Below, one piece after another: positions 1 through 64,000 of a DNA stretch of 64,000 nt (the stretch's first letter is position 1; every line of letters starts with the position of its first letter). The notes under the pieces were generated by a model. It saw only the letters and a program-made list of their open reading frames with translations. It had not been told where the DNA came from and ran no database searches. The stretch comes from Olsenella profusa DSM 13989 (GTDB taxonomy: Bacteria > Actinomycetota > Coriobacteriia > Coriobacteriales > Atopobiaceae). The stretch covers positions 1,798,001 through 1,862,000 of the forward strand of contig NZ_JAUSQK010000001.1 in assembly GCF_030811115.1 (NCBI RefSeq), read 5' to 3'. Both the position numbers and the translations under genes were made by a program.

Positions 1-549
1 ACCTTCCTCGCCATCTCCAAGCGACAGGAGCAAGAACACCACATGCAACTTTCTCGCCTTTCTTACAAGGGCCTCAATCGGACAATCTCGCTCAACTCGT
101 TCGCAATACTCTACGCCCCTGCCTGTGAACCTCATCGCGTCCTTATGTTTGATCACTCCTGCTGCCCCATTGTTCACTGCAAGCAACAAAGCAGCAGCGG
201 TGAGCAGCAGAGACCAGCTCGAGTAGTGGAGCCTGACGATGACGTCCAGGTGTTCGTATGCCTCTGCTGAATCAGCCTTGAATTCCTCAAGGAGTTTGTC
301 GCGTATCTCCTGGACTGTTTTCTCTGGCAGCACTGCTTCGTAGCCCAGCAATTCCTCGATGCTGATGGAGAAAAGCGCGGACAGCTTTGGCAGCAACGTG
401 ATATCGGGAAGACTGATGCCGAGTTCCCACTTGGAAACGGCGGCCTTCGACACCCCGACAAAGTTCGCGACATCCCCTTGGGTCATGCTGCGTCTTTTTC
501 TCTCCCGAGCAATAACCGCCCCGATGTTGATGGAATCGAAAGCAGACAT
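1..549 (-). CDS. XRE-family HTH regulator (partial, runs off window start)
   Basis: Reading leftward from an ATG at 549, the frame is open to base 1, so 183 residues are visible and the C-terminus lies outside. A strong ribosome site (GGAGGG) precedes the ATG. Residues ~10-63 form a Cro/CI-type helix-turn-helix, with the recognition segment VGVSKAAVSKWELGISLPDI followed by an LLPKLSALFSISIEELLGYE-type cap. The remaining ~120 residues are helical, with an Ala/Leu-rich stretch (LLLTAAALLLA), and resemble no family I can name. It probably binds DNA as a local repressor; target and effector are unknown. It is transcribed away from the other genes of the window. Confidence 0.8.
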   Translation of the reverse strand, partial: MSAFDSINIGAVIARERKRRSMTQGDVANFVGVSKAAVSKWELGISLPDITLLPKLSALFSISIEELLGYEAVLPEKTVQEIRDKLLEEFKADSAEAYEHLDVIVRLHYSSWSLLLTAAALLLAVNNGAAGVIKHKDAMRFTGRGVEYCERVERDCPIEALVRKARKLHVVFLLLSLGDGEEG

Positions 550-947
550 ATGCTCCCTCCGGTTTCTATCAGGTGTGGCGAGCGGAGCCTTCGCTGTGAT
601 TCGACCGTGGGTCCACTCAGAAGGGCTGTGAACTCATTAAGAAATTATGAATCGCCAAGGAGTCAAAGACGATGGAAGCTGTGTCGAATGTCATCCAGAA
701 AAATCAACCGCGGGGAAGGGATGAAGCTCGGCCTCATCTATGCCACATCGTCAGTGCTCAAGGATCTCACTGTCAACCATTGCGATGAGGCACACGATGC
801 CTGTGCGCCGCACTTGCCCACGGATATGAAGACGAGCGAACAAGGCCAGTAACTCACATGTAGAGCCCAAAGGGCGGTTGGAGCAATCCTCGGTTTCACC
901 TGAGGTGTGATAGCTGGTTTACTAGGTGGACCAGCTCGCATGACCAC
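550..947. other. intergenic region, no convincing gene
   Basis: About 400 bases between the XRE gene and the methyltransferase end. The open frames here lack a recognisable protein pattern and a ribosome site. A small perfect inverted repeat, AGCTGGT (912-918) / ACCAGCT (930-936), lies just beyond the methyltransferase stop. It overlaps an alternative pairing AGGTGG (924-929) / CCACCT (944-949). Neither is followed by a T-run, so a terminator role is only possible. Confidence 0.4.
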
Positions 948-1598
948 CTAAATGGCCCTGGGCTTGCGCATCACGGCATGAAGATGCCAGAGCCTGTCGT
1001 TTCGGAAGACTTCAAGGGTGAGCCTGGACTCCTGGCACATCCGCTCGATTTCCTTTCTGGAATAGATGCGCACGTCGCCCTTGTGGAGGAGGTTTGCCAG
1101 CGGCAGCTCAACGTTATTGATGAACCAGACCATAAGGGCGTTGCCGGTGCTGTCGTTGAGCACAAGCTTGCCTCCGGGCCTCAGAATGTGAGACGCGCTG
1201 TCAAAAAAGTCCTGGGGATTGGGGTAGTGGTGGAAGCTCATGGAGCAGATTGCGACGTCAAACGATGAGTCCTCGAAGGGGATGTCCTCGCAGTCGCCTA
1301 CCACGAACCTGACGTTGGCGAGCGCCTTTGCCCGGGCGACCTCGATCATCTTGGGCGTGAGGCCGAGGCCGGTGTAGCGGCGATCCGGCCATCTCTTGTG
1401 CAGGAGCGAGATCATGGGACCCGTCCCGCACCCGCAGTCGAGAAGGTCCTCGAAGGGTTCCCGCTCAAGCTCTTTCAGGATGCTGGGGTACTCGGCACGG
1501 CACGGCTCGTAGATGCCGGCATCGTCCGTCTCGTCCGTCTCGGCCGCCTTCGTGAACTCCTCTATGGAGAGGCGCTTGTACTGCTCTGCCGTCCTCAT
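948..1598 (-). CDS. class I SAM-dependent methyltransferase
   Basis: 216 residues from the ATG at 1598, which has GGGAG eight bases upstream; an in-frame upstream start is less well placed. The Rossmann motif I is LLDCGCGTGPMISLL (residues ~52-66). It is followed by an acidic loop after strand 2, the motif VGDCEDIPFEDSSFDVAIC, and the MSFHHYPNPQDFF / LRPGGKLVLND stretch typical of UbiE/Methyltransf_11 enzymes. The substrate cannot be told from sequence; small-molecule and quinone-like substrates are common in this family. It stands alone between two regulators, so context gives no pathway. Soluble, cytoplasmic. Confidence 0.85.
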   Translation of the reverse strand: MRTAEQYKRLSIEEFTKAAETDETDDAGIYEPCRAEYPSILKELEREPFEDLLDCGCGTGPMISLLHKRWPDRRYTGLGLTPKMIEVARAKALANVRFVVGDCEDIPFEDSSFDVAICSMSFHHYPNPQDFFDSASHILRPGGKLVLNDSTGNALMVWFINNVELPLANLLHKGDVRIYSRKEIERMCQESRLTLEVFRNDRLWHLHAVMRKPRAI

Positions 1599-1804
1599 GC
1601 GACACACTCCCATCAAAGTAAGCCTAAACTTGTCTTTATAGGGAAACTATAGACTGATATGCGTGACCTTCTGGAGCCACGTGCCATCCCACTGGCAATG
1701 TACGGCAGAGACACAGAGCCAACAGGTCTTTTGTGCGGGCAAACGAAGCGTCGATTGACCGTTGCGGACTTCTGGGGCATGTTTGTCCCTGAAAGGAGGC
1801 GCAC

Positions 1805-2371
1805 ATGGATGCACACCGGTTTGGCAACTTCATGGCGCGACGGCGCAAGCAGCAGGGGACGACCCAGGCCTTACTTGCAGACAGGATTTGCGTGACCGAC
1901 AAGGCGGTCAGCCGCTGAGAGCAGGGCGTGGGTTTTCCTGATATCGGGACCATCGAACCGCTGGCGGATGCCTTGGACGTGTCCGTCATCGAGCTGATGA
2001 GGGCGGAGAGGACGGGGGAAGTCATGTCGACGCATGAGGCGGATGAGGCTTGCAAGGGTGCCCTTGACCTCACCGAGGCACAGGTAGAGAGGGAAATTAG
2101 GGACGTCGTGATGCTCATTGCCGTATTGGCGGTAGTCACGATGCTGGTGGAGATGCTGTCCTCCCTCCGGTGGAACGGGTCGGAGCTCATGATGACCATG
2201 AGCGTCCCCCTGACGTATCCACTCATACCGGGGGCACTGGTCGCCTATGCAATCTGGCGCGGGGTGCACGGAAAGACCTGGAGGCAGGCGGCATCGGTCG
2301 ACATCGTGCTGCTCGTGGCGCCCGCGTTACTCCTCCTGGGAGCGTTCCTGCTCGGTGCCTATACCTCCTGA
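1805..2371 (+). pseudogene. XRE regulator with C-terminal membrane segments, broken by TGA in the HTH
   Basis: A canonical ribosome site (GAAAGGAGG, 1791-1799) precedes the ATG at 1805. The frame encodes a Cro/CI HTH but hits TGA at 1916-1918, codon 38, exactly where the family has Trp (the expected SRWE reads SR-stop-E). Beyond the stop the same frame continues to 2371 with the rest of the HTH (GVGFPDIGTIEPLADALDVS), a linker and about three hydrophobic segments (MLIAVLAVVTMLVEML; PLTYPLIPGALVAYAI; VDIVLLVAPALLLLGAFLL). A single TGG-to-TGA change explains this. No frameshift is needed, so the inactivation looks recent. If intact it would be a 188-residue DNA-binding protein anchored in the membrane. 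Confidence 0.8.
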
Positions 2372-2383
2372 CCGGAACCATGC

Positions 2384-2439
2384 GGTGCGCGCTCCCGCCC
2401 GCATCGGTACCGTGTTCCGTGCTCGTCTCGCGCCCGTTC
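2384..2439. repeat. direct repeat copy 1 (56 bp)
   Basis: This copy matches 4075-4128 in direct orientation. Allowing one 2-base gap, 50 of 54 positions are identical (shared core TACCGTGTTCCGT). It sits just after the broken XRE gene and before the ATPase gene. The two copies bracket the ATPase and its iteron array. Confidence 0.8.
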
Positions 2440-2626
2440 GGTGTTGCATGACGCGAAGCGTGCCTTTCATTGTACGTTGTCTTTGCCTGTCGCTTTCTTC
2501 CTCTCGAATCTCCTATGTCGATTGGATCACATCGGAGGCATGGGTCCCGCCAACAAGACATGTCGGACCTCTCAACTGTCGTCCCACTTGACTGTGTCCT
2601 GACATGGTGTGTCTGTACCCAAGTTC

Positions 2627-2703
2627 CTCGAAAGACCAAAGCGAATTGACTCGAAAATTGCTGTTGGATTTGCTCGAAAATAGTAGACACAATACCTCGA
2701 AAA
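2627..2703. repeat. four iterons CTCGAAA(A/G), exact 23-bp period
   Basis: The octamer CTCGAAA(A/G) begins at 2627, 2650, 2673 and 2696, exactly 23 bases apart each time. The spacers are unrelated and AT-richer than the window average. The array ends about 70 bases before the ATPase ATG at 2772. Since 23 is not a multiple of three, the periodicity is not from coding. It looks like a tandem operator on one face of the helix (about two turns). Confidence 0.7.
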
Positions 2704-2771
2704 CCATCGATACTCGGTCACATCCTGCTATCATCGGGCATACCAGGATGGTCTTCCGAGGGGTAGGTTCC

Positions 2772-4058
2772 ATGCGGTACTCGAAGCTCAAGCCAGAAAC
2801 GTACATTTCTCGCAGTGTCGATTCACAGCTGCGGGCCCTCTTGGGTGCCTTTGGCGGCATAGAGCTCTGCGGACCCCGCTGGTCGGGGAAGTCTTGGACG
2901 GCCCAGGCGTTTGGTGAGAGCGTGACGCGTGTGGATGAGTCCAGGGAAATCTATGCGGATGACCCACAGCTCTCACTTGTCGGAGATGCTCCTCATGTTA
3001 TCGACGAATGGCAGGATGTGCCTGCCATATGGAATGTCGTGCGACACAGGATTGATGACAGTGCGAACAGATCCGGGCAGTTCATCTTGACGGGCTCATC
3101 GACTCCTCCCGAGGGCGAGAAGCGGCATAGTGGCGCCGGGCGTATCGCGCGACTGCGCATGCATACCATGAGTCTTGCGGAGACGGGTGACTCTACGGGG
3201 GCGGTGTCCCTCTCGGGACTCTTTGAGGATCGCTTTGAGCCGATGCAGTCCCATCTCGGTCTTGCAGACCTGGCCGACATCGTATGCCGTGGTGGATGGC
3301 CGGCTCTTCAGACGGGCGAGTCGACGAACCCCAAGGCCGTTGCAGCGGGCTATCTCGACGCACTGTTCGAGGTGAGTATGCCCCATGCAGGGAAAAGCCC
3401 CGTCCTGTCCCGTCGCATTGCCACGTCCCTCGCGCGTAACGTGGCGACAAGTGCGACGATGGGCACCATGAGAAGCGACATCGCTGCCCTTGGCGACGTC
3501 GCCCCAGCCGATGCGACCATATCCTCGTATCTCGAGGAATTCAGGCGCAACTACTTCATCGAGGAGCTGCCGGGTTGGGACGCCCCAATCAGATCGAGGT
3601 CAAGGCTCCGCACAAAGCCGAAGCGCTATCTCTGCGATACCTCCCTCGTGGCTAGTCTGCTCGGTGTCGACCCCTCACGCTTGCTCAAAGACGGTCAGCT
3701 GCTTGGTCTTTTGATCGAATCGCTCTGCATTCACGATTTGTTCGTCTACGTCTCTGCCCTGCCCGAGTCGTACGGGAGCTCCCTGCGGTATTACGCGGAT
3801 GCCGACGGCCTTGAGGTTGATGCCATCATCGAGCTAGCTGACGGTCGGTGGGCTGCCGTCGAGATCAAGACGGGGGAGTCGAAGGTCGAGAAAGCAGCTG
3901 CCAATCTCATGCGGCTTGCTGCGAAGGTGGCCGCAAATCCCGCGGCGCGCAACCCCAAGCCCAGCTTCATGGCCGTGCTGTTGGGAAAGGGCACGATGGC
4001 GCGCAGGCGAGGCTCGGATGGGGTGTACGTCATCCCGATTGACACCTTGGGGGCGTAG
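2772..4058 (+). CDS. AAA-type ATP-binding protein with DUF4143-like C-terminus
   Basis: 428 residues from the ATG at 2772 (GAGGGG upstream); the first residues MRYSKLKPETYISRSVDSQL are typical for this family. Walker A is GPRWSGKSW (~residues 34-42), Walker B-like HVIDEWQD (~77-84), and the sensor strand FILTGSSTPP follows. The C-terminal half has the DUF4143/restriction-endonuclease-like fold pattern: LCDTSLVASLLG, then LEVDAIIELADGRWAAVEIK, where the D...E-x-K residues recall a PD-(D/E)xK core. Members are widespread, often horizontally moved, and of unknown cellular role. The gene is alone, with iterons upstream and direct repeats on both sides. Confidence 0.85.
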   Translation: MRYSKLKPETYISRSVDSQLRALLGAFGGIELCGPRWSGKSWTAQAFGESVTRVDESREIYADDPQLSLVGDAPHVIDEWQDVPAIWNVVRHRIDDSANRSGQFILTGSSTPPEGEKRHSGAGRIARLRMHTMSLAETGDSTGAVSLSGLFEDRFEPMQSHLGLADLADIVCRGGWPALQTGESTNPKAVAAGYLDALFEVSMPHAGKSPVLSRRIATSLARNVATSATMGTMRSDIAALGDVAPADATISSYLEEFRRNYFIEELPGWDAPIRSRSRLRTKPKRYLCDTSLVASLLGVDPSRLLKDGQLLGLLIESLCIHDLFVYVSALPESYGSSLRYYADADGLEVDAIIELADGRWAAVEIKTGESKVEKAAANLMRLAAKVAANPAARNPKPSFMAVLLGKGTMARRRGSDGVYVIPIDTLGA

Positions 4059-4074
4059 GACGTACAAGTGTGAT

Positions 4075-4128
4075 GGTGCGCTCACGCCCGCATCAGTACC
4101 GTGTTCCGTACTCGTCCCGCGCCCGTTC
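4075..4128. repeat. direct repeat copy 2 (54 bp)
   Basis: Second copy of the repeat at 2384-2439. It starts 16 bases after the ATPase stop codon and ends where the isochorismatase-like pseudogene ends. No transposase is present between the copies. Confidence 0.8.
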
Positions 4129-4610
4129 ACCTGCACCCAGCTCGCACGTTCGAGCTTATGCGGCCAGCCAAGCCAACCCCCGCGCTGCGAAGGCGCTGCT
4201 TCGTCGCATCGAAAGCCCTTTCGTTCCTTGACGACACAGCACGTATGTTGACCGTTGCGGACAGCCGTTCCTTAGGGCACCGAGCGCCGTCGCCTTGATG
4301 CAATGATTCCCGTCGGCGCCAATGATCTCGACCGAATCGGCCCCATGCTTCGAAGCGCTTGCAGTAGAGCAGGATGAGAGAACGCGTCGCCTCTCTTCTT
4401 ATCGAAAAGCAGCTTCGACACCACGCTGAGCCTCGCGACGAACTCCTTAACCTTCGAGGCCGACTCCCAAGGCAGCTTGTTCACGATGTACACGACGTTC
4501 TCTGCGTAGCGCGCGATGACGTCGTTGCATGCCTCGATGAGGCCCTTGGCGCTTTGTCCTTGCCGTATCACATCGGTCTGCACATCGACACAACCAGCAA
4601 CGCTCTCATA
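4127..4610 (-). pseudogene. isochorismatase-family hydrolase remnant, at least three frameshifts
   Basis: Starts at an ATG (4610) preceded by GAGAGG. The frame begins MRALLVV, then must shift to continue DVQTDVIRQGQSAKGLIEAC and NDVIARYAENVVYIVNKLPW. It shifts again near ALLQALRS to HGADSVEIIGADGNHCIKAT, and a third time after LGALRNG to VNIRAVSSRNERAFDATKQR, ending at TGA 4129-4127. Put together this is about 160 residues matching the isochorismatase/nicotinamidase plan: an N-terminal LLVxDVQ strand, a C-terminal GxDxxxCIKATALxALxxG nucleophile segment, and an SRNERxFxATxxRL tail. The shifts make a functional product very unlikely. Natural decay is the simplest explanation, though sequencing error at one site cannot be excluded. 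Confidence 0.75.
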
Positions 4611-4638
4611 TCGTTCCTCTCGAAGACGACGTACATCT

Positions 4639-4756
4639 CACCTGCACATGCTATAGAAGCGCTCTTCGCAGGTAAAGTCATAGTTCCGGACGCACTCGAA
4701 CGCGCCCCAGGAGAAGGAGGGCAGGAGGAAGGTCTTCACGTCTTTGTCTGGGGGCG
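4639..4756 (-). other. short protein-like fragment between cooS and the pseudogene
   Basis: Just downstream of the CooS stop, a different minus-strand frame encodes about 40 residues with a protein-like pattern (VKTFLLPSFSWGAFECVRNY, then CEERFYSMCR) before TGA at 4641-4639. There is no convincing start or ribosome site. I do not recognise it; it may be the tail of another decayed gene. Confidence 0.3.
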
Positions 4757-6883
4757 TTAGTCCCAGCCAAGCGCGACTCGCTTGGCCCTCATGTCATTGA
4801 CGATCTGCTGGCCGAGCCGCTTGGGGTCGACATCGATGACCATGCGGCTGCCCAGGGTCTCCATCGTGCCCTCCTTGAGGAACTCGATGACGTTCTTGGA
4901 CCCGTAGATCTGCTGCTCGACGCAATGATACGAGCTGATGCCGAGCAGGCGGAAGCCCAGGGCGGCGTCCACCGACTTCTCGTTGGACCACTCCGGCGAG
5001 CTGAAGGCGTACGGCATGTCGCACACGCGCTGTCCTGCCGTCGCTGCGACGCCTCCCAGGATGCCGGTGCTGCGCGTGTTGTCGATGCACTCGCCGACAT
5101 GCCACACGGGAGGCAGGTCGTCGCCCAGGAACTCCGCAAGGCTGGCCCCGCAGCGCCCCTGCCCGTCACGCACGTTGCAGTAGCCCAGCTTCATCAGGGG
5201 GAACGACGCGCAGCCGTTGGACAGGACGAGGACGTTGTTCCTCAGGAGGACATCGACCACGTTGACGATGCAGCGCTCATAGGGGACCTTCGGGTTGTTG
5301 CAGCCCACCATGTTCACGATGCCGAGCACCTGGCCGTCCTTGACGGCCTCTGCGAGCGGATCGAACCCGCCAAAGCGACGCGCCACGTATTCGACCGAGA
5401 AGCCCACCTCCGCGTCCACCTCATACGGTGGTATGTGCACCGGGATGCCGCGACGCTGCTGGAAGCTCTCGATGCCGCGGTTGACGATGGCCTCGGCTAG
5501 GCTGCGCGTCTGCTCGACGTTGGAGTGATGGTGGTCATACTCGAAGCGCTCGGCTCCTGGCAGACGCGCGCTGTCCGACGTGGTCACGACCGTCGTCCTG
5601 AAGCACCGAGCCACCTCCATGATCGTGGGGAACACGTCCTGGACGTCGGCGACCCACAGGTCGAGCGCGCCGGTGCCCAGCACGAGTTCGGCGGACACCG
5701 CGTTCGACAGGGGGATGACGCCACCGTAGCGGTACATGGCGGCCAGGGCCGAGCAGCAGATGCCGTAGAAGCGGATGCCCTTCGCACCCACGGCCTTGGC
5801 CCTCTCGATGAAGGCGTCCTCGTGGCCCACCGCGATGATGGCGTGCACCAGCGTGGGGAGGTGCCCATGGACCGCGATGTTCACGTAGCCCTCCCTGAGC
5901 GCACCCAGGTTCACCTTGGAGGTCACGCGGTCGCCCACGCCAAAGAGGCTGTCCATGGCCAGGTTCGCCCCCGTCACGCCCGAGAACGTGAAGGCCAGGC
6001 CGCAGCGCAGGAACTGCTCCATCACGGAGCGCCAGTCGCCGTCGGTCGCGCAGCCCGTGCGGTGGTACGTCTCGAAGACCTCGTGGTAGGCGGAGATGGG
6101 CATGATATCCATGTCCTCCCATACCTTTTGGCGCTCGGCCGGTGCCAGCGCCTTGATGGTGCGGTACTCCTGCTCCGGGTTGGTGCGTGACAGATCCTCG
6201 AGCAGGGCGTCTGCCAGGTCGCATGCGATGTGCCTCAGCTGGCGGCCCCTGGTCTTGATGCCAAACCTCTCGGCTGTTGCCTTGAGCTTCTCCTTACCTA
6301 GGATGGGCAGGTCGAGCCTGCCCTCCGCTGCCCATTTCAGCGTGAGGATGACCTCACGGGCGTGCATGCCATGCTGTGCCACGCCGGCGGCGGCAGCGCG
6401 CGCCAGGTTGCGCGCGACGATCAGGTCGGCATCGGCGCCGCATACCCCGCACGGCGCCTTTGCCGAGATGCGGCAGGGTCCCATGTTGCAGACCTTGCAG
6501 CAGATGCCTGCCAGGCCGAAGCTGCACTGTGGCTGCTGCGCGTCGAAGCGGTCGAAGGCGGTGCTGAATCCCAGCGCGTCGGACCGCTCGATCATTTCCC
6601 TGACCGCCGGGTCGGGGGTGAGCTCCCTCTGCTGGCTCTTGGTGGGAAAGGACGTTCGGTATGCCTTGATGGCATCCATGTAGTCCTTGATGAAGGCCTT
6701 GCGATCGGCCTCCTCGTCGCCCGTGCTGTGGTCGGCCTTGCGCGTGACGACGGGGATGCCCTGCTCACTGAAGCCTATCAGGTTCCTGTGGCTGTGTATG
6801 TGGGCCTTGGAATGCGTATGACCATGGGCGTGCCCGTGCGCGAGATCCTGGTTGAGTGTGCCGTTGTGCTTGCCTGTCTGCAT
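4757..6883 (-). CDS. cooS: CooS-type (anaerobic CO dehydrogenase) homologue with altered C-cluster ligand set
   Basis: 708 residues from the ATG at 6883 (GGGAG about ten bases upstream). Residues 16-32 hold eight His (HGHAHGHTHSKAHIHSH). Cys120 and Cys128 match the D-cluster; Cys129, 132, 137 and 145 or 148 match the B-cluster (CCKVCNMGPC). For the C-cluster, the HGH at 339-341, Cys376/377 (YGICC), Cys528 (GCNN), Cys558 (NGC), Cys599 (GECIDNTR) and the catalytic-type Lys636 are present. The position equal to Cys333 of Carboxydothermus CODH-II is Asp416 (ADVQDVFP). Two of the four tunnel histidines are also lost (Glu and Leu). No cooC, cooF, acs or hydrogenase genes adjoin it. It may therefore not oxidise CO; a hybrid-cluster, hydroxylamine-reductase-like role is possible. 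Cytoplasmic, dimeric by family. Confidence 0.88.
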   Translation of the reverse strand: MQTGKHNGTLNQDLAHGHAHGHTHSKAHIHSHRNLIGFSEQGIPVVTRKADHSTGDEEADRKAFIKDYMDAIKAYRTSFPTKSQQRELTPDPAVREMIERSDALGFSTAFDRFDAQQPQCSFGLAGICCKVCNMGPCRISAKAPCGVCGADADLIVARNLARAAAAGVAQHGMHAREVILTLKWAAEGRLDLPILGKEKLKATAERFGIKTRGRQLRHIACDLADALLEDLSRTNPEQEYRTIKALAPAERQKVWEDMDIMPISAYHEVFETYHRTGCATDGDWRSVMEQFLRCGLAFTFSGVTGANLAMDSLFGVGDRVTSKVNLGALREGYVNIAVHGHLPTLVHAIIAVGHEDAFIERAKAVGAKGIRFYGICCSALAAMYRYGGVIPLSNAVSAELVLGTGALDLWVADVQDVFPTIMEVARCFRTTVVTTSDSARLPGAERFEYDHHHSNVEQTRSLAEAIVNRGIESFQQRRGIPVHIPPYEVDAEVGFSVEYVARRFGGFDPLAEAVKDGQVLGIVNMVGCNNPKVPYERCIVNVVDVLLRNNVLVLSNGCASFPLMKLGYCNVRDGQGRCGASLAEFLGDDLPPVWHVGECIDNTRSTGILGGVAATAGQRVCDMPYAFSSPEWSNEKSVDAALGFRLLGISSYHCVEQQIYGSKNVIEFLKEGTMETLGSRMVIDVDPKRLGQQIVNDMRAKRVALGWD

Positions 6884-7252
6884 CCGTGTGCTCCCGTCAC
6901 CCGTTCCCACGTGGCCTTGATCAGCCTGCGCATCCTCGATGAGGAACGCCTTTCACGGTAGCAAGGCGATGGCGCACGAGCCCTTGCATTGTTTTGATGG
7001 CGTGCGTTAGGAACGGGAGAACACTGGCATGTGGGAGGGGAAAGGTAACGATTGCGTTGTCCTGTATGTGGGCTGCCGACGCCCTTATAGCGTCTTTTGG
7101 TGAACGTGTCGCTCAACCAATTTCCCCTGCAACTATCGGTTGCGGGGGAAATTGCAAGCCAGAAGTGGTGGCGCTTCGCATTGGGTGTGGTCGAGCATGG
7201 TGCCAGGCAGCTGCTAGGCTCATACCAACGACGACAGAGAAAGGCTCCCATC
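6884..7252. other. divergent intergenic region between cooS and XRE gene
   Basis: About 370 bases between divergent starts. It contains the long hairpin at 7118-7154 described separately. I see no FNR-type box and no convincing -35/-10 pair for cooS. Confidence 0.4.
7118..7154. repeat. 16-bp inverted repeat, 5-base loop
   Basis: CAATTTCCCCTGCAAC (7118-7133), loop TATCG, then GTTGCGGGGGAAATTG (7139-7154). Fifteen of 16 pairs match. It lies about 100 bases upstream of the XRE start and 235 bases from the cooS start. There is no T-run after either arm, so an operator or an RNA hairpin is more likely than a terminator. Confidence 0.7.
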
Positions 7253-7774
7253 ATGAAGATCGAGACAGCGAAGAGGCTCTACGAGTACCGTCGGGCCTCC
7301 GGGCTCTCCCAGGAGCAGGTAGCCACCAGGATCGGCGTGTCGCGTCAGGCGGTGTCGAAGTGGGAGTGCGCCGAGTCGTCCCCCGACACCGACAACCTCA
7401 TCGCGCTCGCCCTGCTCTATGAGGTGACGGTGGACGAGCTCTTGTTCGCCGATCCCGAGGGGACGGCAATCGCATCACCTGAGTGCGAGACGGATGCAGG
7501 CAGCTCGGGAGAGGGCACGGAGGGCGCACACGTCGCCGAGGAGGCGTCCGAGGAGGCAGGGGAGGAGCCTGCTTGGCAACGCCCCGAGAGCCCCGATCAG
7601 GACTACGTCAACATCAGCCTCTCCCAGGGCGTGCATGTCCGCGACTCCAAGAGGGGCGAGGAGGTCCATGTGGGCTGGGACGGCATCCACGTGGACAACG
7701 ACAAGGAGCACGTGCACCTCGACTTCAAGGGCCTGGCCAAGATGATTCGCGAGTTCCGCAAGGATCAGGAGTAG
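7253..7774 (+). CDS. XRE-family transcriptional regulator
   Basis: 173 residues from the ATG at 7253 (GAAAGG upstream). Residues 4-62 are a Cro/CI HTH (LSQEQVATRIGVSRQAVSKW). After an acidic, Glu/Gly-rich linker (~75-115), the C-terminal ~50 residues form a charged segment rich in HVxxD/HVHLD patterns that is not a known ligand domain to me. It is single-gene, convergent with the MerR gene and separated from it by a very stable hairpin. The inverted repeat at 7118-7154 could be its own operator; that is inference. The neighbouring divergent cooS is a candidate target. Confidence 0.85.
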   Translation: MKIETAKRLYEYRRASGLSQEQVATRIGVSRQAVSKWECAESSPDTDNLIALALLYEVTVDELLFADPEGTAIASPECETDAGSSGEGTEGAHVAEEASEEAGEEPAWQRPESPDQDYVNISLSQGVHVRDSKRGEEVHVGWDGIHVDNDKEHVHLDFKGLAKMIREFRKDQE

Positions 7775-7779
7775 CCTGC

Positions 7780-7810
7780 GGGGCGGGGCGACGGCCCGTC
7801 GCCCCGCCCC
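7780..7810. terminator. GC-rich bidirectional hairpin
   Basis: GGGGCGGGGCGACGG (7780-7794), one-base loop, then its exact complement CCGTCGCCCCGCCCC (7796-7810). It sits six bases after the XRE stop and 18 bases before the end of the convergent MerR gene. There is no T-run, so termination would rest on the 15-bp stem alone. Confidence 0.6.
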
Positions 7811-7828
7811 AGCCACGCGTTCCATGCG

Positions 7829-8608
7829 CTACAGGTTGGCCTCCATCGCCCTCACGAGGAACTCCGCCCCGCCATCCCCGGCCGCGGCGTCGTAGTAGTC
7901 CTTGAAGCGCTGGTCGTCCAGGTAGCCACGCACCAGCGCCAGGTGCGTCTCGCGGTCGTAGGCCTCACCCCAGTGGATGAGCATCCAGCGCTCGTGCAGG
8001 TGCGCGAGCTCCGCGGCCTCGTCCCCCTTGGGGTCGCCCGATGCCATCGCCAGACGGAGCTGCACCTTGATCAGCTCCTCAAGCAGGTCCTTCGCGTCCC
8101 ACTCGTCGCGCGTGAGCGACATGATGCGCTCGTTGGCCGCATCGATGACCGCATCGCCATAGCGCCTGCGCGCCTCGGTTCCGTACGCCTCCTCGAACTC
8201 CCTCAGGCCCTGGGCCTTGATGGCCTCGAACCTCTTCTCGTCGTCCATGTCCTCGATCCCTTCGATCGTTGCGATGGCCGCCTCTGTGCGGGCCATCGCG
8301 TCCGTCAGTGACCTCTCCTGCGCGCGCAGGTTCCTGAGATGCGACTCGAGGGTGTCCCGAAGGCTTGCCTGCGGATCCCTGAGCAGGTGACGGATGGTCG
8401 TGAGGGGAAGGCTGCAGGCGCGCATCGCAAGTATCTGCGACAGGCGCCTCACGTCGCGGGGGCCATAGGTGCGGTACCCGTTCTCCGCCCGGGCGGGCCT
8501 GAGGAGTCCCAGGTCCTCGTAGTGGCGCAGCGTGCGTGCACTCACGCCCGCCATCTGGGCCAGCTGGCCCACGCTGTAGCGTCCTCCCGCTTGCTTCGGC
8601 TCGTCCAT
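7829..8608 (-). CDS. MerR-family regulator, TipA-like with TipAS-type effector domain
   Basis: 259 residues from the ATG at 8608, which has an excellent GGGAGG site. The MerR winged HTH occupies residues ~10-78 (YSVGQLAQMAGVSARTLRHY; YEDLGLLRPAR; NGYRTYGPRDVRRLSQI). A coiled-coil dimerisation helix follows (~85-130), then a helical C-terminal domain with FEEAYGTEARRRYGD and WMLIHWGEAYDRETH that matches the TipAS antibiotic-recognition domain of TipAL/Mta/SkgA proteins. Such proteins bind thiopeptides or other hydrophobic compounds and activate by untwisting promoters with long spacers. Its own upstream promoter has a 19-bp spacer, consistent with autoactivation. Confidence 0.88.
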   Translation of the reverse strand: MDEPKQAGGRYSVGQLAQMAGVSARTLRHYEDLGLLRPARAENGYRTYGPRDVRRLSQILAMRACSLPLTTIRHLLRDPQASLRDTLESHLRNLRAQERSLTDAMARTEAAIATIEGIEDMDDEKRFEAIKAQGLREFEEAYGTEARRRYGDAVIDAANERIMSLTRDEWDAKDLLEELIKVQLRLAMASGDPKGDEAAELAHLHERWMLIHWGEAYDRETHLALVRGYLDDQRFKDYYDAAAGDGGAEFLVRAMEANL

Positions 8609-8626
8609 CTCGCACCTCCCGGGAAC

Positions 8627-8657
8627 ATCATGACCCTTCACGTGGCGAGAAGGTCAA
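8627..8657 (-). promoter_or_regulatory. MerR-type promoter with 19-bp spacer
   Basis: On the minus strand, TTGACC (8657-8652) is separated by exactly 19 bases from CATGAT (8632-8627). The spacer contains the imperfect dyad CCTTC...GAAGG. This is the MerR architecture: an over-long spacer with the operator inside. A second copy of GCGAGAAGGTCA (plus-strand reading) lies at 8672-8683 in addition to 8645-8656. The predicted start point (~8620) leaves a short leader that still includes the ribosome site. Confidence 0.55.
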
Positions 8658-8878
8658 ACAGGCTTCGCGCAGCGAGAAGGTCACGGGTGGCTCTTGGGAT
8701 CACTGACGGTCGGGCATCCCATACTTGTGCCGCAGGCGCGAGAAGCCCCTGGTACTGCGGACGGGCCCGCACATGTCGAAGGAGGGCAGGGCTTTAGGCG
8801 CGATGCGCGGCAGGACGGGGAGGGGGCACGCGGCGGTGGAAGGCACGTCGCGCCAGCTTTCTTGGCATGCTGGTTGCG

Positions 8879-9676
8879 CTATACGTCGAAGTCCCGCCTG
8901 CAGAACACGGCCACGCCCACCGCGAGGAGGGCCACGCCTGCCACGGCCAGGACCGCGGCGTGCCAGGCCGCGTCACCGGACGCCGCCACCAACTCATAGG
9001 GGTCGAAGAGCCCTATGGGGTTCGCGTCCTGGAGGAGCTCCAGGCCCTTGCCCACCTGTGACACCATCTTCGCCAGGAGCATCAGGAGGAAGGCGCCGCC
9101 GCCCGCCCACAGCGCCACCCGCGCGTCGCGGAAGCAGCAGGCAGAGGCAAAGCAGAGGCCGGCCATGAACACCCACAGGCAGAGCAGCCCGACGCTCGCG
9201 CGCAGAAGTCCCGCACGGTCCAGCTCGCCGGGGAACTGGGACTCGGCGCAGACAACCTGGACGACAACGATCAGCGCCATCGTCACGGCGAGGACCGTCA
9301 GCAGGATCTCCACGAAGGTGGCCGCAATGCGCAGGCGGCTTGTGGGGGTGGACAGCAGGTAGGACAGGGAGCCGCCCTCGACGGGCCGCACGACCATGCG
9401 GTTGACCGTCATCATGACCAGCAGCAGCGGCACCCATGTGAGCAGGAAGCCGTACAGGTAGTTCACCAAAAAGACCGTCATGGTGGTCGCGGCGTTGGAC
9501 ATCCCGAAGGCGGCGAACACGTCCGGCATGGTGTCCACGATGGTGCCGAGGTTCCTGGCGATCGCGGGATCGTACATGTGGACCACGGACACGATGTACA
9601 GGGCGAGTATGGCGCCGATCACGAAGGTCGGAAACGCGCCCCTGCGCAGCTCCCTCAGGTACAGTGCGATGCTCAT
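8879..9676 (-). CDS. ABC-2 type transporter permease
   Basis: 265 residues from the ATG at 9676, which overlaps the stop of the ATPase gene (ATGA), so translation is coupled. There are about six hydrophobic helices: FVIGAILALYIVSVVHM near the N-terminus, a segment around FLVNYLYGFLLTWVPLLLVM, TFVEILLTVLAVTMALIVVV, LLCLWVFMAGLCFASACC, a segment near GGGAFLLMLLAKMV, and AAVLAVAGVALLAVGVAVF at the end. The pattern and length fit a single-subunit ABC-2 exporter permease working as a homodimer with the upstream ATPase. The exported substrate is unknown; the TetR repressor suggests drug, lipid or antimicrobial-peptide efflux. Confidence 0.85.
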   Translation of the reverse strand: MSIALYLRELRRGAFPTFVIGAILALYIVSVVHMYDPAIARNLGTIVDTMPDVFAAFGMSNAATTMTVFLVNYLYGFLLTWVPLLLVMMTVNRMVVRPVEGGSLSYLLSTPTSRLRIAATFVEILLTVLAVTMALIVVVQVVCAESQFPGELDRAGLLRASVGLLCLWVFMAGLCFASACCFRDARVALWAGGGAFLLMLLAKMVSQVGKGLELLQDANPIGLFDPYELVAASGDAAWHAAVLAVAGVALLAVGVAVFCRRDFDV

Positions 9677-10599
9677 CCGACGTCCCCTTCCCCCGTCGCG
9701 TCCTTTCCATAGAAGTGAAGGAACATCTCCTCCAGTGTCTGCTCGCGGGAGGCGAGGCCCTCCACCCGAAAGCCGGCCAGTTCCTTGACGAAGGCGTCGA
9801 CGTCCGCACCTGCCCAGACCTCCACGTCGTGCTCGCTCAACGCATGGACCTTGACGCCCCTCAGCGTGCAGGCCCTCTGGTAGCGGGCTCGCTCGTCCGC
9901 CGAGGGAAACGTCACCCTGAACGCATGTCGCCGCGATGCGCGCACGTCCCCCATGCGCTCCGTGGACACCAGGCGGCCGGCGCGGATGAAGGCAACCCTG
10001 TCGCAGGTGCGCTCGACCTCCTCGAAGATGTGCGACGACAGAAAGACCGTGGCACCCCGATCGCGCTCCTGTCGCACCAGCTCCACGAAGCGCCCCTGCA
10101 TCAGGGGGTCGAAGCCGCTGGTGGGCTCGTCCAGGAGCAGGACATCGGGCCGTCCCATGAACGCGCACACCAGTCCCACCTTCTGCCTGGTGCCCTTCGA
10201 CATCCTGCGGACGCGGGCCTTGGGGTCGAGCTCGAAGCGCTCGATGAGCTCGTGCATGCGCGTGTGGTCGCGCAGACGCCGCAGACGCGCCATGTATTCC
10301 AAAAACGCTATGCCGGTCATGTCCTCGGGCACGGCGGTCTCGCCCGGGAGGTACCCCAGGCGCCCCTGTATGGCGGCCCGCTCGGCAAAGCAGTCGAGAC
10401 CGAAGATGCGTGTGACACCCGCCTGTGGCCTGACGAAGCCCATGAGGTGGCGCATGGTCACGGTCTTGCCCGCGCCGTTGCTTCCCAGAAAGCCTAAGAC
10501 CTCGCCCTCCTCCACGGCGAACGACACGTCGAATATGCCGCGCCCCTGCCCGTAGTCCTTGGTCAGCCCTCGTGCCGTGACGATGCCGCTGCGGGTCAT
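9673..10599 (-). CDS. ABC transporter ATP-binding protein
   Basis: 308 residues from the ATG at 10599 (GGAGG upstream). The start overlaps the TetR stop and the gene's stop overlaps the permease start. Walker A is GSNGAGKT (~residues 41-48), the signature is MSKGTRQKVGLV, Walker B is VLLLDEPTSGFDP, and the switch His is in VFLSSHIFEEVERTC. The C-terminal ~80 residues after the nucleotide domain are the accessory domain seen in CcmA/DrrA-type exporters. It energises the permease encoded immediately downstream. Membrane-associated, cytoplasmic side. Confidence 0.93.
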   Translation of the reverse strand: MTRSGIVTARGLTKDYGQGRGIFDVSFAVEEGEVLGFLGSNGAGKTVTMRHLMGFVRPQAGVTRIFGLDCFAERAAIQGRLGYLPGETAVPEDMTGIAFLEYMARLRRLRDHTRMHELIERFELDPKARVRRMSKGTRQKVGLVCAFMGRPDVLLLDEPTSGFDPLMQGRFVELVRQERDRGATVFLSSHIFEEVERTCDRVAFIRAGRLVSTERMGDVRASRRHAFRVTFPSADERARYQRACTLRGVKVHALSEHDVEVWAGADVDAFVKELAGFRVEGLASREQTLEEMFLHFYGKDATGEGDVG

Positions 10600-11288
10600 G
10601 ATCGCACCTCCTTGCCATTCGGCCTGCCTTCCCTGCCTGCGTACTCCGGTTTGTAGGCCCAGGTCCGCAGCATGTCGCACCACGACAGGAACTCGGCCAT
10701 GAGGGCGTCGAGGTCTATGGCCTCGCGGGCGGCCCGTCGCTGGTGCATCCAGCCGTCGGCCAGCCAGATGATCATGTCCAGCACGTGACGTGGATCCACG
10801 TCGTCGCGGAACCGTCCCCAGTCCACGTTCTTGAAGAAGCGCTCGAACATCGCGTCAGTCTGCCGCTGCGTCCAGCGGTCCATGGTGTCCTTGACGTCGC
10901 GATGCTCGGGGTAGAAGGCGCGGATGCTGAACGCGAGCGCCCACGGGAACCTTTCCATCAGGGCCATCTTCTTGGTGGCGGCATACTCCATGAGCTCGAA
11001 GAAGTCGTCGATCCTCCAGAGGCCGTCGTCCACGGCGACCTCCACCGCCCTGTCGTAGAGGTACTCCATGGTGCGCAGATACAGCTGGCGCTTGCTCTTG
11101 CAATAGAAGAACAGCAGACCCTTGGAGATGCCTGCCGAGCGTGCGATGTCGTCCGTGGACGCGCTCTTGTAGTCGTTGCGCCCGAACGCCTCGATGGACG
11201 CCCGCGCGATGGCGTCACGCCGCTCCTCGGGCAGGCGACGGAAGGCGTTGTCCTCGCCGGGGAGGATCGAGCCGTCGAAGTCGTCCAT
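10596..11288 (-). CDS. TetR/AcrR-family repressor
   Basis: 230 residues from the ATG at 11288 (GAGAGGGG upstream). The HTH lies at ~20-65 (FGRNDYKSASTDDIARSAGI, then SKGLLFFYCKSKRQLYLRTM). An all-helical ligand domain with many aromatic residues follows. It is the first gene of a three-gene coupled operon with an ABC exporter, the usual arrangement for a self-regulated efflux system. A perfect palindrome sits 23 bases upstream of its start. The inducer is unknown. Confidence 0.92.
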   Translation of the reverse strand: MDDFDGSILPGEDNAFRRLPEERRDAIARASIEAFGRNDYKSASTDDIARSAGISKGLLFFYCKSKRQLYLRTMEYLYDRAVEVAVDDGLWRIDDFFELMEYAATKKMALMERFPWALAFSIRAFYPEHRDVKDTMDRWTQRQTDAMFERFFKNVDWGRFRDDVDPRHVLDMIIWLADGWMHQRRAAREAIDLDALMAEFLSWCDMLRTWAYKPEYAGREGRPNGKEVRS

Positions 11289-11310
11289 GAGAACCCCTCT
11301 CGCCAGAGTC

Positions 11311-11328
11311 GTTGACCGGTCGGTCAAC
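11311..11328. promoter_or_regulatory. palindromic operator upstream of tetR-type gene
   Basis: GTTGACC-GGTC-GGTCAAC: two exact 7-base arms around four bases, with an internal GACCGGTCGGTC repetition of the GGTC word. It is centred about 31 bases upstream of the repressor ATG. Form and place fit a TetR-family operator for autorepression. Confidence 0.65.
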
Positions 11329-11440
11329 GTCGCCGCATCCAGTCTGGGGCATTGACTGGAATTTTGAAGGCCTCCAGCGGAAAGATTTCGGCGGTTTCTA
11401 CGGACGCGTCAATGTCGTCAGGACGCTTTCTGCGTCCTTG

Positions 11441-11603
11441 GGCACGTTTAGGGCCCAAGTGCGTGCTGCCTTCGGTCGTTCCCGGGCGCCGAACGCATGA
11501 TTCGTGCCCTTCCTGGGTGCAGTGAGTGCGTTGAAGGCGTCGTGGGGCACATCTGGTGCGGCCATTCCGACCCATCGGCACGCACTTGGGGCCCAAACGT
11601 GCC
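11441..11603. repeat. long inverted repeat with 28-bp arms
   Basis: Arms at 11441-11468 and 11576-11603 are complementary at 25 of 28 positions (core GGCACGTTT...CCCAAGTGCGTGC). They enclose about 107 bases that are partly self-complementary. No open frame inside looks real. It lies in the 450-base gap between the TetR operon and the end of pflB. It could be a MITE-like remnant or a large structured RNA. Confidence 0.65.
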
Positions 11604-11677
11604 AAACGCTCCTTGCCCTGTTGGTTGTAAGCCCTCTGTCACCACTGGCGCGCTTGGCGCCGCGCATCTGGGGATGG

Positions 11678-11721
11678 ACGACCCGCCCCCCACGCGATGC
11701 ATCGCACGGAAGGCGGGTCGT
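11678..11721. terminator. hairpin downstream of pflB
   Basis: ACGACCCGCC (11678-11687) pairs exactly with GGCGGGTCGT (11712-11721). The loop carries a second perfect palindrome, GCGATGCATCGC. It is about 60 bases beyond the pflB stop. The T-run (TTTTT) is on the plus-strand side, so for leftward pflB transcripts this would be a T-less terminator or a 3' stabilising stem. Confidence 0.5.
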
Positions 11722-11779
11722 TACGGCGGTTTTTCGCAGGAGGCCGGCCGATGGGACTGGTCGAGCCCCCCACAGGGCC

Positions 11780-14044
11780 CTACATGTGGTCGTGGCAGGT
11801 GCGGGCGATGACGTCGAGCTGCTGCTCACGCGTGAGGTCGATGAACTTCACGGCATAGCCGGAGACGCGGATGGTGAAGTTGGCGTACTCGGGCTTCTCG
11901 GGGTGCTCCATGGCATCCCGGAGCTTCTCCACGCCAAAGACGTTCACGTTGAGGTGGTGCGCACCGTTGGCAAAGTAGCCATCCATGACGCTCACGAGGT
12001 TTCCCACACGCTGGTCCTCATCGGTGCCTAGGGCGCCGGGGTTGATGGTCTGCGTGTTGGAGATGCCATCGAGCGCGTACTCATAGGGCAGCTTGGCCAC
12101 GGAGTTGAGCGAGGCGAGCAGACCGTTCCTCTCGGCCCCATAGGAGGGGTTCGCGCCAGGGGCGAAGGGCGTGTAGGCCTCGCGCCCGTCGGGCGTGGCC
12201 CCCGTCGCCTTGCCATAGACCACGTTGCTCGTGATGGTGAGAATCGAGGTCGTGGCCTCGGAGTCGCGATAGGTGTGGTGCTTCTTGATCTTGGTGATGA
12301 AGGTGCGCAGCAGCCACACGGCGATGTCGTCGGCGCGGTCGTCATCGTTGCCGTAGCGAGGGAAGTCCCCCTCCACCTGGTAGTCCACGACCAGGCCGCT
12401 CTCGTCGCGCACGGTCTTGACCTTGGCGTACCTGATGGCCGAGAGCGAGTCCACCACGTGGGAGAAGCCGGCGATGCCCGTGGCAAAGGTGCGACGCACG
12501 TCGGTGTCGATGAGGGCCATCTCGGCGGCCTCATAGTAGTACTTGTCGTGCATGTACTGGATGAGGTCGAGGATGTTGACATAGAGCCCCGCCAGCCAGT
12601 CCATCATGAGATCGAACTTGTGCATGACCTCGTCGTAGTCGAGGTACTCCGAGGTGATGGGGGTGTACTCGGGGCCAACCTGCATGTGATTGCCCTGCTT
12701 GTCCAGGAACTTGGCGTCCTTGCCGCCGTTGATGGCATAGATGAGGCACTTGGCCAGGTTGGCGCGGGCCCCAAAGAACTGCATCTCCTTGCCGGTCTGG
12801 GTGGCCGAGACGCAGCAGCAGATGCTGTAGTCGTCACCCCAGATGGGACGCATGACGTCGTCGTTCTCATACTGGATCGAGGACGTGTCGATGGAGATCC
12901 TGGCGGCATAGCGGCGGAAGCTCTCGGGCAGGCGCTGGCTGTAGAGCACGGTGAGATTGGGCTCGGGGGCCGGCCCCATGTCCTCGAGGGTGTGCAGGAA
13001 GCGGAAGTCGTTCTTGGTCACCATGTGACGGCCGTCCTGGCCAAGGCCCGCCACCTCGAGCGTCGCCCACACGGGGTCGCCGGAGAAGAGCTGGTTGTAG
13101 GAGGGGATGCGCGCGAACTTGACGATACGGAACTTGAGGACCAGGTGATCGACGAGCTCCTGCGCCTCGGTCTCGGTGAGCGTGCCTGCCGCAAGGTCGC
13201 GCTCGAGGTAGATGTCCAGGAAGGTGGAGATGCGCCCCACGGACATGGCGGCACCGTTCTGTGTCTTGATGGCGGCGAGGTAGCCGAAGTAGAGCCACTG
13301 GAAGGCCTCGCGGGCGCAGGTGGCGGGCTGGGAGATGTCGTAGCCATAGGCCTGGGCCATCTCCTTCATCTGCCCGAGGGCGCGGATCTGGTCGGCGATC
13401 TCCTCGCGCTGGCGGATGACGTCGTCGGTCATGGTGCCGTCGCCGCAGTTGGCAAGGTCCTCCTGCTTTGCCCTGATCAGGTAGTCGATGCCGTAGAGCG
13501 CCACGCGACGGTAGTCGCCCACGATGCGACCGCGACCATAGGTGTCGGGCAGCCCCGTGATCACGTGGCTGTGGCGGGCAGCGCGCATCTCGGGGGTGTA
13601 GGCGTCAAAGACGGCCTGGTTATGGGTCTTGTGATACTCGTTGAAGATCTGGTCGAACCGGTCGTTCACATGGTAACCGTAGTTCTCGGCGGCCTGCTGC
13701 GCCATCTTGATGCCGCCATAGGGCATGAAGGCGCGCTTCAGGGGTCGGTCGGTCTGGAGTCCGACGACCTTCTCGAGGTCCTTCATGGAGTCATCGATGT
13801 AGCCAGGCCCATAGGCGGTGATACCGGAGACGACCTCGGTCTCGCAGTCGAGCACACCGCCCTTGGCGCGCTCGGCGGCCTGGAGCTCCTGCACCTTGCC
13901 CCAGAGGCGGTCGGTCGCCTCGGTGGGCCCGGCGAGGAAGCTCGCATCGCCGTCATAGGGCGTGTAGTTCTGCTGGATGAAGTCGCGGACGTTGACGTCC
14001 CTCGTCCAGTGACCCCTCTTGAAACCCTGCCATGCCTCGTGCAT
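11780..14044 (-). CDS. pflB: formate C-acetyltransferase (pyruvate formate-lyase)
   Basis: 754 residues, the normal size for PFL. It makes acetyl-CoA and formate from pyruvate and CoA by a glycyl-radical mechanism. The catalytic cysteine pair lies in [15 protein letters not shown], and the glycyl-radical loop near the C-terminus is [16 protein letters not shown]. The ATG at 14044 has GGAGG upstream and begins 24 bases after the activase gene ends, so both are one transcript with the activase first. Oxygen-labile enzyme, so strictly anaerobic use; control probably comes from the FNR-type box upstream of pflA. Soluble homodimer. Confidence 0.97.
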
Positions 14045-14068
14045 TCGGTACCTCCTTGGGTAGTGGCT

Positions 14069-14815
14069 CTATGGCGCGACCGTCTCGACCCGCTGGTCGA
14101 GAATCTCTCGCGCATTGTTCACGCGTTCTGCCGTGGGCGGCTTGACGTCCCGCAGCGTGTAGGTGAGGCCCAGCTCGTCCCACTTGAAGACGCCCAGGCT
14201 GTGATAGGGGAGCACGTCGATGCGCTCCACGTTGGAGAGTGTGTGGATGAAGGCGGCGGTGCGCCTGAGGTAGTCATCGTTGTCGGTGATGCCTGGCACC
14301 AGCACATGGCGGATCCAGACGGGCTTGCCGATCTTTGAGAGGTACCTCAGCCCGTTCAGGATGTTGGCGTTGTCGTGGCCGGTGAGGTGCCGGTGCTCCG
14401 TGGGGTCGATGTGCTTGATGTCGCAGAGCAGGAGGTCGGTGAGGCCCATGAGCTCCTCGAACTCACCCAGAAAGGGTTGATCGTGCGTGAAGGGCGCAAG
14501 TGCCGTGTCGATGCAAGTGTTGATGCCACGCTCCCTGGCCTTCTGGAACAGCTCAACGAGGAAGTCGATCTGCAGGAGGGGCTCGCCGCCACTCACGGTG
14601 ATGCCGCCGTCCTCCCCCCAGTAGCTGCGGTAGCGCTCAGCCTCATCCAGGAGCTCGTCGGCACCCCTGAGTTCACCAGCGTTTGTATCCCAAGTGTCCG
14701 GGTTGTGGCAGTAGGCGCAGCGCATGGCGCAGCCCTGCAGGAAGATGAGGTAGCGCACACCCGGGCCATCGGCCGAGCCGAACGACTCGCATGAGTGAAC
14801 CCTTCCCTGTGGCAT
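14069..14815 (-). CDS. pflA: pyruvate formate-lyase-activating enzyme (radical SAM)
   Basis: 248 residues from the ATG at 14815 (GAGGAG seven bases upstream). It uses a 4Fe-4S cluster and SAM to install the glycyl radical on PflB. The cluster motif is CAMRCAYCHNPDTW (C-x3-C-x2-C), the SAM-contacting GGI/GGE region is GGITVSGGEPLLQ, and the YHSLGVFKW stretch near the end is typical of PflA. It lies directly upstream of pflB, the reverse of the enterobacterial order. An FNR-type box is centred about 66 bases before its start codon. Confidence 0.96.
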   Translation of the reverse strand: MPQGRVHSCESFGSADGPGVRYLIFLQGCAMRCAYCHNPDTWDTNAGELRGADELLDEAERYRSYWGEDGGITVSGGEPLLQIDFLVELFQKARERGINTCIDTALAPFTHDQPFLGEFEELMGLTDLLLCDIKHIDPTEHRHLTGHDNANILNGLRYLSKIGKPVWIRHVLVPGITDNDDYLRRTAAFIHTLSNVERIDVLPYHSLGVFKWDELGLTYTLRDVKPPTAERVNNAREILDQRVETVAP

Positions 14816-15119
14816 CTGACTCTCCTCTGGCCTGCCTACCATGCCGACTTTATGGGGGATGCGCTGTTCGTTCTATGATTGAAATCAAGTAGGAAGGTTT
14901 TTTCCAGCGGCATCCGTACGCTGGCGGGGAGGGGCGAGTCGTATGCACTTCCTGAGCCGGTCGACGTGAGTCGTGCACACTTTTTCTCTCGACTCTTTTG
15001 AAAAATAGCAGGTACATCTATTCTTGAAAGAGCATCGTAGACACTTCTCGGACGAAAGATACGAACGACTCAAAAGGGACACAGAACAGATTGCATACGA
15101 CTCAGGAAGAGGGGGACGG
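14816..15119. other. regulatory intergenic region between pflA and crp/fnr gene
   Basis: About 300 bases, AT-richer than the surroundings. It holds the FNR-type box at 14875-14888. ACGACTC occurs at 15065-15071 and 15097-15103, with the reverse form GAGTCGT at 14968-14974. A 65-codon minus-strand frame here has no ribosome site and no recognisable pattern, so I do not call it a gene. Confidence 0.45.
14875..14888 (-). promoter_or_regulatory. FNR/CRP-type binding box upstream of pflA
   Basis: Minus-strand TTGAT-TTCA-ATCAT matches the FNR consensus TTGAT-N4-ATCAA at nine of ten arm positions. If it acts as a class II activator site at -41.5, the start point would be near 14840. A -10-like CATAAA sits at about the right place before that. 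The likely binder is the Fnr-family protein encoded just upstream. Confidence 0.6.
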
Positions 15120-15806
15120 CTAGACCGAGACGTCTCTCAGCGCCGCGTGGTCGAGGACCTTGAGCCTGCCCCTGCCCAGGCGCACGACCAGCCCATCGTG
15201 CTCGAAGTTCGTGAACGTGCGCGATACGGTCTCGGGTCGGAGGTTGATGGAACGGGCGATGTCCTCGAGCTTGAGGTCAATCTCGCCTCCCAGGCATCGC
15301 GCGTCCCGGTGTAGCAGATAGTCCGCGAGCCGCTGCCTGGGGTCGCGCACGCCCAGCATCATGAGCTTCTCCTCGGCGGCATCCAGCTCGCCGCTCAGGA
15401 TATGGACGAGCTTGAGGGCTCCCTCAGGGTGTGCTAGCAGCGCGCCTTCGAACTCCTGCCGGCGGATGGAGGAGAGCGAGACGCGTGTGAGACAGCCCAC
15501 AGAGTAGTGGTAGGTGTGGTCGGGCAGGAAGAGGCCATGCCAGACGGCCTGCCCATCGTGAAGCACGTCAAGCACGTGTTCCTCCCCGTCAACGTTGACG
15601 TGGAAGGTCTTGATGCGTCCCTCGCGTACGATGAGCACCGCGTCGATGGGATCCCCCTCGTGGGCGATGACAGAGCCGCGGGGGTAGGTGCTCTGGTGTG
15701 CGCCCCGCATGAGCCGTGTGTGCGTCTCCGTCGGCAGTGCCGCGAAGAGGGGGATGCTATCGAGGTACCGCGTATCCAGATGCCCATCGGTCATGCCCTG
15801 TGCCAA
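15120..15806 (-). CDS. Crp/Fnr-family transcriptional regulator
   Basis: 228 residues with a TTG start at 15806 (GGGAGG eight bases upstream); ATG at 15794 is the alternative. A cyclic-nucleotide-type beta barrel spans residues ~15-130 (YPRGSVIAHEGDPIDAVLIV). A long dimer helix follows, then a Crp-type HTH (EDIARSINLRPETVSRTFTN). The recognition helix carries E-x-x-S-R, the FNR pattern that reads TTGAT/TTGAC half-sites. The N-terminal cysteine cluster of oxygen-sensing FNR is absent, so oxygen is not sensed through that 4Fe-4S cluster; redox, haem or an unknown ligand is possible. It lies just upstream of pflA and its box, so PFL control is likely. Confidence 0.9.
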   Translation of the reverse strand: MAQGMTDGHLDTRYLDSIPLFAALPTETHTRLMRGAHQSTYPRGSVIAHEGDPIDAVLIVREGRIKTFHVNVDGEEHVLDVLHDGQAVWHGLFLPDHTYHYSVGCLTRVSLSSIRRQEFEGALLAHPEGALKLVHILSGELDAAEEKLMMLGVRDPRQRLADYLLHRDARCLGGEIDLKLEDIARSINLRPETVSRTFTNFEHDGLVVRLGRGRLKVLDHAALRDVSV

Positions 15807-16059
15807 TGCCCCCGCCTCCCAGCGTGTGTTATCCGCCCTTTACTCTTTCTACCTTATGGTACCCTCTGTTCGCGCGTTGCTATCTTCCGCTCTTACCTCC
15901 ATGCCTTGGCCATCGAGGCAGAGGGGCCAGCCGTTCCGTCTGGCGAGAATGGTCCCGCGCGCCCTCAAGGAGACTTCGCGCAGATAGGACGTGTGGGCTA
16001 TACTCAACGTCGTTGATTGGTTTGGCCCGCGTGCGGGCAGATAGGAAAGCGAGCGTTTT

Positions 16060-16623
16060 GTGGCAACTCTGAGCATCAACGACCTCAAGGTTGGCCTGGG
16101 CGTCAACATCAAGGGCAAGGATTGCGTCATCCTGGAGGCCCAGCACGTCAAGCCTGGCAAGGGCAACACCTACGTGCGCACCAAGTACCGTGACATCCGC
16201 ACCGGTCGCGTGAACGAGGAGAACTTTCAGCAGTCCGCCAAGTTCGAGAGCGTCAACATGCAGACGCGTGAGATGCAGTACCTCTACAACGACGGTGACG
16301 CCTACTGGTTCATGGACACCGAGACCTACGAGCAGATCCCCGTGGAGAAGGGCCTTGTGGGCGACAACGAGAAGTTCCTCAAGGAGAACGACACCTGCCT
16401 GCTGCAGTATGCCAACGACGTCCTGTATGCCGTGCAGCCCCCCACCTTCGTCGAGGTGGAGATCACCGAGACCGACCCTGGCTTCAAGGGCGACACCGTC
16501 CAGGGTGGCACCAAGCCCGCCACCATCGAGACCGGTGCGACCATCCAGGTGCCTCTATACCTCAATCAGGGCGAGATGATCAAGGTGGACACGCGCGATG
16601 GCAAGTTCGTCGGCCGCGTCTAG
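16060..16623 (+). CDS. efp: translation elongation factor P
   Basis: 187 residues, GTG start at 16060 with GGAAAG upstream. EF-P relieves ribosome stalling at polyproline stretches. Domain I contains the loop with the normally modified residue in VKPGKGNTYVRTKYRDI. The C-terminal OB domains end with the conserved stretch GATIQVPLYLNQGEMIKVDT and the terminal DTRDGKFVGRV. No modification genes (epmA/B, ymfI or deoxyhypusine-type) are in the window, so how Lys is modified, if at all, is unclear. A terminator-like hairpin follows the stop. Confidence 0.97.
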   Translation: MATLSINDLKVGLGVNIKGKDCVILEAQHVKPGKGNTYVRTKYRDIRTGRVNEENFQQSAKFESVNMQTREMQYLYNDGDAYWFMDTETYEQIPVEKGLVGDNEKFLKENDTCLLQYANDVLYAVQPPTFVEVEITETDPGFKGDTVQGGTKPATIETGATIQVPLYLNQGEMIKVDTRDGKFVGRV

Positions 16624-16644
16624 CCTCCTCTCGCAGTGGCTGGC

Positions 16645-16672
16645 GGCCCGTGGGCACTGCCCACGGGCCTTT
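16645..16672 (+). terminator. rho-independent-type hairpin after efp
   Basis: GGCCCGTGGGCA, one-base loop, TGCCCACGGGCC (16645-16669), then TTTG. The 12-bp stem is perfect. It lies 21 bases after the efp stop and would separate efp from the asp23-type gene. Confidence 0.75.
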
Positions 16673-16758
16673 GTGCGTGCCGGGGCGAGTCGGTTGCCTA
16701 TACTGAGGGGGACATGCACAGCGCGCCAGACACGGCGCGTCGGATCGAAAGGATCGTC

Positions 16759-17121
16759 ATGAGCCAAGCGGAGCTCTTCATCGCTGGAATCGGCATCTCC
16801 AGGAGCGTACTTGCCATCATCGTCTCGACCGCGGCCGAGAAGGTCGAGGGCGTCGCGCACGTGGGCGGCAACGACATCGCCTCAAGCCTGGTGTCGGTGT
16901 TCACCAACCGCAGCCTGCCCCAGGACGAGGCCGTGGAGGCCTATGTGGAGGATGGGCAGCTGCGCATCGTGGTGCACGTTGCCGTGTTCTACGGCTATCC
17001 CTTCACAAGGCTTGCCGCCGTCGTACGCGAGGCCGTCGCCCGCGCCATCCGTGAGCAGGTGGGCGTCGATGTGGACGTCGTCGACGTCTGCATCGATGGG
17101 CTCGTCTTCCCCAAGGAGTAA
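16759..17121 (+). CDS. Asp23/Gls24-family protein
   Basis: 120 residues from the ATG at 16759 (GAAAGGATCG upstream). The pattern ISRSVLAIIVSTAAEKVEGV, then VEAYVEDGQLRIVVHVAVFY, then REAVARAIREQVGVDVDVVD is the Asp23 (alkaline-shock protein) fold. These are small cytoplasmic proteins linked to envelope stress and often encoded just before nusB, as here. The stop is followed after two bases by the nusB GTG, so they are probably co-transcribed. Exact role unknown. Confidence 0.9.
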   Translation: MSQAELFIAGIGISRSVLAIIVSTAAEKVEGVAHVGGNDIASSLVSVFTNRSLPQDEAVEAYVEDGQLRIVVHVAVFYGYPFTRLAAVVREAVARAIREQVGVDVDVVDVCIDGLVFPKE

Positions 17122-17123
17122 GC

Positions 17124-17561
17124 GTGTCTCGCGGCATCTTCCATGGCCGTACGCTTGCGCGCAGCCAGGCACTGCAGCTGCTGTTTCAGGCGGAGCAGAC
17201 GGGTCGCTCGGTGGAGGATGTGCTTGCCGGCGACTACTCGCTCTCCGACGGGCCGCTGGATGACTATGGCCGCGCGCTTGCGCTCGGGGCGGATGCCCTG
17301 TGCCCGATGCTTGACCGCATTCTGAGCCGTACCTCGGAGAACTGGGGTGTGTCGCGCATGCCGTCGGTCGATCGCAACCTCCTGCGCATGGCGCTCTACG
17401 AGATGCTGAACGTGGACGAGGTCGACGTGGCCGTCACCATCGACGAGTGCGTCGAACTGGCCAAGGCCTATGGCACCGACGAGTCCTCGCGCTTCGTGAA
17501 TGGCGTGCTGGGTCGCGTGGCATCCCAGATCGCCGATGGCGTGAACGTGGCGGAGGCATAG
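17124..17561 (+). CDS. nusB: transcription antitermination protein NusB
   Basis: 145 residues, GTG start at 17124. NusB with NusE binds the boxA of rRNA leader transcripts. The all-helical family pattern is clear: RSQALQLLFQAEQTGRSVED near the start, SVDRNLLRMALYEML in the middle and TIDECVELAKAYGTDESSRF, then VNGVLGRVA at the end. It is part of the asp23-nusB-xseB-tlyA run with two- to three-base gaps or overlaps. Confidence 0.96.
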   Translation: MSRGIFHGRTLARSQALQLLFQAEQTGRSVEDVLAGDYSLSDGPLDDYGRALALGADALCPMLDRILSRTSENWGVSRMPSVDRNLLRMALYEMLNVDEVDVAVTIDECVELAKAYGTDESSRFVNGVLGRVASQIADGVNVAEA

Positions 17562-17564
17562 CCG

Positions 17565-17855
17565 ATGGCACGCCCCGACACCTCCGCCTACCGCACCTTC
17601 GATGACATCACGGGTCGTCTGGACGAGATCGTTGCGGACGTCCGGAGCAAGGACACCTCGCTCGAGCGATCGCTTGACCTCTTTGACGAGGCCATAGCCC
17701 TTGGTTCCAAGGCTGTGGAGCTGGTGGACACAACCAACTTCACGGAAGAGGAGAGGGCCAAGCTGGCGGCCAAGGCGCAGGAGGATGCCGAGGCTGATGC
17801 TGACGATGCGACCCCCTCAGAGGCGGCCTCCCAGGCCCAGGATGAACGTGGCTAG
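17565..17855 (+). CDS. xseB: exodeoxyribonuclease VII small subunit
   Basis: 96 residues. The family core is TFDDITGRLDEIVADVRSKD followed by SLERSLDLFDEAIALGSKAV. The acidic Ala/Glu/Asp-rich tail (~70-96) is less conserved. XseB binds the catalytic XseA to form the single-strand exonuclease; xseA is not in the window, so it must be encoded elsewhere. The 3' end overlaps the tlyA start by 14 bases. Confidence 0.92.
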   Translation: MARPDTSAYRTFDDITGRLDEIVADVRSKDTSLERSLDLFDEAIALGSKAVELVDTTNFTEEERAKLAAKAQEDAEADADDATPSEAASQAQDERG

Positions 17856-18657
17856 GCGTCGGCTCGACGAGGAGCTTGTCGCCCAGGGTCTCTTCGCGTC
17901 TACGGATGACGCCCTACGCTCCGTGCTTGCGGGCGAGATCTCCACCACGGATCGGCGGCTCACGTCGGCGGGGGAGCGGGTCAGGCCCGGACTTCCCCTG
18001 CACGTGCGCGGCCGCCTCGCCTATGTGAGTCGTGGCGGCCTCAAGCTGGAGCGTGGCCTGGACGCCCTCGACGTTGACCCTGCGGGCCTTCGCTGCCTGG
18101 ATGTGGGCTGTTCCACAGGGGGCTTTACGGACTGCCTGCTCAAGCATGGTGCCGCCTCGGTGCTTGCCGTGGATGTGGGATACGCGCAGTTCGACTGGTC
18201 GCTTCGGCAGGACGCGCGCGTCACGCTCCTCGAGCGCACCAACATCACGGCGGTGCCCACACCCGAGCGTGCGGGTACCATCGACCTTGCCGTGTGCGAC
18301 GTGTCGTTCACGTCCGTGTGCACGGTCCTACCCGCGGTCATGGAGCTCTTGGCGGCGCGGGGCTCCCTCCTGGCGCTCGTGAAGCCCCAGTTCGAGGCGG
18401 CGCGTGCAGAGGTGGGCGAGGGGGGTGTCGTGAGCGACCCCGCCGTGCAGCTGCGCGTGCTGGAGGAGGTCGCCTGCGCCTTTGCCGCCGCCGGCCTCAC
18501 GCCCTGCGGCGCGTGCCCCAGCCCCATCCGCGGCCACAAGGGCAATCGCGAGTTCCTGCTGCTGGGAGAGCGCGACAGGGAGGGCACAGGCGTAGGGCTC
18601 GATCTGGCTGCCGTGGTATACGACGCCCATGCAGCGTGTGGAGAGCCGTGTGACTGA
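17842..18657 (+). CDS. tlyA: TlyA-family rRNA 2'-O-methyltransferase / S4-domain protein
   Basis: 271 residues from the ATG at 17842, overlapping xseB (a GTG at 17848 is an alternative). An S4 RNA-binding domain spans residues ~3-65 (RRLDEELVAQGLFASTDDAL). A FtsJ-type fold follows: YVSRGGLKLERGLDAL, the SAM site CLDVGCSTGGFTDCLL, DLAVCDVSFTSV, LVKPQFEAAR and the C-terminal SPIRGHKGNREFLL. Mycobacterial TlyA methylates 16S and 23S rRNA cytidines and affects capreomycin sensitivity. In related bacteria nadK and recN usually follow directly; here a foreign-looking four-gene block intervenes. Confidence 0.95.
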   Translation: MNVARRRLDEELVAQGLFASTDDALRSVLAGEISTTDRRLTSAGERVRPGLPLHVRGRLAYVSRGGLKLERGLDALDVDPAGLRCLDVGCSTGGFTDCLLKHGAASVLAVDVGYAQFDWSLRQDARVTLLERTNITAVPTPERAGTIDLAVCDVSFTSVCTVLPAVMELLAARGSLLALVKPQFEAARAEVGEGGVVSDPAVQLRVLEEVACAFAAAGLTPCGACPSPIRGHKGNREFLLLGERDREGTGVGLDLAAVVYDAHAACGEPCD

Positions 18658-18895
18658 CGGGGTGCGTACTTGAAGATGCCCTCCCGCAAGAAGAGGACGA
18701 TGTGTTGGTTCTCTGTAAAAGTGTGATGAGTCTGCATCGTTGAGGCCCGTGCCCCTTACCGGAGAGCCCATGTCTCCTGTATGCTGTGGTTCATAATGTA
18801 CATGCAGTCTAACATATGGGTAAGAGATGCAGGGCCTATGTCCGGGATGTCCTGACCGGTCCGGCAGCGATTCGATTCAGGTGCGAGGGAGAGCC
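18658..18895. other. upstream region of LXG island
   Basis: About 240 bases, AT-richer than the flanking housekeeping genes. It contains a perfect ATGTACAT palindrome and a possible promoter TTCATA-N17-CATATG upstream of the first island gene. The promoter match is weak. No gene seen. Confidence 0.3.
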
Positions 18896-19186
18896 ATGTC
18901 GAGCGACACGATAGTTTCTGATCCACAGTCTGCAGCAAATCAATCCGAGCGCCTCAAGAGCAGTATCAACGGCTACAGCTCGATTGCCTTCAAGGAGTAC
19001 TCCGGTGCCACGACGGGCATTCCAGGCAGCGCAACTCATGACGCTGCCACCTCCTCGTTCCATGGTACGTTGCAGAACTGGAAGGTTCTGGTCTATTCCG
19101 ATGCGAATGCCATCAGGGATACGGGCCTTGCCTTTTCCGAGACGGATACGGGCATCGCGAACAAGCTGCTGGGAATCGGCTCCTAG
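18896..19186 (+). CDS. small WXG100-like / TIGR04197 (DUF3130)-type protein, candidate LXG partner
   Basis: 96 residues from the ATG at 18896 (GAGGGAGAG upstream). Size, a helix-rich N-terminal half and a Ser/Ala/Thr-rich middle (SSDTIVSDPQSAANQSERLK; ATHDAATSSFHGTLQNWKVL) fit the small secreted or chaperone-like proteins (TIGR04197/DUF3130, Lap1) that precede LXG effectors in Gram-positive type VII loci. There is no WXG motif. The gene is 45 bases upstream of the LXG gene and in the same direction, so co-expression is likely. Family assignment is by pattern and context, not certain. Confidence 0.6.
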   Translation: MSSDTIVSDPQSAANQSERLKSSINGYSSIAFKEYSGATTGIPGSATHDAATSSFHGTLQNWKVLVYSDANAIRDTGLAFSETDTGIANKLLGIGS

Positions 19187-19231
19187 CCTTAAACGGCTAG
19201 CAGATGATTTCGGCGAGGATGAGAGACATAT

Positions 19232-20752
19232 ATGAGAGTCGAAAAAAGTACGCTGACGAGTTCCATACAGGATGAGAACGAGATGATCGATGCCGCCACC
19301 GAGTCATGTGACAGGCAGATCTCCACGCTCGAAGGCGCATTGCAGAATGGCGCGCTTCAAGGTAAGGCATACGAGCGGATTCGTGACGAGATCACGACCC
19401 TGCGCCTCCCCCTTGCCAAGGCGCAGCACAATGTGTTTGAGGCACTGCGCTATGGTAATGACGACAACCTTACCGCCGTTTCGGCCCTCCCTGAGACATC
19501 CCCCGGAGTGGCGGATACGGACGAGGCACAACAGAAGATTGACACGCTCAATCACATGAACGAAGGGTACGAGCAGCAGATCGAGCAGGCAGGTTCCGAT
19601 GCGGGTAGGGTGCGATCGCAGTGCCAACCTCTCATCAACGCGAACAATGAGATCATCAAGAAGATGCAGAATACCATTTCCAAGATTCAGGCCTATGCGA
19701 CGGCATCTTCCGGCTTCTACTCAGAGGCCAATGCGGCGATGCAGACACTTGCTGCGGCAGATCAGTCGGTCACCAGCTATACCTCGGGCAAGGGTTACGG
19801 TAACCTCGACTGGGTGACAAAGGCCACAGGAGACTATAGCGACTGGCAGATTGCGGAAAAGCTTGGCGTCTCCAAAGAGGACTTCGTCAAGATGCAGAAG
19901 GAGCAGTACGGCTTTGACGACGAGACGGCCGCGATCATGTGGGATGTCTACAGGAAGCTCTATGAGACGTATCCGGACAAGAGCCAGCAGGCGATCGACT
20001 GGATGTGGCTCAGATTCATGGGTTCGGCCAGCTATGGCGACAGGACTGATTGGAACATGACGAGTGGAGGGGCTCCGCTCGATCCGAAGGACATCGGCTT
20101 GAGCAATGCGGATTACGAGAAGCTCATGAGGGCAATAGGTGACCAGCACGCAAGTGCTGGCAACAAAAAGATTGCTGACTTCGCCCATCAGTGCATCACG
20201 GTTGCCACGGAGTATGACGTCAGGAGTGGCCATCATTCCGCGGTGGATCTTGGATTCTCTGGAGGAGCCGAGGAGCGGGCACAGTATGCGGGCTGGATGG
20301 GTGACAGCGTTCTGACGACCGAGAGAAACAGTAATGGCAGACCCTCACTTGGCCCCGGGGACTACAAGGCTGATCTTGATGCAAACAACATTGCCACGGC
20401 GGCCTTCGGAGGGAACGGTTCCCCCTATCAGGCGGCAGCCAGGCAGTATTACATAGACCTGCAGGATGGCACCTACACTCGCGCCAATAAGTTCCTGAAT
20501 AATAATGGCGGAGATGTGAATGTCATCAACCAGTTGTACACAAATCTCTCTCAGCGAGATATGGCCGCATTGGTCAAGCAGCCAGTGAGCATCTCCGGTG
20601 AGGATATGAGCAAGGATTACTCTACGAAGACGGAGGAACAGAAGAAAGAGATCATGAATAAAGAAATCGAAATCATAGGGAGCTATGACAATCTGTCCGA
20701 CACCTCGCGCTTCATCCAATCGCTCAGAGACGGTGACAATGACCTTCCATAG
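19232..20752 (+). CDS. LXG-domain type VII secretion effector (polymorphic toxin candidate)
   Basis: 506 residues. The N-terminal ~185 residues are long helices with the diagnostic L-x-G motif at 42-44 (ALQGKAYERIRDEI), as in LXG proteins exported by type VIIb systems. A linker (STSGKG-like, ~183-190) leads to a C-terminal region (~190-506) with KEQYGFDDETAAIMWDVYRK, IADFAHQCITVATEYD and GWMGDSVL...GPGDYKADLDANNI. I cannot assign an enzymatic activity, but the modular plan is that of an interbacterial toxin. There is no signal peptide, as expected for type VII export. Base composition is lower in GC than in the neighbouring genes, and no EssC/YukAB machinery is encoded nearby. Confidence 0.83.
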   Translation: MRVEKSTLTSSIQDENEMIDAATESCDRQISTLEGALQNGALQGKAYERIRDEITTLRLPLAKAQHNVFEALRYGNDDNLTAVSALPETSPGVADTDEAQQKIDTLNHMNEGYEQQIEQAGSDAGRVRSQCQPLINANNEIIKKMQNTISKIQAYATASSGFYSEANAAMQTLAAADQSVTSYTSGKGYGNLDWVTKATGDYSDWQIAEKLGVSKEDFVKMQKEQYGFDDETAAIMWDVYRKLYETYPDKSQQAIDWMWLRFMGSASYGDRTDWNMTSGGAPLDPKDIGLSNADYEKLMRAIGDQHASAGNKKIADFAHQCITVATEYDVRSGHHSAVDLGFSGGAEERAQYAGWMGDSVLTTERNSNGRPSLGPGDYKADLDANNIATAAFGGNGSPYQAAARQYYIDLQDGTYTRANKFLNNNGGDVNVINQLYTNLSQRDMAALVKQPVSISGEDMSKDYSTKTEEQKKEIMNKEIEIIGSYDNLSDTSRFIQSLRDGDNDLP

Positions 20753-20809
20753 TGAGATGCGTGGCCATGGTGCCGCAAGGCATGTCCACGCATCAGGAGA
20801 AGGATGCTG

Positions 20810-21511
20810 ATGAGCGGGAAAGATGGAAGAACAGTGCCACGCCGGAAACGCGCTCTTGTCATCGTGCTCAGTGTCATGTTCACTGCTGCTGGCGTGCTCG
20901 TCGTGGGACATGAGACCTCCATCCATAATGTATATGACGAACTCCTCCTTGAGAGTCCAGGCTGTGTCCCCTGCCTGGCTATGCCAGGCAGGGGACATGT
21001 CAATGTGCCTGTCGACTTCGAGGCACAGGAAGGTGGGGTGGATAGCATTGCGGATGATCGGGCCGACTACAGCTATGCCGGTGGCGATTTGGAAAGTCCC
21101 CTTACAGCTGAGCTCTATGAGCCTTCGGGCCTGTACCTCACCATTCTTCACGGTTCCTCGTGGAGAGGCGATGAGATTGACATCTACGCCGACAGCGGCT
21201 TCTTGCGGGATGGTAATGGCAAGGGGTACTGCGTCCAGATCAATTGGGCCTATTCGTCTGACACCCGCGCGCTTGTACGAGAGATGACATTCCTCCGTGA
21301 TGACGACGAGGGGCGCCATCGGATTCCAGCGAGCGAGTTCCTCTCTGCGACGGAACTCACGCGCGCCACGCTTGACGCTTGGGCCAACCATGTGATCGAT
21401 GATCTCATTGTGGGCGGCTACCTGAAGGCCAATGCACAGAGCTCGCGCTTTTCCGAGGATGTCGGGGGAACCTCTGCCACGGATGACACGGATTGGGGGA
21501 TGGTGACATGA
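20810..21511 (+). CDS. single-pass membrane protein, candidate immunity protein
   Basis: 233 residues from the ATG at 20810 (GGAGA nine bases upstream; the in-frame ATG at 20804 is too close to that site). A basic N-terminus (GRTVPRRKR) precedes one hydrophobic helix at ~14-34 (ALVIVLSVMFTAAGVLVV). The rest, ~195 residues, would be extracytoplasmic and beta-rich with two Cys-containing turns (PGCVPCLAMPG). I recognise no family. Its place directly after the LXG gene is the usual slot for an immunity protein; an outward-facing immunity protein would imply a toxin acting at the envelope. Its stop overlaps the next start. Confidence 0.6.
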   Translation: MSGKDGRTVPRRKRALVIVLSVMFTAAGVLVVGHETSIHNVYDELLLESPGCVPCLAMPGRGHVNVPVDFEAQEGGVDSIADDRADYSYAGGDLESPLTAELYEPSGLYLTILHGSSWRGDEIDIYADSGFLRDGNGKGYCVQINWAYSSDTRALVREMTFLRDDDEGRHRIPASEFLSATELTRATLDAWANHVIDDLIVGGYLKANAQSSRFSEDVGGTSATDDTDWGMVT

Positions 21512-21918
21512 GCGTTGTCTCATGGGGAAGGGACGATCTTACTGCCGCGGAAAGGGCCGCCATGGCAACGCGTGACGCGCGCCTCCTCGAGCTTGAGCGT
21601 CGCGAGGACGTCCTTGCGAGACGAGACGCCGCTCGGAAGGAGCACATGGAGGACTTTCAGGCACTCACGTATCAGAACCTCGCATTCATTGAGGAGTGCG
21701 ACCATGCGATGCCCGGACTTCTCCAGAGGACAGGCGTGGACAGCGATGAGCTGCGATACGGTGTCATGCGGTCGGTCGAGCAGATGGCCGATGAACTGGA
21801 GGCGGGCAGGCGGGAACGCATGCGGATTCGCGATGAGGAGGACCGCGTCGAGGAAGGGTTCCGCGCTGCGATGCGGCGTGCCGAGGATGTGGATGGTGGG
21901 AGAAGTCGGCGGCATTGA
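21508..21918 (+). CDS. coiled-coil protein, candidate DUF3958/Lap2-type LXG partner
   Basis: 136 residues; the ATG at 21508 overlaps the previous stop (ATGA), so translation is coupled. It is almost entirely helical and charged (LLELERREDVLARRDAARKE; ELEAGRRERMRIRDEEDRVE), with a short hydrophobic turn in the middle (FIEECDHAMPGLLQ). The hairpin-like architecture recalls DUF3958 (Lap2) proteins that pair with the small DUF3130-type protein to carry an LXG toxin to the secretion machine. This rests on architecture and location only. Last gene of the island; nadK starts 73 bases later. Confidence 0.6.
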   Translation: MSVVSWGRDDLTAAERAAMATRDARLLELERREDVLARRDAARKEHMEDFQALTYQNLAFIEECDHAMPGLLQRTGVDSDELRYGVMRSVEQMADELEAGRRERMRIRDEEDRVEEGFRAAMRRAEDVDGGRSRRH

Positions 21919-21991
21919 CGGGGCAGGCCCGGCGGATGCTACACTCGACTGAGTGATCGATGGGCGTCTACAGGTGGAGGGGCCTGACTCC

Positions 21992-22843
21992 ATGAAGGTA
22001 CTGCTTGTTCCCAACTACTCGCGCGAGAATGCCAAGGACGCCGCCGTGCATCTGGCCCACTGGCTCGAGCGCGAGGGCATCGAGGTGCGCTGGGTGCCTG
22101 ACAAGAAGCTCTTTTCCGACGCGCCCATTGAGGTGGACGACGTCGATCTCGTGGTCTCCTTGGGTGGGGATGGAACGTTGCTGCGCGCGGCGGGCATCGT
22201 GGGCTACCGGGAGATTCCCATGCTGGGGCTCTCCTATGGCCATCTGGGCTTTCTCACGTCAGGAGGGCCGGACAACCTGCTTGCGACCGTGTCATCCGCG
22301 CTGGCGGGCGAGATGCACGTCTCTCACCGTGCCACGCTCGACGTCGAGGCACACTTCGCGGCATCCGATGGCTCCGAGGTCATCGAGCACCACTTTGCCC
22401 TCAATGACCTGTACCTCACCCATGGCGTCTGTGGAGACATGATCGAGTTTGACGTCTCCGTCTCGGGCAACCACATCGATCGCCTGCGTGGCGATGGCTT
22501 TGTGGTCTCGACGGCAACGGGCTCGACCGGCTATGCCCTCGCGGCGGGCGGCCCCATCGTGACGCCACAGTTCAATGGCATGATCTGTGTTCCCGTGGCA
22601 CCGCACTCCATCCGCGCGCGCGCCTTCCTCACGGCGCCCTCAGACGTCGTGGAGATCGCGATCAGTCCGGAGCGCAACGTCGAGCGCCTCTTCTTTGCGG
22701 ATGGGCAGCCCCTCGGTGGGGGGATGGTGGGGGAGCGGGTGACCATCCGCCGCGGCCCGGGCGACATCATCCTGCTCGACCGCAGCTCGACCAGCTTCTA
22801 CCAGAGCGTCTCGCGCGTGTTCTACGGGGATCAGCGCCGATGA
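21992..22843 (+). CDS. nadK: NAD kinase
   Basis: 283 residues from the ATG at 21992 (GGTGGAGG upstream). Phosphorylates NAD to NADP with ATP or polyphosphate. The GGDG motif is in LVVSLGGDGTLLRAA, the substrate loop is ALNDLYLTHG, and GDGFVVSTATGSTGYALAAG is the second signature. The stop overlaps the recN start (ATGA). In relatives this gene follows tlyA directly. Confidence 0.96.
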   Translation: MKVLLVPNYSRENAKDAAVHLAHWLEREGIEVRWVPDKKLFSDAPIEVDDVDLVVSLGGDGTLLRAAGIVGYREIPMLGLSYGHLGFLTSGGPDNLLATVSSALAGEMHVSHRATLDVEAHFAASDGSEVIEHHFALNDLYLTHGVCGDMIEFDVSVSGNHIDRLRGDGFVVSTATGSTGYALAAGGPIVTPQFNGMICVPVAPHSIRARAFLTAPSDVVEIAISPERNVERLFFADGQPLGGGMVGERVTIRRGPGDIILLDRSSTSFYQSVSRVFYGDQRR

Positions 22844-24465
22844 TCGACGAGCTTCACGTACAGGACGTCGCGCTCATCCATGATGCCACCATCAAACCGG
22901 CGGAGGGCCTCACGGTGCTCACGGGCGAGACGGGAGCGGGCAAGAGCGCCCTGCTCTCAGCCATCAAGCTGCTCACCGGCGAACGTGCGGACTCTTCCGC
23001 CGTACGCGAAGGGTCTGAGGGCCTCTCCGTCGAGGGCAGGCTGTATCTCAAGGGTGGCGATCCGGATGGCTGCGTGGTGAGCCGTACCGTGGGAGCCGAT
23101 GGGCGCGGCCGCGCCCATGTGGACGGTCGTGTCGCCTCGGTGCGCGAGCTGGCGCAGGGCGTGGGTTCGTCCATCGACCTCTGCGGCCAGCATGAGCACC
23201 AGCGGCTCATGCGCACGCAGACGCATGTCGAGCTGCTGGACGGATGGGCGGGCGAGTCCGTGCGCATGGTGCGGGAGACGTATCTTCAGGCGCTCGCGGC
23301 GAGGGGCGAGGCGGCCGCCGAGGTCGCGCGCCTGCAGGAGCTGGGGCGTGCGGTGGACTCCAAGGTGGGGGACGCGCAGTTCGTGCTCGACCGCATAGAT
23401 GAGGTGCGCCCCCAGGAGGGCGAGTACGAGGAGCTGGAGGAGCGGCTGCCGAAGGCGGAGCATGCCGAGGCGCTGCTGCGCGCGGCAGCCACCACGCATG
23501 ACGCGCTCACGGGCGACGAGGGCGTCACGGACATGCTCTCGGCCGTGGTGCAGGGCCTGCGCGATGCGGGAACCTACGACCAGACGCTCTCCGCGCTTGC
23601 GGATGCGGTGGAAAGCTCGCTCATAGACCTTGAGGATACGGCCTCCGAGTTGCGGAGCTACCAGGATGGCATCGAGGTGGACGAGGAGGCGCTGGCATCC
23701 ATGCAGCTGCGCATGAGCCAGCTGCAGGGCCTCATGCGCAGCTATGGCCCACGCATGCAGGAGGTGTTCGAGCGCCGGGCAGAGGCGCGCGAGCTCGTCG
23801 GTGTCGCGCGCGACGGGGGTGAGCGGCTGTGCCATGCCCAGCAGGAGCTCGAGCGCTGCGAGGCTGCGCTGTCCGAGGCGGCTGCCGCACTCGACAGGAC
23901 GCGCACGGCAGCAGCCCCCAAACTGGCCGAGGCCATCAACGAGCAGCTCGCCCTCCTGGAGATGGGCACCGCCCAGATCGAGGTCTCCCTCGAGCGCAGG
24001 CCCCGTTCCCAATGGGGCAGGGAGGGGCCCAGCACCGTGGAGCTGCTCTATCGCCCCGCCGCTGGCCTTACGGCGCGGCCCCTCAGAAGGATCGCCTCCG
24101 GTGGCGAGATCAGCCGCGTCATGCTTGCCTGCAAGGTGGTGCTGGGTGCGGCGGACGATGCGCAGACCCTCGTCTTTGACGAGGTGGATGCGGGCGTGGG
24201 CGGCTCTGCGGCCGTTGCCCTGGCCCAGGTGCTCGCCCGTCTTGCCCAAACGCATCAGGTGATCGTGGTCACGCATGTGGCACAGGTTGCCGTCATGGGC
24301 GACAGGCACTACCTGGTGTCCAAGACTGCCGGCGACGTGCCCGAGACGACCATTCGCGAGATCTCCGGCGATGAGCGCGTGCGCGAGGTTGCCCGCATGC
24401 TCTCGGGCGATGAGACGGAGGCCTCGCTGGCCCATGCGCGCGAGATGCTTGAGATGGCGCGCTAG
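22840..24465 (+). CDS. recN: DNA repair protein RecN
   Basis: 541 residues, an SMC-like ATPase for double-strand break repair. Walker A near the N-terminus is TGETGAGKSALLSAIKLL. Long coiled-coil arms span ~150-370 (EVARLQELGRAV; ALASMQLRMSQLQGLM). The C-terminal head has the signature RRIASGGEISRVMLACK and Walker B TLVFDEVDAGVGG. RecN is normally SOS-induced, but no LexA box was identified because the gene is internal to the operon. Slightly shorter than the usual ~555 residues, with no key motif missing. Confidence 0.96.
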   Translation: MIDELHVQDVALIHDATIKPAEGLTVLTGETGAGKSALLSAIKLLTGERADSSAVREGSEGLSVEGRLYLKGGDPDGCVVSRTVGADGRGRAHVDGRVASVRELAQGVGSSIDLCGQHEHQRLMRTQTHVELLDGWAGESVRMVRETYLQALAARGEAAAEVARLQELGRAVDSKVGDAQFVLDRIDEVRPQEGEYEELEERLPKAEHAEALLRAAATTHDALTGDEGVTDMLSAVVQGLRDAGTYDQTLSALADAVESSLIDLEDTASELRSYQDGIEVDEEALASMQLRMSQLQGLMRSYGPRMQEVFERRAEARELVGVARDGGERLCHAQQELERCEAALSEAAAALDRTRTAAAPKLAEAINEQLALLEMGTAQIEVSLERRPRSQWGREGPSTVELLYRPAAGLTARPLRRIASGGEISRVMLACKVVLGAADDAQTLVFDEVDAGVGGSAAVALAQVLARLAQTHQVIVVTHVAQVAVMGDRHYLVSKTAGDVPETTIREISGDERVREVARMLSGDETEASLAHAREMLEMAR

Positions 24466-24675
24466 CGCGTAGGCGCCTCGCGTTGGGCAACGCATTCCGC
24501 ACATCCGGCTCATGTGCACGAACCCGCTAATGGCAACGATCCGTCGGGGTATCCGCTGCCTTACGGGGAGATGCGTCACCCTATTGTTCAGTTTTTCTTC
24601 CGCCCTGTTGGCAGATGTCTTGGCGGTAGTACGTGTGGCCACGAATGATGATGCTTGATGGGGAGGGTCAGATTC

Positions 24676-26709
24676 ATGGCAGATGCGCTCTTTCATCTGG
24701 TGGTCTATGTGCGCACGCACCCTGGCGTGAGCCAGCAGGAGCTTGCCAGCCATTTCAAGGTGAGCACCCGCACCATTCGGAGTCGTGTGCGCCGCCTGAA
24801 CGAGTCGCTTGCGGGCATTGCGAGCGTCGACCTTTCACCCAAGGCGGGCTACTTCGTTCATGTGATTGACAGCGAGGCACTCTCCTCATGGGCGATCAGG
24901 CGTGCGCAGCTCTACGGTGCCTCCATCACAAGCGCCAAGCGAGCGCGGCGCATGGTGACAGACTTGCTCTCACGCAACGACTGTGTGACGCTCGACAGCC
25001 TCGCTCAGATTCTCTATGTGTCCCGCGCCACGGTTTCGGCGGATCTGAGGCTTGTCGAGCGCATGCTCGCCGTCCATGACCTCAAGCTGGAACGCAAGAG
25101 CCATCGGGGCATCCGCGTGACGGGGCCCGAACCCAACCGTCGGGCTGCCCTCGCCACCATCGTAGTTGATACATTCCAGGCGTCTGAGGCAAAGCTCTCG
25201 CAGCCCGACGAAGAGGAACAGGACGGGCCGCATGGTGCGGCAGAGGCCCGCGGCGACGAGAACGCCATCGTGTCCGTCCTGGGTGACGAGGCAATCTCGT
25301 CAGCACCATTCATTGCAGAATGCCTGGACAGGGTCTTTACGACCGAAGGCATCTCCATCAGCTCCATCATTTACCAGAACCTGCTTGTGCATATCTCCAT
25401 AGCCGTCATGCGCATGCGCGAGGGTAGCTACGTGCCCATGGAGGCGAGTAACCTCAACCGCATCAAACGGAGTGATGAGTACGTGCTTGCCAGGGCCATC
25501 TCGCAGGCCATCGAGCAGGCGTTTCATCTGGAGTTTCCGGAGGAGGAGACCGCCTACATCACCATTCACCTTGCGGGCAAGAAGGTGCTCGCAGAGTTTT
25601 CCGATGACAGCTCTCCGCTCTCCATTCCGGACAAGGTCTGGAACGTCGTGGATGACATGCTGTCCCTCATCAACCAGACCTTTCATGTGGACTTCTCCGA
25701 TGACCTGGAGCTGCACATGAACTTGGCGCGCCATGTCGGGCCCCTCGCCGTGCGCCTCCAATACCACCTGGGCGGGAACAACCCACTGCTGGCGGACACC
25801 AAACGGCGCTTTCCCCTCGCATGGGCCATGGCGCTTGAGTCATCCTCGGTGCTCCTTGAGGCATATAGGGAGAAGCTCAGCGATGACGAGACGGGCTTTA
25901 TCGCCCTGCTCTTTGCGTTGGCCCTCGAACGGCGTCATACCCATCATTCCAAGAAGAACGTTCTGATTGTGTGCTCCACCGGCATCGGCAGCGCCCGCCT
26001 CCTGGAGCTGAGGATACGTCAGCGCTTTGGCGAGAGCATCGCTGTGGTGCGCCATTGCAATGTGGCGGGTATTGACAAGGTGGACTTCCGAGACATCGAC
26101 TACGTCTTTACCACGGTGCCCATCGGCCGCCCGCTTCCCGTTCCCGTGCGCGAGGTGCGCACCTTCCTCGCCCCCGGAGACTTCGAGGATCTCGAGCGAC
26201 TGTTGAGTTCCAGAGGTTCCATCGCGTCCGCCTCGGGAGCCTTCGATCAGGCGCTCTTCTTCCCCCATCTGGCCTTTTCCCAGAAGGAGGACGTCCTTGA
26301 CTTCCTTTGTGCCCGTATGGCAGAGCGCGTACCGGTGGACGATGACTTCCATGACCTCGTGCTGAGGCGCGAGGATCTTGCGGTGACGTCCTTTGGCAAT
26401 GGCGTTGCCATGCCCCATCCCATGAGGCCGACCTCCCATGACGTCCACGTGTGCGTCGGCATCCTCGACGCGCCCATCCTCTGGGACGGCTTTGGACATA
26501 TGGTTCAGGCCGTCTTTCTCATTTCTCTTCCCCGTGAGGGGGAGGGGACGGGCGCCCTGTTTAGCGTCCTTGCCGAGCTCTTCGTGAGCGAGGACGACAT
26601 GGGCCGGCTCATCACGGATCAGACCTGGCAGACCCTCTCCGTGTTGCTTGGGCAGCACGGCATCGATGTGCATGCGAATTGGGTCACGAAGACGGGAGAG
26701 AGGGGGTGA
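24676..26709 (+). CDS. PRD-containing transcriptional activator (BglG/LicR type) with PTS IIB and IIA domains
   Basis: 677 residues from the ATG at 24676 (GGGAGGG upstream). Domain order: HTH_11 (~12-60, VSQQELASHFKVSTRTIRSR), Mga-type HTH (~95-150, DSLAQILYVSRATVSADLRL), PRD1 (~205-305) with PTS-target His residues, PRD2 (~320-420; LHMNLARHVGPLAVRLQY), a IIB-like domain with the Cys pocket NVLIVCSTGIGSARLLE (~435-515), and a C-terminal fructose-type IIA with NGVAMPHPMRP (~575). Such proteins activate PTS operons when dephosphorylated by their own IIB. It is divergent from nothing and sits directly upstream of the IIA, IIB and IIC genes it presumably controls. Confidence 0.93.
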   Translation: MADALFHLVVYVRTHPGVSQQELASHFKVSTRTIRSRVRRLNESLAGIASVDLSPKAGYFVHVIDSEALSSWAIRRAQLYGASITSAKRARRMVTDLLSRNDCVTLDSLAQILYVSRATVSADLRLVERMLAVHDLKLERKSHRGIRVTGPEPNRRAALATIVVDTFQASEAKLSQPDEEEQDGPHGAAEARGDENAIVSVLGDEAISSAPFIAECLDRVFTTEGISISSIIYQNLLVHISIAVMRMREGSYVPMEASNLNRIKRSDEYVLARAISQAIEQAFHLEFPEEETAYITIHLAGKKVLAEFSDDSSPLSIPDKVWNVVDDMLSLINQTFHVDFSDDLELHMNLARHVGPLAVRLQYHLGGNNPLLADTKRRFPLAWAMALESSSVLLEAYREKLSDDETGFIALLFALALERRHTHHSKKNVLIVCSTGIGSARLLELRIRQRFGESIAVVRHCNVAGIDKVDFRDIDYVFTTVPIGRPLPVPVREVRTFLAPGDFEDLERLLSSRGSIASASGAFDQALFFPHLAFSQKEDVLDFLCARMAERVPVDDDFHDLVLRREDLAVTSFGNGVAMPHPMRPTSHDVHVCVGILDAPILWDGFGHMVQAVFLISLPREGEGTGALFSVLAELFVSEDDMGRLITDQTWQTLSVLLGQHGIDVHANWVTKTGERG

Positions 26710-26714
26710 CGACT

Positions 26715-27104
26715 ATGTCAGACGAAGAGGTGACGGGAATGGACTATGAGGACTCGGAGAGTGTGATGACCTCGTTCCAGATCATCGCAACGGCGGGTGA
26801 TGCCCGCAGCAATGCGTTCCAGGCACTGAAGGCGGCCAAGCAGGGGGACTACCAAATGGCTGACGAACTCATGGCCAAGTTCAACGAGGGATCCGTCGAA
26901 TCGCACAATCAGCAGACCGCGCTGCTGACCAAGGAGGCGCAAGGTGACCATACGCCCGTTGACGTTCTGCTCGTGCACGCACAGAACCATCTGATGACCT
27001 CGATGCTCGCCGGTGAGCTCATCCAGGAACTCATCGATCTCCACAAGGAGCTTGACGAGCTCAAGACACAGGTCTCTGCACAAGCCGCGGCACAAGACCA
27101 GTAG
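26715..27104 (+). CDS. PTS lactose/cellobiose-family IIA component
   Basis: 129 residues. The helical trimeric IIA(Lac/Cel) fold is visible from FQIIATAGDARSNAFQALKA through to the phosphorylatable His in LLVHAQNHLMTSMLAGEL. An extra ~15-residue acidic N-terminus precedes the domain. It takes phosphate from HPr and passes it to the IIB cysteine. The start is six bases after the activator's stop, so regulator and transporter are one unit. Confidence 0.93.
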   Translation: MSDEEVTGMDYEDSESVMTSFQIIATAGDARSNAFQALKAAKQGDYQMADELMAKFNEGSVESHNQQTALLTKEAQGDHTPVDVLLVHAQNHLMTSMLAGELIQELIDLHKELDELKTQVSAQAAAQDQ

Positions 27105-27131
27105 GCATTTCATTTCAGAGAGAAGAGAACG

Positions 27132-27428
27132 ATGAAGGTGTTGCTTGTGTGCGCTGGCGGGATGTCCACCAGCATTCTCATGAAGAAGCTTGAGAAGTAT
27201 GCTGCCTCGAAGGGCATTGACTTCGAGGTCGCCGCCGTGGGCCTCAGTGCCTACAAGGACAAGTGGCAGGACTATGACGTTCTGCTCATGGGTCCACAAG
27301 TGGGCTACCAGAAGGATGACGTTACCAAGAGCGTCTCCATTCCCGTGGGAGTCATTCCTCCTGCCGATTATGGCATCGGCAACTGCGAGCATATCTTTGC
27401 ACAGCTTGACAAGCTCCTCGGCAAGTAA
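27132..27428 (+). CDS. PTS lactose/cellobiose-family IIB component
   Basis: 98 residues. The phosphocysteine loop is at the N-terminus: MKVLLVCAGGMSTSILMKKL, Cys7. The GPQVGYQ strand is the family's second landmark. Transfers phosphate from IIA to the sugar entering through IIC. GGAGAGAAGAG-like purine-rich leader before the ATG. Cytoplasmic. Confidence 0.94.
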   Translation: MKVLLVCAGGMSTSILMKKLEKYAASKGIDFEVAAVGLSAYKDKWQDYDVLLMGPQVGYQKDDVTKSVSIPVGVIPPADYGIGNCEHIFAQLDKLLGK

Positions 27429-27464
27429 CTCATCGACATTGGCAAGATAAGGAGGGGAGCTATC

Positions 27465-28775
27465 GTGGAAGGCTTCTTCAACAGCAAGTTCATGATTACG
27501 CTCCAGAAGTTTGGACAGGCGCTTGGACGCAACAAGTACCTGTCTGCCCTACAGGCCACCATGCAGACCCTGATGGCCATCATCATGGTGGGGGCCATCT
27601 CGCAGATCCTCTGCTCGGTGGGCTGTAACATCTTCGGCTGGTTCTCCGCCGACAGCGAGATCTACCAGGTTCTGTACATGCCCTATAACTTTACGATGAA
27701 CATGCTCTCGCTGTGGGTCGTGCTCTTTTTGGGCTACAACTATGCCCGTAACATCGATATCAAGACTCCCGTCATAACGGCGTCGGAATGCCTGTTCTGC
27801 TACCTGCTCATTGCTGGTGCGCTTTCTACCAACGAGGCCGGGACCGTGGTCATGGACACCACGTACTTCAGTGCGTCTGGCATGTTCATGGGTTTTCTGA
27901 CATGCTTCATCGTTGCGCAGATCGACAAGATGTGCGTCGATAGGAAGATCTACATACGCATGCCGGACATCGTCCCACAGTTCCTCCAGGACGGCTTTGC
28001 CGGCATCGTGCCCCTGCTCTTCAATGTCATCATCTTCCAGGTCCTGAACACTACGGTGACGACCCTGACGGGTGGTGCCTTCACACTGATCTCCGGCTTC
28101 ATCGCCTTGCTTGCGGCTCCTCTTGCCGGTCTCACCTCTGCTCCGGGCATCGTGGTCATCTGCACGTTCGCCGGTGTCCTCTGGTGCTTTGGCATCCATG
28201 GCGCGCTCATCGCGATGACCACCCTGATGCCCATTGGCATCCAGACCACGGCACAGAATTATGCCGCCTTCCAGTCGGGGGGCACGGCCGCCCTCGTGTT
28301 CTATCCCGTTGCCCTCGCCGCTGGCCTCTCGTACTGTGGTGGGTCGGGCAACACCTTCCCCGCGGCGATCTACGCCGCGTTCTTTGCCAAGTCAGAGCAG
28401 GTCAAGGCTGTTGGCAAAGCCTCCATTGTTCCTGGTTGGTTCAACATCAACGAGCCCATGACCTTTGGCCTGCCCATCATGTACAACCCCATCCTCTGCA
28501 TTCCCTATATCCTGTGCATCCCCCTCAACTGCCTGTTCTATTGGATTGGCTATGCCACAGGCCTGCTCATTCCGGGGTACATCATGATCTCAGCCCTGTT
28601 GCCCATGGGTTTCGCCGGATATCTGAGCACGTTGAACATCTGGAACTTCCTCTGGGACTACTTCTCCGTCATTCCCATGGGGCTCATCTGGCTCCCGTTC
28701 ATCCGTGCCTATGACAAGCAGCTCTATGACAAGGAGCAGGCAGAGCTTGCAGCTGAGGCATCCGCCGAGGCGTAG
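27465..28775 (+). CDS. PTS cellobiose/lichenan-family IIC permease
   Basis: 436 residues, GTG start at 27465 with AAGGAGG upstream. About ten membrane helices. Family landmarks are an N-terminal FNSKFMITLQKFGQALGRNK, the substrate region with FGIHGALIAMTTLMPIG, and the PGWFNINEPMTFGLPIMYNP loop that contains the conserved N-x-NEP motif. Imports a beta-glucoside (cellobiose, lichenan oligomer or aryl-glucoside), phosphorylating it in transit. Substrate is inferred from family and from the downstream GH1 enzyme. Confidence 0.93.
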   Translation: MEGFFNSKFMITLQKFGQALGRNKYLSALQATMQTLMAIIMVGAISQILCSVGCNIFGWFSADSEIYQVLYMPYNFTMNMLSLWVVLFLGYNYARNIDIKTPVITASECLFCYLLIAGALSTNEAGTVVMDTTYFSASGMFMGFLTCFIVAQIDKMCVDRKIYIRMPDIVPQFLQDGFAGIVPLLFNVIIFQVLNTTVTTLTGGAFTLISGFIALLAAPLAGLTSAPGIVVICTFAGVLWCFGIHGALIAMTTLMPIGIQTTAQNYAAFQSGGTAALVFYPVALAAGLSYCGGSGNTFPAAIYAAFFAKSEQVKAVGKASIVPGWFNINEPMTFGLPIMYNPILCIPYILCIPLNCLFYWIGYATGLLIPGYIMISALLPMGFAGYLSTLNIWNFLWDYFSVIPMGLIWLPFIRAYDKQLYDKEQAELAAEASAEA

Positions 28776-28795
28776 GGTTCCGCCTTGGGAGGGGC

Positions 28796-28819
28796 AGGGG
28801 CATCGTTCCCATGCCCCCT
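28796..28819 (+). terminator. weak hairpin between IIC gene and bglA
   Basis: AGGGGCAT (28796-28803) pairs with ATGCCCC-CT (28811-28819), with a seven-base loop, then CGTTCTT. Possible partial terminator that would lower bglA read-through. Weak. Confidence 0.3.
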
Positions 28820-28853
28820 CGTTCTTACCGGAGCGGGCATGCGGCTTCTCTGA

Positions 28854-30374
<1,521 letters not shown>

Positions 30375-30384
30375 CTGTGGGGGT

Positions 30385-30425
30385 GCGTGGATGCCTGGGG
30401 GGCTCTGTCTGCCCAGGCGCCACGC
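30385..30425 (+). terminator. strong hairpin after bglA
   Basis: GCGTGG-AT-GCCTGGG pairs with CCCAGGC-G-CCACGC, 13 pairs with a small internal bulge and an ~11-base loop. It starts 10 bases after the bglA stop and 45 bases before the DUF3284 gene. There is no T-run, so it may act as an attenuator or an mRNA-stability element. Confidence 0.5.
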
Positions 30426-30469
30426 TCGCCCGACCCTGAGAACGCCGCTTGTGGTGAGGGAGAGACACT

Positions 30470-30958
30470 ATGCGCATAGTGAGGTCACTGGACGTGTCGG
30501 GCGATGAGTTCTTCTCGGACCTTGTGGCCATGTTCGAAAACGATTGGCAGGGGCTGACGGGCGGGAAGCTCGAGGCAGGAGACCTGTGCGAGGGTCTCTC
30601 ATGGCGATCCGACCAGGCACATCTGCTCGTACGCTCCTTTGAGCCGTCACACCTCTTTTCCGTGGAACGTGAGGAACGGGCGGAATGCACATGTGCCACC
30701 TACCTCGTGGAATCAGGCGACCATGGTTGCACGGTGACGTACGACTGGGAGAGCGACGTACATGACCGGCAGCACAACCGCCTGCTGCGAGGCTTTTCCG
30801 AAGCGGTCTATCTTGGCAGAATGGCCGAATCCCTTCTCGCCGCAGAGGATCGCATCAGGAACGGCGGCATCCCTCGGCATGTCCAGACCACGTCACAGGA
30901 GCGCCTAGACGTGAGGCTCCTGCGAAAGGCTGTAGAACGCCGTCAGGGAAGACAATGA
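30470..30958 (+). CDS. DUF3284-like protein of the PTS operon
   Basis: 162 residues from the ATG at 30470 (GAGGGAG upstream). The pattern begins RIVRSLDVSGDEFFSDLVAM, with a CTCATYLVE / TVTYDWESDV core, and fits the DUF3284 family. That family is found next to beta-glucoside PTS genes in Gram-positive bacteria and has no proven function. The C-terminal ~25 residues are basic. Soluble. Position after bglA supports a role tied to the sugar system, perhaps as a ligand-binding modulator. Confidence 0.7.
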   Translation: MRIVRSLDVSGDEFFSDLVAMFENDWQGLTGGKLEAGDLCEGLSWRSDQAHLLVRSFEPSHLFSVEREERAECTCATYLVESGDHGCTVTYDWESDVHDRQHNRLLRGFSEAVYLGRMAESLLAAEDRIRNGGIPRHVQTTSQERLDVRLLRKAVERRQGRQ

Positions 30959-31144
30959 TTGCGGTTCTGCGCCAGGAACGATGGCAGGGGCGCGCAGCGG
31001 AGGCGGAGGTAGCACGACATGCCCCCTGTTCCACAAAATTTTCTATGAGGATTCCCGTCTGAGCCTGGAGTGTGCGAAGCCGCGCTATCATGGAGACCCG
31101 TGGATGAGCACCGTCACAACTCTCACGGGAAGGGTCTCTTGCCT

Positions 31145-32803
31145 ATGGCCAAGCACATCTTTGTCACCGGTGGCGTCGTCTCCTCGCTGGGCAAGGGCAT
31201 CACAGCCGCCTCCCTCGGTCGCCTGCTCAAGGCGCGTGGCCTCAAGGTCATGATGCAAAAGGCCGACCCCTATCTCAATGTCGACCCCGGCACCATGAGT
31301 CCCTTCCAGCATGGCGAGGTGTTCGTGACGGAGGACGGCAAGGAGACCGACCTCGACCTCGGCCACTACGAGCGCTTCATCGACGAGAACCTCACGCGCG
31401 AGTCCAACTTCACCACCGGCCTCGTCTACCAGTCGCTCATCAGCCGTGAGCGCGCTGGGGACTTCCTCGGTGGGACCGTGCAGGTCATCCCACACGTCAC
31501 CAACGAGATCAAGGGACGCTTCCGCCGCATCGAGGAACAGACCCAGGCGGACGTCGTCATCACCGAGCTCGGTGGCACCATCGGCGACATCGAGGGCCAG
31601 TCGTTCGTGGAGGCCATTCGCCAGTTTCGCAAGGACAAGGGCCCGGGCAACACGCTCGTGATCCACGTCTCGCTCGTGCCCTACATCGCCGCCGCCCACG
31701 AGGTCAAGACCAAGCCCACGCAACATTCGGTCAAGGAGCTGCGCTCCATGGGCATCCAGCCCGATCTCATCGTCTGTCGCAGCGACCATGAGGTGGAGGC
31801 CTCCATTCGTGCCAAGATCGCCCACTTCTGCGATGTGGATGAGGACTGCGTCTTCGAGAACTCCGACTGCCCCTCCATCTACGACGTGCCCGAGCACCTC
31901 GCGCAACAGGGCTTTGATGAGAAGGTGCTCTCCAAGCTGGGCCTTGAGGCCGGAGAGCGCCACATGGAGGACTGGTATGCCTTCACCGACTGCATGCACG
32001 CCTCCAACGCCCAGGACGACACGGTCGAGATCAAGGTCGTCGGCAAGTACGTGCAGCTTCCCGATGCCTACCTCTCCGTCATCGAGGCCCTGCGTCACTC
32101 CGGCGTCTACTATGGCCGCCATGTGCACATATCGCTGATAGACGGCGAGGAGCTCGACGGTTCCAACATCGACGAGGCGCTCGCCGGTGCCGATGGCATC
32201 CTGGTGCCCGGCGGCTTCGGCCAGCGTGGTGTGGAGGGCAAGATCCTCTCGGCCAATCGTGCCCGTACGAGTAGGATTCCCTACCTGGGCATCTGCCTGG
32301 GGCTGCAGGTGGCCGTCTCGGAGTTTGCACGCACCGTGTGCGGTCTTGCGGGCGCCAACTCCGCCGAGTTCGAGCACGATTGCGCCTATCCCGTGATTGC
32401 CCTCATGAGCGACCAGGAGGAGATCACGGACAAGGGCGGCACTATGCGCCTGGGCGCCTATCCCTGCAAGGTCGTGGGTCCGCTCGCGCGCGAGGCCTAT
32501 GGCGAGGACCTCGTCTACGAGCGTCATCGGCATCGCTTTGAGGTCAACAATGCCTTCCGTAACCGGCTGACCGAGGCCGGCCTCGTCATTGGCGGCCTGT
32601 CGCCGAACGACCGCCTGGTCGAGATGGTCGAGCTGCCGGAGGACGTGCATCCCTGGTTCGTTGCCAGCCAGGCGCACCCGGAGTTCAAGAGCCGTCCCAC
32701 CAAGCCCGCACCGCTCTTCCGTGAGTTCGTGCGTGCCGCCATCGCCCGCCACGAGGGCGTCGATCGCCATGAGGTGACGCCCGCGGACGAGAGCGCCTGC
32801 TAG
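31145..32803 (+). CDS. pyrG: CTP synthase
   Basis: 552 residues from the ATG at 31145. Makes CTP from UTP, ATP and glutamine. The amidoligase domain (1-~270) opens with KHIFVTGGVVSSLGKGITAA and holds DPYLNVDPGTMSPFQHGEVF. The class I glutaminase domain (~290-550) has its nucleophile in YLGICLGLQVAV and the His/Glu of the triad in SQAHPEFKS. The xerD-type gene starts two bases after the stop. Confidence 0.97.
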   Translation: MAKHIFVTGGVVSSLGKGITAASLGRLLKARGLKVMMQKADPYLNVDPGTMSPFQHGEVFVTEDGKETDLDLGHYERFIDENLTRESNFTTGLVYQSLISRERAGDFLGGTVQVIPHVTNEIKGRFRRIEEQTQADVVITELGGTIGDIEGQSFVEAIRQFRKDKGPGNTLVIHVSLVPYIAAAHEVKTKPTQHSVKELRSMGIQPDLIVCRSDHEVEASIRAKIAHFCDVDEDCVFENSDCPSIYDVPEHLAQQGFDEKVLSKLGLEAGERHMEDWYAFTDCMHASNAQDDTVEIKVVGKYVQLPDAYLSVIEALRHSGVYYGRHVHISLIDGEELDGSNIDEALAGADGILVPGGFGQRGVEGKILSANRARTSRIPYLGICLGLQVAVSEFARTVCGLAGANSAEFEHDCAYPVIALMSDQEEITDKGGTMRLGAYPCKVVGPLAREAYGEDLVYERHRHRFEVNNAFRNRLTEAGLVIGGLSPNDRLVEMVELPEDVHPWFVASQAHPEFKSRPTKPAPLFREFVRAAIARHEGVDRHEVTPADESAC

Positions 32804-32805
32804 CG

Positions 32806-33762
32806 GTGGAGCTGAAGGCCGCGCTGGGGGAGTACCTCGACTACCTCACCATCGAGCGGGGCAGCTCTGCCAACACGGTCGCGGCATATCGGCGCGATCT
32901 CGCGCGATACGTCTCCCATCTGAACGGCGGCGGCATCACGGACGTCGATGCCGTCTCCCGTCATGACATCGAGGCGCACGTGGCCTCGCTGGAGAGGCAG
33001 GGGCTGGCTTCCTCCTCGGTGCAGCGGGCCGTCTCGGCCATCAGGGGCTTCCATCGCTTTCTTGTCGCCGAGCAGGAGACCACCAACCATCCCGCCGCCG
33101 ATCTCGTGATGCCCAAGAGGCCCGAGCACCTGCCCGACGTCATCTCGCGCGAGAAGGCCTTCGAGCTGCTGGATGTGCCGTTTGCCCAGGAACCCAGCCC
33201 CAAGCCGCGCAGGAGCGGTGAGCCAGACCGCACCAACGTTGCCTGCTTCCATCGCGACAAGGCCATCCTCGAGGTGCTCTACGGGTGTGGCCTGCGCGTC
33301 TCGGAGCTCTGCGGGCTGGACGTGCGGGACGTCCTCGTTGCCGACGAGGTGGTGCGCGTCTTTGGCAAGGGTTCCAAGGAGCGTGTGGTGCCCCTGTTGG
33401 GCACCGCCAACCGTGCGCTTGCGGACTACCTCGGCCAGTGGCGGCCGCTTCTGGCGGCGCACGCACACTCGCGGGGCGGTGGTGCGGCCTTTCTGAGCGC
33501 ACGGGGAACGCGCATCACGCGGCAGGCAGTGTTTGGCCTCGTGGAACGATATGGTGAGATGGTGGGCATCCATGGGCTGCATCCCCACACGTTGCGCCAC
33601 AGCTTCGCAACCCACCTCCTGGAGGGCGGCGCCGACCTGCGCGTGGTACAGGAGCTGCTCGGTCATGCGAACGTCTCCACCACCCAGCTGTATACGCATG
33701 TCGATCGCACGCACGTGCGCATGGTCTACCTCGAGGCTCACCCACGGGCCCATCGTGGGTAG
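32806..33762 (+). CDS. xerD: tyrosine recombinase, XerC/XerD family
   Basis: 318 residues, GTG start at 32806. SAM-like core-binding domain at ~1-90 (YLDYLTIERGSSANTVAAYR). Catalytic domain with Arg in YGCGLRVSELCGLDV, Lys in FGKGSKERVVPLLG, the HxxR box HPHTLRHSFATHLLEGG, His in ELLGHANVSTTQLY and the nucleophile Tyr in TQLYTHVDR. Length and completeness fit the chromosome-dimer-resolving Xer recombinase rather than a phage integrase. XerC versus XerD cannot be decided here. Confidence 0.92.
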   Translation: MELKAALGEYLDYLTIERGSSANTVAAYRRDLARYVSHLNGGGITDVDAVSRHDIEAHVASLERQGLASSSVQRAVSAIRGFHRFLVAEQETTNHPAADLVMPKRPEHLPDVISREKAFELLDVPFAQEPSPKPRRSGEPDRTNVACFHRDKAILEVLYGCGLRVSELCGLDVRDVLVADEVVRVFGKGSKERVVPLLGTANRALADYLGQWRPLLAAHAHSRGGGAAFLSARGTRITRQAVFGLVERYGEMVGIHGLHPHTLRHSFATHLLEGGADLRVVQELLGHANVSTTQLYTHVDRTHVRMVYLEAHPRAHRG

Positions 33763-34060
33763 GCACATGGGCTACCGCGGTCCGTGCCGTGGGACCATGC
33801 CCCACCACAAGCTGTGGGATGGCACCCCACCCTCCATGCCGCCTTTCAGGGTGCATGTCACGGGGTGGCATCTGTCCAGGTAGGGGCTGTCCCAGGAGCT
33901 TACGAATCCTAGAATAGGGCATTCTACCTGCATATTCATCATTCCTCCACACCAGGGTTTCCCATAACCCGAAAGCCTGCAACAGTTTTGTGTCACCAAA
34001 CGTCTGTTCTCACAAGATGTTGTGGATTGATTCATCTCGGAGGGGCCGCCGACCATTCAG
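33763..34060. other. upstream region of the dcw cluster
   Basis: No gene. It contains an inverted repeat GATGGCACCCC (33818-33828) / GGGGTGGCATC (33862-33872), ten of 11 pairing, probably a terminator for xerD. A small perfect hairpin TAGAAT-AGGGC-ATTCTA lies at 33910-33926. The AT-rich right end leads into the mraZ operator. Confidence 0.5.
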
Positions 34061-34110
34061 GTGTCTTTTGGTGTCATAAAGTGGGGCAAAGTGTTGTTTT
34101 GTGTCGGAAG
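34061..34110 (+). promoter_or_regulatory. MraZ operator: five GTG-repeats, 10-bp period
   Basis: GTGTC, GTGTC, GTGGG, GTGTT and GTGTC begin at 34061, 34071, 34081, 34091 and 34101, each exactly ten bases after the last. MraZ is known to bind tandem G-rich direct repeats spaced one helical turn apart upstream of its own gene. The array overlaps the predicted -35, so binding would repress the dcw operon. Confidence 0.75.
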
Positions 34111-34122
34111 CAGCCATAGAAT
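34094..34122 (+). promoter_or_regulatory. dcw promoter upstream of mraZ
   Basis: TTGTTT (34094-34099), 17-base spacer, TAGAAT (34117-34122; five of six to consensus). The -35 lies inside the fourth GTG repeat. The start point would be near 34129, leaving a ~52-base leader with AAGGAGG before the mraZ ATG. Confidence 0.6.
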
Positions 34123-34180
34123 GAGCTCACGCTTTCGAGGGAGAGCTCTCCCAACGGAGAACCGAGAAGGAGGTCGAGTG

Positions 34181-34612
34181 ATGTTCCTGACGGGCACCTA
34201 TCGTCACAATCTGGATGCCAAGTCACGCGTCACGCTTCCGGCAACCTTTCGCAGGCAGGTGGACGAGCAGGTCCTCCTGGTTCCCTTCAACGGCGCGCTC
34301 TATGGCTTTACCCCCGATGCCTACCGGGAGTGGCTCGGCAGCGTCTTTCCCGCGGGGCTCAACCCTCGCAATGCGAAGGACGTCCGGCTGCAGAGAGCCA
34401 TCGCGTCCAGCACCACGACGGTCGATGTTGACAGCGCTGGCCGCATTGCCCTGGGCAAGCTTCCCGCACAGCAGCTCGTACAGTGCGGCCTTGCCCGCGA
34501 GGTGGCCATCGTGGGGAACATCGACCACTTCGAGATCTGGGATGCCCAGACGTTCGACCAGCAGATGGCCGAGACGAGCTCCGATCTTGACAGCCTGATG
34601 TTCTCCGAGTAG
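34181..34612 (+). CDS. mraZ: transcriptional regulator MraZ
   Basis: 143 residues from the ATG at 34181 (AAGGAGG). Two SpoVT/AbrB-like swapped-hairpin repeats are visible: FLTGTYRHNLDAKSRVTLPA at the start and STTTVDVDSAGRIALGKLPA in the middle. First gene of the division/cell-wall cluster and its repressor, acting on the phased repeats upstream. Forms ring-shaped oligomers in characterised species. Confidence 0.95.
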   Translation: MFLTGTYRHNLDAKSRVTLPATFRRQVDEQVLLVPFNGALYGFTPDAYREWLGSVFPAGLNPRNAKDVRLQRAIASSTTTVDVDSAGRIALGKLPAQQLVQCGLAREVAIVGNIDHFEIWDAQTFDQQMAETSSDLDSLMFSE

Positions 34613-34624
34613 GGGAGAGCCATC

Positions 34625-35590
34625 TTGACAGAAGAATATCGGCACATTCCAGTGATGATCGAGCAGGTGCTCCACGAGCTGGATCCCCGCCCTGGCGAGG
34701 TCGTGTGCGACTGTACCCTCGGTGGTGCGAGCCACACGGTCGAGCTGGCAAGGCGGATTCAGCCGGATGGTCTCTCCCTGGGCATCGACCAGGACGAGCT
34801 GGCCCTTGCCGCCGCAACCGAGCGCTTCGAGCGCGAGGTGCCGGGTGCGGAGCATCGCTTCCTCAGGGGGAACTTCGGCGACCTCGATGCGCTTCTCGTC
34901 AAGGTCGAGGTGCCGGGCGTCGACTGCTTCCTCTTCGACCTCGGCGTATCGTCCCCCCAGCTTGACATCGCCTCTCGGGGCTTCTCATATCGCGAGGACG
35001 CCCCGCTGGATATGCGCATGGATCCGGGTGACGACACCCTAACCGCAGCCGAGGTCGTGAACACCTACAACGAGGCAGACCTCGCCCGGATCCTGCGCAT
35101 ATACAGCGACGAGAGGTTTGCGTCGCGCATAGCCCACGCCATCGTGCACGCGCGAGGGCGGGCGCCCATACGGACCACGCTTCAGCTGGCGGACATCGTG
35201 CGGCGCGCCATCCCGGCCGCGGCCCGTCGCCATGGGGGCCACCCGGCGCGCAGGACCTTCCAGGCCCTGCGCATCGAGGTCAACCATGAGCTGGAGGCTC
35301 TCGAGAGGGGGCTGCGCTCGGCTGTTCGCTGGGCGGACACGGGTGGCAGGATCTGCGTCATCTCGTACCACTCGCTCGAGGATCGCCTGGTGAAGCACGT
35401 GTTCTCTGAGCTTTCCCAGGGCTGCGTCTGCCCGCCGGACCTTCCGGTGTGCGCATGCGGCCATGTGCCGATAGTCAAAGTCAGGACAAGGAGGCCCCTC
35501 GTCCCATCGGGCGAGGAGGTTGCGGCCAACCCACGGTCGCGCAGCGCACTCATGCGCGTGGCGGTAAAGCTCGACGTCACGGAAGCATAG
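34625..35590 (+). CDS. rsmH: 16S rRNA (cytosine1402-N4)-methyltransferase RsmH
   Basis: 321 residues, TTG start at 34625 with GGGGAGAG upstream; the opening TEEYRHIPVMIEQVLHEL is canonical for RsmH. SAM motif CDCTLGGASHTVELA, the FDLGVSSPQLDIASRGFSY signature and the Asn/Pro region ICVISYHSLEDRLVKHVF are all intact. A C-terminal Cys group (CVCPPDLPVCACG) is the usual RsmH tail. Confidence 0.96.
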   Translation: MTEEYRHIPVMIEQVLHELDPRPGEVVCDCTLGGASHTVELARRIQPDGLSLGIDQDELALAAATERFEREVPGAEHRFLRGNFGDLDALLVKVEVPGVDCFLFDLGVSSPQLDIASRGFSYREDAPLDMRMDPGDDTLTAAEVVNTYNEADLARILRIYSDERFASRIAHAIVHARGRAPIRTTLQLADIVRRAIPAAARRHGGHPARRTFQALRIEVNHELEALERGLRSAVRWADTGGRICVISYHSLEDRLVKHVFSELSQGCVCPPDLPVCACGHVPIVKVRTRRPLVPSGEEVAANPRSRSALMRVAVKLDVTEA

Positions 35591-35721
35591 GGTGCGACAC
35601 CGAGATGCATCCGGCGCAAGCCGTTGCATGGCACCATCACAGCACCACCGCACCACAAACGCAGCCTAAACGCACTACCAACACACCACCCGGCACCAGC
35701 TGGTGTCCAAGAGGAGAGACG
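35591..35721 (+). promoter_or_regulatory. C/A-rich, G-poor leader between rsmH and ftsL
   Basis: The gap of 131 bases is unusual in this otherwise tight cluster. Bases 35641-35690 are 24 C, 19 A, 5 G and 2 T on the coding strand. A perfect palindrome CACCAGCTGGTG follows at 35694-35705. C-rich, G-poor, unstructured RNA is the signature of a Rho-loading site, so conditional termination before ftsL is possible. Confidence 0.4.
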
Positions 35722-36192
35722 ATGGCATATCGAGGGTCCGAGGCATATCGCCTCGACATGGCCGAGAGACAGGCCCGGTGGCAGGATCACGAGCCGTTTT
35801 CTATCGTCAAGGGCGGGGGCCGCGACGCCCGCGAGCGCGAGGGCGTCTCGACACAGTTCATGGGACGCATCAGGCTTGCCCTCGTCTGCATCGTCGCCGT
35901 CATTGCCCTGGGCGTCGCCCGCGTGGTGCTCACGACGGCGACGGTTACCGCCCTACAGGCAAACGGCGTCACGCAGACGGAGCTCTCCGATGCCCAGGCG
36001 CTCAATGTGTCGCTGCGGATAACGAATGCCGACCTCTCCAACTCCGCGCGCATCGACCAGATTGCGACCGAGAACTACGGCATGGTCTACGCTCCCGCCC
36101 CCGAGCGCGTCTCGACTCAGGACCCCTCCGCGGCCGCATCCGACTCCGGCCAGGCGTCGTCTGCAGAGCCTGCGCAGACTCAGGCGCACTAG
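35722..36192 (+). CDS. ftsL: FtsL-like divisome protein
   Basis: 156 residues from the ATG at 35722 (GAGGAGAG). A cytoplasmic basic/acidic N-terminus (~1-50), one membrane helix (~51-72, LALVCIVAVIALGVARVVLT), then a short extracytoplasmic coiled coil (LSDAQALNVSLRITNADLSN) and a low-complexity Ser/Ala/Gln tail. Topology, size and position between rsmH and ftsI identify it as FtsL, which has little sequence conservation. It would bridge FtsQ/DivIC and FtsW-FtsI. Confidence 0.8.
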   Translation: MAYRGSEAYRLDMAERQARWQDHEPFSIVKGGGRDAREREGVSTQFMGRIRLALVCIVAVIALGVARVVLTTATVTALQANGVTQTELSDAQALNVSLRITNADLSNSARIDQIATENYGMVYAPAPERVSTQDPSAAASDSGQASSAEPAQTQAH

Positions 36193-36228
36193 CACGCTCC
36201 CGGTGCCAGGGCTCTAGAATGGTGCGTC

Positions 36229-38055
36229 GTGAGAGACACGGGCACATATCGAGACGGGCGTCCCCGCCAGGGGACGACGGGGAGGGGCTCCGAAGGCGGG
36301 GCCCCTCGCCAGGCCTACGGCGCGCAGGCTCGGTTGGGCGCAGGGGTGCGCGGGAAGGGTGACGCGCCCCTTGGCGTCGAGGAGCGTGACGTTGCCGTCT
36401 CGGGCAGGACGATCGCCATCGTGCTCGCCGCCCTGCTTGCCATCGTGTCCATGCGCCTCGTCTACCTACAGGTGATCGACGGGCCACGCCTCAAAGAGCT
36501 CGGAACGAGCGTCCGTTCCAACGAGTTCCCGGTCAAGGCCAAGCGCGGCACCATCTACGATCGAAATGGCAAGGTGCTTGCCACGAGCGTCGCCTGCACG
36601 ACCGTCACCTGCAACCCCAAGGAGGTGACCGATCAGACCGCCGTGGCGCAGATCATGGCACAGGACCTGGGTGGAGAGCCCTCCTCGTACCTCTCGGCCC
36701 TCTCGGGTGACACGACCTTCTCCTACGTGCGCCGTCAGGTTGACACGGACAAGGCCGACCAGCTCAAGAGCGACCTCGCCGCCGCCAGGCTCCCGGGCGT
36801 CTACTACATGGATGACATGCGCCGCGAGTATCCCTATGGAGCGGCGGCGAGCCAGGTGCTTGGCGTGGTGGGCGTCGATGGCGATGGCCTCACGGGTCTC
36901 GAGAAGTACTACGACGGCGTTCTCTCGGGCACCAACGGCACGCTCACGCTGGAAACGGGCAATGGAGGCATCCCCATCGCGGGCGGCGCGCGCACCCAGA
37001 CGACGGCGGTGGGCGGCACGGACATACAGATCTCGCTCGACATCGACGTCCAGCAGAAGGCCGAGGAGGTCATCAGCAGGGGCGTCAAGGACTACAAGGC
37101 GGACTCTGGATCGGTGATGGTGAGCGACCCCAGGACGGGGGAGGTCATAGCCGCCTGCTCGACACCCCTCTTCGACGTGACGGACACCTCACGGATGGAG
37201 GAGGGGGCCACCTCGCTCAAGCCCGTCTCCTCGTCCTTCGAGCCCGGTTCCATCTTCAAGCTCATCACGATGTCCATCGGCATCGAGGACGGCCTCATCA
37301 CGCCAGACTCGACCTTTGACGTGCCCGCCCAGGTGAAGGTGGGCGATGACATGGTGCGCGACGATGACAAGCGCAAGCAGCGTATGGACATGACGATTCG
37401 CGAGATGCTGCGACGCTCCTCGAACGTGGGAACCGCGCTCGTGGCCCAGAACGTCATTGGGGCGGATCGCTTCGCCCAGGGGCTTCAGTGGTTTGGCATC
37501 GGAACCGCCACGGGCATCGACTTTCCGGGCGAGGCCAACGGCATCGTGAGGCAACGCAGCGAGTACGACGGCGCCAGCCTGGGATCCATGTCGTTTGGGC
37601 AGTCGCTCTCCATCCCGCTCGATCAGATGGTCAAGGCCGTGGGCTCCATCGCCAACGATGGCGTCCTCGAGACGCCGCACTTTCTCCTGAGCAAGGGCGG
37701 CGAGCAGGCGAGCTGGCCCAGCCCGGGAACCTCCGTCTCCCCATCGACCGCCTCTCAGGTGACGGACATGATGCGTACGGTGGTGAAGGAGGGAACCGCC
37801 GAAAAGGCCCAGGTACGGGGTTATGACATCGCAGGCAAGACGGGTACGGGCGAACAGGCGAGCGAGAGCGGCGGCTATGAGGCCAACAAGTACGTCTCGT
37901 CACTCATAGGCTTCGCGCCGGCGGGTGACGCACAGGTCCTGGTGTATGTGGGCCTCAACGGGACCCCGTACCTCGCGACGAACTCCGCCGCCCCGCTCTT
38001 CTCGACTATCATGGGTGAGGCCCTCTCCGAGCTCCAGATCCCGCCGGGGACGTAG
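36229..38055 (+). CDS. ftsI: penicillin-binding protein 2/FtsI (septal transpeptidase)
   Basis: 608 residues, GTG start at 36229. A ~55-residue Arg/Gly-rich cytoplasmic tail precedes one membrane helix (TIAIVLAALLAIVSMRLVYL). The pedestal domain has RGTIYDRNGKVLATS. Transpeptidase motifs: SxxK as FEPGSIFKLITM, SxN as RRSSNVGTALV and KTG as IAGKTGTGEQ. Crosslinks septal peptidoglycan with FtsW. murE, often next, is missing here; murF follows. Confidence 0.95.
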   Translation: MRDTGTYRDGRPRQGTTGRGSEGGAPRQAYGAQARLGAGVRGKGDAPLGVEERDVAVSGRTIAIVLAALLAIVSMRLVYLQVIDGPRLKELGTSVRSNEFPVKAKRGTIYDRNGKVLATSVACTTVTCNPKEVTDQTAVAQIMAQDLGGEPSSYLSALSGDTTFSYVRRQVDTDKADQLKSDLAAARLPGVYYMDDMRREYPYGAAASQVLGVVGVDGDGLTGLEKYYDGVLSGTNGTLTLETGNGGIPIAGGARTQTTAVGGTDIQISLDIDVQQKAEEVISRGVKDYKADSGSVMVSDPRTGEVIAACSTPLFDVTDTSRMEEGATSLKPVSSSFEPGSIFKLITMSIGIEDGLITPDSTFDVPAQVKVGDDMVRDDDKRKQRMDMTIREMLRRSSNVGTALVAQNVIGADRFAQGLQWFGIGTATGIDFPGEANGIVRQRSEYDGASLGSMSFGQSLSIPLDQMVKAVGSIANDGVLETPHFLLSKGGEQASWPSPGTSVSPSTASQVTDMMRTVVKEGTAEKAQVRGYDIAGKTGTGEQASESGGYEANKYVSSLIGFAPAGDAQVLVYVGLNGTPYLATNSAAPLFSTIMGEALSELQIPPGT

Positions 38056-38109
38056 GCGTCTGGCCCGCAGGGACACGATCGAACGGTTTCGCATGCCAAA
38101 GGGGTTGTG

Positions 38110-39558
38110 ATGGTTTGCATGACAGTGGGGGACATCGTTGGCGCGACGCGGGCACGCCTTGCGGGTGGCGCCGATGACGTCCAGGTGAGGGGGGTCGCCA
38201 TCGACTCACGTATGGTGGGGCGGGGAGGGCTCTTCGTCTGCTTTCCAGGTGAGCGGGTCGATGGCAACGACTATGCCGTGGCGGCCATGGGGGCGGGGGC
38301 CGCGGCCGTCGTCATGACCCGCGAACCCGAGGCCGAGGTGCTGGCGGAAGCCCGCGACCTGGACGCCGCGGTCCTCGTTGCCGAGGGCGGCGATGCCGAG
38401 GAGTTCATGCTGCGCCTCGCTGGCGCCTGGCGCACGCGCAATCCCCAGTGGGTCGTCGTGGGCGTGACGGGCTCGGTGGGGAAGACCACCACCAAGGACA
38501 TGCTCGCCGTCGCACTCGCGACGCGCTACAAGGTGCATGCCACGGAGGGCAACCACAACAATCTCATCGGCCTGCCGCTCACGCTGCTCTTGGCCTCGGC
38601 CGACGACGAGGTCGTGGTGGCCGAGATGGGCATGAACCACGCTGGGGAGCTTACGCGCCTCTCGGCCTGCGGCCGTCCCACCGTTGCCGTGATAACCAAC
38701 GTGGGCACCAGCCACATTGGCAACCTGGGCTCCCGCGAGGCCATCGCCCGTGCCAAGGCAGAGATCCTCTCGTCCATGCAGCCCACCGTTGCGGGGTGCG
38801 GGAGGGCGAGATCCTGCCTGGTCATGACCTCCGACAACGACTACGCCACCCTCATCGAGGACGAGTATGCCCGCCCCCGAGGCATCGAGGTGCTCTCCGT
38901 CGGCGCGGACGGGCGCTGTTCCGTGCGCGCCGCACGCGTGGCGCTTGTCGGGGATGGCCGCGCCCATGTCGCCGTCACCTGCTCGGATGGCTGGAGGGAC
39001 GAGGTCACGCTGCCGATGCCCGGTCGCCATGTGGTGAGCGACTTCCTGCTTGCCCTGGCCGTCTCGTGGCGTGTGGGCGCAGACCGCACGGCGGCCTGCA
39101 CGGCCATGGCGCACATGCCCCAGACGCACATGCGCATGGAGATCGCCGGCGGCCCCGGCAGGCCCCGCGTGATCGACGACTCCTACAATGCGAGCCCCAA
39201 CTCCACGGCCGCGGCCCTCGACGTGCTTGCGTCACTGCCCTGCGAGGGTCGCCGCGTGGCCGTGCTGGGTGAGGTTGCCGAGCTGGGGGAGGCGGCGCCC
39301 CGCCTGCACGGCTACATGGGCGCCTATGCCGCCGCCAAGCCGCTCGACCTCCTGGTGCTTGTGGGCACCGATGACGCGGACCGCATGGCCGAGGCCGCCC
39401 TCACGATGGGGTTCTCCGAGGATCGCCTGGAGCGCGTGCGCGATGTGGACGAGGCCATACGGGTCATCGCCCCGATAGTGGACGAGGGAGACCTCGTGCT
39501 GGTCAAGGCGTCGCGCGCCGCACGACTCGACGCCTTCGTGAGGGAGGTGCTTGCCTAA
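38110..39558 (+). CDS. murF: UDP-N-acetylmuramoyl-tripeptide-D-Ala-D-Ala ligase
   Basis: 482 residues; the ATG at 38110 is chosen (AAAGGGG five bases upstream), with GTG 38107 and ATG 38119 as alternatives. Mur-ligase plan: N-terminal VTVG-type domain, ATP loop VGVTGSVGKTTTKDMLA, VAEMGMNHAGELTRL and the C-terminal DSYNASPNSTAAAL. Adds D-Ala-D-Ala to the UDP-MurNAc-tripeptide. The stop TAA shares a base with the mraY ATG (TAATG). Confidence 0.95.
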   Translation: MVCMTVGDIVGATRARLAGGADDVQVRGVAIDSRMVGRGGLFVCFPGERVDGNDYAVAAMGAGAAAVVMTREPEAEVLAEARDLDAAVLVAEGGDAEEFMLRLAGAWRTRNPQWVVVGVTGSVGKTTTKDMLAVALATRYKVHATEGNHNNLIGLPLTLLLASADDEVVVAEMGMNHAGELTRLSACGRPTVAVITNVGTSHIGNLGSREAIARAKAEILSSMQPTVAGCGRARSCLVMTSDNDYATLIEDEYARPRGIEVLSVGADGRCSVRAARVALVGDGRAHVAVTCSDGWRDEVTLPMPGRHVVSDFLLALAVSWRVGADRTAACTAMAHMPQTHMRMEIAGGPGRPRVIDDSYNASPNSTAAALDVLASLPCEGRRVAVLGEVAELGEAAPRLHGYMGAYAAAKPLDLLVLVGTDDADRMAEAALTMGFSEDRLERVRDVDEAIRVIAPIVDEGDLVLVKASRAARLDAFVREVLA

Positions 39559-40589
39559 TGATCGGAGATCCCAGCTACCCTACCTACCAGGTGTTCATCG
39601 CCGCCGCCGTGGCGGCGGCACTCACGGCGCTCGCCATGCCCCTCTTCATCAAGGCCATGCGTCACGAGGGGATCGGCCAGCAGATTCGCGCCGATGGTCC
39701 CCAACGGCACCTCGTGAAGCAGGGCACGCCCACCATGGGCGGCGTCGTCATGCTCCTGGCGACGGTCGTGGCCTGCGCCGTGCAGGGCACCTGGAGCCTG
39801 GGGCTCGTCCTGGCCGTGCTTGTCATGCTCGTCACGGGATCGCTCGGCCTGCTCGATGACATCGAGTCCGTGGCCCACAAGCGCTCGCTTGGCCTCACGC
39901 CCTCCCAGAAGATGGTGGGCCTCGTCCTCATCTCCGTGACGTTCTGCCTGGTCGCCGTCAACGGCTGCGGCATCTCCCCGGTGGTCGAGCTGCCCGGTGG
40001 CCTTGGCATCGACATGGGTGCCCTCACGACCTCCGTTGCCGTGGGCGACGCCACCATCGCGGTTCCCTGGATCTATATGCTCTTCGTCTTTCTGCTGATG
40101 GCCGGCCTCTCCAACGCCGTCAACCTCACGGATGGCCTCGACGGACTCTCGAGCGGCTGCGTGCTCGTGGTCATGATCGTGATGTCCATGGTCGCGTTTC
40201 GCTTTGGCTCGGTCGACCTCGCCGTGTTCGCCGCGTCCATCGCAGGCGCCTGCATCGGCTTCCTCTGGCACAACTGCTATCCGGCATCCATCTTCATGGG
40301 CGACACGGGCTCGCTTGCGTTGGGCGCCGCCCTCGCCGCCCTCGCCGTGCTCACCAAGACCGAGATAACGTCCCTGGTGATGGGGGGGCTCTTCATTTGC
40401 GAGGCGCTGTCCGTCATCATCCAGGTGGCGAGCTTCAAGCTCACGGGCAGGCGCGTGTTCCTCATGGCGCCCATACACCATCACTTCGAGAAGCTGGGCT
40501 GGAGCGAGACGAAGGTGGTCATTCGCTTCTGGATCGTGTCGGCCGCCTTTGCGTCGCTCGGCTTCGCCCTGTTCTTCCAACTGGCCTAG
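39558..40589 (+). CDS. mraY: phospho-N-acetylmuramoyl-pentapeptide transferase
   Basis: 343 residues, about ten membrane helices. Makes lipid I on undecaprenyl phosphate. Signatures: GPQRHLVKQGTPTMGGV, the catalytic LLDD-type loop (GLLDDIESVAHKRSLGLT), NAVNLTDGLDGLSSG, FMGDTGSLALGAAL and the APIHHHFEKLGWSE loop. Start overlaps murF by one base. Integral membrane enzyme. Confidence 0.97.
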   Translation: MIGDPSYPTYQVFIAAAVAAALTALAMPLFIKAMRHEGIGQQIRADGPQRHLVKQGTPTMGGVVMLLATVVACAVQGTWSLGLVLAVLVMLVTGSLGLLDDIESVAHKRSLGLTPSQKMVGLVLISVTFCLVAVNGCGISPVVELPGGLGIDMGALTTSVAVGDATIAVPWIYMLFVFLLMAGLSNAVNLTDGLDGLSSGCVLVVMIVMSMVAFRFGSVDLAVFAASIAGACIGFLWHNCYPASIFMGDTGSLALGAALAALAVLTKTEITSLVMGGLFICEALSVIIQVASFKLTGRRVFLMAPIHHHFEKLGWSETKVVIRFWIVSAAFASLGFALFFQLA

Positions 40590-40598
40590 GAGGTCGCG

Positions 40599-42023
40599 AT
40601 GTCTGAGAGTGCCATTCAAGCGAATCGGCCCCTGGGCAGCGTCTGCGTCCTGGGCCTCGGCCGCACGGGGTGCGACGTCGGGCGCTACCTGCTGGGCCTT
40701 CCCAAGGGCAGGGTCTCCTCCGTCACGGTCTTTGGGGGGGCGAGCTCCACCGTGGGGGGCACCACCCGTGAGCTCGAGGCGCTGGGTGCCGTCGTGCACG
40801 TGGGTACCGAAGAGGTCTCCGGCAGCTTCGACCTTGCCATCGCCTCCCCGGGCATTCCCGAGTCAAGTGACTTCCTTGCCTCTGCCAGGGCGCATGCCAC
40901 CGAGGTCATCGGCGAGCCCGAGCTCGCATGGCGCGAGAGCCCGCACGACTGGGTGGCCATCACGGGGACGAACGGCAAGACCACCACGACCTTGCTCACC
41001 CAGGCATTGCTCGCCCAGGGCGGGTTGGACGCCGCCTGCGTGGGCAACATTGGCACGCCCACCATCGACGCCGTGGAGGATCGCCCCGCGGGCCGTTGGC
41101 TCGTGGCGGAGCTTTCCAGCTTCCAGCTTGAGGAGACGCGCCTGCTGCATCCGCGCTGCGCTTGTCTGCTCAACATCACGCCCGACCACATCGAGTGGCA
41201 CGGTTCCCTGGAGGCCTATGCGGCCGCCAAGGAGAAGGTCTTTGCCAACCTCACGGACGGGGACCTGGCCGTCATCGGCGACACGGACGACCGGTGCCGT
41301 GCCGCTGCCGGTCGCCAGCGCGCTCGCGGCCTGCGCACGCTGGTGGTGGACGTCGAGCGGGATCCGGGGGGGCCTCACGCCGCCTTCGTGCGCGGCGGCG
41401 TCCTCGTGGTGCGCATCGACGGCGTCGAGCACGTGCTCCTTCGCGCGGACGAGCTGCGCATCAGGGGCGCCCATAACGTGGAGAACGCCCTGGCGGCGGC
41501 ATCCATGGCGCTCGAGCTGGGCGTCTCCGCCGAGGATGCCAGCGTGGGCCTGCGTGCCTTCAACCCCATCGAGCATCGCATCGAGCCGTGCGGCGCGGTG
41601 GGGGGCGTCCACTTCGTGAACGATTCCAAGGCGACCAACCCCGACTCCGTCGAGAAGGCGCTCACCGCCTTCGACCAGGGCAGGATCGTGCTGCTCCTGG
41701 GAGGCCACGACAAGGGGCTCGACCTCGACCCCCTTGCCCGCTCCGTCGCCTCCCGCGCCCGTGTCGCCGTCTGCTTTGGCGATGCCGGCGCACGCCTCGC
41801 CCAGGCCTGTGCCACGGAGGGCATGGGGAAGGACAGGGTGCTCGTGGCCGGCAGGCTGAGGGATGCCTTCAAGGCGGCCGTGTCCGCGGCATGCCCCGGC
41901 GACACGGTGTTGCTCTCGCCCGCCTGCTCCTCGTTTGACGAGTTCCATGACATGGGGGAGCGCGGCAGGCTCTTCAAGCGGCTCGTGAGCGACCTTGCCA
42001 CCTCGCGTGAGGGCGTCCGCTAG
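40599..42023 (+). CDS. murD: UDP-N-acetylmuramoyl-L-alanine:D-glutamate ligase
   Basis: 474 residues, ATG at 40599 (AGGAGG upstream). N-terminal nucleotide fold VCVLGLGRTGCDVGRYLL, ATP loop AITGTNGKTTTTLLTQA, LNITPDHIEWHGSLEAY, and C-terminal FVNDSKATNPDSVEKAL. Adds D-Glu to UDP-MurNAc-L-Ala. Followed immediately by ftsW with no gap. Confidence 0.96.
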   Translation: MSESAIQANRPLGSVCVLGLGRTGCDVGRYLLGLPKGRVSSVTVFGGASSTVGGTTRELEALGAVVHVGTEEVSGSFDLAIASPGIPESSDFLASARAHATEVIGEPELAWRESPHDWVAITGTNGKTTTTLLTQALLAQGGLDAACVGNIGTPTIDAVEDRPAGRWLVAELSSFQLEETRLLHPRCACLLNITPDHIEWHGSLEAYAAAKEKVFANLTDGDLAVIGDTDDRCRAAAGRQRARGLRTLVVDVERDPGGPHAAFVRGGVLVVRIDGVEHVLLRADELRIRGAHNVENALAAASMALELGVSAEDASVGLRAFNPIEHRIEPCGAVGGVHFVNDSKATNPDSVEKALTAFDQGRIVLLLGGHDKGLDLDPLARSVASRARVAVCFGDAGARLAQACATEGMGKDRVLVAGRLRDAFKAAVSAACPGDTVLLSPACSSFDEFHDMGERGRLFKRLVSDLATSREGVR

Positions 42024-43547
42024 ATGGCACGCCGTCGACGGACAGACACCGCGCGCTTGAAGGGAGGCGAGCAGGCCCCCACCCGCACCGCGCACGGGGA
42101 ACGCTCGGCCCGCCTCATCATGGGCGTGCCCGCGCGCATCATGATGCCACGGCTCGTCTTTTTGGTGACGGCGCTGGCCCTGCTCGCCTTTGGCCTGCTC
42201 ATGGTGTATTCCAGCTCGTCGATCACGGCGCTCTCCAGCGCGGCCTTGGGCAATGACCCCACCTATTACCTCAAGCGCCAGGCGCTGTTTGCGGGGCTGG
42301 GCATCCTGGGGGCGGCCGCCATCGTGGCGTTTGGCTACCACAGGCTCCTGGGGAGGCTCATGCGGCCCCTCTGGGGTGTGACCATACTCCTTCTGGCGTT
42401 CGTGCTGCTGCCCTTTGCCGGCAGGGACGCCTACGGCGCGACCCGTTGGATCTCCCTGGGGCCCTTCTCGCTGCAGCCCTCGGAGTTTGCCAAGATCACG
42501 GTCATCCTGGTGGCCGTCCGCCTCTTCGACCGCTTCTACGTCGCCCGTGACATCGATCAGCGCACGTTTCTCAGGGGGGTGGCCCTGGGCATCGCGGTGC
42601 CCCTCGTCCTCATCATCTGTCAGCCCGACAAGGGCACGGTCATGGTCATCGCGCTCTCGCTGGTGGTCATGGCCTACATCGCGGGCTTTCCCGTGCGCTA
42701 TCTCCTGCTGTTCTTGGCCGTGGGCATCATCGTGTTCCTGGCGCTCTCGCTCAAGGACGACTACTCCCGTGCTCGCCTCATGGCCATGCTCGATCCATGG
42801 TCCGATCCCTACAACAACGGCTACCAGCTCATCCAGGGCTTCTATGCCTTCGGCGCGGGTGGGCTCTTTGGTGTGGGCATCGGCATGAGCAAGCAGAAGT
42901 ACAACTACCTGCCCTTTGCGCATAACGACTTCATCTTCGCCGTCATCGGGGAGGAGTGCGGCGTCGTGGGCACGGTGGGCATGCTCGCGGGCTTTGCCGT
43001 GCTCCTGTGGGCGGGCTATCGCATCGCGATCAATGCGCCCGACCTCGCCGGCCGGCTCGTGGCCATGGGCTGCTCGTCCATCCTGGTCATACAGATGCTG
43101 CTCAACGTGTGCGGCGTCATCGGCATCTTTCCCCTGTCGGGCAAGCCCATACCCTTCGTCTCGTATGGCGGGTCCTCCATCATGTCGAGCATCATGATCG
43201 TGGGGCTCGTCTTCTCGGTCTCCAAGGAGTCGCGCATGCCCCTCTCGGAGTATGATGAGCGCCGCAGCGCGTGGAGCGTGACCGCGGCACAGGGCACCCC
43301 GCTTGGCCCCACGGAGGGTGCGGGCGCGCCAATGCCGCGTTCGGGGCGCCCTGTCGGGCGTACGGGCTTTCGGATGTATGGCGGGGGCGAGGTGGCATCT
43401 CGCGTGCGGCCGACGAAGCCCGCCAACGTGCGCTTGGGAAACGCGCGGGCGCCGCGCATAGACCTTGGACCGGATGCAGGCGACCGCCTGCGCGGTGATG
43501 ACTCGAAGCCACACGTCAGGGGGACGCGCGGCGGCAAAGGGAGCTGA
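42024..43547 (+). CDS. ftsW: FtsW, SEDS peptidoglycan glycosyltransferase
   Basis: 507 residues, about ten membrane helices. Landmarks: LLMVYSSSSITAL in helix 1, SLGPFSLQPSEFAKITVILV, and the catalytic/large-loop region GIGMSKQKYNYLPFAHNDFI, then FAVIGEECG. Polymerises lipid II at the septum with FtsI. The C-terminal ~100 residues after the last helix form a basic Gly/Arg/Pro-rich cytoplasmic tail, and the N-terminus (~1-35) is also basic. Follows murD directly. Confidence 0.95.
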   Translation: MARRRRTDTARLKGGEQAPTRTAHGERSARLIMGVPARIMMPRLVFLVTALALLAFGLLMVYSSSSITALSSAALGNDPTYYLKRQALFAGLGILGAAAIVAFGYHRLLGRLMRPLWGVTILLLAFVLLPFAGRDAYGATRWISLGPFSLQPSEFAKITVILVAVRLFDRFYVARDIDQRTFLRGVALGIAVPLVLIICQPDKGTVMVIALSLVVMAYIAGFPVRYLLLFLAVGIIVFLALSLKDDYSRARLMAMLDPWSDPYNNGYQLIQGFYAFGAGGLFGVGIGMSKQKYNYLPFAHNDFIFAVIGEECGVVGTVGMLAGFAVLLWAGYRIAINAPDLAGRLVAMGCSSILVIQMLLNVCGVIGIFPLSGKPIPFVSYGGSSIMSSIMIVGLVFSVSKESRMPLSEYDERRSAWSVTAAQGTPLGPTEGAGAPMPRSGRPVGRTGFRMYGGGEVASRVRPTKPANVRLGNARAPRIDLGPDAGDRLRGDDSKPHVRGTRGGKGS

Positions 43548-43551
43548 TCTC

Positions 43552-44682
43552 ATGGCGAAGAGCCTGTGTGTGGCCATTGCGGCCGGCGGAACCGCAGGGC
43601 ACATCAACCCAGCGCTGGCACTTGCCGAGGAACTGCGGGACCGTGGCCACGAGGTGCACTTCTTTGGCCAGGCCACCAGGCTCGAGGCGCAGCTCGTGCC
43701 CCAGGCGGGCTTCGACTTCACCCCCATACGGGTCACGGGCTTCGACCGCGCGCGTCCCTGGACGCTCGTCTCCGCCCTGTGGCGCATGCGACGCGCGCAG
43801 GCGGCCATCGGGAGGCACCTCGCCGCCACGCGCCGTCCCGACGTGGCCGTGGGCTTTGGCGCCTATGTCGAGCTTCCCCTCCTCAACTGGTGTGCCAGCC
43901 AGGGCATCCCCGTCGTGCTCCATGAGCAGAACTCCGTTCCGGGCCTCGCCAACAAGGCGCTTGCGGCCAAGGCCGCGCGCGTGTGCGTGTCGCTCCCCGT
44001 CGCCATCGACGCCTTCAGAGAGCGCGTGGGTGCCGCGACGCAGATCGTGGTCACGGGCAATCCCGTGCGCTCCAGCGTCATCAGGGCAAGCGGGGCGGCC
44101 GGGCGTGCCCACAACGACATCCCGGCCGACGCCACGCTGCTTGTGGTCTTTGGCGGCTCCTTGGGTGCGGCACACCTCAATGAGGGCGTCATCGCCCTCA
44201 AGGACGAGCTTTTGGGCCGCGAGGGGCTCTACCTCATCCACTCCACGGGCCAGAGGGACTATGACCATGTGGTGAGTGCCCTCGATCTCACGGACGAGGA
44301 GGCAGGTCGTTGGCAGGTGCGTCCCTACATCGATGCGATGGGGGAGGTCCTGGCGGCATCCGACCTGGTGCTCGCGCGCGCCGGTGCATCCTCCATCGCC
44401 GAGATCGCCGCCTTGGCGGTTCCCAGCATGCTGGTGCCCTATCCCCATGCCACGGCCGACCACCAGACCACCAATGCCACCTACCTCGTTGGGGTGGGCG
44501 CCGCGGTCATGTTGGCGGATGATCGGATCGATACGCCCGCGTTCTCCCATGAGCTGCTCTCGCTCGTGGATGATGGCGCCCGGCGCGAGGCGATGCGTGT
44601 GGCGGCACGTGGCCTCGGTCAGGATCGCGCCGCCTCCGCTCTCGCAGACCAAGTGGAGAGTGCGGCGCAGACGGCCGGGTAA
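43552..44682 (+). CDS. murG: UDP-GlcNAc:lipid I N-acetylglucosaminyltransferase
   Basis: 376 residues from the ATG at 43552 (AAGGGAG). GT28 fold with the first G-loop VAIAAGGTAGHINPALALAE, the second LLVVFGGSLGAAHLNEGVI, an HEQNSVPGLANK segment and the UDP-GlcNAc site LVLARAGASSIAEIAAL. Converts lipid I to lipid II on the inner membrane face. Four bases after the ftsW stop. Confidence 0.96.
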   Translation: MAKSLCVAIAAGGTAGHINPALALAEELRDRGHEVHFFGQATRLEAQLVPQAGFDFTPIRVTGFDRARPWTLVSALWRMRRAQAAIGRHLAATRRPDVAVGFGAYVELPLLNWCASQGIPVVLHEQNSVPGLANKALAAKAARVCVSLPVAIDAFRERVGAATQIVVTGNPVRSSVIRASGAAGRAHNDIPADATLLVVFGGSLGAAHLNEGVIALKDELLGREGLYLIHSTGQRDYDHVVSALDLTDEEAGRWQVRPYIDAMGEVLAASDLVLARAGASSIAEIAALAVPSMLVPYPHATADHQTTNATYLVGVGAAVMLADDRIDTPAFSHELLSLVDDGARREAMRVAARGLGQDRAASALADQVESAAQTAG

Positions 44683-44765
44683 GCCGATCGATGAGCTAGA
44701 GTAGTCAAGGCACAACCGAGTGCCCCTTCTCACGTTGCCATCGACTTTGGGAGGATCCCCCCATC

Positions 44766-46190
44766 ATGTCCATCACCACCTCGCAGGACTTCAAGAGCGC
44801 ACACTTCATCGGCATCGGTGGTGCGGGCATGAGCGGCATCGCGCTCGTGCTCCATGAGCGTGGCTATGCCGTGACGGGTTCCGACCTCAAGTCGTCGCGC
44901 TATGTGCGCGACCTCGAGGAGGCTGGCGTCAAGGTGTATGTCGGCCATGCGGCAGGGACCGTCGACGAGGTCGCGCCCGACGTCGTGGTCATCTCCTCGG
45001 CCATCCCCGAGACCAATCCGGAGGTCGTACGCGCTCGTGAACTGGGCATCCCCGTCTGGCCACGCGCAAAGATGCTCTCTGCGCTCTCGGATGGCGCCGA
45101 GACCATCGCCGTCGCGGGCACGCACGGCAAGACCACCACGTCATCCATGATTGCCACCATGCTCGACCACCTGGGCAGGGATCCCTCCTTCCTCATCGGG
45201 GGCATCGTGGAGGAGTACAGGACCAATGGCCGCAATGGCAACGGCGGCTACTTCGTGTGCGAGGCGGACGAGTCCGATGGCTCCTTCCTCTACCTCAACC
45301 CCAACGTGGTCGTGGTCACCAACATCGAGGCGGATCACCTGGATCACTACGGCACGCTCGAGAACATCGAGAGGACGTTCTGCAAGTTCATGGACCTCGT
45401 TGGTGACGATGGCGCCGTCATCATCAATGGAGACGTGGAGCACTATGTCGAGCTGGCCACGTCCACGGGGCGTCACGTCGTCACCTATGGCTTCGACGAG
45501 TCCTGCGACTATGTCTGCGCACGCAGGAAGGTCGTGGGTGCCCACAAGCTCGAGAGCGACCTCACCGTGCGCACGCCTGCCGGCACCAGCGTGAACGTGA
45601 GCCTCATGGCTAACCCGGGGGACCACAACATCGCCAACGCGACGGCCGCCCTTGCGGTCGCGGACGTCTGCGGCTTCGACATGGGCGAGGCCGCGTGCGC
45701 CCTCTCGCGCTTCAAGGGCGCACATCGCCGCTTCACCCACGTGGGGGACGTGGATGGCATCACCGTGGTGGACGACTATGGCCATCATCCCACGGAGATC
45801 AGGGCCACGCTCACTGCCGCCAAGGCGCTGGGCTTCCGGCGGATCGTGTGCGCGTTCCAGCCCCACCGCTACAGCCGCACCCAGGCCCTTGCCGACCAGT
45901 TTGCCACGGCCTTTGACGATGCGGACGTGCTGGTGGTCACGGAGGTCTTCTCGGCGGGGGAGACGCCCATTCCCGGCGTTTCGGGCAAGGTGGTCGCCAA
46001 CCAGGTGAGCGAGCGGGGACACGTGGCGGACGTGAGCTTTGCCGCCAACCCACGCAAGCTCGTGGAGCGCCTGCTTGCGGTGTGCCGGGAGGGCGACCTG
46101 CTCATCACCCAGGGTGCCGGCGACATCACCGCCATCGGGCCCGCCTTCATCGAGGCCAGGCACGAGGCCGACGCCGCGGCCCGGGCCTAG
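44766..46190 (+). CDS. murC: UDP-N-acetylmuramate:L-alanine ligase
   Basis: 474 residues, ATG at 44766 (GGGAGG upstream). N-terminal HFIGIGGAGMSGIALVLHER, ATP loop VAGTHGKTTTSSMIAT, VTNIEADHLDHYGTLENI, and C-terminal VVDDYGHHPTEIRATL. Adds the first amino acid of the stem peptide. Preceded by an 83-base gap, the largest inside the murF-ftsQ stretch. Confidence 0.96.
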   Translation: MSITTSQDFKSAHFIGIGGAGMSGIALVLHERGYAVTGSDLKSSRYVRDLEEAGVKVYVGHAAGTVDEVAPDVVVISSAIPETNPEVVRARELGIPVWPRAKMLSALSDGAETIAVAGTHGKTTTSSMIATMLDHLGRDPSFLIGGIVEEYRTNGRNGNGGYFVCEADESDGSFLYLNPNVVVVTNIEADHLDHYGTLENIERTFCKFMDLVGDDGAVIINGDVEHYVELATSTGRHVVTYGFDESCDYVCARRKVVGAHKLESDLTVRTPAGTSVNVSLMANPGDHNIANATAALAVADVCGFDMGEAACALSRFKGAHRRFTHVGDVDGITVVDDYGHHPTEIRATLTAAKALGFRRIVCAFQPHRYSRTQALADQFATAFDDADVLVVTEVFSAGETPIPGVSGKVVANQVSERGHVADVSFAANPRKLVERLLAVCREGDLLITQGAGDITAIGPAFIEARHEADAAARA

Positions 46191-46206
46191 GCGGCTGGAT
46201 GGGGAC

Positions 46207-47121
46207 GTGGGCATCTACAACGCATACATGACCCTCTCGGGGGCGTATGACGCGGACGTCACGCGCGACGAGCGCATGGCGCGCCGCACGACCTGCCGCA
46301 TCGGTGGGCCGGCGGCGCTCTTCTGTCACGCTCACAGCCTTCAGGCGCTCAGGAAGGTCCTTGCCGTTCTCGCACACGAGCACGTGGAGTGGGTCATCCT
46401 GGGCAAGGGGTCCAACATCCTGGTCTCAGACGGGGGCTACGATGGCTGTGTCATCGAGTTGGGGAGGGAGTTCTCGCGCATCTCGTTCGGGGACGATGGC
46501 ATCGTGACGGTGGGGGCGGCCGTTCCCCTGTCCAGGCTCGTGCGTGAGACGCTCTCGCATGAGCTTGCGGGCCTGGAGTTCTGCATTGGTATCCCGGGGA
46601 CGCTGGGCGGTGCCGTCTCGATGAACGCGGGCACGCGCCGCGACTGGATCTCGCGGTGCATCGAGAGCGTCGTCACCTGCGACCTGCACGGCATGCTGCA
46701 CCGCCTGTCGGCAGACGAGGTGGCATGGGGCTATCGCACCACGTCCATCGACCCCGCGTCGGTGATCCTCGAGGCAACGCTGCGCCTGCGGGGTGGCACC
46801 AAGAGGGACATCTCGGCTCGCATGAACGCGCTCATCGCCCACAGACAGCGCACGCAGCCCGTGGGCAGGCCCTCCTGTGGCTCCGTGTTCCGCAACCCCG
46901 CGGAGGGTTCCGCCGCGTCGCTCGTGGAGGGCTGTGGCCTCTCGGGTGCGCGCGAGGGTGCCGCCCAGGTGAGCGAGAGGCATGCCAACTTCATCATCAA
47001 CACGGGTGGAGCCACGGCTGACGACGTGATCAGGCTCATGACGCGCATGCACGACGCGGTCATGGACACGTACGGCACGGACCTCACGCCTGAGGTCAAG
47101 TTCCTGGGATTCGGGGCCTAG
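46207..47121 (+). CDS. murB: UDP-N-acetylenolpyruvoylglucosamine reductase
   Basis: 304 residues with GTG at 46207; ATG at 46228 (297 residues) is the alternative and neither has a clearly better ribosome site. FAD-binding motifs VILGKGSNILVSDGGYDG and CIGIPGTLGGAVSMNAGTR, the catalytic Ser in RPSCGSVFRNP and the C-terminal GA...VSERHANFIINTGGATADDV are intact. Type I/II subgroup not determined. Two bases before ftsQ. Confidence 0.95.
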   Translation: MGIYNAYMTLSGAYDADVTRDERMARRTTCRIGGPAALFCHAHSLQALRKVLAVLAHEHVEWVILGKGSNILVSDGGYDGCVIELGREFSRISFGDDGIVTVGAAVPLSRLVRETLSHELAGLEFCIGIPGTLGGAVSMNAGTRRDWISRCIESVVTCDLHGMLHRLSADEVAWGYRTTSIDPASVILEATLRLRGGTKRDISARMNALIAHRQRTQPVGRPSCGSVFRNPAEGSAASLVEGCGLSGAREGAAQVSERHANFIINTGGATADDVIRLMTRMHDAVMDTYGTDLTPEVKFLGFGA

Positions 47122-47122
47122 C

Positions 47123-48169
47123 ATGGCTGGCATGCGACCCACACGGCGCGGCTCCACCCCACGGCCACGTGCTGCCCCGGGCGTGAGCACGCACAGGACC
47201 AGCTCCCGCCCCACGAGGCGGGGGGGAGCGCCCAGGCGGGTGGGGCGCGTGGGCGCCCGGGGCGGCTTGCACCCGAAACGGGACCGTCGTTCCGCCAGGC
47301 GCGAGCTCACGCCCGACCGCCGCGGATCGGGTGCCGAGCGCTCCCAGAGGTATCTCCCGATACGACGCCTCATCATCGGCACCATCGTCATCGCCTCCCT
47401 TGCGCTCGTTGGGCTGCTCGCCGTGCTCATCCTCTCGTACACGCCCGTCTTCACCATCACGGGCGTCGATGCCGACGCCACCGCTCACATGGACTCCGAC
47501 TCCATCGTGCGCCTCGCCGCCGTGGATGACGGCGCGACCCTCCTCAACCTGGACGAAAGCAAGGTCACGAACAACCTGCGCAAGAATCCCTGGGTTGGGT
47601 CGGTCGAGTACGTGCGCGAGTTCCCCGATCGGCTGCGAATCGTGGTGCATGAGCGGGACATCGAGGCCATCGTGGTCATGGGCACCGGAAGCGTGGCGTG
47701 GTGCCTCGGGGCAGACGGCGTATGGGTGGAGCCCTATCCCATCGACGTGCCCGACGGCTCGTCGATGGGCGACGTGGCGCTGGGCGAGGCGCAGTCGCTG
47801 GGAGTCCTGCTGATCACCGACGTGCCGGCGTCCGTCAGTCCCGTTGCGGGCACGACGGCGACCGATTCGGTCATCACGGCCGTCAGCTCGTATCGCAATG
47901 GCTTCTCGAGTGCCATGAACGCGCAGGTCGTGAGTTATTCCGTCCCCAGCCTGGATTCGATCGCGTGTACGCTGTCGAGCGGCGTGGAGGTGTCGCTGGG
48001 GGCGCCTACGGACATCGAGGCCAAGGAGACGGCCGTGGGTGCCATCCTCGCCGCGCACGAGAACAAGGTGACGTACATCAACGTGCGTGTGCCCTCGTCA
48101 CCCACGTATAGGGCCATCGCCTCGGACGACGTGCAGGCGGGGACGGGCGCCACGGGCTCTGCGACCTAG
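47123..48169 (+). CDS. ftsQ: FtsQ/DivIB divisome protein
   Basis: 348 residues. An unusually long (~80 residues) Arg/Pro-rich cytoplasmic tail, one membrane helix (~83-107, IIGTIVIASLALVGLLAVLI), then the POTRA domain (VFTITGVDADATAHMDSDSI, NPWVGSVEYVREFPDRLRIV) and the beta domain. The C-terminal ~15 residues are Gly/Ala/Thr-rich. Scaffold of the FtsQLB complex. End of the tight murF-ftsQ series; a 550-base gap precedes ftsZ. Confidence 0.92.
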   Translation: MAGMRPTRRGSTPRPRAAPGVSTHRTSSRPTRRGGAPRRVGRVGARGGLHPKRDRRSARRELTPDRRGSGAERSQRYLPIRRLIIGTIVIASLALVGLLAVLILSYTPVFTITGVDADATAHMDSDSIVRLAAVDDGATLLNLDESKVTNNLRKNPWVGSVEYVREFPDRLRIVVHERDIEAIVVMGTGSVAWCLGADGVWVEPYPIDVPDGSSMGDVALGEAQSLGVLLITDVPASVSPVAGTTATDSVITAVSSYRNGFSSAMNAQVVSYSVPSLDSIACTLSSGVEVSLGAPTDIEAKETAVGAILAAHENKVTYINVRVPSSPTYRAIASDDVQAGTGATGSAT

Positions 48170-48719
48170 GGGACGTACGGCTGTGGGGTGTCGGGGCCGT
48201 GCGCATGTGACGTGCAGTCGAAGTCAGAGACCCACAGGCAGATGGCTTGCCGCCTCTGCAAGCACCGAGCTGCCCTCCCCACATAGTGAGGAGGGCTCGG
48301 GGGAGGGGCGCGTCCACCGAGCCATGCGCCATCCCTGTCCCTCGGATGCTCGCAAACTCTAACCCTCAAGGCCTGCCTGAGGGACTCAAGGGTTCTAAAA
48401 ACAGGACTCTACCTGCTGACTTCATGGAACGAACAAATTTGACAGCACAAGGGCCTCCGGTGTGCAAACATGACGCGCCTTGTATAAGCCATAGGGTTCT
48501 ACCTGAGGTTTAGGGTTGCTCATCCAGCATGTTGGCTGCGCGATTCACAGGCGGGAAGGTTCGTTGCACACGAAGTAAGGTCAAACCATGAAGTCGAAGA
48601 CAAAGGCGCGCCGTCTCGATGTCGAAGCCAACCGTGGCTTTGCCACCAAGCAGGGGCTGGCGAGTGTCCAGGGGGCAGAGGCGGCCGTCTCCGCTGCCGG
48701 CGCCGAGCAAGGAGGAGCA
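48170..48719. other. ftsQ-ftsZ intergenic/leader region
   Basis: Contains a hairpin GCCCTCC-CAC / GTG-GGAGGGC (48272-48296) after ftsQ and a second structured segment with CCCTCA (48363-48368) / TGAGGG (48378-48383). It has direct repeats of AGGGTTCTA (48389 and 48493) and TCTACCTG (48408 and 48498). TTGACA (48439-48444) and TATAAG (48483-48488) are promoter-like words but are not correctly spaced with each other. An in-frame ATG at 48588 could extend ftsZ by 44 residues. Confidence 0.45.
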
Positions 48720-49844
48720 ATGATGGACAACGACATTCCGAGCAACTACATGGCCGTCATCAAGGTGGTGGGCGTAGGCGGTGGCGGCACCAATGCCGTC
48801 AACCGCATGATCGAGGAGGGCATCCGCGGCGTCGAGTTCGTTGCCATCAACACCGATGCGCAGGCCCTCGCCATCTCCGATGCCGACATCAAGGTGCACA
48901 TTGGCCAGGACATCACGCGCGGCCTGGGCGCAGGTGCCAACTCCGAGGTGGGCGCCGAGGCGGCCGAGGACTCGCATGATGAGATCAAGCAGGCCCTTGC
49001 CGGTGCCGACATGGTCTTCATCACCGCGGGCGAGGGTGGTGGCACCGGCACCGGTGCCGCTCCCGTCGTTGCCGACATCGCCAAGAACGATGTGGGCGCC
49101 CTGACGGTCGGCGTCGTCACCAAGCCGTTCTCGTTCGAGGGACGTCCTCGCTCCAACCGTGCCGCCGATGGCATCCAGTCGCTCTCCGAGAGCGTCGATG
49201 CCCTCATCGTGATTCCCAATGATCGCCTGCTCGACCTCTCCGAGAAGAAGACCTCCTTCCTCGAGGCGTTCCGCATGGCGGATGACGTGCTGTGCAAGGG
49301 CACCCAGGGCATCACTGACCTCATCACGGTCCCGGGCCTCATCAACCTCGACTTTGCGGACGTCTGCACCATCATGCGCGGTGCCGGCACCGCCATGATG
49401 GGCGTGGGTACCGCCTCTGGCGACAACCGCGCCACCGATGCCGCCGAGGAGGCCATCGCCAGCCGCCTGCTGGAGAACTCCATCGATGGGGCCACACGCG
49501 TGCTGCTCTCCATCGCCGGCAACAAGGACCTGGGCATCCAGGAGATCAATGACGCCGCTGACGTCGTTGCCAAGAACGTCGACCCCGAGGCCAACATCAT
49601 CTTCGGCACGGTCGTCGATGAGAGCCTGGGCGACCAGGTGCGCGTCACCGTCATAGCCACGGGCTTCAAGGATGCCAACATCCAGCAGCCACTGCCCACG
49701 CTCTCCGCGGATCGCTCCCGTAGCGCCAGCCGTCCCGCTGCGCCCGCCTCCAAGGCCCGCACGTCCAGCCCCTCGTCCTCCAATCAGAATGGCGAGAACA
49801 AGGAGTTCGACATTCCCGAGTTCCTCAAGCGGAGCCGCATCTAG
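48720..49844 (+). CDS. ftsZ: cell division protein FtsZ
   Basis: 374 residues from the ATG at 48720, preceded by a perfect AAGGAGGAG; the next codon is also ATG. The same frame is open up to ATG 48588 (AAGG upstream), which would add 44 Ala/Gly-rich residues not typical of FtsZ. GTPase motifs: [18 protein letters not shown], the tubulin signature [18 protein letters not shown] and NIDFAD-type loop [11 protein letters not shown]. The linker is short and the C-terminal peptide [13 protein letters not shown], which binds SepF and other partners, is intact. Forms the Z-ring; ftsA is absent from the window, so SepF is the likely membrane anchor. Confidence 0.97.
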
Positions 49845-49845
49845 C

Positions 49846-50649
49846 ATGTGCTCCATGCTGCGTGAGCGACACGGCGGGCATGGTGTGACCCTACTTGGCG
49901 GGACCGACCGCCCAAGTGGGGTCACGCTTGCATTCACCGAGCGTGCGGGAGGGGTCTCGACAGGGGCGTGGTCCTCGCTCAACCTGGGCTCGGCCTGCGG
50001 CGACGATTCGGCGCATGTGGCCGAGAACCGTCGTCGCGCGCTCGAGGCCATGGGGTTTGCCGGTGGCCTCGGGCGGCTGGTTGTTCCGCGCCAGGTGCAC
50101 GGTGACCATGTGGTGTGCGTCACCGCGAATGACGACGCGTCTGTCGCGCGGGCACGCGAGGAGGCCGCGGCTGGTGCCGATGCCATCGTCTGCACCGTGT
50201 CCGACGTCGCCGTGATGCTGTGCTTTGCGGACTGCGTCCCCGTGGTGCTGACCGCTCCTGATGGCTACGCCGTCGTGCATTCGGGTTGGAGGGGAACGCT
50301 CAGGCGCATCGCCGCGACCGCGCTTGCCAGGCTGTGCGAGCGGTCGGGCGCCGCACCCCAGGACGCGCGCGCCTACATCGGACCCCACATCATGGGAGAG
50401 GACTACGAGGTGTCCGCGGAGCTGCTCGATCGGTTCGTGGGAAAGTTCGGCCCGCGGGCCCGCGCCAGCGAGCGCCATCTCGATCTGGGGGCCTGCGTCC
50501 GCACGGCCCTCGTGGACGCGGGGCTCCCGCAGTCGGCCATCGAGGGCACGGGCATCTCCACGCCCCGGGCTACCGACCGCTTCTATTCGTACCGAGCGGA
50601 GCGGGGTGCCTGTGGCAGGCATGCGGCCGTTGCCTTCAGGGAAGGGTAG
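49846..50649 (+). CDS. pgeF: peptidoglycan editing factor PgeF (YfiH/laccase-domain family)
   Basis: 267 residues from the ATG at 49846, one base after the ftsZ stop (ATG 49855 also possible). Metal-site motifs: RQVHGDHVV, CFADCVPVVL (Cys ligand) and VVHSGWRGTLRRIA (His ligand), plus YIGPHIMGEDYEV. Family members have purine nucleoside phosphorylase/adenosine deaminase activity, and in E. coli the protein removes mis-incorporated residues in peptidoglycan precursors. Its place after ftsZ is the standard Gram-positive arrangement. Confidence 0.92.
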   Translation: MCSMLRERHGGHGVTLLGGTDRPSGVTLAFTERAGGVSTGAWSSLNLGSACGDDSAHVAENRRRALEAMGFAGGLGRLVVPRQVHGDHVVCVTANDDASVARAREEAAAGADAIVCTVSDVAVMLCFADCVPVVLTAPDGYAVVHSGWRGTLRRIAATALARLCERSGAAPQDARAYIGPHIMGEDYEVSAELLDRFVGKFGPRARASERHLDLGACVRTALVDAGLPQSAIEGTGISTPRATDRFYSYRAERGACGRHAAVAFREG

Positions 50650-50653
50650 GGTG

Positions 50654-51388
50654 ATGAACATGGCAGACAGTCCGGAGGGCTATGATGCCTTCCTACGTGA
50701 GCGACGGGCCCAGATCATGGGCCGCATCGCCGATGCCGCCCGGCGCTCGGGTCGGAGCGCGGGGGACGTCGCGACCCTCGCCGTCTCGAAGACGGTCGGT
50801 CCGGACGAGGTCTTTCGGGCCTGGCAGGCGGGATGGCGCGCCTTTGGGGAGAACCGCCCGCAGGAACTCAAGCGCAAGCTGGCCGGCGTGGCGGCACATC
50901 CCGAGATGGCCTCCGTTCGCTTCGACATGATCGGCAACCTGCAGACCAACAAGATCAACCAGGTCATCGGTAACGTCGCGCTCATCCATTCGGTCTCCTC
51001 GGAGCATCTTGCCTCGTCCATCTCCAAGCGTGCCCGGGCTCGTGGGCTCACGTGCGACGTGCTGCTGGAGGTCAACGTGAGTGGGGAGCAGTCCAAGGGC
51101 GGGTTCTCTCCCGATGAGGTCACGGCGGCCATGGACGCGCTCATGTCGCTTGAGGGCATCGCGATCTGTGGCCTCATGACGATGGCACCGGCTCACCAGC
51201 CGGACCGGGCACGCAGGACCTTCTCGGGCCTGCGCGAGCTGGCGGAACGGCTGCGGGGTGAGACGGGCCTCGCGCTCGATGTGCTCTCGTGTGGGATGAG
51301 CGACGACTTCCCCATCGCCATCGAGGAGGGGTCGACGCTGGTGCGGCTTGGCAGGGTCGTGTTCAGCGATGGATACCGGCTGGGATAG
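50654..51388 (+). CDS. YggS/PLPBP-family pyridoxal-phosphate homeostasis protein
   Basis: 244 residues from ATG 50654. The PLP lysine lies in TLAVSKTVGPDEV, with the strands FGENRPQELKRKL, FDMIGNLQTNKINQVIG and a C-terminal LSCGMSDDFPIAIEEGSTLV that binds the phosphate. Single-domain TIM-barrel fold without known catalysis; it buffers PLP. Conserved neighbour of sepF in actinobacteria and firmicutes. Confidence 0.94.
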   Translation: MNMADSPEGYDAFLRERRAQIMGRIADAARRSGRSAGDVATLAVSKTVGPDEVFRAWQAGWRAFGENRPQELKRKLAGVAAHPEMASVRFDMIGNLQTNKINQVIGNVALIHSVSSEHLASSISKRARARGLTCDVLLEVNVSGEQSKGGFSPDEVTAAMDALMSLEGIAICGLMTMAPAHQPDRARRTFSGLRELAERLRGETGLALDVLSCGMSDDFPIAIEEGSTLVRLGRVVFSDGYRLG

Positions 51389-51436
51389 AATTAGTCACGA
51401 GGAGGGTGCCGCACCGCGGCAAGGAAGGTGGGAACC

Positions 51437-52207
51437 ATGGGATTCTTCGACAACCTCAGGGATAGGCTCCATCCGCAGGATGACGGCTACTATGATGACG
51501 ACGAGTACGACGAGTACTACGACGAGGGATCCGATGCGCGCCCCGCGAGGCGGGGTGTCGCGTCGCCGGACCCTGGCACGTCCGGTGTCTTGGGCAACAC
51601 CCGTCGCCCCGAGGCCGAGAGCGTCTCCGTCTACACGCGCTCCGGCAGGCCTGTGGACAACAACCGTGGCGGCGGCTCGTATGCCCAGCAGGCGGAGGGC
51701 TATCGCCCCGCCGCACCAGCCCGCCGTGCCCCCGAGCGCGAGTATGCTCCGCGCGAGCGCGAATACAGCCGCCGCAATGACTACAACAACGCCTATGGCG
51801 CGGGTGGCTACACCCAGGAGGAGACCGCGCCCGTCGCCTCCCACGGCGCATCCGTGCTGGGTAACACCACCGATGGCAGTACCCCCGCCGACATCGGCCT
51901 CAAGCCCATCCCGCGCCAGAGCACCTCGGGCAAGCTCCCGCCCTATGTGCTCAAGCCCGCATCGTACGATGATGTCCAGATGGTGGTGCGCCGCGTGCGC
52001 ACCGGCCAGCCCGTCGTGCTTGCCTTCAAGAACACCAACATCGACACCGCCAAGCGCATCCTCGACTTCTGCTTCGGGCTGTCCTGCGGCATCTCTGGCT
52101 CCGTGGAGGAGCTGGGCGACCGCGTGTTCGCCGTCATCCCCCAGGGCATCGAGCTCTCGCAGACCGACGTCGACAAGCTCGTGCAGGACGGAACCATCGA
52201 GAGGTAG
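51437..52207 (+). CDS. sepF: cell division protein SepF
   Basis: 256 residues from the ATG at 51437 (GGAAGGTGGG). The N-terminal amphipathic membrane-targeting helix MGFFDNLRDRL is followed by an acidic Asp/Tyr-rich stretch and a long Arg/Ala/Pro low-complexity linker (~40-165). The conserved dimerisation domain (~168-250) contains PASYDDVQMVVRRVRTGQPV, LDFCFGLSCGISGSVEELGD and RVFAVIPQGIELS. Anchors FtsZ to the membrane where FtsA is absent. The linker makes it longer than the ~150-residue Bacillus protein. Confidence 0.94.
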   Translation: MGFFDNLRDRLHPQDDGYYDDDEYDEYYDEGSDARPARRGVASPDPGTSGVLGNTRRPEAESVSVYTRSGRPVDNNRGGGSYAQQAEGYRPAAPARRAPEREYAPREREYSRRNDYNNAYGAGGYTQEETAPVASHGASVLGNTTDGSTPADIGLKPIPRQSTSGKLPPYVLKPASYDDVQMVVRRVRTGQPVVLAFKNTNIDTAKRILDFCFGLSCGISGSVEELGDRVFAVIPQGIELSQTDVDKLVQDGTIER

Positions 52208-52210
52208 GAC

Positions 52211-53032
52211 ATGCCCCCTTCCACAGAGAAGACCATTGCCGTTCTGGGTGCCGGTGCGATGGGCGGCTCCATCGCCCGGGGCCTGGTGGCGTCCCACACC
52301 GTTGATGCCGCGCACGTGCTTGCGTGCGACCCCAGCCAGGACAGGCTGGACAGCCTGGCGCTCCTGGGCATCCAGACCTTCGCAAGTGCCCAGGACATGC
52401 TCGCGGGTAGCCTCGACGTGCTCGTCGTGGCCGTGAAGCCCCAGGTGCTTCCTGCCGTGCTCGAGGACGTCGCGGACAAGTTGGAGGACAGGCTCGTGAT
52501 CTCCATAGCCGCTGGCGTCTCGCTCGAGACGCTCACGGAGCTCGTGCCCAGCGCCCGCCTCGTGCGCGCCCTGCCCAACCTGCCGGTGCAGGTGCTCTCG
52601 GGCGCCACGGCCCTCTGCCTGGGCGACACGGCCACCCCACAGGACGGGGAGCTCGCCGTTGCGCTGTTCTCGTGCCTGGGCTCTGCCCATGTGATGCGCG
52701 AGGATCAGCTGGACGCCGAGGGCGCCGTCGTGAGCTGTGGTCCCGCCTACGTGGCGCTCTTTGCCGACCTCATGGTGCGCGCCGCCGTCGAGCACGGCAT
52801 GACGGCCCCTGCCGCCCGCGAGATGGTGCTTTCCACCATCTGTGGCGTCTCACGGCAGCTGCTGGGGTCGGGCGATCATCCGCGCGCCTATATGGAGCGC
52901 GTGACCTCGCCTGGCGGTACGACCGCCGCTGGCCTGCGCGCCATGGAGCCCATCCTGTTCGATGCCATCGAACGGGGCGTGGACGCAGCGCTCGAGCGCA
53001 CGGGCCAGCTGGCCGACAAGGGGAGGGCATAG
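52211..53032 (+). CDS. proC: pyrroline-5-carboxylate reductase
   Basis: 273 residues. NAD(P)H site TIAVLGAGAMGGSIARGL, then VVAVKPQVLPAVLED, the substrate segment VRALPNLPVQVLSGATAL and the C-terminal signature VTSPGGTTAAGLRAM. Last step of proline synthesis. It sits between sepF and the yggT-type gene, as in many Gram-positive dcw clusters. Confidence 0.96.
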   Translation: MPPSTEKTIAVLGAGAMGGSIARGLVASHTVDAAHVLACDPSQDRLDSLALLGIQTFASAQDMLAGSLDVLVVAVKPQVLPAVLEDVADKLEDRLVISIAAGVSLETLTELVPSARLVRALPNLPVQVLSGATALCLGDTATPQDGELAVALFSCLGSAHVMREDQLDAEGAVVSCGPAYVALFADLMVRAAVEHGMTAPAAREMVLSTICGVSRQLLGSGDHPRAYMERVTSPGGTTAAGLRAMEPILFDAIERGVDAALERTGQLADKGRA

Positions 53033-53035
53033 CCC

Positions 53036-53275
53036 ATGCCCGTCCTCCTGAGCCGTCTGCTCACTGCCTATCAGCTCCTCATCTTCGTATGGGCGCTGCT
53101 CTCGTGGATCCCCTCCCCGAGCGGGGCGCTCGTGGAGCTCCGTGCCACGTTGGGCAAGGTCGTCGAGCCCTTTGTGGGCATATTCCGGCGCTTCATCCCC
53201 ATGGCGGGTGTTGTGGACTTCTCTCCATTTGTTGCTATCATCGTGCTGCAGCTCGTTCAGCGTCTTTTGCTGTAG
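53036..53275 (+). CDS. YggT-family membrane protein
   Basis: 79 residues with two membrane helices (LTAYQLLIFVWALLSWI and FSPFVAIIVLQLVQRLLL) joined by the family loop with PFVGIFRRFIPMAGVVDFSP. Three bases after proC. YggT proteins are small, conserved beside sepF/divIVA and have been linked to osmotic tolerance and division; function is unproven. Confidence 0.92.
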   Translation: MPVLLSRLLTAYQLLIFVWALLSWIPSPSGALVELRATLGKVVEPFVGIFRRFIPMAGVVDFSPFVAIIVLQLVQRLLL

Positions 53276-53346
53276 GCAAATGCGATAGACTGTCGGACGT
53301 CAGTAATGCATGAATGCTGCACCATCGCAATTCGAAAGGGGCAAAG

Positions 53347-54045
53347 ATGGCTATCACTCCCGCAGACATCGAGTCGATGACGTTCTCTGAGGCCAAGAAG
53401 CACGGTTACAGCACCGAGGAGGTCGATGCCTTCCTCGATCAGGTTTCCACCGAAGTCGATGCCATGCTCAAGAAGATCGCGGATCTCAAGGGCCGTCTGA
53501 ACAACAGCGAGCAGCAGCTTGCCGCTGCCCAAGCTCAGGTCGCACAGCTCCAGGAGCAGCAGAGCGAGACCATGGCCGCCCCGGCTGTCGAGTATGTGCC
53601 CGCCCCCGCCCCCGCCGCCTCCGGCGAGAGCAGCCTCTCTGCCACGGAGCGCCAGATTTCCCAGGTGCTCATCGTCGCCCAACAGAGCGCGGACAAGATC
53701 GTCTCCGACGCCCGCGCCAATGCGGAGACCATACGCTCCGAGGCCGACCAGAAGGCGCGTGAGGTCATTCGCCAGGCCCTCGCCGAGAAGCAGAGCGAGC
53801 TGGATGAGATCGATCGTCTCAAGCAGTCGCGTGAGGAGTTTCGCAACGAGTACAAGAAGCTCCTGCAGCACTTCATCGACGACGCCGACTCCGTCTTCCC
53901 CCAGCGCAGCCTGGTGACTCCCAACGGCTCCGCTGCCGCCAGCGTCAGCATTCCCGAACCCCAGGCTGCGGCCCCCACTGCAGGCGGCACCGTTCCCTCG
54001 TATCAGCCTGCGGCGAGCGACACCAACTTCAGCGATCTCGACTAG
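53347..54045 (+). CDS. divIVA: DivIVA/Wag31-family polar and septal scaffold protein
   Basis: 232 residues from the ATG at 53347 (GAAAGGGG). The N-terminal membrane-curvature domain reads TPADIESMTFSEAKKHGYST (residues 4-23), followed by VDAFLDQVSTEVDAMLKKIA. Coiled coils at ~35-75 and ~105-190 are separated by a Pro/Ala linker (VEYVPAPAPAAS). A Ser/Ala/Pro tail ends the protein. Recruits division or growth machinery to curved membranes. Last gene of the cluster before a terminator. Confidence 0.94.
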   Translation: MAITPADIESMTFSEAKKHGYSTEEVDAFLDQVSTEVDAMLKKIADLKGRLNNSEQQLAAAQAQVAQLQEQQSETMAAPAVEYVPAPAPAASGESSLSATERQISQVLIVAQQSADKIVSDARANAETIRSEADQKAREVIRQALAEKQSELDEIDRLKQSREEFRNEYKKLLQHFIDDADSVFPQRSLVTPNGSAAASVSIPEPQAAAPTAGGTVPSYQPAASDTNFSDLD

Positions 54046-54102
54046 CGGGCGGGCACCGAGCCTGGTCTCAGCCAAGCCAGACATCCTCCCGATGGGATTC
54101 CT

Positions 54103-54138
54103 GGGGAGGGACGGCGCGGTGCGTTGTCCCTCCCCTTG
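54103..54138 (+). terminator. terminator of the dcw cluster
   Basis: GGGGAGGGAC (54103-54112) pairs exactly with GTCCCTCCCC (54126-54135), with a 13-base loop, then TTGTTG. It lies 58 bases after the divIVA stop. Confidence 0.75.
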
Positions 54139-54168
54139 TTGCAGCCTGTTGTAGGCATGTGGTACCTC

Positions 54169-54187
54169 CCGCCCCGCGGCGGGGCGG
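54169..54187 (-). terminator. hairpin at the end of the DNA-metabolism pair
   Basis: CCGCCCCGC, one-base loop, GCGGGGCGG: perfect nine-base arms immediately beyond the stop codon of the leftward gene. No T-run. Confidence 0.5.
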
Positions 54188-55144
54188 CTAGGCGTCCGCG
54201 AGCTCCGTGAGGTTCTTCCAAAGGCGCTTGGGCATGAGGCCCACGCGGAGGTCATATCCGCGCTGCGAGGCGTCCCGCCCCGGAAGGGCCACGGCGCCGT
54301 AGAAGTTGCGCCAGAGCATGCGGGCAAGCTCCTCGTCCCCCGCAACCTGGCGTCCACGATCCAAGAGGCCATCCAGGAGGGCGCCCCTGACGGTGAGCAG
54401 ATCCGCCCGCCTGGCACCCCACTGGTGGAAGGCGGCAACATGGTGCACGGGATCCACGATGAAGAACCGTTCCGTTGGCATGCGCCTGACGAAGTGCTGT
54501 GCGGTGAGGGGGATGGTGTTGGCCGTGGGTTCGAAGCGCGCCATCCAGCTGCCATCCGACAGGTGGGAGAAGCGAACGAACTGACGCGTGTGCTCGCACT
54601 CGGAGAGGGTGGAGCGGGCCAGGCGATTGAGCTCGAGACAGCGCCCGTCCGCCACGAGGTCGAGGAGGGCCGTGCCGCGGGAGAAGCCCAGGCGCACATA
54701 GCGGTGGATCGCCTCGGCCGCCCCCGCGTCGTCCGTGGCGGCAGCCAGGACCAGCCGTCGGGCGCAGGTGGCCCCGCAGCGCTGCCGGAAGCCTCCAAGG
54801 ACGCGGGTGGCCAGCTCCACCATGCCCTCCTCGCTGGGGGAGGGCGCCTCGAGGTAGGCCTCCCCGATGCGCGGCTGGGCGGCGCCGCGTGCGACCAGGC
54901 GCAGGCGGCGAGCGTCGGCATGGGCCAGGTACCCCAGGCCCGTGGCGGCAAGGATGCCCTCGAGCGAGGGATCCACCGCCACGGCGACCGGGGACCCGCG
55001 CCCGAGGAGCCCCGCCAGCTCACGGACCGTGTCCTCGAGGATGGGGGAGAGGGGATCCCTCCTGCGCGGGACGGCTGCCTCAGAAGAGGGAGAGCTGGCC
55101 TTCTGCCGCACGACGTGCGCGGTTGTAGCGGGAGGACGTGGCAT
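54188..55144 (-). CDS. TIGR03915-type DNA metabolism protein (SAM/UDG-associated, DUF4130)
   Basis: 318 residues from the ATG at 55144, overlapping the upstream gene by 65 bases. The family core starts near VAVAVDPSLEGILAATGLGY (the usual YDGSFEGFL region), and the C-terminal half has FVRRMPTERFFIVDPVHHVA, then FHQWGARRADLL. The first ~50 residues have no counterpart in the family, so the real start may be later. It always travels with the radical-SAM gene next to it. Proposed role is DNA repair or base modification; unproven. Confidence 0.85.
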   Translation of the reverse strand: MPRPPATTAHVVRQKASSPSSEAAVPRRRDPLSPILEDTVRELAGLLGRGSPVAVAVDPSLEGILAATGLGYLAHADARRLRLVARGAAQPRIGEAYLEAPSPSEEGMVELATRVLGGFRQRCGATCARRLVLAAATDDAGAAEAIHRYVRLGFSRGTALLDLVADGRCLELNRLARSTLSECEHTRQFVRFSHLSDGSWMARFEPTANTIPLTAQHFVRRMPTERFFIVDPVHHVAAFHQWGARRADLLTVRGALLDGLLDRGRQVAGDEELARMLWRNFYGAVALPGRDASQRGYDLRVGLMPKRLWKNLTELADA

Positions 55145-56462
55145 CGCTCACCACCCTCTGTCGGATGAGCTCGGCGTCGAGCGGGCTTTCGCGGTCGCGG
55201 ACTCCCGAGCAGGTGAGGAAGTGACGAGCCCGCTTGAGGGTGACCCCCAGCCTTCCGAGGTCGCCGAAGTCCAGACGCTGGGCGCGACGGGCGCTCATGA
55301 TGCGCCGGGCACCGACGGGCCCCACGCCCGGCACGCGCAGGAGCATGGGGAGTGGGGCATCCATGACCTCCACGGGAAAGCGGGCGATGTTCCTGAGCGC
55401 CCAGGCGAGCTTGGGATCGAGGTCCAGATCGAGCCAAGGCTCGGTGGGGGTGGCCAGCTCGTCGGGCGAGAAGCCGTAGTAGCGCATGAGCCAATCGGCT
55501 TGGTAGAGCCTGTGCTCGCGCCTGAGGGGCACGGGCGTGTCCCTCTCGGGCAGCCGGGCATCCTCGATCATGGGCATATAGGCGGAGAAGAAGATGCGCT
55601 TGAGGTCGAAGTGCTGGTAGAGCGCTTGCGAGAGCCGCAGGACGTGATGGTCGCTCTCGGGCGTGGCGCCTATGATGAGCTGGGTGGACTGCCCCGCTGG
55701 GGCAAAGCGCCGACGTGCCGTGGGCACGGGGCTGGGGGACCTGCCCAGGGTGAGCGCGTTCGCGTTGACGAGCAGCGAGCGCCCATCGCGCTGACGCCCC
55801 TGCGGGTGATGGGACGGGATCCCCGTCCCGCGGGTGGCTCCGGACGCAAGGAGGCGCTGCCCCTCTTGGGCATGTCCCTCGGCGATCTGCCGCATGGGGG
55901 CAAGCACGGCTCGCTGGCCCTTCTGGGGACAGAGGGTCGTGAGCGAGGCGGCACTGGGCAGTTCCAGGTTGACGCTGAGCCTGTCCGCCAGGCGGCCCAG
56001 GGCCTCCACGAGCTTGGGCGACGTGCCCGGTATGACCTTGGCGTGCACGTAGCCGTTGAAGCGCAGCTCGTCCCTGAGGATGCGCAGGCACGCGATCATG
56101 CGCTCCGAGGTGGCGTCCGGCGTGCCCAGGACGCCGGAGGAGAGGAAGAGACCCTCGATGTAGTTGCGCCTGTAGAAGTCAACCGTGAGCTGTGCGAGCT
56201 CGTGTGGGGCAAACGTGGCCCTTTGGCAGCGGGCACCCGATCGGTTGACGCAGTAGGCGCAGTCGTAGCTGCAGGCATTTGACATGAGCACCTTGAGCAA
56301 CGTGATGCAGCGGCCGTCTGCCGTGAAGCTATGACAGCAGCCCGCAGGGGAGGTGCAGCCGAGCCTCCCCGCCTTGGGCCCGCGACGTGCGCCAGAAGAG
56401 GTGCAGGCGGCATCGAAGCGGGCCGCCTCCGCCAGTATCGTGAGCTTGTCCATGACATCCAT
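55080..56462 (-). CDS. TIGR03916-type putative DNA modification/repair radical SAM protein
   Basis: 460 residues from the ATG at 56462 (GGGGAGGG). Radical-SAM Cys motif CSYDCAYC (C-x3-C-x2-C) with an upstream GCCHSFTADGRCITLLKVLM block, FLSSGVLGTPDATSERMI, and a C-terminal helix-hairpin-helix MLLRVPGVGPVGARRIMSAR that should bind DNA. Ends RRAAEGQLSLF, a family-typical tail. Partner of the TIGR03915-type gene with which it overlaps. Confidence 0.92.
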   Translation of the reverse strand: MDVMDKLTILAEAARFDAACTSSGARRGPKAGRLGCTSPAGCCHSFTADGRCITLLKVLMSNACSYDCAYCVNRSGARCQRATFAPHELAQLTVDFYRRNYIEGLFLSSGVLGTPDATSERMIACLRILRDELRFNGYVHAKVIPGTSPKLVEALGRLADRLSVNLELPSAASLTTLCPQKGQRAVLAPMRQIAEGHAQEGQRLLASGATRGTGIPSHHPQGRQRDGRSLLVNANALTLGRSPSPVPTARRRFAPAGQSTQLIIGATPESDHHVLRLSQALYQHFDLKRIFFSAYMPMIEDARLPERDTPVPLRREHRLYQADWLMRYYGFSPDELATPTEPWLDLDLDPKLAWALRNIARFPVEVMDAPLPMLLRVPGVGPVGARRIMSARRAQRLDFGDLGRLGVTLKRARHFLTCSGVRDRESPLDAELIRQRVVSDATSSRYNRARRAAEGQLSLF

Positions 56463-56574
56463 GCGCCCTCCCCAATGCGGAACACTCGTTCGCCTTCTTA
56501 GTATAGGCGATGGCCCTGAGGACGTACACATGTTCTATGAATAGTGAGAAGGCTGACACAGGCGTCCGGGGCCA

Positions 56575-57216
56575 CTATGCCGAGTGGGAGACGCCACTAC
56601 CCGTGTGTGCCGCGATGCGGTTGATCAGCATGTCGATGGCCACCTCGTTCTGGCCGCCCTCGGGGATGATGACGTCCGCATAGCGCTTGGAGGGCTCGAC
56701 GAAGGCCTCGTGCATGGGCTTGACCGTGGTGAGGTACTGGGAGATGACGCTCTCGAGCGAGCGGCCGCGCTCGCGCACGTCGCGCTGGATGCGGCGCAGG
56801 ATGCGCACGTCGGCATCGGCGTCCACGTAGATCTTGATGTCCATCTGGTCGCGCAGCTCGGGCGCGTGGAAGATGAGGATGCCCTCCACCACGATGACCC
56901 TGGCGGGATGGATGGTGAGGGTCTCCTGCGAGCGGTCGTGGATGGTGTAGTCGTACACGGGGCACCGTACCGTCCGCACCTGGCGCAGCGCCGCAAGGTC
57001 GCGTACCAGGAGGTCGGTGTCGAAGGCGTCGGGATGGTCGTAGTTGAGGCGGGTGCGCTCCTCGAACGAGAGGTTGTGATGCGCCTTGTAGTAGTTGTCG
57101 TGGTAGATGACCACCACGTCGGAGCCGAAGCGCTCCTGGATCCTGCGGGTGATGGTGGTCTTGCCCGAGCCGGTGCCCCCGGCGATGCCTATGACGATGA
57201 TGTCGTTTGCCTGCAT
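56575..57216 (-). CDS. udk: uridine kinase
   Basis: 213 residues from the ATG at 57216. P-loop VIGIAGGTGSGKTTITRRI, YHDNYYKAHHNLSFEERTRL, NYDHPDAFDTDLLVRDL, YDYTIHDRSQETLTI and VVEGILIFHAPELRD are the family blocks. Phosphorylates uridine and cytidine for salvage. The rnpB gene lies upstream on the same strand. Confidence 0.95.
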   Translation of the reverse strand: MQANDIIVIGIAGGTGSGKTTITRRIQERFGSDVVVIYHDNYYKAHHNLSFEERTRLNYDHPDAFDTDLLVRDLAALRQVRTVRCPVYDYTIHDRSQETLTIHPARVIVVEGILIFHAPELRDQMDIKIYVDADADVRILRRIQRDVRERGRSLESVISQYLTTVKPMHEAFVEPSKRYADVIIPEGGQNEVAIDMLINRIAAHTGSGVSHSA

Positions 57217-57489
57217 GCTCTGACCCGCCCTCCGGCCAACCAGTATAGGCCAGATTGGCCGGTGTCCGCATGACCCACGCGTGCGGCCTCTGCTCCCGTA
57301 TGAGTCGTATGCAATATTTGAGGGCATAGTTTCCATTGTCGTGTGGGCAACAACCCTTGTACCTGCATGAACGAGACGGTTTCCACGGCCGTGTCCAAGC
57401 CTCTGCGCCTATGTTTGCGAACGACTCGTCCGGGCCAGGGAAATCCGACGGTGCACGGCAGCCCATGCAATCTTGTGTGGATGGCAGCT

Positions 57490-57840
57490 GCGAGGCGGGC
57501 CGGTAAGCCGGGTTCTGTCGTGGACGACCATCTATCTAGGGCCTTGCGTTGCCGCAGGCCTCGAGCGCGCAACCCGAGCGCGGTGCGGGCCACACCATGG
57601 CGCTCCTATTTGCGCTTGCTCCGGAAGGGGCTTGCCAAGCCGCCTGGTCGCCCAGGCGCTGGTGGTCTCTTGCACCACCGTTTCAGCTTTTCTCTCATCC
57701 CCAAGGGGACAGCGGGAGTCTTCTTTTCTGCGGCGCTTTCCGTCGGGTCACCCCGCCTGGCCGTTAGCCAGCTTCCTGCCCTCAGGAGCCCGGACTTTCC
57801 TCGTGACGCACACGTCCCGCGGTCGTCTGGCCCACCTCGC
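57490..57840 (-). ncRNA. rnpB: RNase P RNA (bacterial type A-like)
   Basis: Minus strand, ~351 nt. The 5' conserved region GAGGAAAGTCCGGGCTCC lies at 57802-57785. The 3' conserved ACAGAACCCGGCTTACCGGCC lies at 57518-57498 in complement (21 bases, core AACCCGGCTTACC). The ends pair as helix P1: GCGAGGTGGGCC at 57840-57829 with GGCCCGCCTCGC at 57501-57490, 12 pairs including one G-U. Catalytic RNA that matures tRNA 5' ends. An extended -10 promoter sits directly upstream. Confidence 0.93.
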
Positions 57841-57847
57841 AGCGTGC

Positions 57848-57856
57848 ATTGTACCA
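57848..57856 (-). promoter_or_regulatory. extended -10 promoter of rnpB
   Basis: TGGTACAAT on the minus strand: TG-N before TACAAT (five of six to consensus). Seven to eight bases separate it from the P1-defined 5' end at 57840. No good -35, consistent with an extended -10. Confidence 0.65.
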
Positions 57857-58000
57857 TACAGTTCGTACGGCCCTGGGAGGTGGGACGTGCGCGTTGGATT
57901 GGGATAGCCTCACGTCTGCCCAGGTGCGATTTCTCGGATGCCATCCAACGTACACTTCTGTCGTTCGGTTCTGCTAGCGTAGGCAGCGGGGGAGGTGGAC

Positions 58001-58639
58001 ATGCGAAGGTCGTTCGACACGATTGCGGTAGGCGTCGTCGCACGGGGCGAGGTGGAGGAGCGCAGGAGCCGCTTCATCGCGCACATCACCCATGTGGAGG
58101 GCGAGCGCGAGGCCCGCGCCTTCGTGGATTCCGTGCGCAGCTCCCATCGCGACGCCCGTCACAACGTGCCCGCCTGGGCGCTCTCGGATGGTCGCGAGCG
58201 GCGTTCGGACGATGGGGAGCCACAGGGCACGGCCGGCCAACCCATCCTCGACGTGCTGCACGGTGCGGACCTGGCCGACGTGTGCTGCGTGGTGACGCGC
58301 CACTTTGGCGGCACGCTCCTGGGGTCAGGGGGCCTTGCGAGGGCCTACGCGGCCGCTGTCCAGAGAGCGCTCGAACAGGCGCGCACGGAAGGCTCCATCG
58401 TGCGCATGGCGCTCGTGACGCGCGTGACGGCCACCATACCCTACGGCGCCTATGGCAGGGTGGAGCGTCTGGTGGCCACGTGCGGCGGCAGGGTGCGTGA
58501 CACCATCTTCGCCGAGGACGTGCAGATGAACTGCGTGTTTCTGAGCGGTACCGAGGAGGCGTTCGTGTCTGCGCTCGCCGAGCTGTCGGCGGGACGCGAC
58601 CTCTGCCTGGTGGGTGAGCCCGCGTTTGGGGAGTTCTGA
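58001..58639 (+). CDS. YigZ/IMPACT-family protein
   Basis: 212 residues from the ATG at 58001 (GGGGGAGGTG). N-terminal UPF0029/Impact domain with EVEERRSRFIAHITHVEGER, DGEPQGTAGQPILDVL and VVTRHFGGTLLGSGGLARAY. C-terminal EF-G domain V-like region (DUF1949; TIPYGAYGRVERLVATCGGR). Thought to touch translation or RNA; exact role unknown. The stop overlaps the following start (TGATG). Confidence 0.92.
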   Translation: MRRSFDTIAVGVVARGEVEERRSRFIAHITHVEGEREARAFVDSVRSSHRDARHNVPAWALSDGRERRSDDGEPQGTAGQPILDVLHGADLADVCCVVTRHFGGTLLGSGGLARAYAAAVQRALEQARTEGSIVRMALVTRVTATIPYGAYGRVERLVATCGGRVRDTIFAEDVQMNCVFLSGTEEAFVSALAELSAGRDLCLVGEPAFGEF

Positions 58640-59490
58640 TGGTCGGCCTCTTCGCCAGCGATCTCGACGGCACGCTCTTTGGCCTCACGCACCAGGCGGG
58701 CAGGGAGGTGCTCTCGTCCGTGCGCATGGCCTGCGACTCCGGGCGCCACTTTGCCCTTGCCACAGGGCGCACAGTGCGTTCGAGCGCGGCCGTGGGCTTT
58801 GGGGACGTCCCCGTGGAGGTCGTCTGCGCGAACGGTGCCATCATACTGGGGCGCGACGGCTCGATCGTCCACCACGTGCCCATGGATCCCGCCTTCATCG
58901 AGGAGCTGCTCGTCGCATTCCCCGAGCTCCCCCTCGAGTTTGTCACGCTCGACCACACGCTGGAGCGCCGCTCGCGAAAGGAGTACGAGGCCGCCCGCCT
59001 CCGCATGTCCCTCGTGCGGCGCATCGTTCTGCGCGGCATGACACGCGACGGGGGCGAGCGCCTCTATGGCCAGACGCCGGACGAGATCTGCTCGCAGGTG
59101 GTGGTGAAGGTCAACTATCGCACCGAGCCGGGCGATGACGAGGTGCGCGAGCGCCTGGCGTCCTTCGTCGCGGCCCATGCGGACCAGGCCGTGAATGCCC
59201 CCTTCAGCAGGCGCATGTTCGAGATAACCGATCCTACGGCCACCAAGGCGGAGGGCGTCGCCTGGCTTGCGCGGCAGCTGGGCCTTGCCAATGACGAGGT
59301 GGCGGTCTATGGTGACGGCGGCAACGACCTCTCCATGCTGCGGCGCTTCGAGCACTCCTATGCGCCTCGCGGCGCCCTCGAGGAGGCCAAGAGGAGCGCG
59401 AACGTCGTCATTGGCTCCAACGTGCTCTATGCCGTCCCGCGCCACGTGAAGGCGACCGTACGCCACGAGGGGCCCTTTCAGGTCCCGTAA
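58639..59490 (+). CDS. Cof-type HAD hydrolase
   Basis: 283 residues. HAD motif I LFASDLDGTLFG (nucleophile Asp and general acid Asp), motif II Thr/Ser in LATGRTVRSS, Lys in TATKAEGVAWL, and motif IV VAVYGDGGNDLSML. The type IIB cap lies between motifs II and III. Dephosphorylates small phosphometabolites; substrate unknown. Coupled to the IMPACT-family gene. Confidence 0.92.
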   Translation: MVGLFASDLDGTLFGLTHQAGREVLSSVRMACDSGRHFALATGRTVRSSAAVGFGDVPVEVVCANGAIILGRDGSIVHHVPMDPAFIEELLVAFPELPLEFVTLDHTLERRSRKEYEAARLRMSLVRRIVLRGMTRDGGERLYGQTPDEICSQVVVKVNYRTEPGDDEVRERLASFVAAHADQAVNAPFSRRMFEITDPTATKAEGVAWLARQLGLANDEVAVYGDGGNDLSMLRRFEHSYAPRGALEEAKRSANVVIGSNVLYAVPRHVKATVRHEGPFQVP

Positions 59491-59542
59491 GCTTCCGGAG
59501 GAGCTGCGCTCGATTTGATTCAGATCGATCAGGGGGTATCCC

Positions 59543-60775
59543 ATGAGTCTCGCCGTGCTGCTCTTGGCCAGAGGCGCCTCGCTGCTCGCGAGCTGGATGG
59601 TGTCGACGCTCACGCCGAACATGGTCTATTCCATTGGCGGGAGCATGGTCGCGATGGCCTTCCTCATCCTGTGCCGTTCCCTGCCGGCGCTACCCGCCAA
59701 CGCGGTGCTCGTTGTGCTCGAGCGACGTGGCATCAGGCCCCTGCGCATACTGCAGGTGAGTGAGGTGATGCGGCTCCTGCTGTATGTGCCGCTGCTGTTC
59801 GTGACGGGACAGGCGTGGCTGTACGTGCTCTCCGCCTCATGGGCGCTCGTCGAGGCGCTGGTGACCCCCTGCTACTTCTCCCTCGTGCCGAGCCTGTGCA
59901 GGCCGGAACAGGTGTCGAGGGCAACCAATCGTCTGCTCACCATCGTGAACGCGGCCTTGGTGTGCGGCCCGCTCGCGAGCTCCGCGCTCTTCTCGGCCTG
60001 GGGCCTGAGGCCCACGATCGCATGCGCGCTCGCGCTCATGGTCGTCTCTTCGGTTGCCGCTGGCCACCTCATGCCGCAGGCACAGGAGCCTCAGGGAGAG
60101 GGATCCAGCGCGGGTGATGGGATGTCCGCCGAGGGGGACGGCCTCGGAGGGCGGGGCGAGGCGCGGCCCGAGGACACGGCCCACCGGCCGCATGCGTGGG
60201 CCCTCCTCCGCTCGCTCGGAGCATCCACGGCCGCGCTCCTTACCATCGACGCGACCTCGGGATTCGCCTTTGGCTCGCTCAATGCGCTCATGCCCATCGC
60301 GTCGCAGGTCCAGGCGCTCGACCCCACCGTGCTCTACGGATGGTTTCTCGGCGCGCTCATGGCGGGCATGCTCATGGGGAACGTGCTCTTTGAGCTTGTG
60401 GGCTATCGGTTCGAGACGGGCAGGCTCTATCGGGCGCTCACCGTGGGGGCGCTCACCACCTACCTGCTGTTTGGCGTGCTTGTGGGGCCCCTGCTGCGCT
60501 GCGCGCTGCTGCTTGTGACGGGCCTGGGCAACTCCATGCAGGACGTCTGCCTCATGACCGCGCTGCAGCGGCGCGCCGCCACCGGCAGGGGCGCCTCCCT
60601 CATCGCCCTGCGTGAGTCCCTCGGCTCCGTCGCGGTCACCGTCTCGACGGTGTATGTGGGCGCATGCGTCAGCGTGCTGGGCGTGCCGGGGCTCGTCCTG
60701 GTCGCCTATGCCGTCGCCCTCGTCGCCTCGCTGCCCTCGTTTGCGCGCCTGAGGCGCGGCGAGCCGTCACGATAG
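59543..60775 (+). CDS. MFS-type transporter
   Basis: 410 residues from the ATG at 59543. About 10-12 hydrophobic helices in two halves, joined by a Gly/Glu/Asp-rich cytoplasmic loop (~residues 185-225, GEGSSAGDGMSAEGDGLGG). The N-terminal MSLAVLLLARGASLLASWMV and the helix-5 region LVTPCYFSLVPSLCRPEQVS resemble MFS_3/enterobactin-exporter-type proteins. Efflux of an unknown compound is most likely. The last nine bases overlap the convergent HAD gene. Confidence 0.85.
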   Translation: MSLAVLLLARGASLLASWMVSTLTPNMVYSIGGSMVAMAFLILCRSLPALPANAVLVVLERRGIRPLRILQVSEVMRLLLYVPLLFVTGQAWLYVLSASWALVEALVTPCYFSLVPSLCRPEQVSRATNRLLTIVNAALVCGPLASSALFSAWGLRPTIACALALMVVSSVAAGHLMPQAQEPQGEGSSAGDGMSAEGDGLGGRGEARPEDTAHRPHAWALLRSLGASTAALLTIDATSGFAFGSLNALMPIASQVQALDPTVLYGWFLGALMAGMLMGNVLFELVGYRFETGRLYRALTVGALTTYLLFGVLVGPLLRCALLLVTGLGNSMQDVCLMTALQRRAATGRGASLIALRESLGSVAVTVSTVYVGACVSVLGVPGLVLVAYAVALVASLPSFARLRRGEPSR

Positions 60776-61417
60776 CCCTCGGCGCGAACGGGGCGGGACC
60801 CCTGCCCCCTCGGGCCAGGCGTCACGTTCGCGCAGGTCCCGCTCGAGCCCATCGGCGCCCTCGAACAGGTGCCCCTGCATGCCGGCGGCCTCGGCACCCC
60901 GCACGTTGTTGGGATTGTCATCCACGAAGAGGCAGGTGGCGGGATCGAGCTCGTAGCGGTCGCAGAGGAGGGCGTAGATGCGGGCATCGGGCTTCATGAG
61001 CCGCTCGAAGGCCGAGACCACCCAGCCGTCGAAGAGGTCCCATGTGGGGATGCGCCGGTGGGCGCGCTCGAAGCGCAGGCCGGCGTTCGAGAGCAGGTAG
61101 AGGCCCAGGCCAGCCCCATGGATGCGCTCGACCAGGGCGTTGGTCTCGGGAATGGCTGGCTGGTGGAGGTCCCAGTCGCGCAGGGCATCGTGCAGGCTGT
61201 CCCATAGGCGCCTGGGCAGGCTCGCCCGTGCCACGCGCTCCATGGTGGCCTCGTCCACCACGCCCGCATCCAGCAGCGCCCAGGTGGGGCTGGAGAACAG
61301 GGCCCTGTCCAGGAGCGTGGCGTCCTTTTCGCCCTCGGTGAAGATGCGCGCGAAGAGCATCCCGTCGAAGCGCAGGAGCACCTGCCCCATGTCAAACACC
61401 ACGTTGCGTACGGCCAT
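60767..61417 (-). CDS. HAD-family hydrolase (YihX/epoxide-hydrolase-like subgroup)
   Basis: 216 residues from the ATG at 61417 (AGGGAGG). Motif I NVVFDMGQVLLRFDG (D-M-G variant; the Asp+2 position is Gly), motif II YLLSNAG, Lys in RLMKPDARIYALL and motif IV CLFVDDNPNNVRGAEAAGM. Lack of the second catalytic Asp in motif I is usual for the YihX/glucose-1-phosphatase-like and haloacid groups. Substrate unknown. Confidence 0.88.
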   Translation of the reverse strand: MAVRNVVFDMGQVLLRFDGMLFARIFTEGEKDATLLDRALFSSPTWALLDAGVVDEATMERVARASLPRRLWDSLHDALRDWDLHQPAIPETNALVERIHGAGLGLYLLSNAGLRFERAHRRIPTWDLFDGWVVSAFERLMKPDARIYALLCDRYELDPATCLFVDDNPNNVRGAEAAGMQGHLFEGADGLERDLRERDAWPEGAGVPPRSRRGLS

Positions 61418-61488
61418 GCCAGCCTCCCTGGTATACACTGCTGTCAGTTGGATCCATGATATCCGTTGCCTAGGTTTGGGAGGACGCC

Positions 61489-61857
61489 ATGAACTTTCGC
61501 TTCGTGCATCGCTGCACCCACGTCATCGACCTCGAGGCCACCCGCACCTTCTACGAGCGGGCGCTCGGCCTGGTGGTCGACCACGTGAGTGGCCCTGCGG
61601 ACGGCTCGTGGTCCAACACCTTCATGACCGACCCGCACAGTGGCTTCCAACTGGAGCTCACCTGGAACCGGGGGCGCACCGAGCCCTATGACAACGGTGG
61701 CATGGACACGCACATCGCCTTCGTGGTGGACGACTTCGAGGCGGCCCACAGGCTGCACGAGGAGATGGGCTGCATCCAGAGGGAGAACCCCGCCATGGGG
61801 CTGTACTTCATCTGTGACCCCGACGGCCAGTACATCGAGATCCTGCCGGAGCGGTAG
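61489..61857 (+). CDS. VOC-family protein (glyoxalase I-like)
   Basis: 122 residues. Paired beta-alpha-beta-beta-beta modules: FRFVHRCTHVIDLEATRTFY, then FQLELTWNRG (Glu ligand), MDTHIAFVVDDFEAAHRLHE (His ligand) and FICDPDGQYIEILPER (Glu ligand). The four putative metal ligands (His/Glu/His/Glu) match lactoylglutathione lyase. Since actinobacteria lack glutathione, the true thiol or substrate is uncertain. Confidence 0.9.
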   Translation: MNFRFVHRCTHVIDLEATRTFYERALGLVVDHVSGPADGSWSNTFMTDPHSGFQLELTWNRGRTEPYDNGGMDTHIAFVVDDFEAAHRLHEEMGCIQRENPAMGLYFICDPDGQYIEILPER

Positions 61858-61936
61858 GCGATCGCAGGGCATGCACAGGCTGCTCGGATCCCCGTGGCTC
61901 CGGGCGGCCTGCCCGCACGCGAATGCTGGGACGGGC

Positions 61937-63412
61937 CTAGATGCGACGCCTGATGCCCAGGGCGCGGCCCATGCCACTCCAGGGCTCGACCTCGATGTCC
62001 CTGCTCTCGTCATCCCACAGCTCGAGCAGCTCGTCGCTCACGTAGCTGCGATGGGCGTCCACCTCGCCGCCGTAGAGGCGGAACCAGTCGGCGCTCATGA
62101 TGAGGTAGCCGTCCTTGCCGGCGTCCTTGCCCCAGCTGTTCTCCACGCGCCAGGCCTTGGGCGTGCCCTTTGCGTCCAGCTCGACGCCCTGGAAGGTCAT
62201 GGCGTGGGTCAGCTCGGTCTCGCAGACGTCGATCATGCCCGCACGATCCATGTCGAGGTCGACGCCAAACAGGCCGCTCACGTCCACGGCGTCCGTGGAG
62301 AGGACGTGCTTGAAGTCCTCGATGTGGCGGGGGAACTGCTGCATGACGTCGCAGGCCATCGCCACGGGCCTGCCGTCCTTCAGGCTGGCGATGGCCGCCC
62401 GCTCGAGCACCTCGGGCGCCACGTTGAGGCAGCGGGTCTTGAGGCCGCCGAGGACGGAGTCGCTGCGCAGCACGCGGTAGACCCTGCCATAGGGGAAGCG
62501 CCTTGAGGGGATGGAGACGAGCGCCACGTAGGCATCGGGGTCGAACGGCACGTAGCGCCTCACGAACTCGCGCGGCGTCAGGTGGGCGTCGCGCAGGATC
62601 TGTTGGGGTTTCTCGTCATCCCTATCGTCTTTGTCACCCGTGTCGGACGTCCTGGGCTTGGGGTCAGGCACGATGGGGGAGAGCCGGCTGGCGTCCGCCT
62701 TGCAGTCCTTGCCCACCTTGAGCTCCAGGTCAAAGGTCGTCGGTGGCTCGCCCAGGCACACGCAGAGGATCTGGTGCACGCCAGCCAGCAGCTCCTGCTT
62801 CCTGGCCGCAAGCTCGTCTGCAGCCGCGCCGCCGGCGGCCAGCGCGCGCAGCTCGAAGGCGCCCTTGTGCGTCACGCGGTCGAGCTGGTCATCCATCTGG
62901 GTGGAGCTCTTGGAGCAGGCGGTCTCGGGCATGGCGTCCTTGGGAACCAGGCCCCACTTCCTGATGATGTTCATGGCAAACGGGTACCAGCCGCCGTCAC
63001 CCATGCCCTCCTGGAGGATCTCCTGTACCTCACGCGAGTCGGTGGGCTTGTCCGCGGTCTCGATGACATGCTCGAACAGGGCGTTGGCCTTCTCGAGCTT
63101 GTCATAGAACATGCCGTATGCCTGGCTGAACTCGAAGCTGTCGACGTCCAGGAAGCGCATGGTCGCCTGGCGCGCCACGTTGAAGGCGGAGAACATCCAG
63201 CAGCGGCCACTCTGGCGCTGGTTGGTGACCTCGCCCGTCTTGGGGATGGAGATGCCATAGGTGTCATGGTAGGTGCGCATCTGGGAGATGTCGCGGGCGG
63301 CGGCCATCACGTCCATGGAGGTCACGGAGTTGCGGGCCACACGGTTGGCGCGCTCCCGTGAGAAGGAGTCGTTACGCTCGGTTGCCCAGCTGGTGTCGAG
63401 TTCGGTGGTCAT
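61937..63412 (-). CDS. pepC: aminopeptidase C (bleomycin hydrolase family, C1B)
   Basis: 491 residues from the ATG at 63412 (GAAGGGACC). Catalytic Cys in NQRQSGRCWMFSAFNVARQ, His in ETELTHAMTFQGVELD and Asn in WRVENSWGKDAGKDG. An insertion of about 35 charged residues (~240-275, including KPRTSDTGDKDDRDDEKP) sits in the middle and makes it ~45 residues longer than lactococcal PepC. Cytoplasmic hexameric aminopeptidase for peptide use. Confidence 0.94.
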   Translation of the reverse strand: MTTELDTSWATERNDSFSRERANRVARNSVTSMDVMAAARDISQMRTYHDTYGISIPKTGEVTNQRQSGRCWMFSAFNVARQATMRFLDVDSFEFSQAYGMFYDKLEKANALFEHVIETADKPTDSREVQEILQEGMGDGGWYPFAMNIIRKWGLVPKDAMPETACSKSSTQMDDQLDRVTHKGAFELRALAAGGAAADELAARKQELLAGVHQILCVCLGEPPTTFDLELKVGKDCKADASRLSPIVPDPKPRTSDTGDKDDRDDEKPQQILRDAHLTPREFVRRYVPFDPDAYVALVSIPSRRFPYGRVYRVLRSDSVLGGLKTRCLNVAPEVLERAAIASLKDGRPVAMACDVMQQFPRHIEDFKHVLSTDAVDVSGLFGVDLDMDRAGMIDVCETELTHAMTFQGVELDAKGTPKAWRVENSWGKDAGKDGYLIMSADWFRLYGGEVDAHRSYVSDELLELWDDESRDIEVEPWSGMGRALGIRRRI

Positions 63413-63612
63413 GCCTGGTCCCTTCGATGTGCGGCGCGGTCTCTCTGTAGCCACGCCATCATACGGCATTGCCCGTGGGTCGGACGTGTGGGGGATGCCG
63501 CCGCCCCGCCGCGTACCTGTGGTTTGGGATCGTTGGGTGTTTGCGACGTCCCATCGGCCTCCACCTTGCTACGATGAGCCCATCCGCAACGCGACGATGG
63601 GAGCCAGGTACC

Positions 63613-64000
63613 ATGATCAAGCTCATCCTGACCGACATGGACAACACGCTGCTGCCCTTTCAGCAGCCGGCGAGCGAGCGGGCAATCGACGCCATCCACC
63701 AGCTCACCGAGCAGGGCGTGTTCTTCGGTCCCGCTTCGGGCCGCGACTGGGACTCCGTCCTGGAGTCCTTCAGGGGCGACAGCCGATGCATGCAGACGGC
63801 CCTGCTCTCCAACGGTAAGAAGATCTACGCCCACGGGTGCCTCATCAACGAGACGGCGGTGGACCGCGACAGCATGGTGACCATGGCCCATATGGTCTAC
63901 GACCTGCCCGGCGTGTACGTGAGCGGCAGGGGAGACACAGGTGGCTTCATCTCGGGCACCACGTGCAAGAACCTCATGGGCACGTTCTGGGGCTCCAAGC
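63613..64000 (+). CDS. Cof-type HAD hydrolase (partial, runs off window end)
   Basis: 129 residues are visible from the ATG at 63613 (GGGAG upstream); the frame is open at base 64000. Motif I is LILTDMDNTLLPF and the motif II region is FGPASGRDWDSV, followed by the start of a type IIB cap (LLSNGKKIYAHGCLI). The motif I DMDNT is a common variant. A second member of the family seen at 58639. Substrate unknown. Confidence 0.88.
   Translation, partial: MIKLILTDMDNTLLPFQQPASERAIDAIHQLTEQGVFFGPASGRDWDSVLESFRGDSRCMQTALLSNGKKIYAHGCLINETAVDRDSMVTMAHMVYDLPGVYVSGRGDTGGFISGTTCKNLMGTFWGSK

What the first reader, a model, noticed from the sequence alone, without database searches (positions are those of the whole stretch)
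2627..2703. Four iterons with an exact 23-bp period upstream of a DUF4143-type ATPase
CTCGAAA(A/G) starts at 2627, 2650, 2673 and 2696. Equal spacing of about two helical turns with unrelated spacers suggests cooperative binding of a protein. No function is known for this ATPase family; an iteron array at its promoter could mark autoregulation or, less likely, a replication-like element.
Basis: seen in the sequence. Interest (0 to 1): 0.65.

Follow-up and report, generated by a model that had tools for sequence, protein, structure and literature searches.

The report
Gene-specific repeat arrays before ATPase-nuclease genes
Four evenly spaced copies of a short DNA word sit in front of a gene for a suspected anti-virus enzyme, and relatives of that gene in bacteria and archaea often carry similarly spaced repeats with a word of their own, probably the site where each enzyme binds to control itself.

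Summary
The four CTCGAAA(A/G) boxes at 2627/2650/2673/2696 are real: the only fourfold constant-period 7-mer in the window, 0 of 20 shuffles. They precede an AAA_14+DUF4143 gene (start 2772), a PDC-S01 candidate-defence ATPase with a nuclease-like part. Of 109 homologues chosen by protein similarity alone, 88 have an exact 7-mer repeated at exactly 23 bp upstream, against 2 of 218 windows inside the genes; by a three-period score 89 are at 23 bp, 10 at 22 bp only, 10 at neither. The word differs and follows the protein, not the host: shared by 99 of 134 close cross-genome pairs, 0 of 43 same-genome paralogue pairs. Of 103 wider DUF4143 genes (bacteria, archaea) 53 have significant repeats, 45 of them at 32, 33 or 23 bp; the 23-bp genes sit together in the protein tree. 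Most likely the array is the ATPase's own operator, read by its winged helix. Binding, and repression versus activation, are not shown; tests for the reading domain were mixed. Paper searches found no description of the arrays.

The parts
2627..2649 (+). array unit 1, box CTCGAAAG at 2627-2634
2650..2672 (+). array unit 2, box CTCGAAAA at 2650-2657
2673..2695 (+). array unit 3, box CTCGAAAA at 2673-2680
2696..2718 (+). array unit 4, box CTCGAAAA at 2696-2703; the unit overlaps the -35-like hexamer
2707..2734 (+). only promoter-like match in 2372-2800: TCGATA, 16 bp, TATCAT with TG before it (9 of 12); a transcription start near 2741 is inferred
   Evidence: consensus match only
2772..4058 (+). 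AAA_14 + DUF4143 ATPase gene, PDC-S01 family, 428 aa; ATG 2772 preferred over ATG 2604 because orthologues with arrays start downstream of the array (by eye)
2820..3161 (+). AAA+ part, residues 17-130; G34, G39, K40, D78, E79, R124 invariant in 25 of 25
3399..3632 (+). predicted winged helix, residues about 210-287; proposed reader of the array (inferred)
   Evidence: co-variation moderate, no support
3639..4043 (+). nuclease-like part, residues 290-424; E316, D350, E364 invariant and K366 nearly invariant in 25 sequences
   Evidence: PD-(D/E)XK label for PDC-S01 from a passage of PMC12988326

Best explanation
The array is the operator of the DUF4143 ATPase gene, bound cooperatively by the ATPase itself. 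Shown: the array is real; its spacing and its place before the gene are conserved; the repeated word follows the protein lineage and not the host; the spacing (23 versus 32-33 bp) follows the protein clade. Inferred: the protein binds through its predicted winged helix, one protomer or dimer per repeat; the fixed spacing, which differs between clades by about one helical turn, lines protomers up so that neighbouring ATPase parts touch; the outcome is autoregulation. In the window the fourth box sits at about -42 and its unit overlaps the -35-like hexamer, so bound protein would most simply block RNA polymerase (repression, my guess at 60:40 over activation of this promoter with a weak -35 and extended -10). 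That would keep a nuclease-armed ATPase low until it is titrated or released.
For: 88 of 109 protein-selected homologues (the window gene is one of them) have an exact 7-mer repeated at 23 bp upstream, 2 of 218 windows inside the genes do; at 22 bp 14 of 109 versus 6 of 218. In one search (112 upstreams) all distances 12-59 lie at 0-14 except 23 (89) and its double 46 (65). Three-period score: 89 at 23, 10 at 22 only, 10 neither. Word similarity above 0.5: 99 of 134 cross-genome pairs with identity at least 0.65, 39 of 3153 with identity under 0.5, 0 of 43 same-genome paralogue pairs. Wider DUF4143 genes: 53 of 103 with significant repeats: 32 bp 20, 33 bp 19, 23 bp 6, 31 bp 3, five other periods once each; an exact 7-mer at 22, 23, 32 or 33 bp in 49 of 103 versus 22 of 192 control windows of the same loci. 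The two-box word occurs nowhere else in the own genome. The model has a winged helix at about 210-287, mean pLDDT 89.7. Local co-variation scan: highest windows at 241-256, observed maximum 0.172 against at most 0.153 in 200 label permutations.
Against: No binding or expression data. 10 of 109 homologues show neither 22 nor 23 bp, and 50 of 103 wider genes show no significant repeat. Word sharing between close homologues could be plain shared descent of the upstream DNA; the paralogue pairs (median identity 0.43) are as distant as unrelated pairs, of which only 39 of 3153 share a word. The reading domain is not settled: bootstrap peaks fell in 236-262 in 36%, in 262-284 in 17% and elsewhere in 47%; with pairs above 50% identity the top windows started at 363 and 190; a second test (residues that separate CTCGAAA from other words) gave no signal in the recognition helix. 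Arrays without a DUF4143 gene exist.
Confidence: 0.7

Rival explanations
1. A host regulator (for example one of the neighbouring XRE proteins) binds the array and controls the gene.
For: An XRE-type gene lies at 1-549 on the minus strand; direct-repeat operators are common for host regulators (recalled).
Against: Same-genome paralogues do not share the word (0 of 43 pairs), close homologues in other genomes mostly do (99 of 134); CTCGAAA arrays precede such genes in Actinobacteria, a Lachnospiraceae genome and a Candidatus Symbiothrix genome; the two-box word is absent elsewhere in the own genome.
Confidence: 0.1
2. The array is not mainly an operator: it is a working part of the defence system, an address where the ATPase-nuclease assembles and waits, or a self-site that it is released from on infection.
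For: STAND-like fold (best solved matches 2qen, 2fna, then NLR and CED-4 ATPases) suggests switch-like oligomerisation; spacing depends on the protein clade; PDC-S01 is a candidate defence family.
Against: In the window the array overlaps the only promoter-like match and in the homologues it ends a median of about 74 bp before the start codon, which simple autoregulation explains; the passages read say that validation is pending for most such candidates.
Confidence: 0.13
3. The array is an end of a mobile element or a replication-like iteron set.
For: 51-bp direct repeats flank array and gene (2389-2439, 4078-4128), and homology with a related genome (L097) ends exactly at 4128; some loci keep the array beside a deleted or fragmentary gene.
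Against: The block shared with that genome starts at 699, far upstream of the array, so the array is not its border; no replication gene among the 6 neighbouring proteins scanned.
Confidence: 0.05
4. Chance or a shared remnant without function.
For: The octamer alone is not rare.
Against: Spacing kept while the word changes is not expected from shared descent alone.
Confidence: 0.02

Closest known systems
PDC-S01 (PADLOC candidate defence family; AAA_14 + DUF4143)
   Same: All 25 proteins of A1 (window and 24 array-linked relatives) match PDC-S01, DUF4143 and AAA_14.
   Different: The passages read on PDC-S01 describe the protein and its spread; they mention no repeat array or operator.
Iteron arrays of plasmid replication origins (recalled)
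   Same: Direct repeats at about two helical turns, bound by a winged-helix protein that often represses its own gene.
   Different: Chromosomal here, DUF4143 instead of a Rep protein; spacing 23 or 32-33 by clade.
Autoregulated defence regulators such as restriction controller proteins, BrxR, CapW (recalled); RptR (start of abstract seen, PMC12255303)
   Same: Defence genes held down by operators at their promoter.
   Different: Here the effector-like ATPase itself, not a separate small regulator, is the proposed reader, and the word differs between homologues.
Archaeal ATPases 2qen (PAB2304) and 2fna (SSO1545)
   Same: Closest solved folds over about residues 2-298: Z 15.4 (252 aligned, rmsd 4.4) and 13.1 (251 aligned, rmsd 4.6).
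   Different: Sequence identity 17% and 14%; the nuclease-like part is not aligned.

Membership tests
PDC-S01 / DUF4143-AAA_14 ATPase | match to PDC-S01, DUF4143 and AAA_14 profiles | tested here: met
PDC-S01 / DUF4143-AAA_14 ATPase | ATPase motifs and a PD-(D/E)XK-like residue set kept | tested here: met
   K40, D78, E79, E316, D350, E364 invariant in 25 sequences, K366 nearly; activity not tested
PDC-S01 / DUF4143-AAA_14 ATPase | protects against phage | not testable with these tools
   PMC12988326 passage: validation pending for most PDCs of the core defensome
STAND NTPase | AAA core with winged helix in the STAND arrangement | tested here: inconclusive
   fold matches to 2qen, 2fna, NLRs and CED-4 at Z 11-15; other AAA+ families at Z 9-10
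Iteron replication origin | cognate replication initiator gene beside the array | tested here: inconclusive
   none among 6 neighbouring proteins scanned with Pfam; not every ORF of the region was scanned
Iteron replication origin | supports replication of a plasmid | not testable with these tools
   needs a bench test
Autoregulatory operator | lies at the promoter of the regulator's own gene | tested here: met
   overlaps the promoter-like match in the window; median about 74 bp from last box to start codon in 88 homologues (range 10 to 248)
Autoregulatory operator | bound by the gene's own product | not testable with these tools
   indirect only:

The most novel reading that the evidence does not exclude
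A very common, uncharacterised candidate defence family of bacteria and archaea carries a self-addressed DNA array as a functional part: the ATPase-nuclease assembles on repeats whose spacing (23 or 32-33 bp) matches its oligomer, is held there silent, and infection that removes or competes for the array releases it.
Probability: 0.13. Interest if true: 0.9.

Novelty: new variant of a known kind. Interest (0 to 1): 0.72.

Why it matters
PDC-S01 is called the fourth most common defence across prokaryotes, with 9986 copies found in Archaea and 29494 in Bacteria (PMC12988326, passages), and my paper searches showed no mechanism for it. A gene-specific candidate binding site in front of many copies turns an untested family into one that can be assayed at once (binding, reporter, spacing change), and gives well over a hundred natural protein-word pairs for learning how the protein reads DNA.

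Tried and rejected
Reading domain: a co-variation scan favoured the recognition-helix region only moderately, and a residue-by-class test did not, so the winged helix stays an inference.

Viruses: the triple array occurs in 2 stretches of viral contigs, with no DUF4143 gene among the listed ORFs by eye (for L250 only ORFs touching 1-4000 were listed); no relative of the protein was found in viral contigs by a search that reaches close relatives only.

Orphan arrays: 12 loci looked at, no shared neighbouring gene by eye. Of the 80 loci, 24 have a full-length DUF4143 frame downstream on the same strand and 4 a cut or broken one (L051, L066, L069, L108); 52 have none in the stretch held; many of these are by eye other repeats (palindromic or low-complexity), and in some the array lies near the end of the stretch, so a gene could be out of view.

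Pattern controls: two-box pattern in 15 of 140 family genomes, reversed pattern in 5 of 140; triple pattern with up to 2 mismatches in 6 of 396 phylum genomes, reversed pattern in 2.

Other DUF4143 genes of the own genome: inverted or hairpin repeats by eye before L033, L035, L036, L039 and L043, none evident before L032, L038, L040, L041, L042; not tested statistically. PDB by sequence: best E 0.042, magnesium chelatase; NCBIfam: nothing.

Papers: DUF4143 in one paper (listing), PF13635 in none, DUF4143 with direct repeats in none; AAA_14 listing irrelevant by its titles; of three papers with PDC-S01 passages of two were read and the third, PMC12733099, was seen in the listing only.

Rows dropped before counts. 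L142 (gene start deleted) and nine own-genome DUF4143 loci without a usable start (L035 to L043); of 24 named full-length proteins six that equal a protein of the other set were left out, leaving 18 beside the 109; 89 loci cut to 78 by dropping those over 95% identical; 12 of 115 loci (no ORF found or short upstream). One search listed more matches than I used: 30 loci given plus 80 fetched; the others were partial, weaker or not listed.

Full report
The observation. The octamer alone is unremarkable, but the fourfold repeat at a constant period is unique in the window and absent from 20 dinucleotide shuffles. The two-box pattern occurs nowhere else in the 2.6-Mb genome. The gene behind it is an AAA_14 + DUF4143 ATPase that matches PADLOC's PDC-S01 at E 1.6e-54. 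The longest reading frame starts at 2604 and would cover the array, but in orthologues the array lies upstream of a start that aligns with ATG 2772 (by eye).

Conservation by word. In the same taxonomic family the two-box pattern occurs in 15 of 140 genomes, the reversed control in 5. The triple pattern, for which I estimate about 0.1 chance match in 257 billion bases from its 21 fixed bases, gave 83 stretches in the genome collection, listed as 80 loci. In 24 of 80 a full-length DUF4143 frame lies downstream on the same strand, and in four more a cut or broken one. They include Actinobacteria of several orders, a Lachnospiraceae genome (L045) and a Candidatus Symbiothrix genome (L048), with proteins down to 24% identity to the window's. 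The other 52 have no such gene in the stretch held; many are by eye other kinds of repeat.

Conservation by spacing, without using the word. I took homologues by protein similarity only (30 loci given, 80 fetched; one lacks the gene start). Of these 109, which include the window gene, 88 have an exact 7-mer repeated at 23 bp in the 300 bp upstream; 2 of 218 windows inside the genes do. Among 112 upstreams (the 109 plus three own-genome loci, one of them the window gene again) every distance from 12 to 59 other than 23 and 46 lies between 0 and 14. With a three-period score above the 99% level of shuffles, 89 are at 23 bp, 10 more at 22 bp and 10 at neither. Copy number among the 88 is mostly 3 (34) or 4 (33), with 2 in 13 and 5 to 7 in 8. 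The word differs widely: CTCGAAAA, CTCTAAAA, GGGTGGAAAATC, TGGCGTAAAA, CGCCAAACCCGAAA, TCGCAATCTGCTGGT and others.

The word follows the protein. Pairs from different genomes with at least 65% protein identity share the word in 99 of 134 cases (similarity above 0.5); pairs below 50% identity in 39 of 3153; paralogues in one genome in 0 of 43, median identity 0.43. A host regulator would predict a shared word among paralogues. The paralogues are as distant as the unrelated pairs, so this contrast speaks against a common host factor; it does not measure specificity, and sharing between close homologues may in part be plain shared descent. Some of the 134 pairs are near-identical proteins.

The wider family. 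For 103 DUF4143 genes from other bacterial phyla and archaea (12 of 115 loci dropped) exact 7-mers recur at 32 bp in 25, 33 bp in 22 and 23 bp in 6, against 3.2, 4.3 and 1.6 expected from control windows of the same loci. Scored against each region's own shuffles, 53 of 103 are significant at 0.05; their periods are 32 (20), 33 (19), 23 (6), 31 (3) and five singles. About 5 of 103 would pass by chance, spread over 34 periods. The genomes were reached through loci that carry a CTCGAAA array, and two of the six 23-bp genes here (L255, L273) are the genes of L045 and L048 again; the other four (L256, L274, L275, L284) are new. Some of the 103 are close relatives of each other. In a quick tree of 133 proteins (FastTree, midpoint root, leaf order read by eye) 30 leaves were marked 23 beforehand (18 named loci chosen by word, 12 from the protein-selected set); they and the six 23-bp genes form one run of leaves, broken only by one gene without a significant repeat (L324), and the 32-33-bp genes lie outside it. 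23 and 33 differ by about one helical turn, which would fit an oligomer that tolerates one more turn but not half a turn (inference).

Structure. The AlphaFold2 model (25 sequences, pLDDT 89.7, pTM 0.90) shows an AAA+ part, helices, a winged helix at about 210-287 and a nuclease-like part at 290-424 (the domain names are my reading of its secondary structure and of Pfam). Closest solved folds are the archaeal ATPases 2qen and 2fna, then NLR and CED-4 ATPases; Foldseek also lists Orc1/Cdc6 and RuvB. The nuclease-like part was barely covered by those rows.

Which part reads the DNA. With overall identity regressed out, local protein similarity tracks word similarity best at residues 241-256, the recognition-helix region, with a maximum above all 200 label permutations. 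Close pairs with different words average 0.43 identity at 238-262 against 0.64 overall (n 74); close pairs with the same word 0.70 against 0.77 (n 56). But bootstrap peaks fell elsewhere in 47%, the peak moved when only pairs above 50% identity were used, and a class-based residue test gave no signal there. I count this as moderate.

Mechanism. The only promoter-like match has its -35-like hexamer inside unit 4. Autoregulation by the ATPase is the simplest account of a gene-specific array at the gene's own promoter. Repression is my guess; the weak -35 also allows activation. In L004 a TTGACA-17-TTATAT promoter lies within the array by eye, which would favour repression there.

Decay. A same-species genome has lost window 2679-3281, that is the end of box 3, unit 4, the promoter and the gene start; L010, L016, L069 and L108 keep boxes beside internally deleted or fragmentary genes. 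The gene is thus sometimes lost in place, as expected for a costly accessory gene (inference).

Literature. In the held open-access library DUF4143 occurs in one paper, PF13635 in none, DUF4143 with direct repeats in none, PDC-S01 in three (passages of two read). The NAR 2026 paper has no occurrence of 'promoter', 'operator' or 'autoregulat', and its four 'repeat' hits do not concern this. Subscription journals are mostly not held, so an earlier description cannot be excluded.

Noticed in passing
2389-2439 and 4078-4128: 51-bp direct repeats (92% alike) flank array and gene; only these two places matched in the own genome; homology with Olsenella sp. Marseille-P4559 (L097) runs from 699 and ends exactly at 4128, the end of the second copy.
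   Followed up: partly
   Followed up: partly
1805-2371: XRE-type reading frame with an in-frame TGA at 1916-1918 by eye in the sequence, so probably a broken gene.
   Followed up: no
L033, L035, L036, L039, L043 (own genome): Other DUF4143 genes of the same genome have inverted or hairpin repeats just before their start, by eye.
   Followed up: partly
L175, L182, L188, L190, L191, L192: A group of homologues has a 22-bp period with the word GCGGAAAGTGACAACGAGAATC or similar.
   Followed up: partly
L291, L292, L294, L295 (family of the Methanosarcina spelaei genome): Palindrome-like boxes such as TTGTCGTTTATACTCGACAA about 32 bp apart close to a TATA-like stretch, by eye.
   Followed up: no
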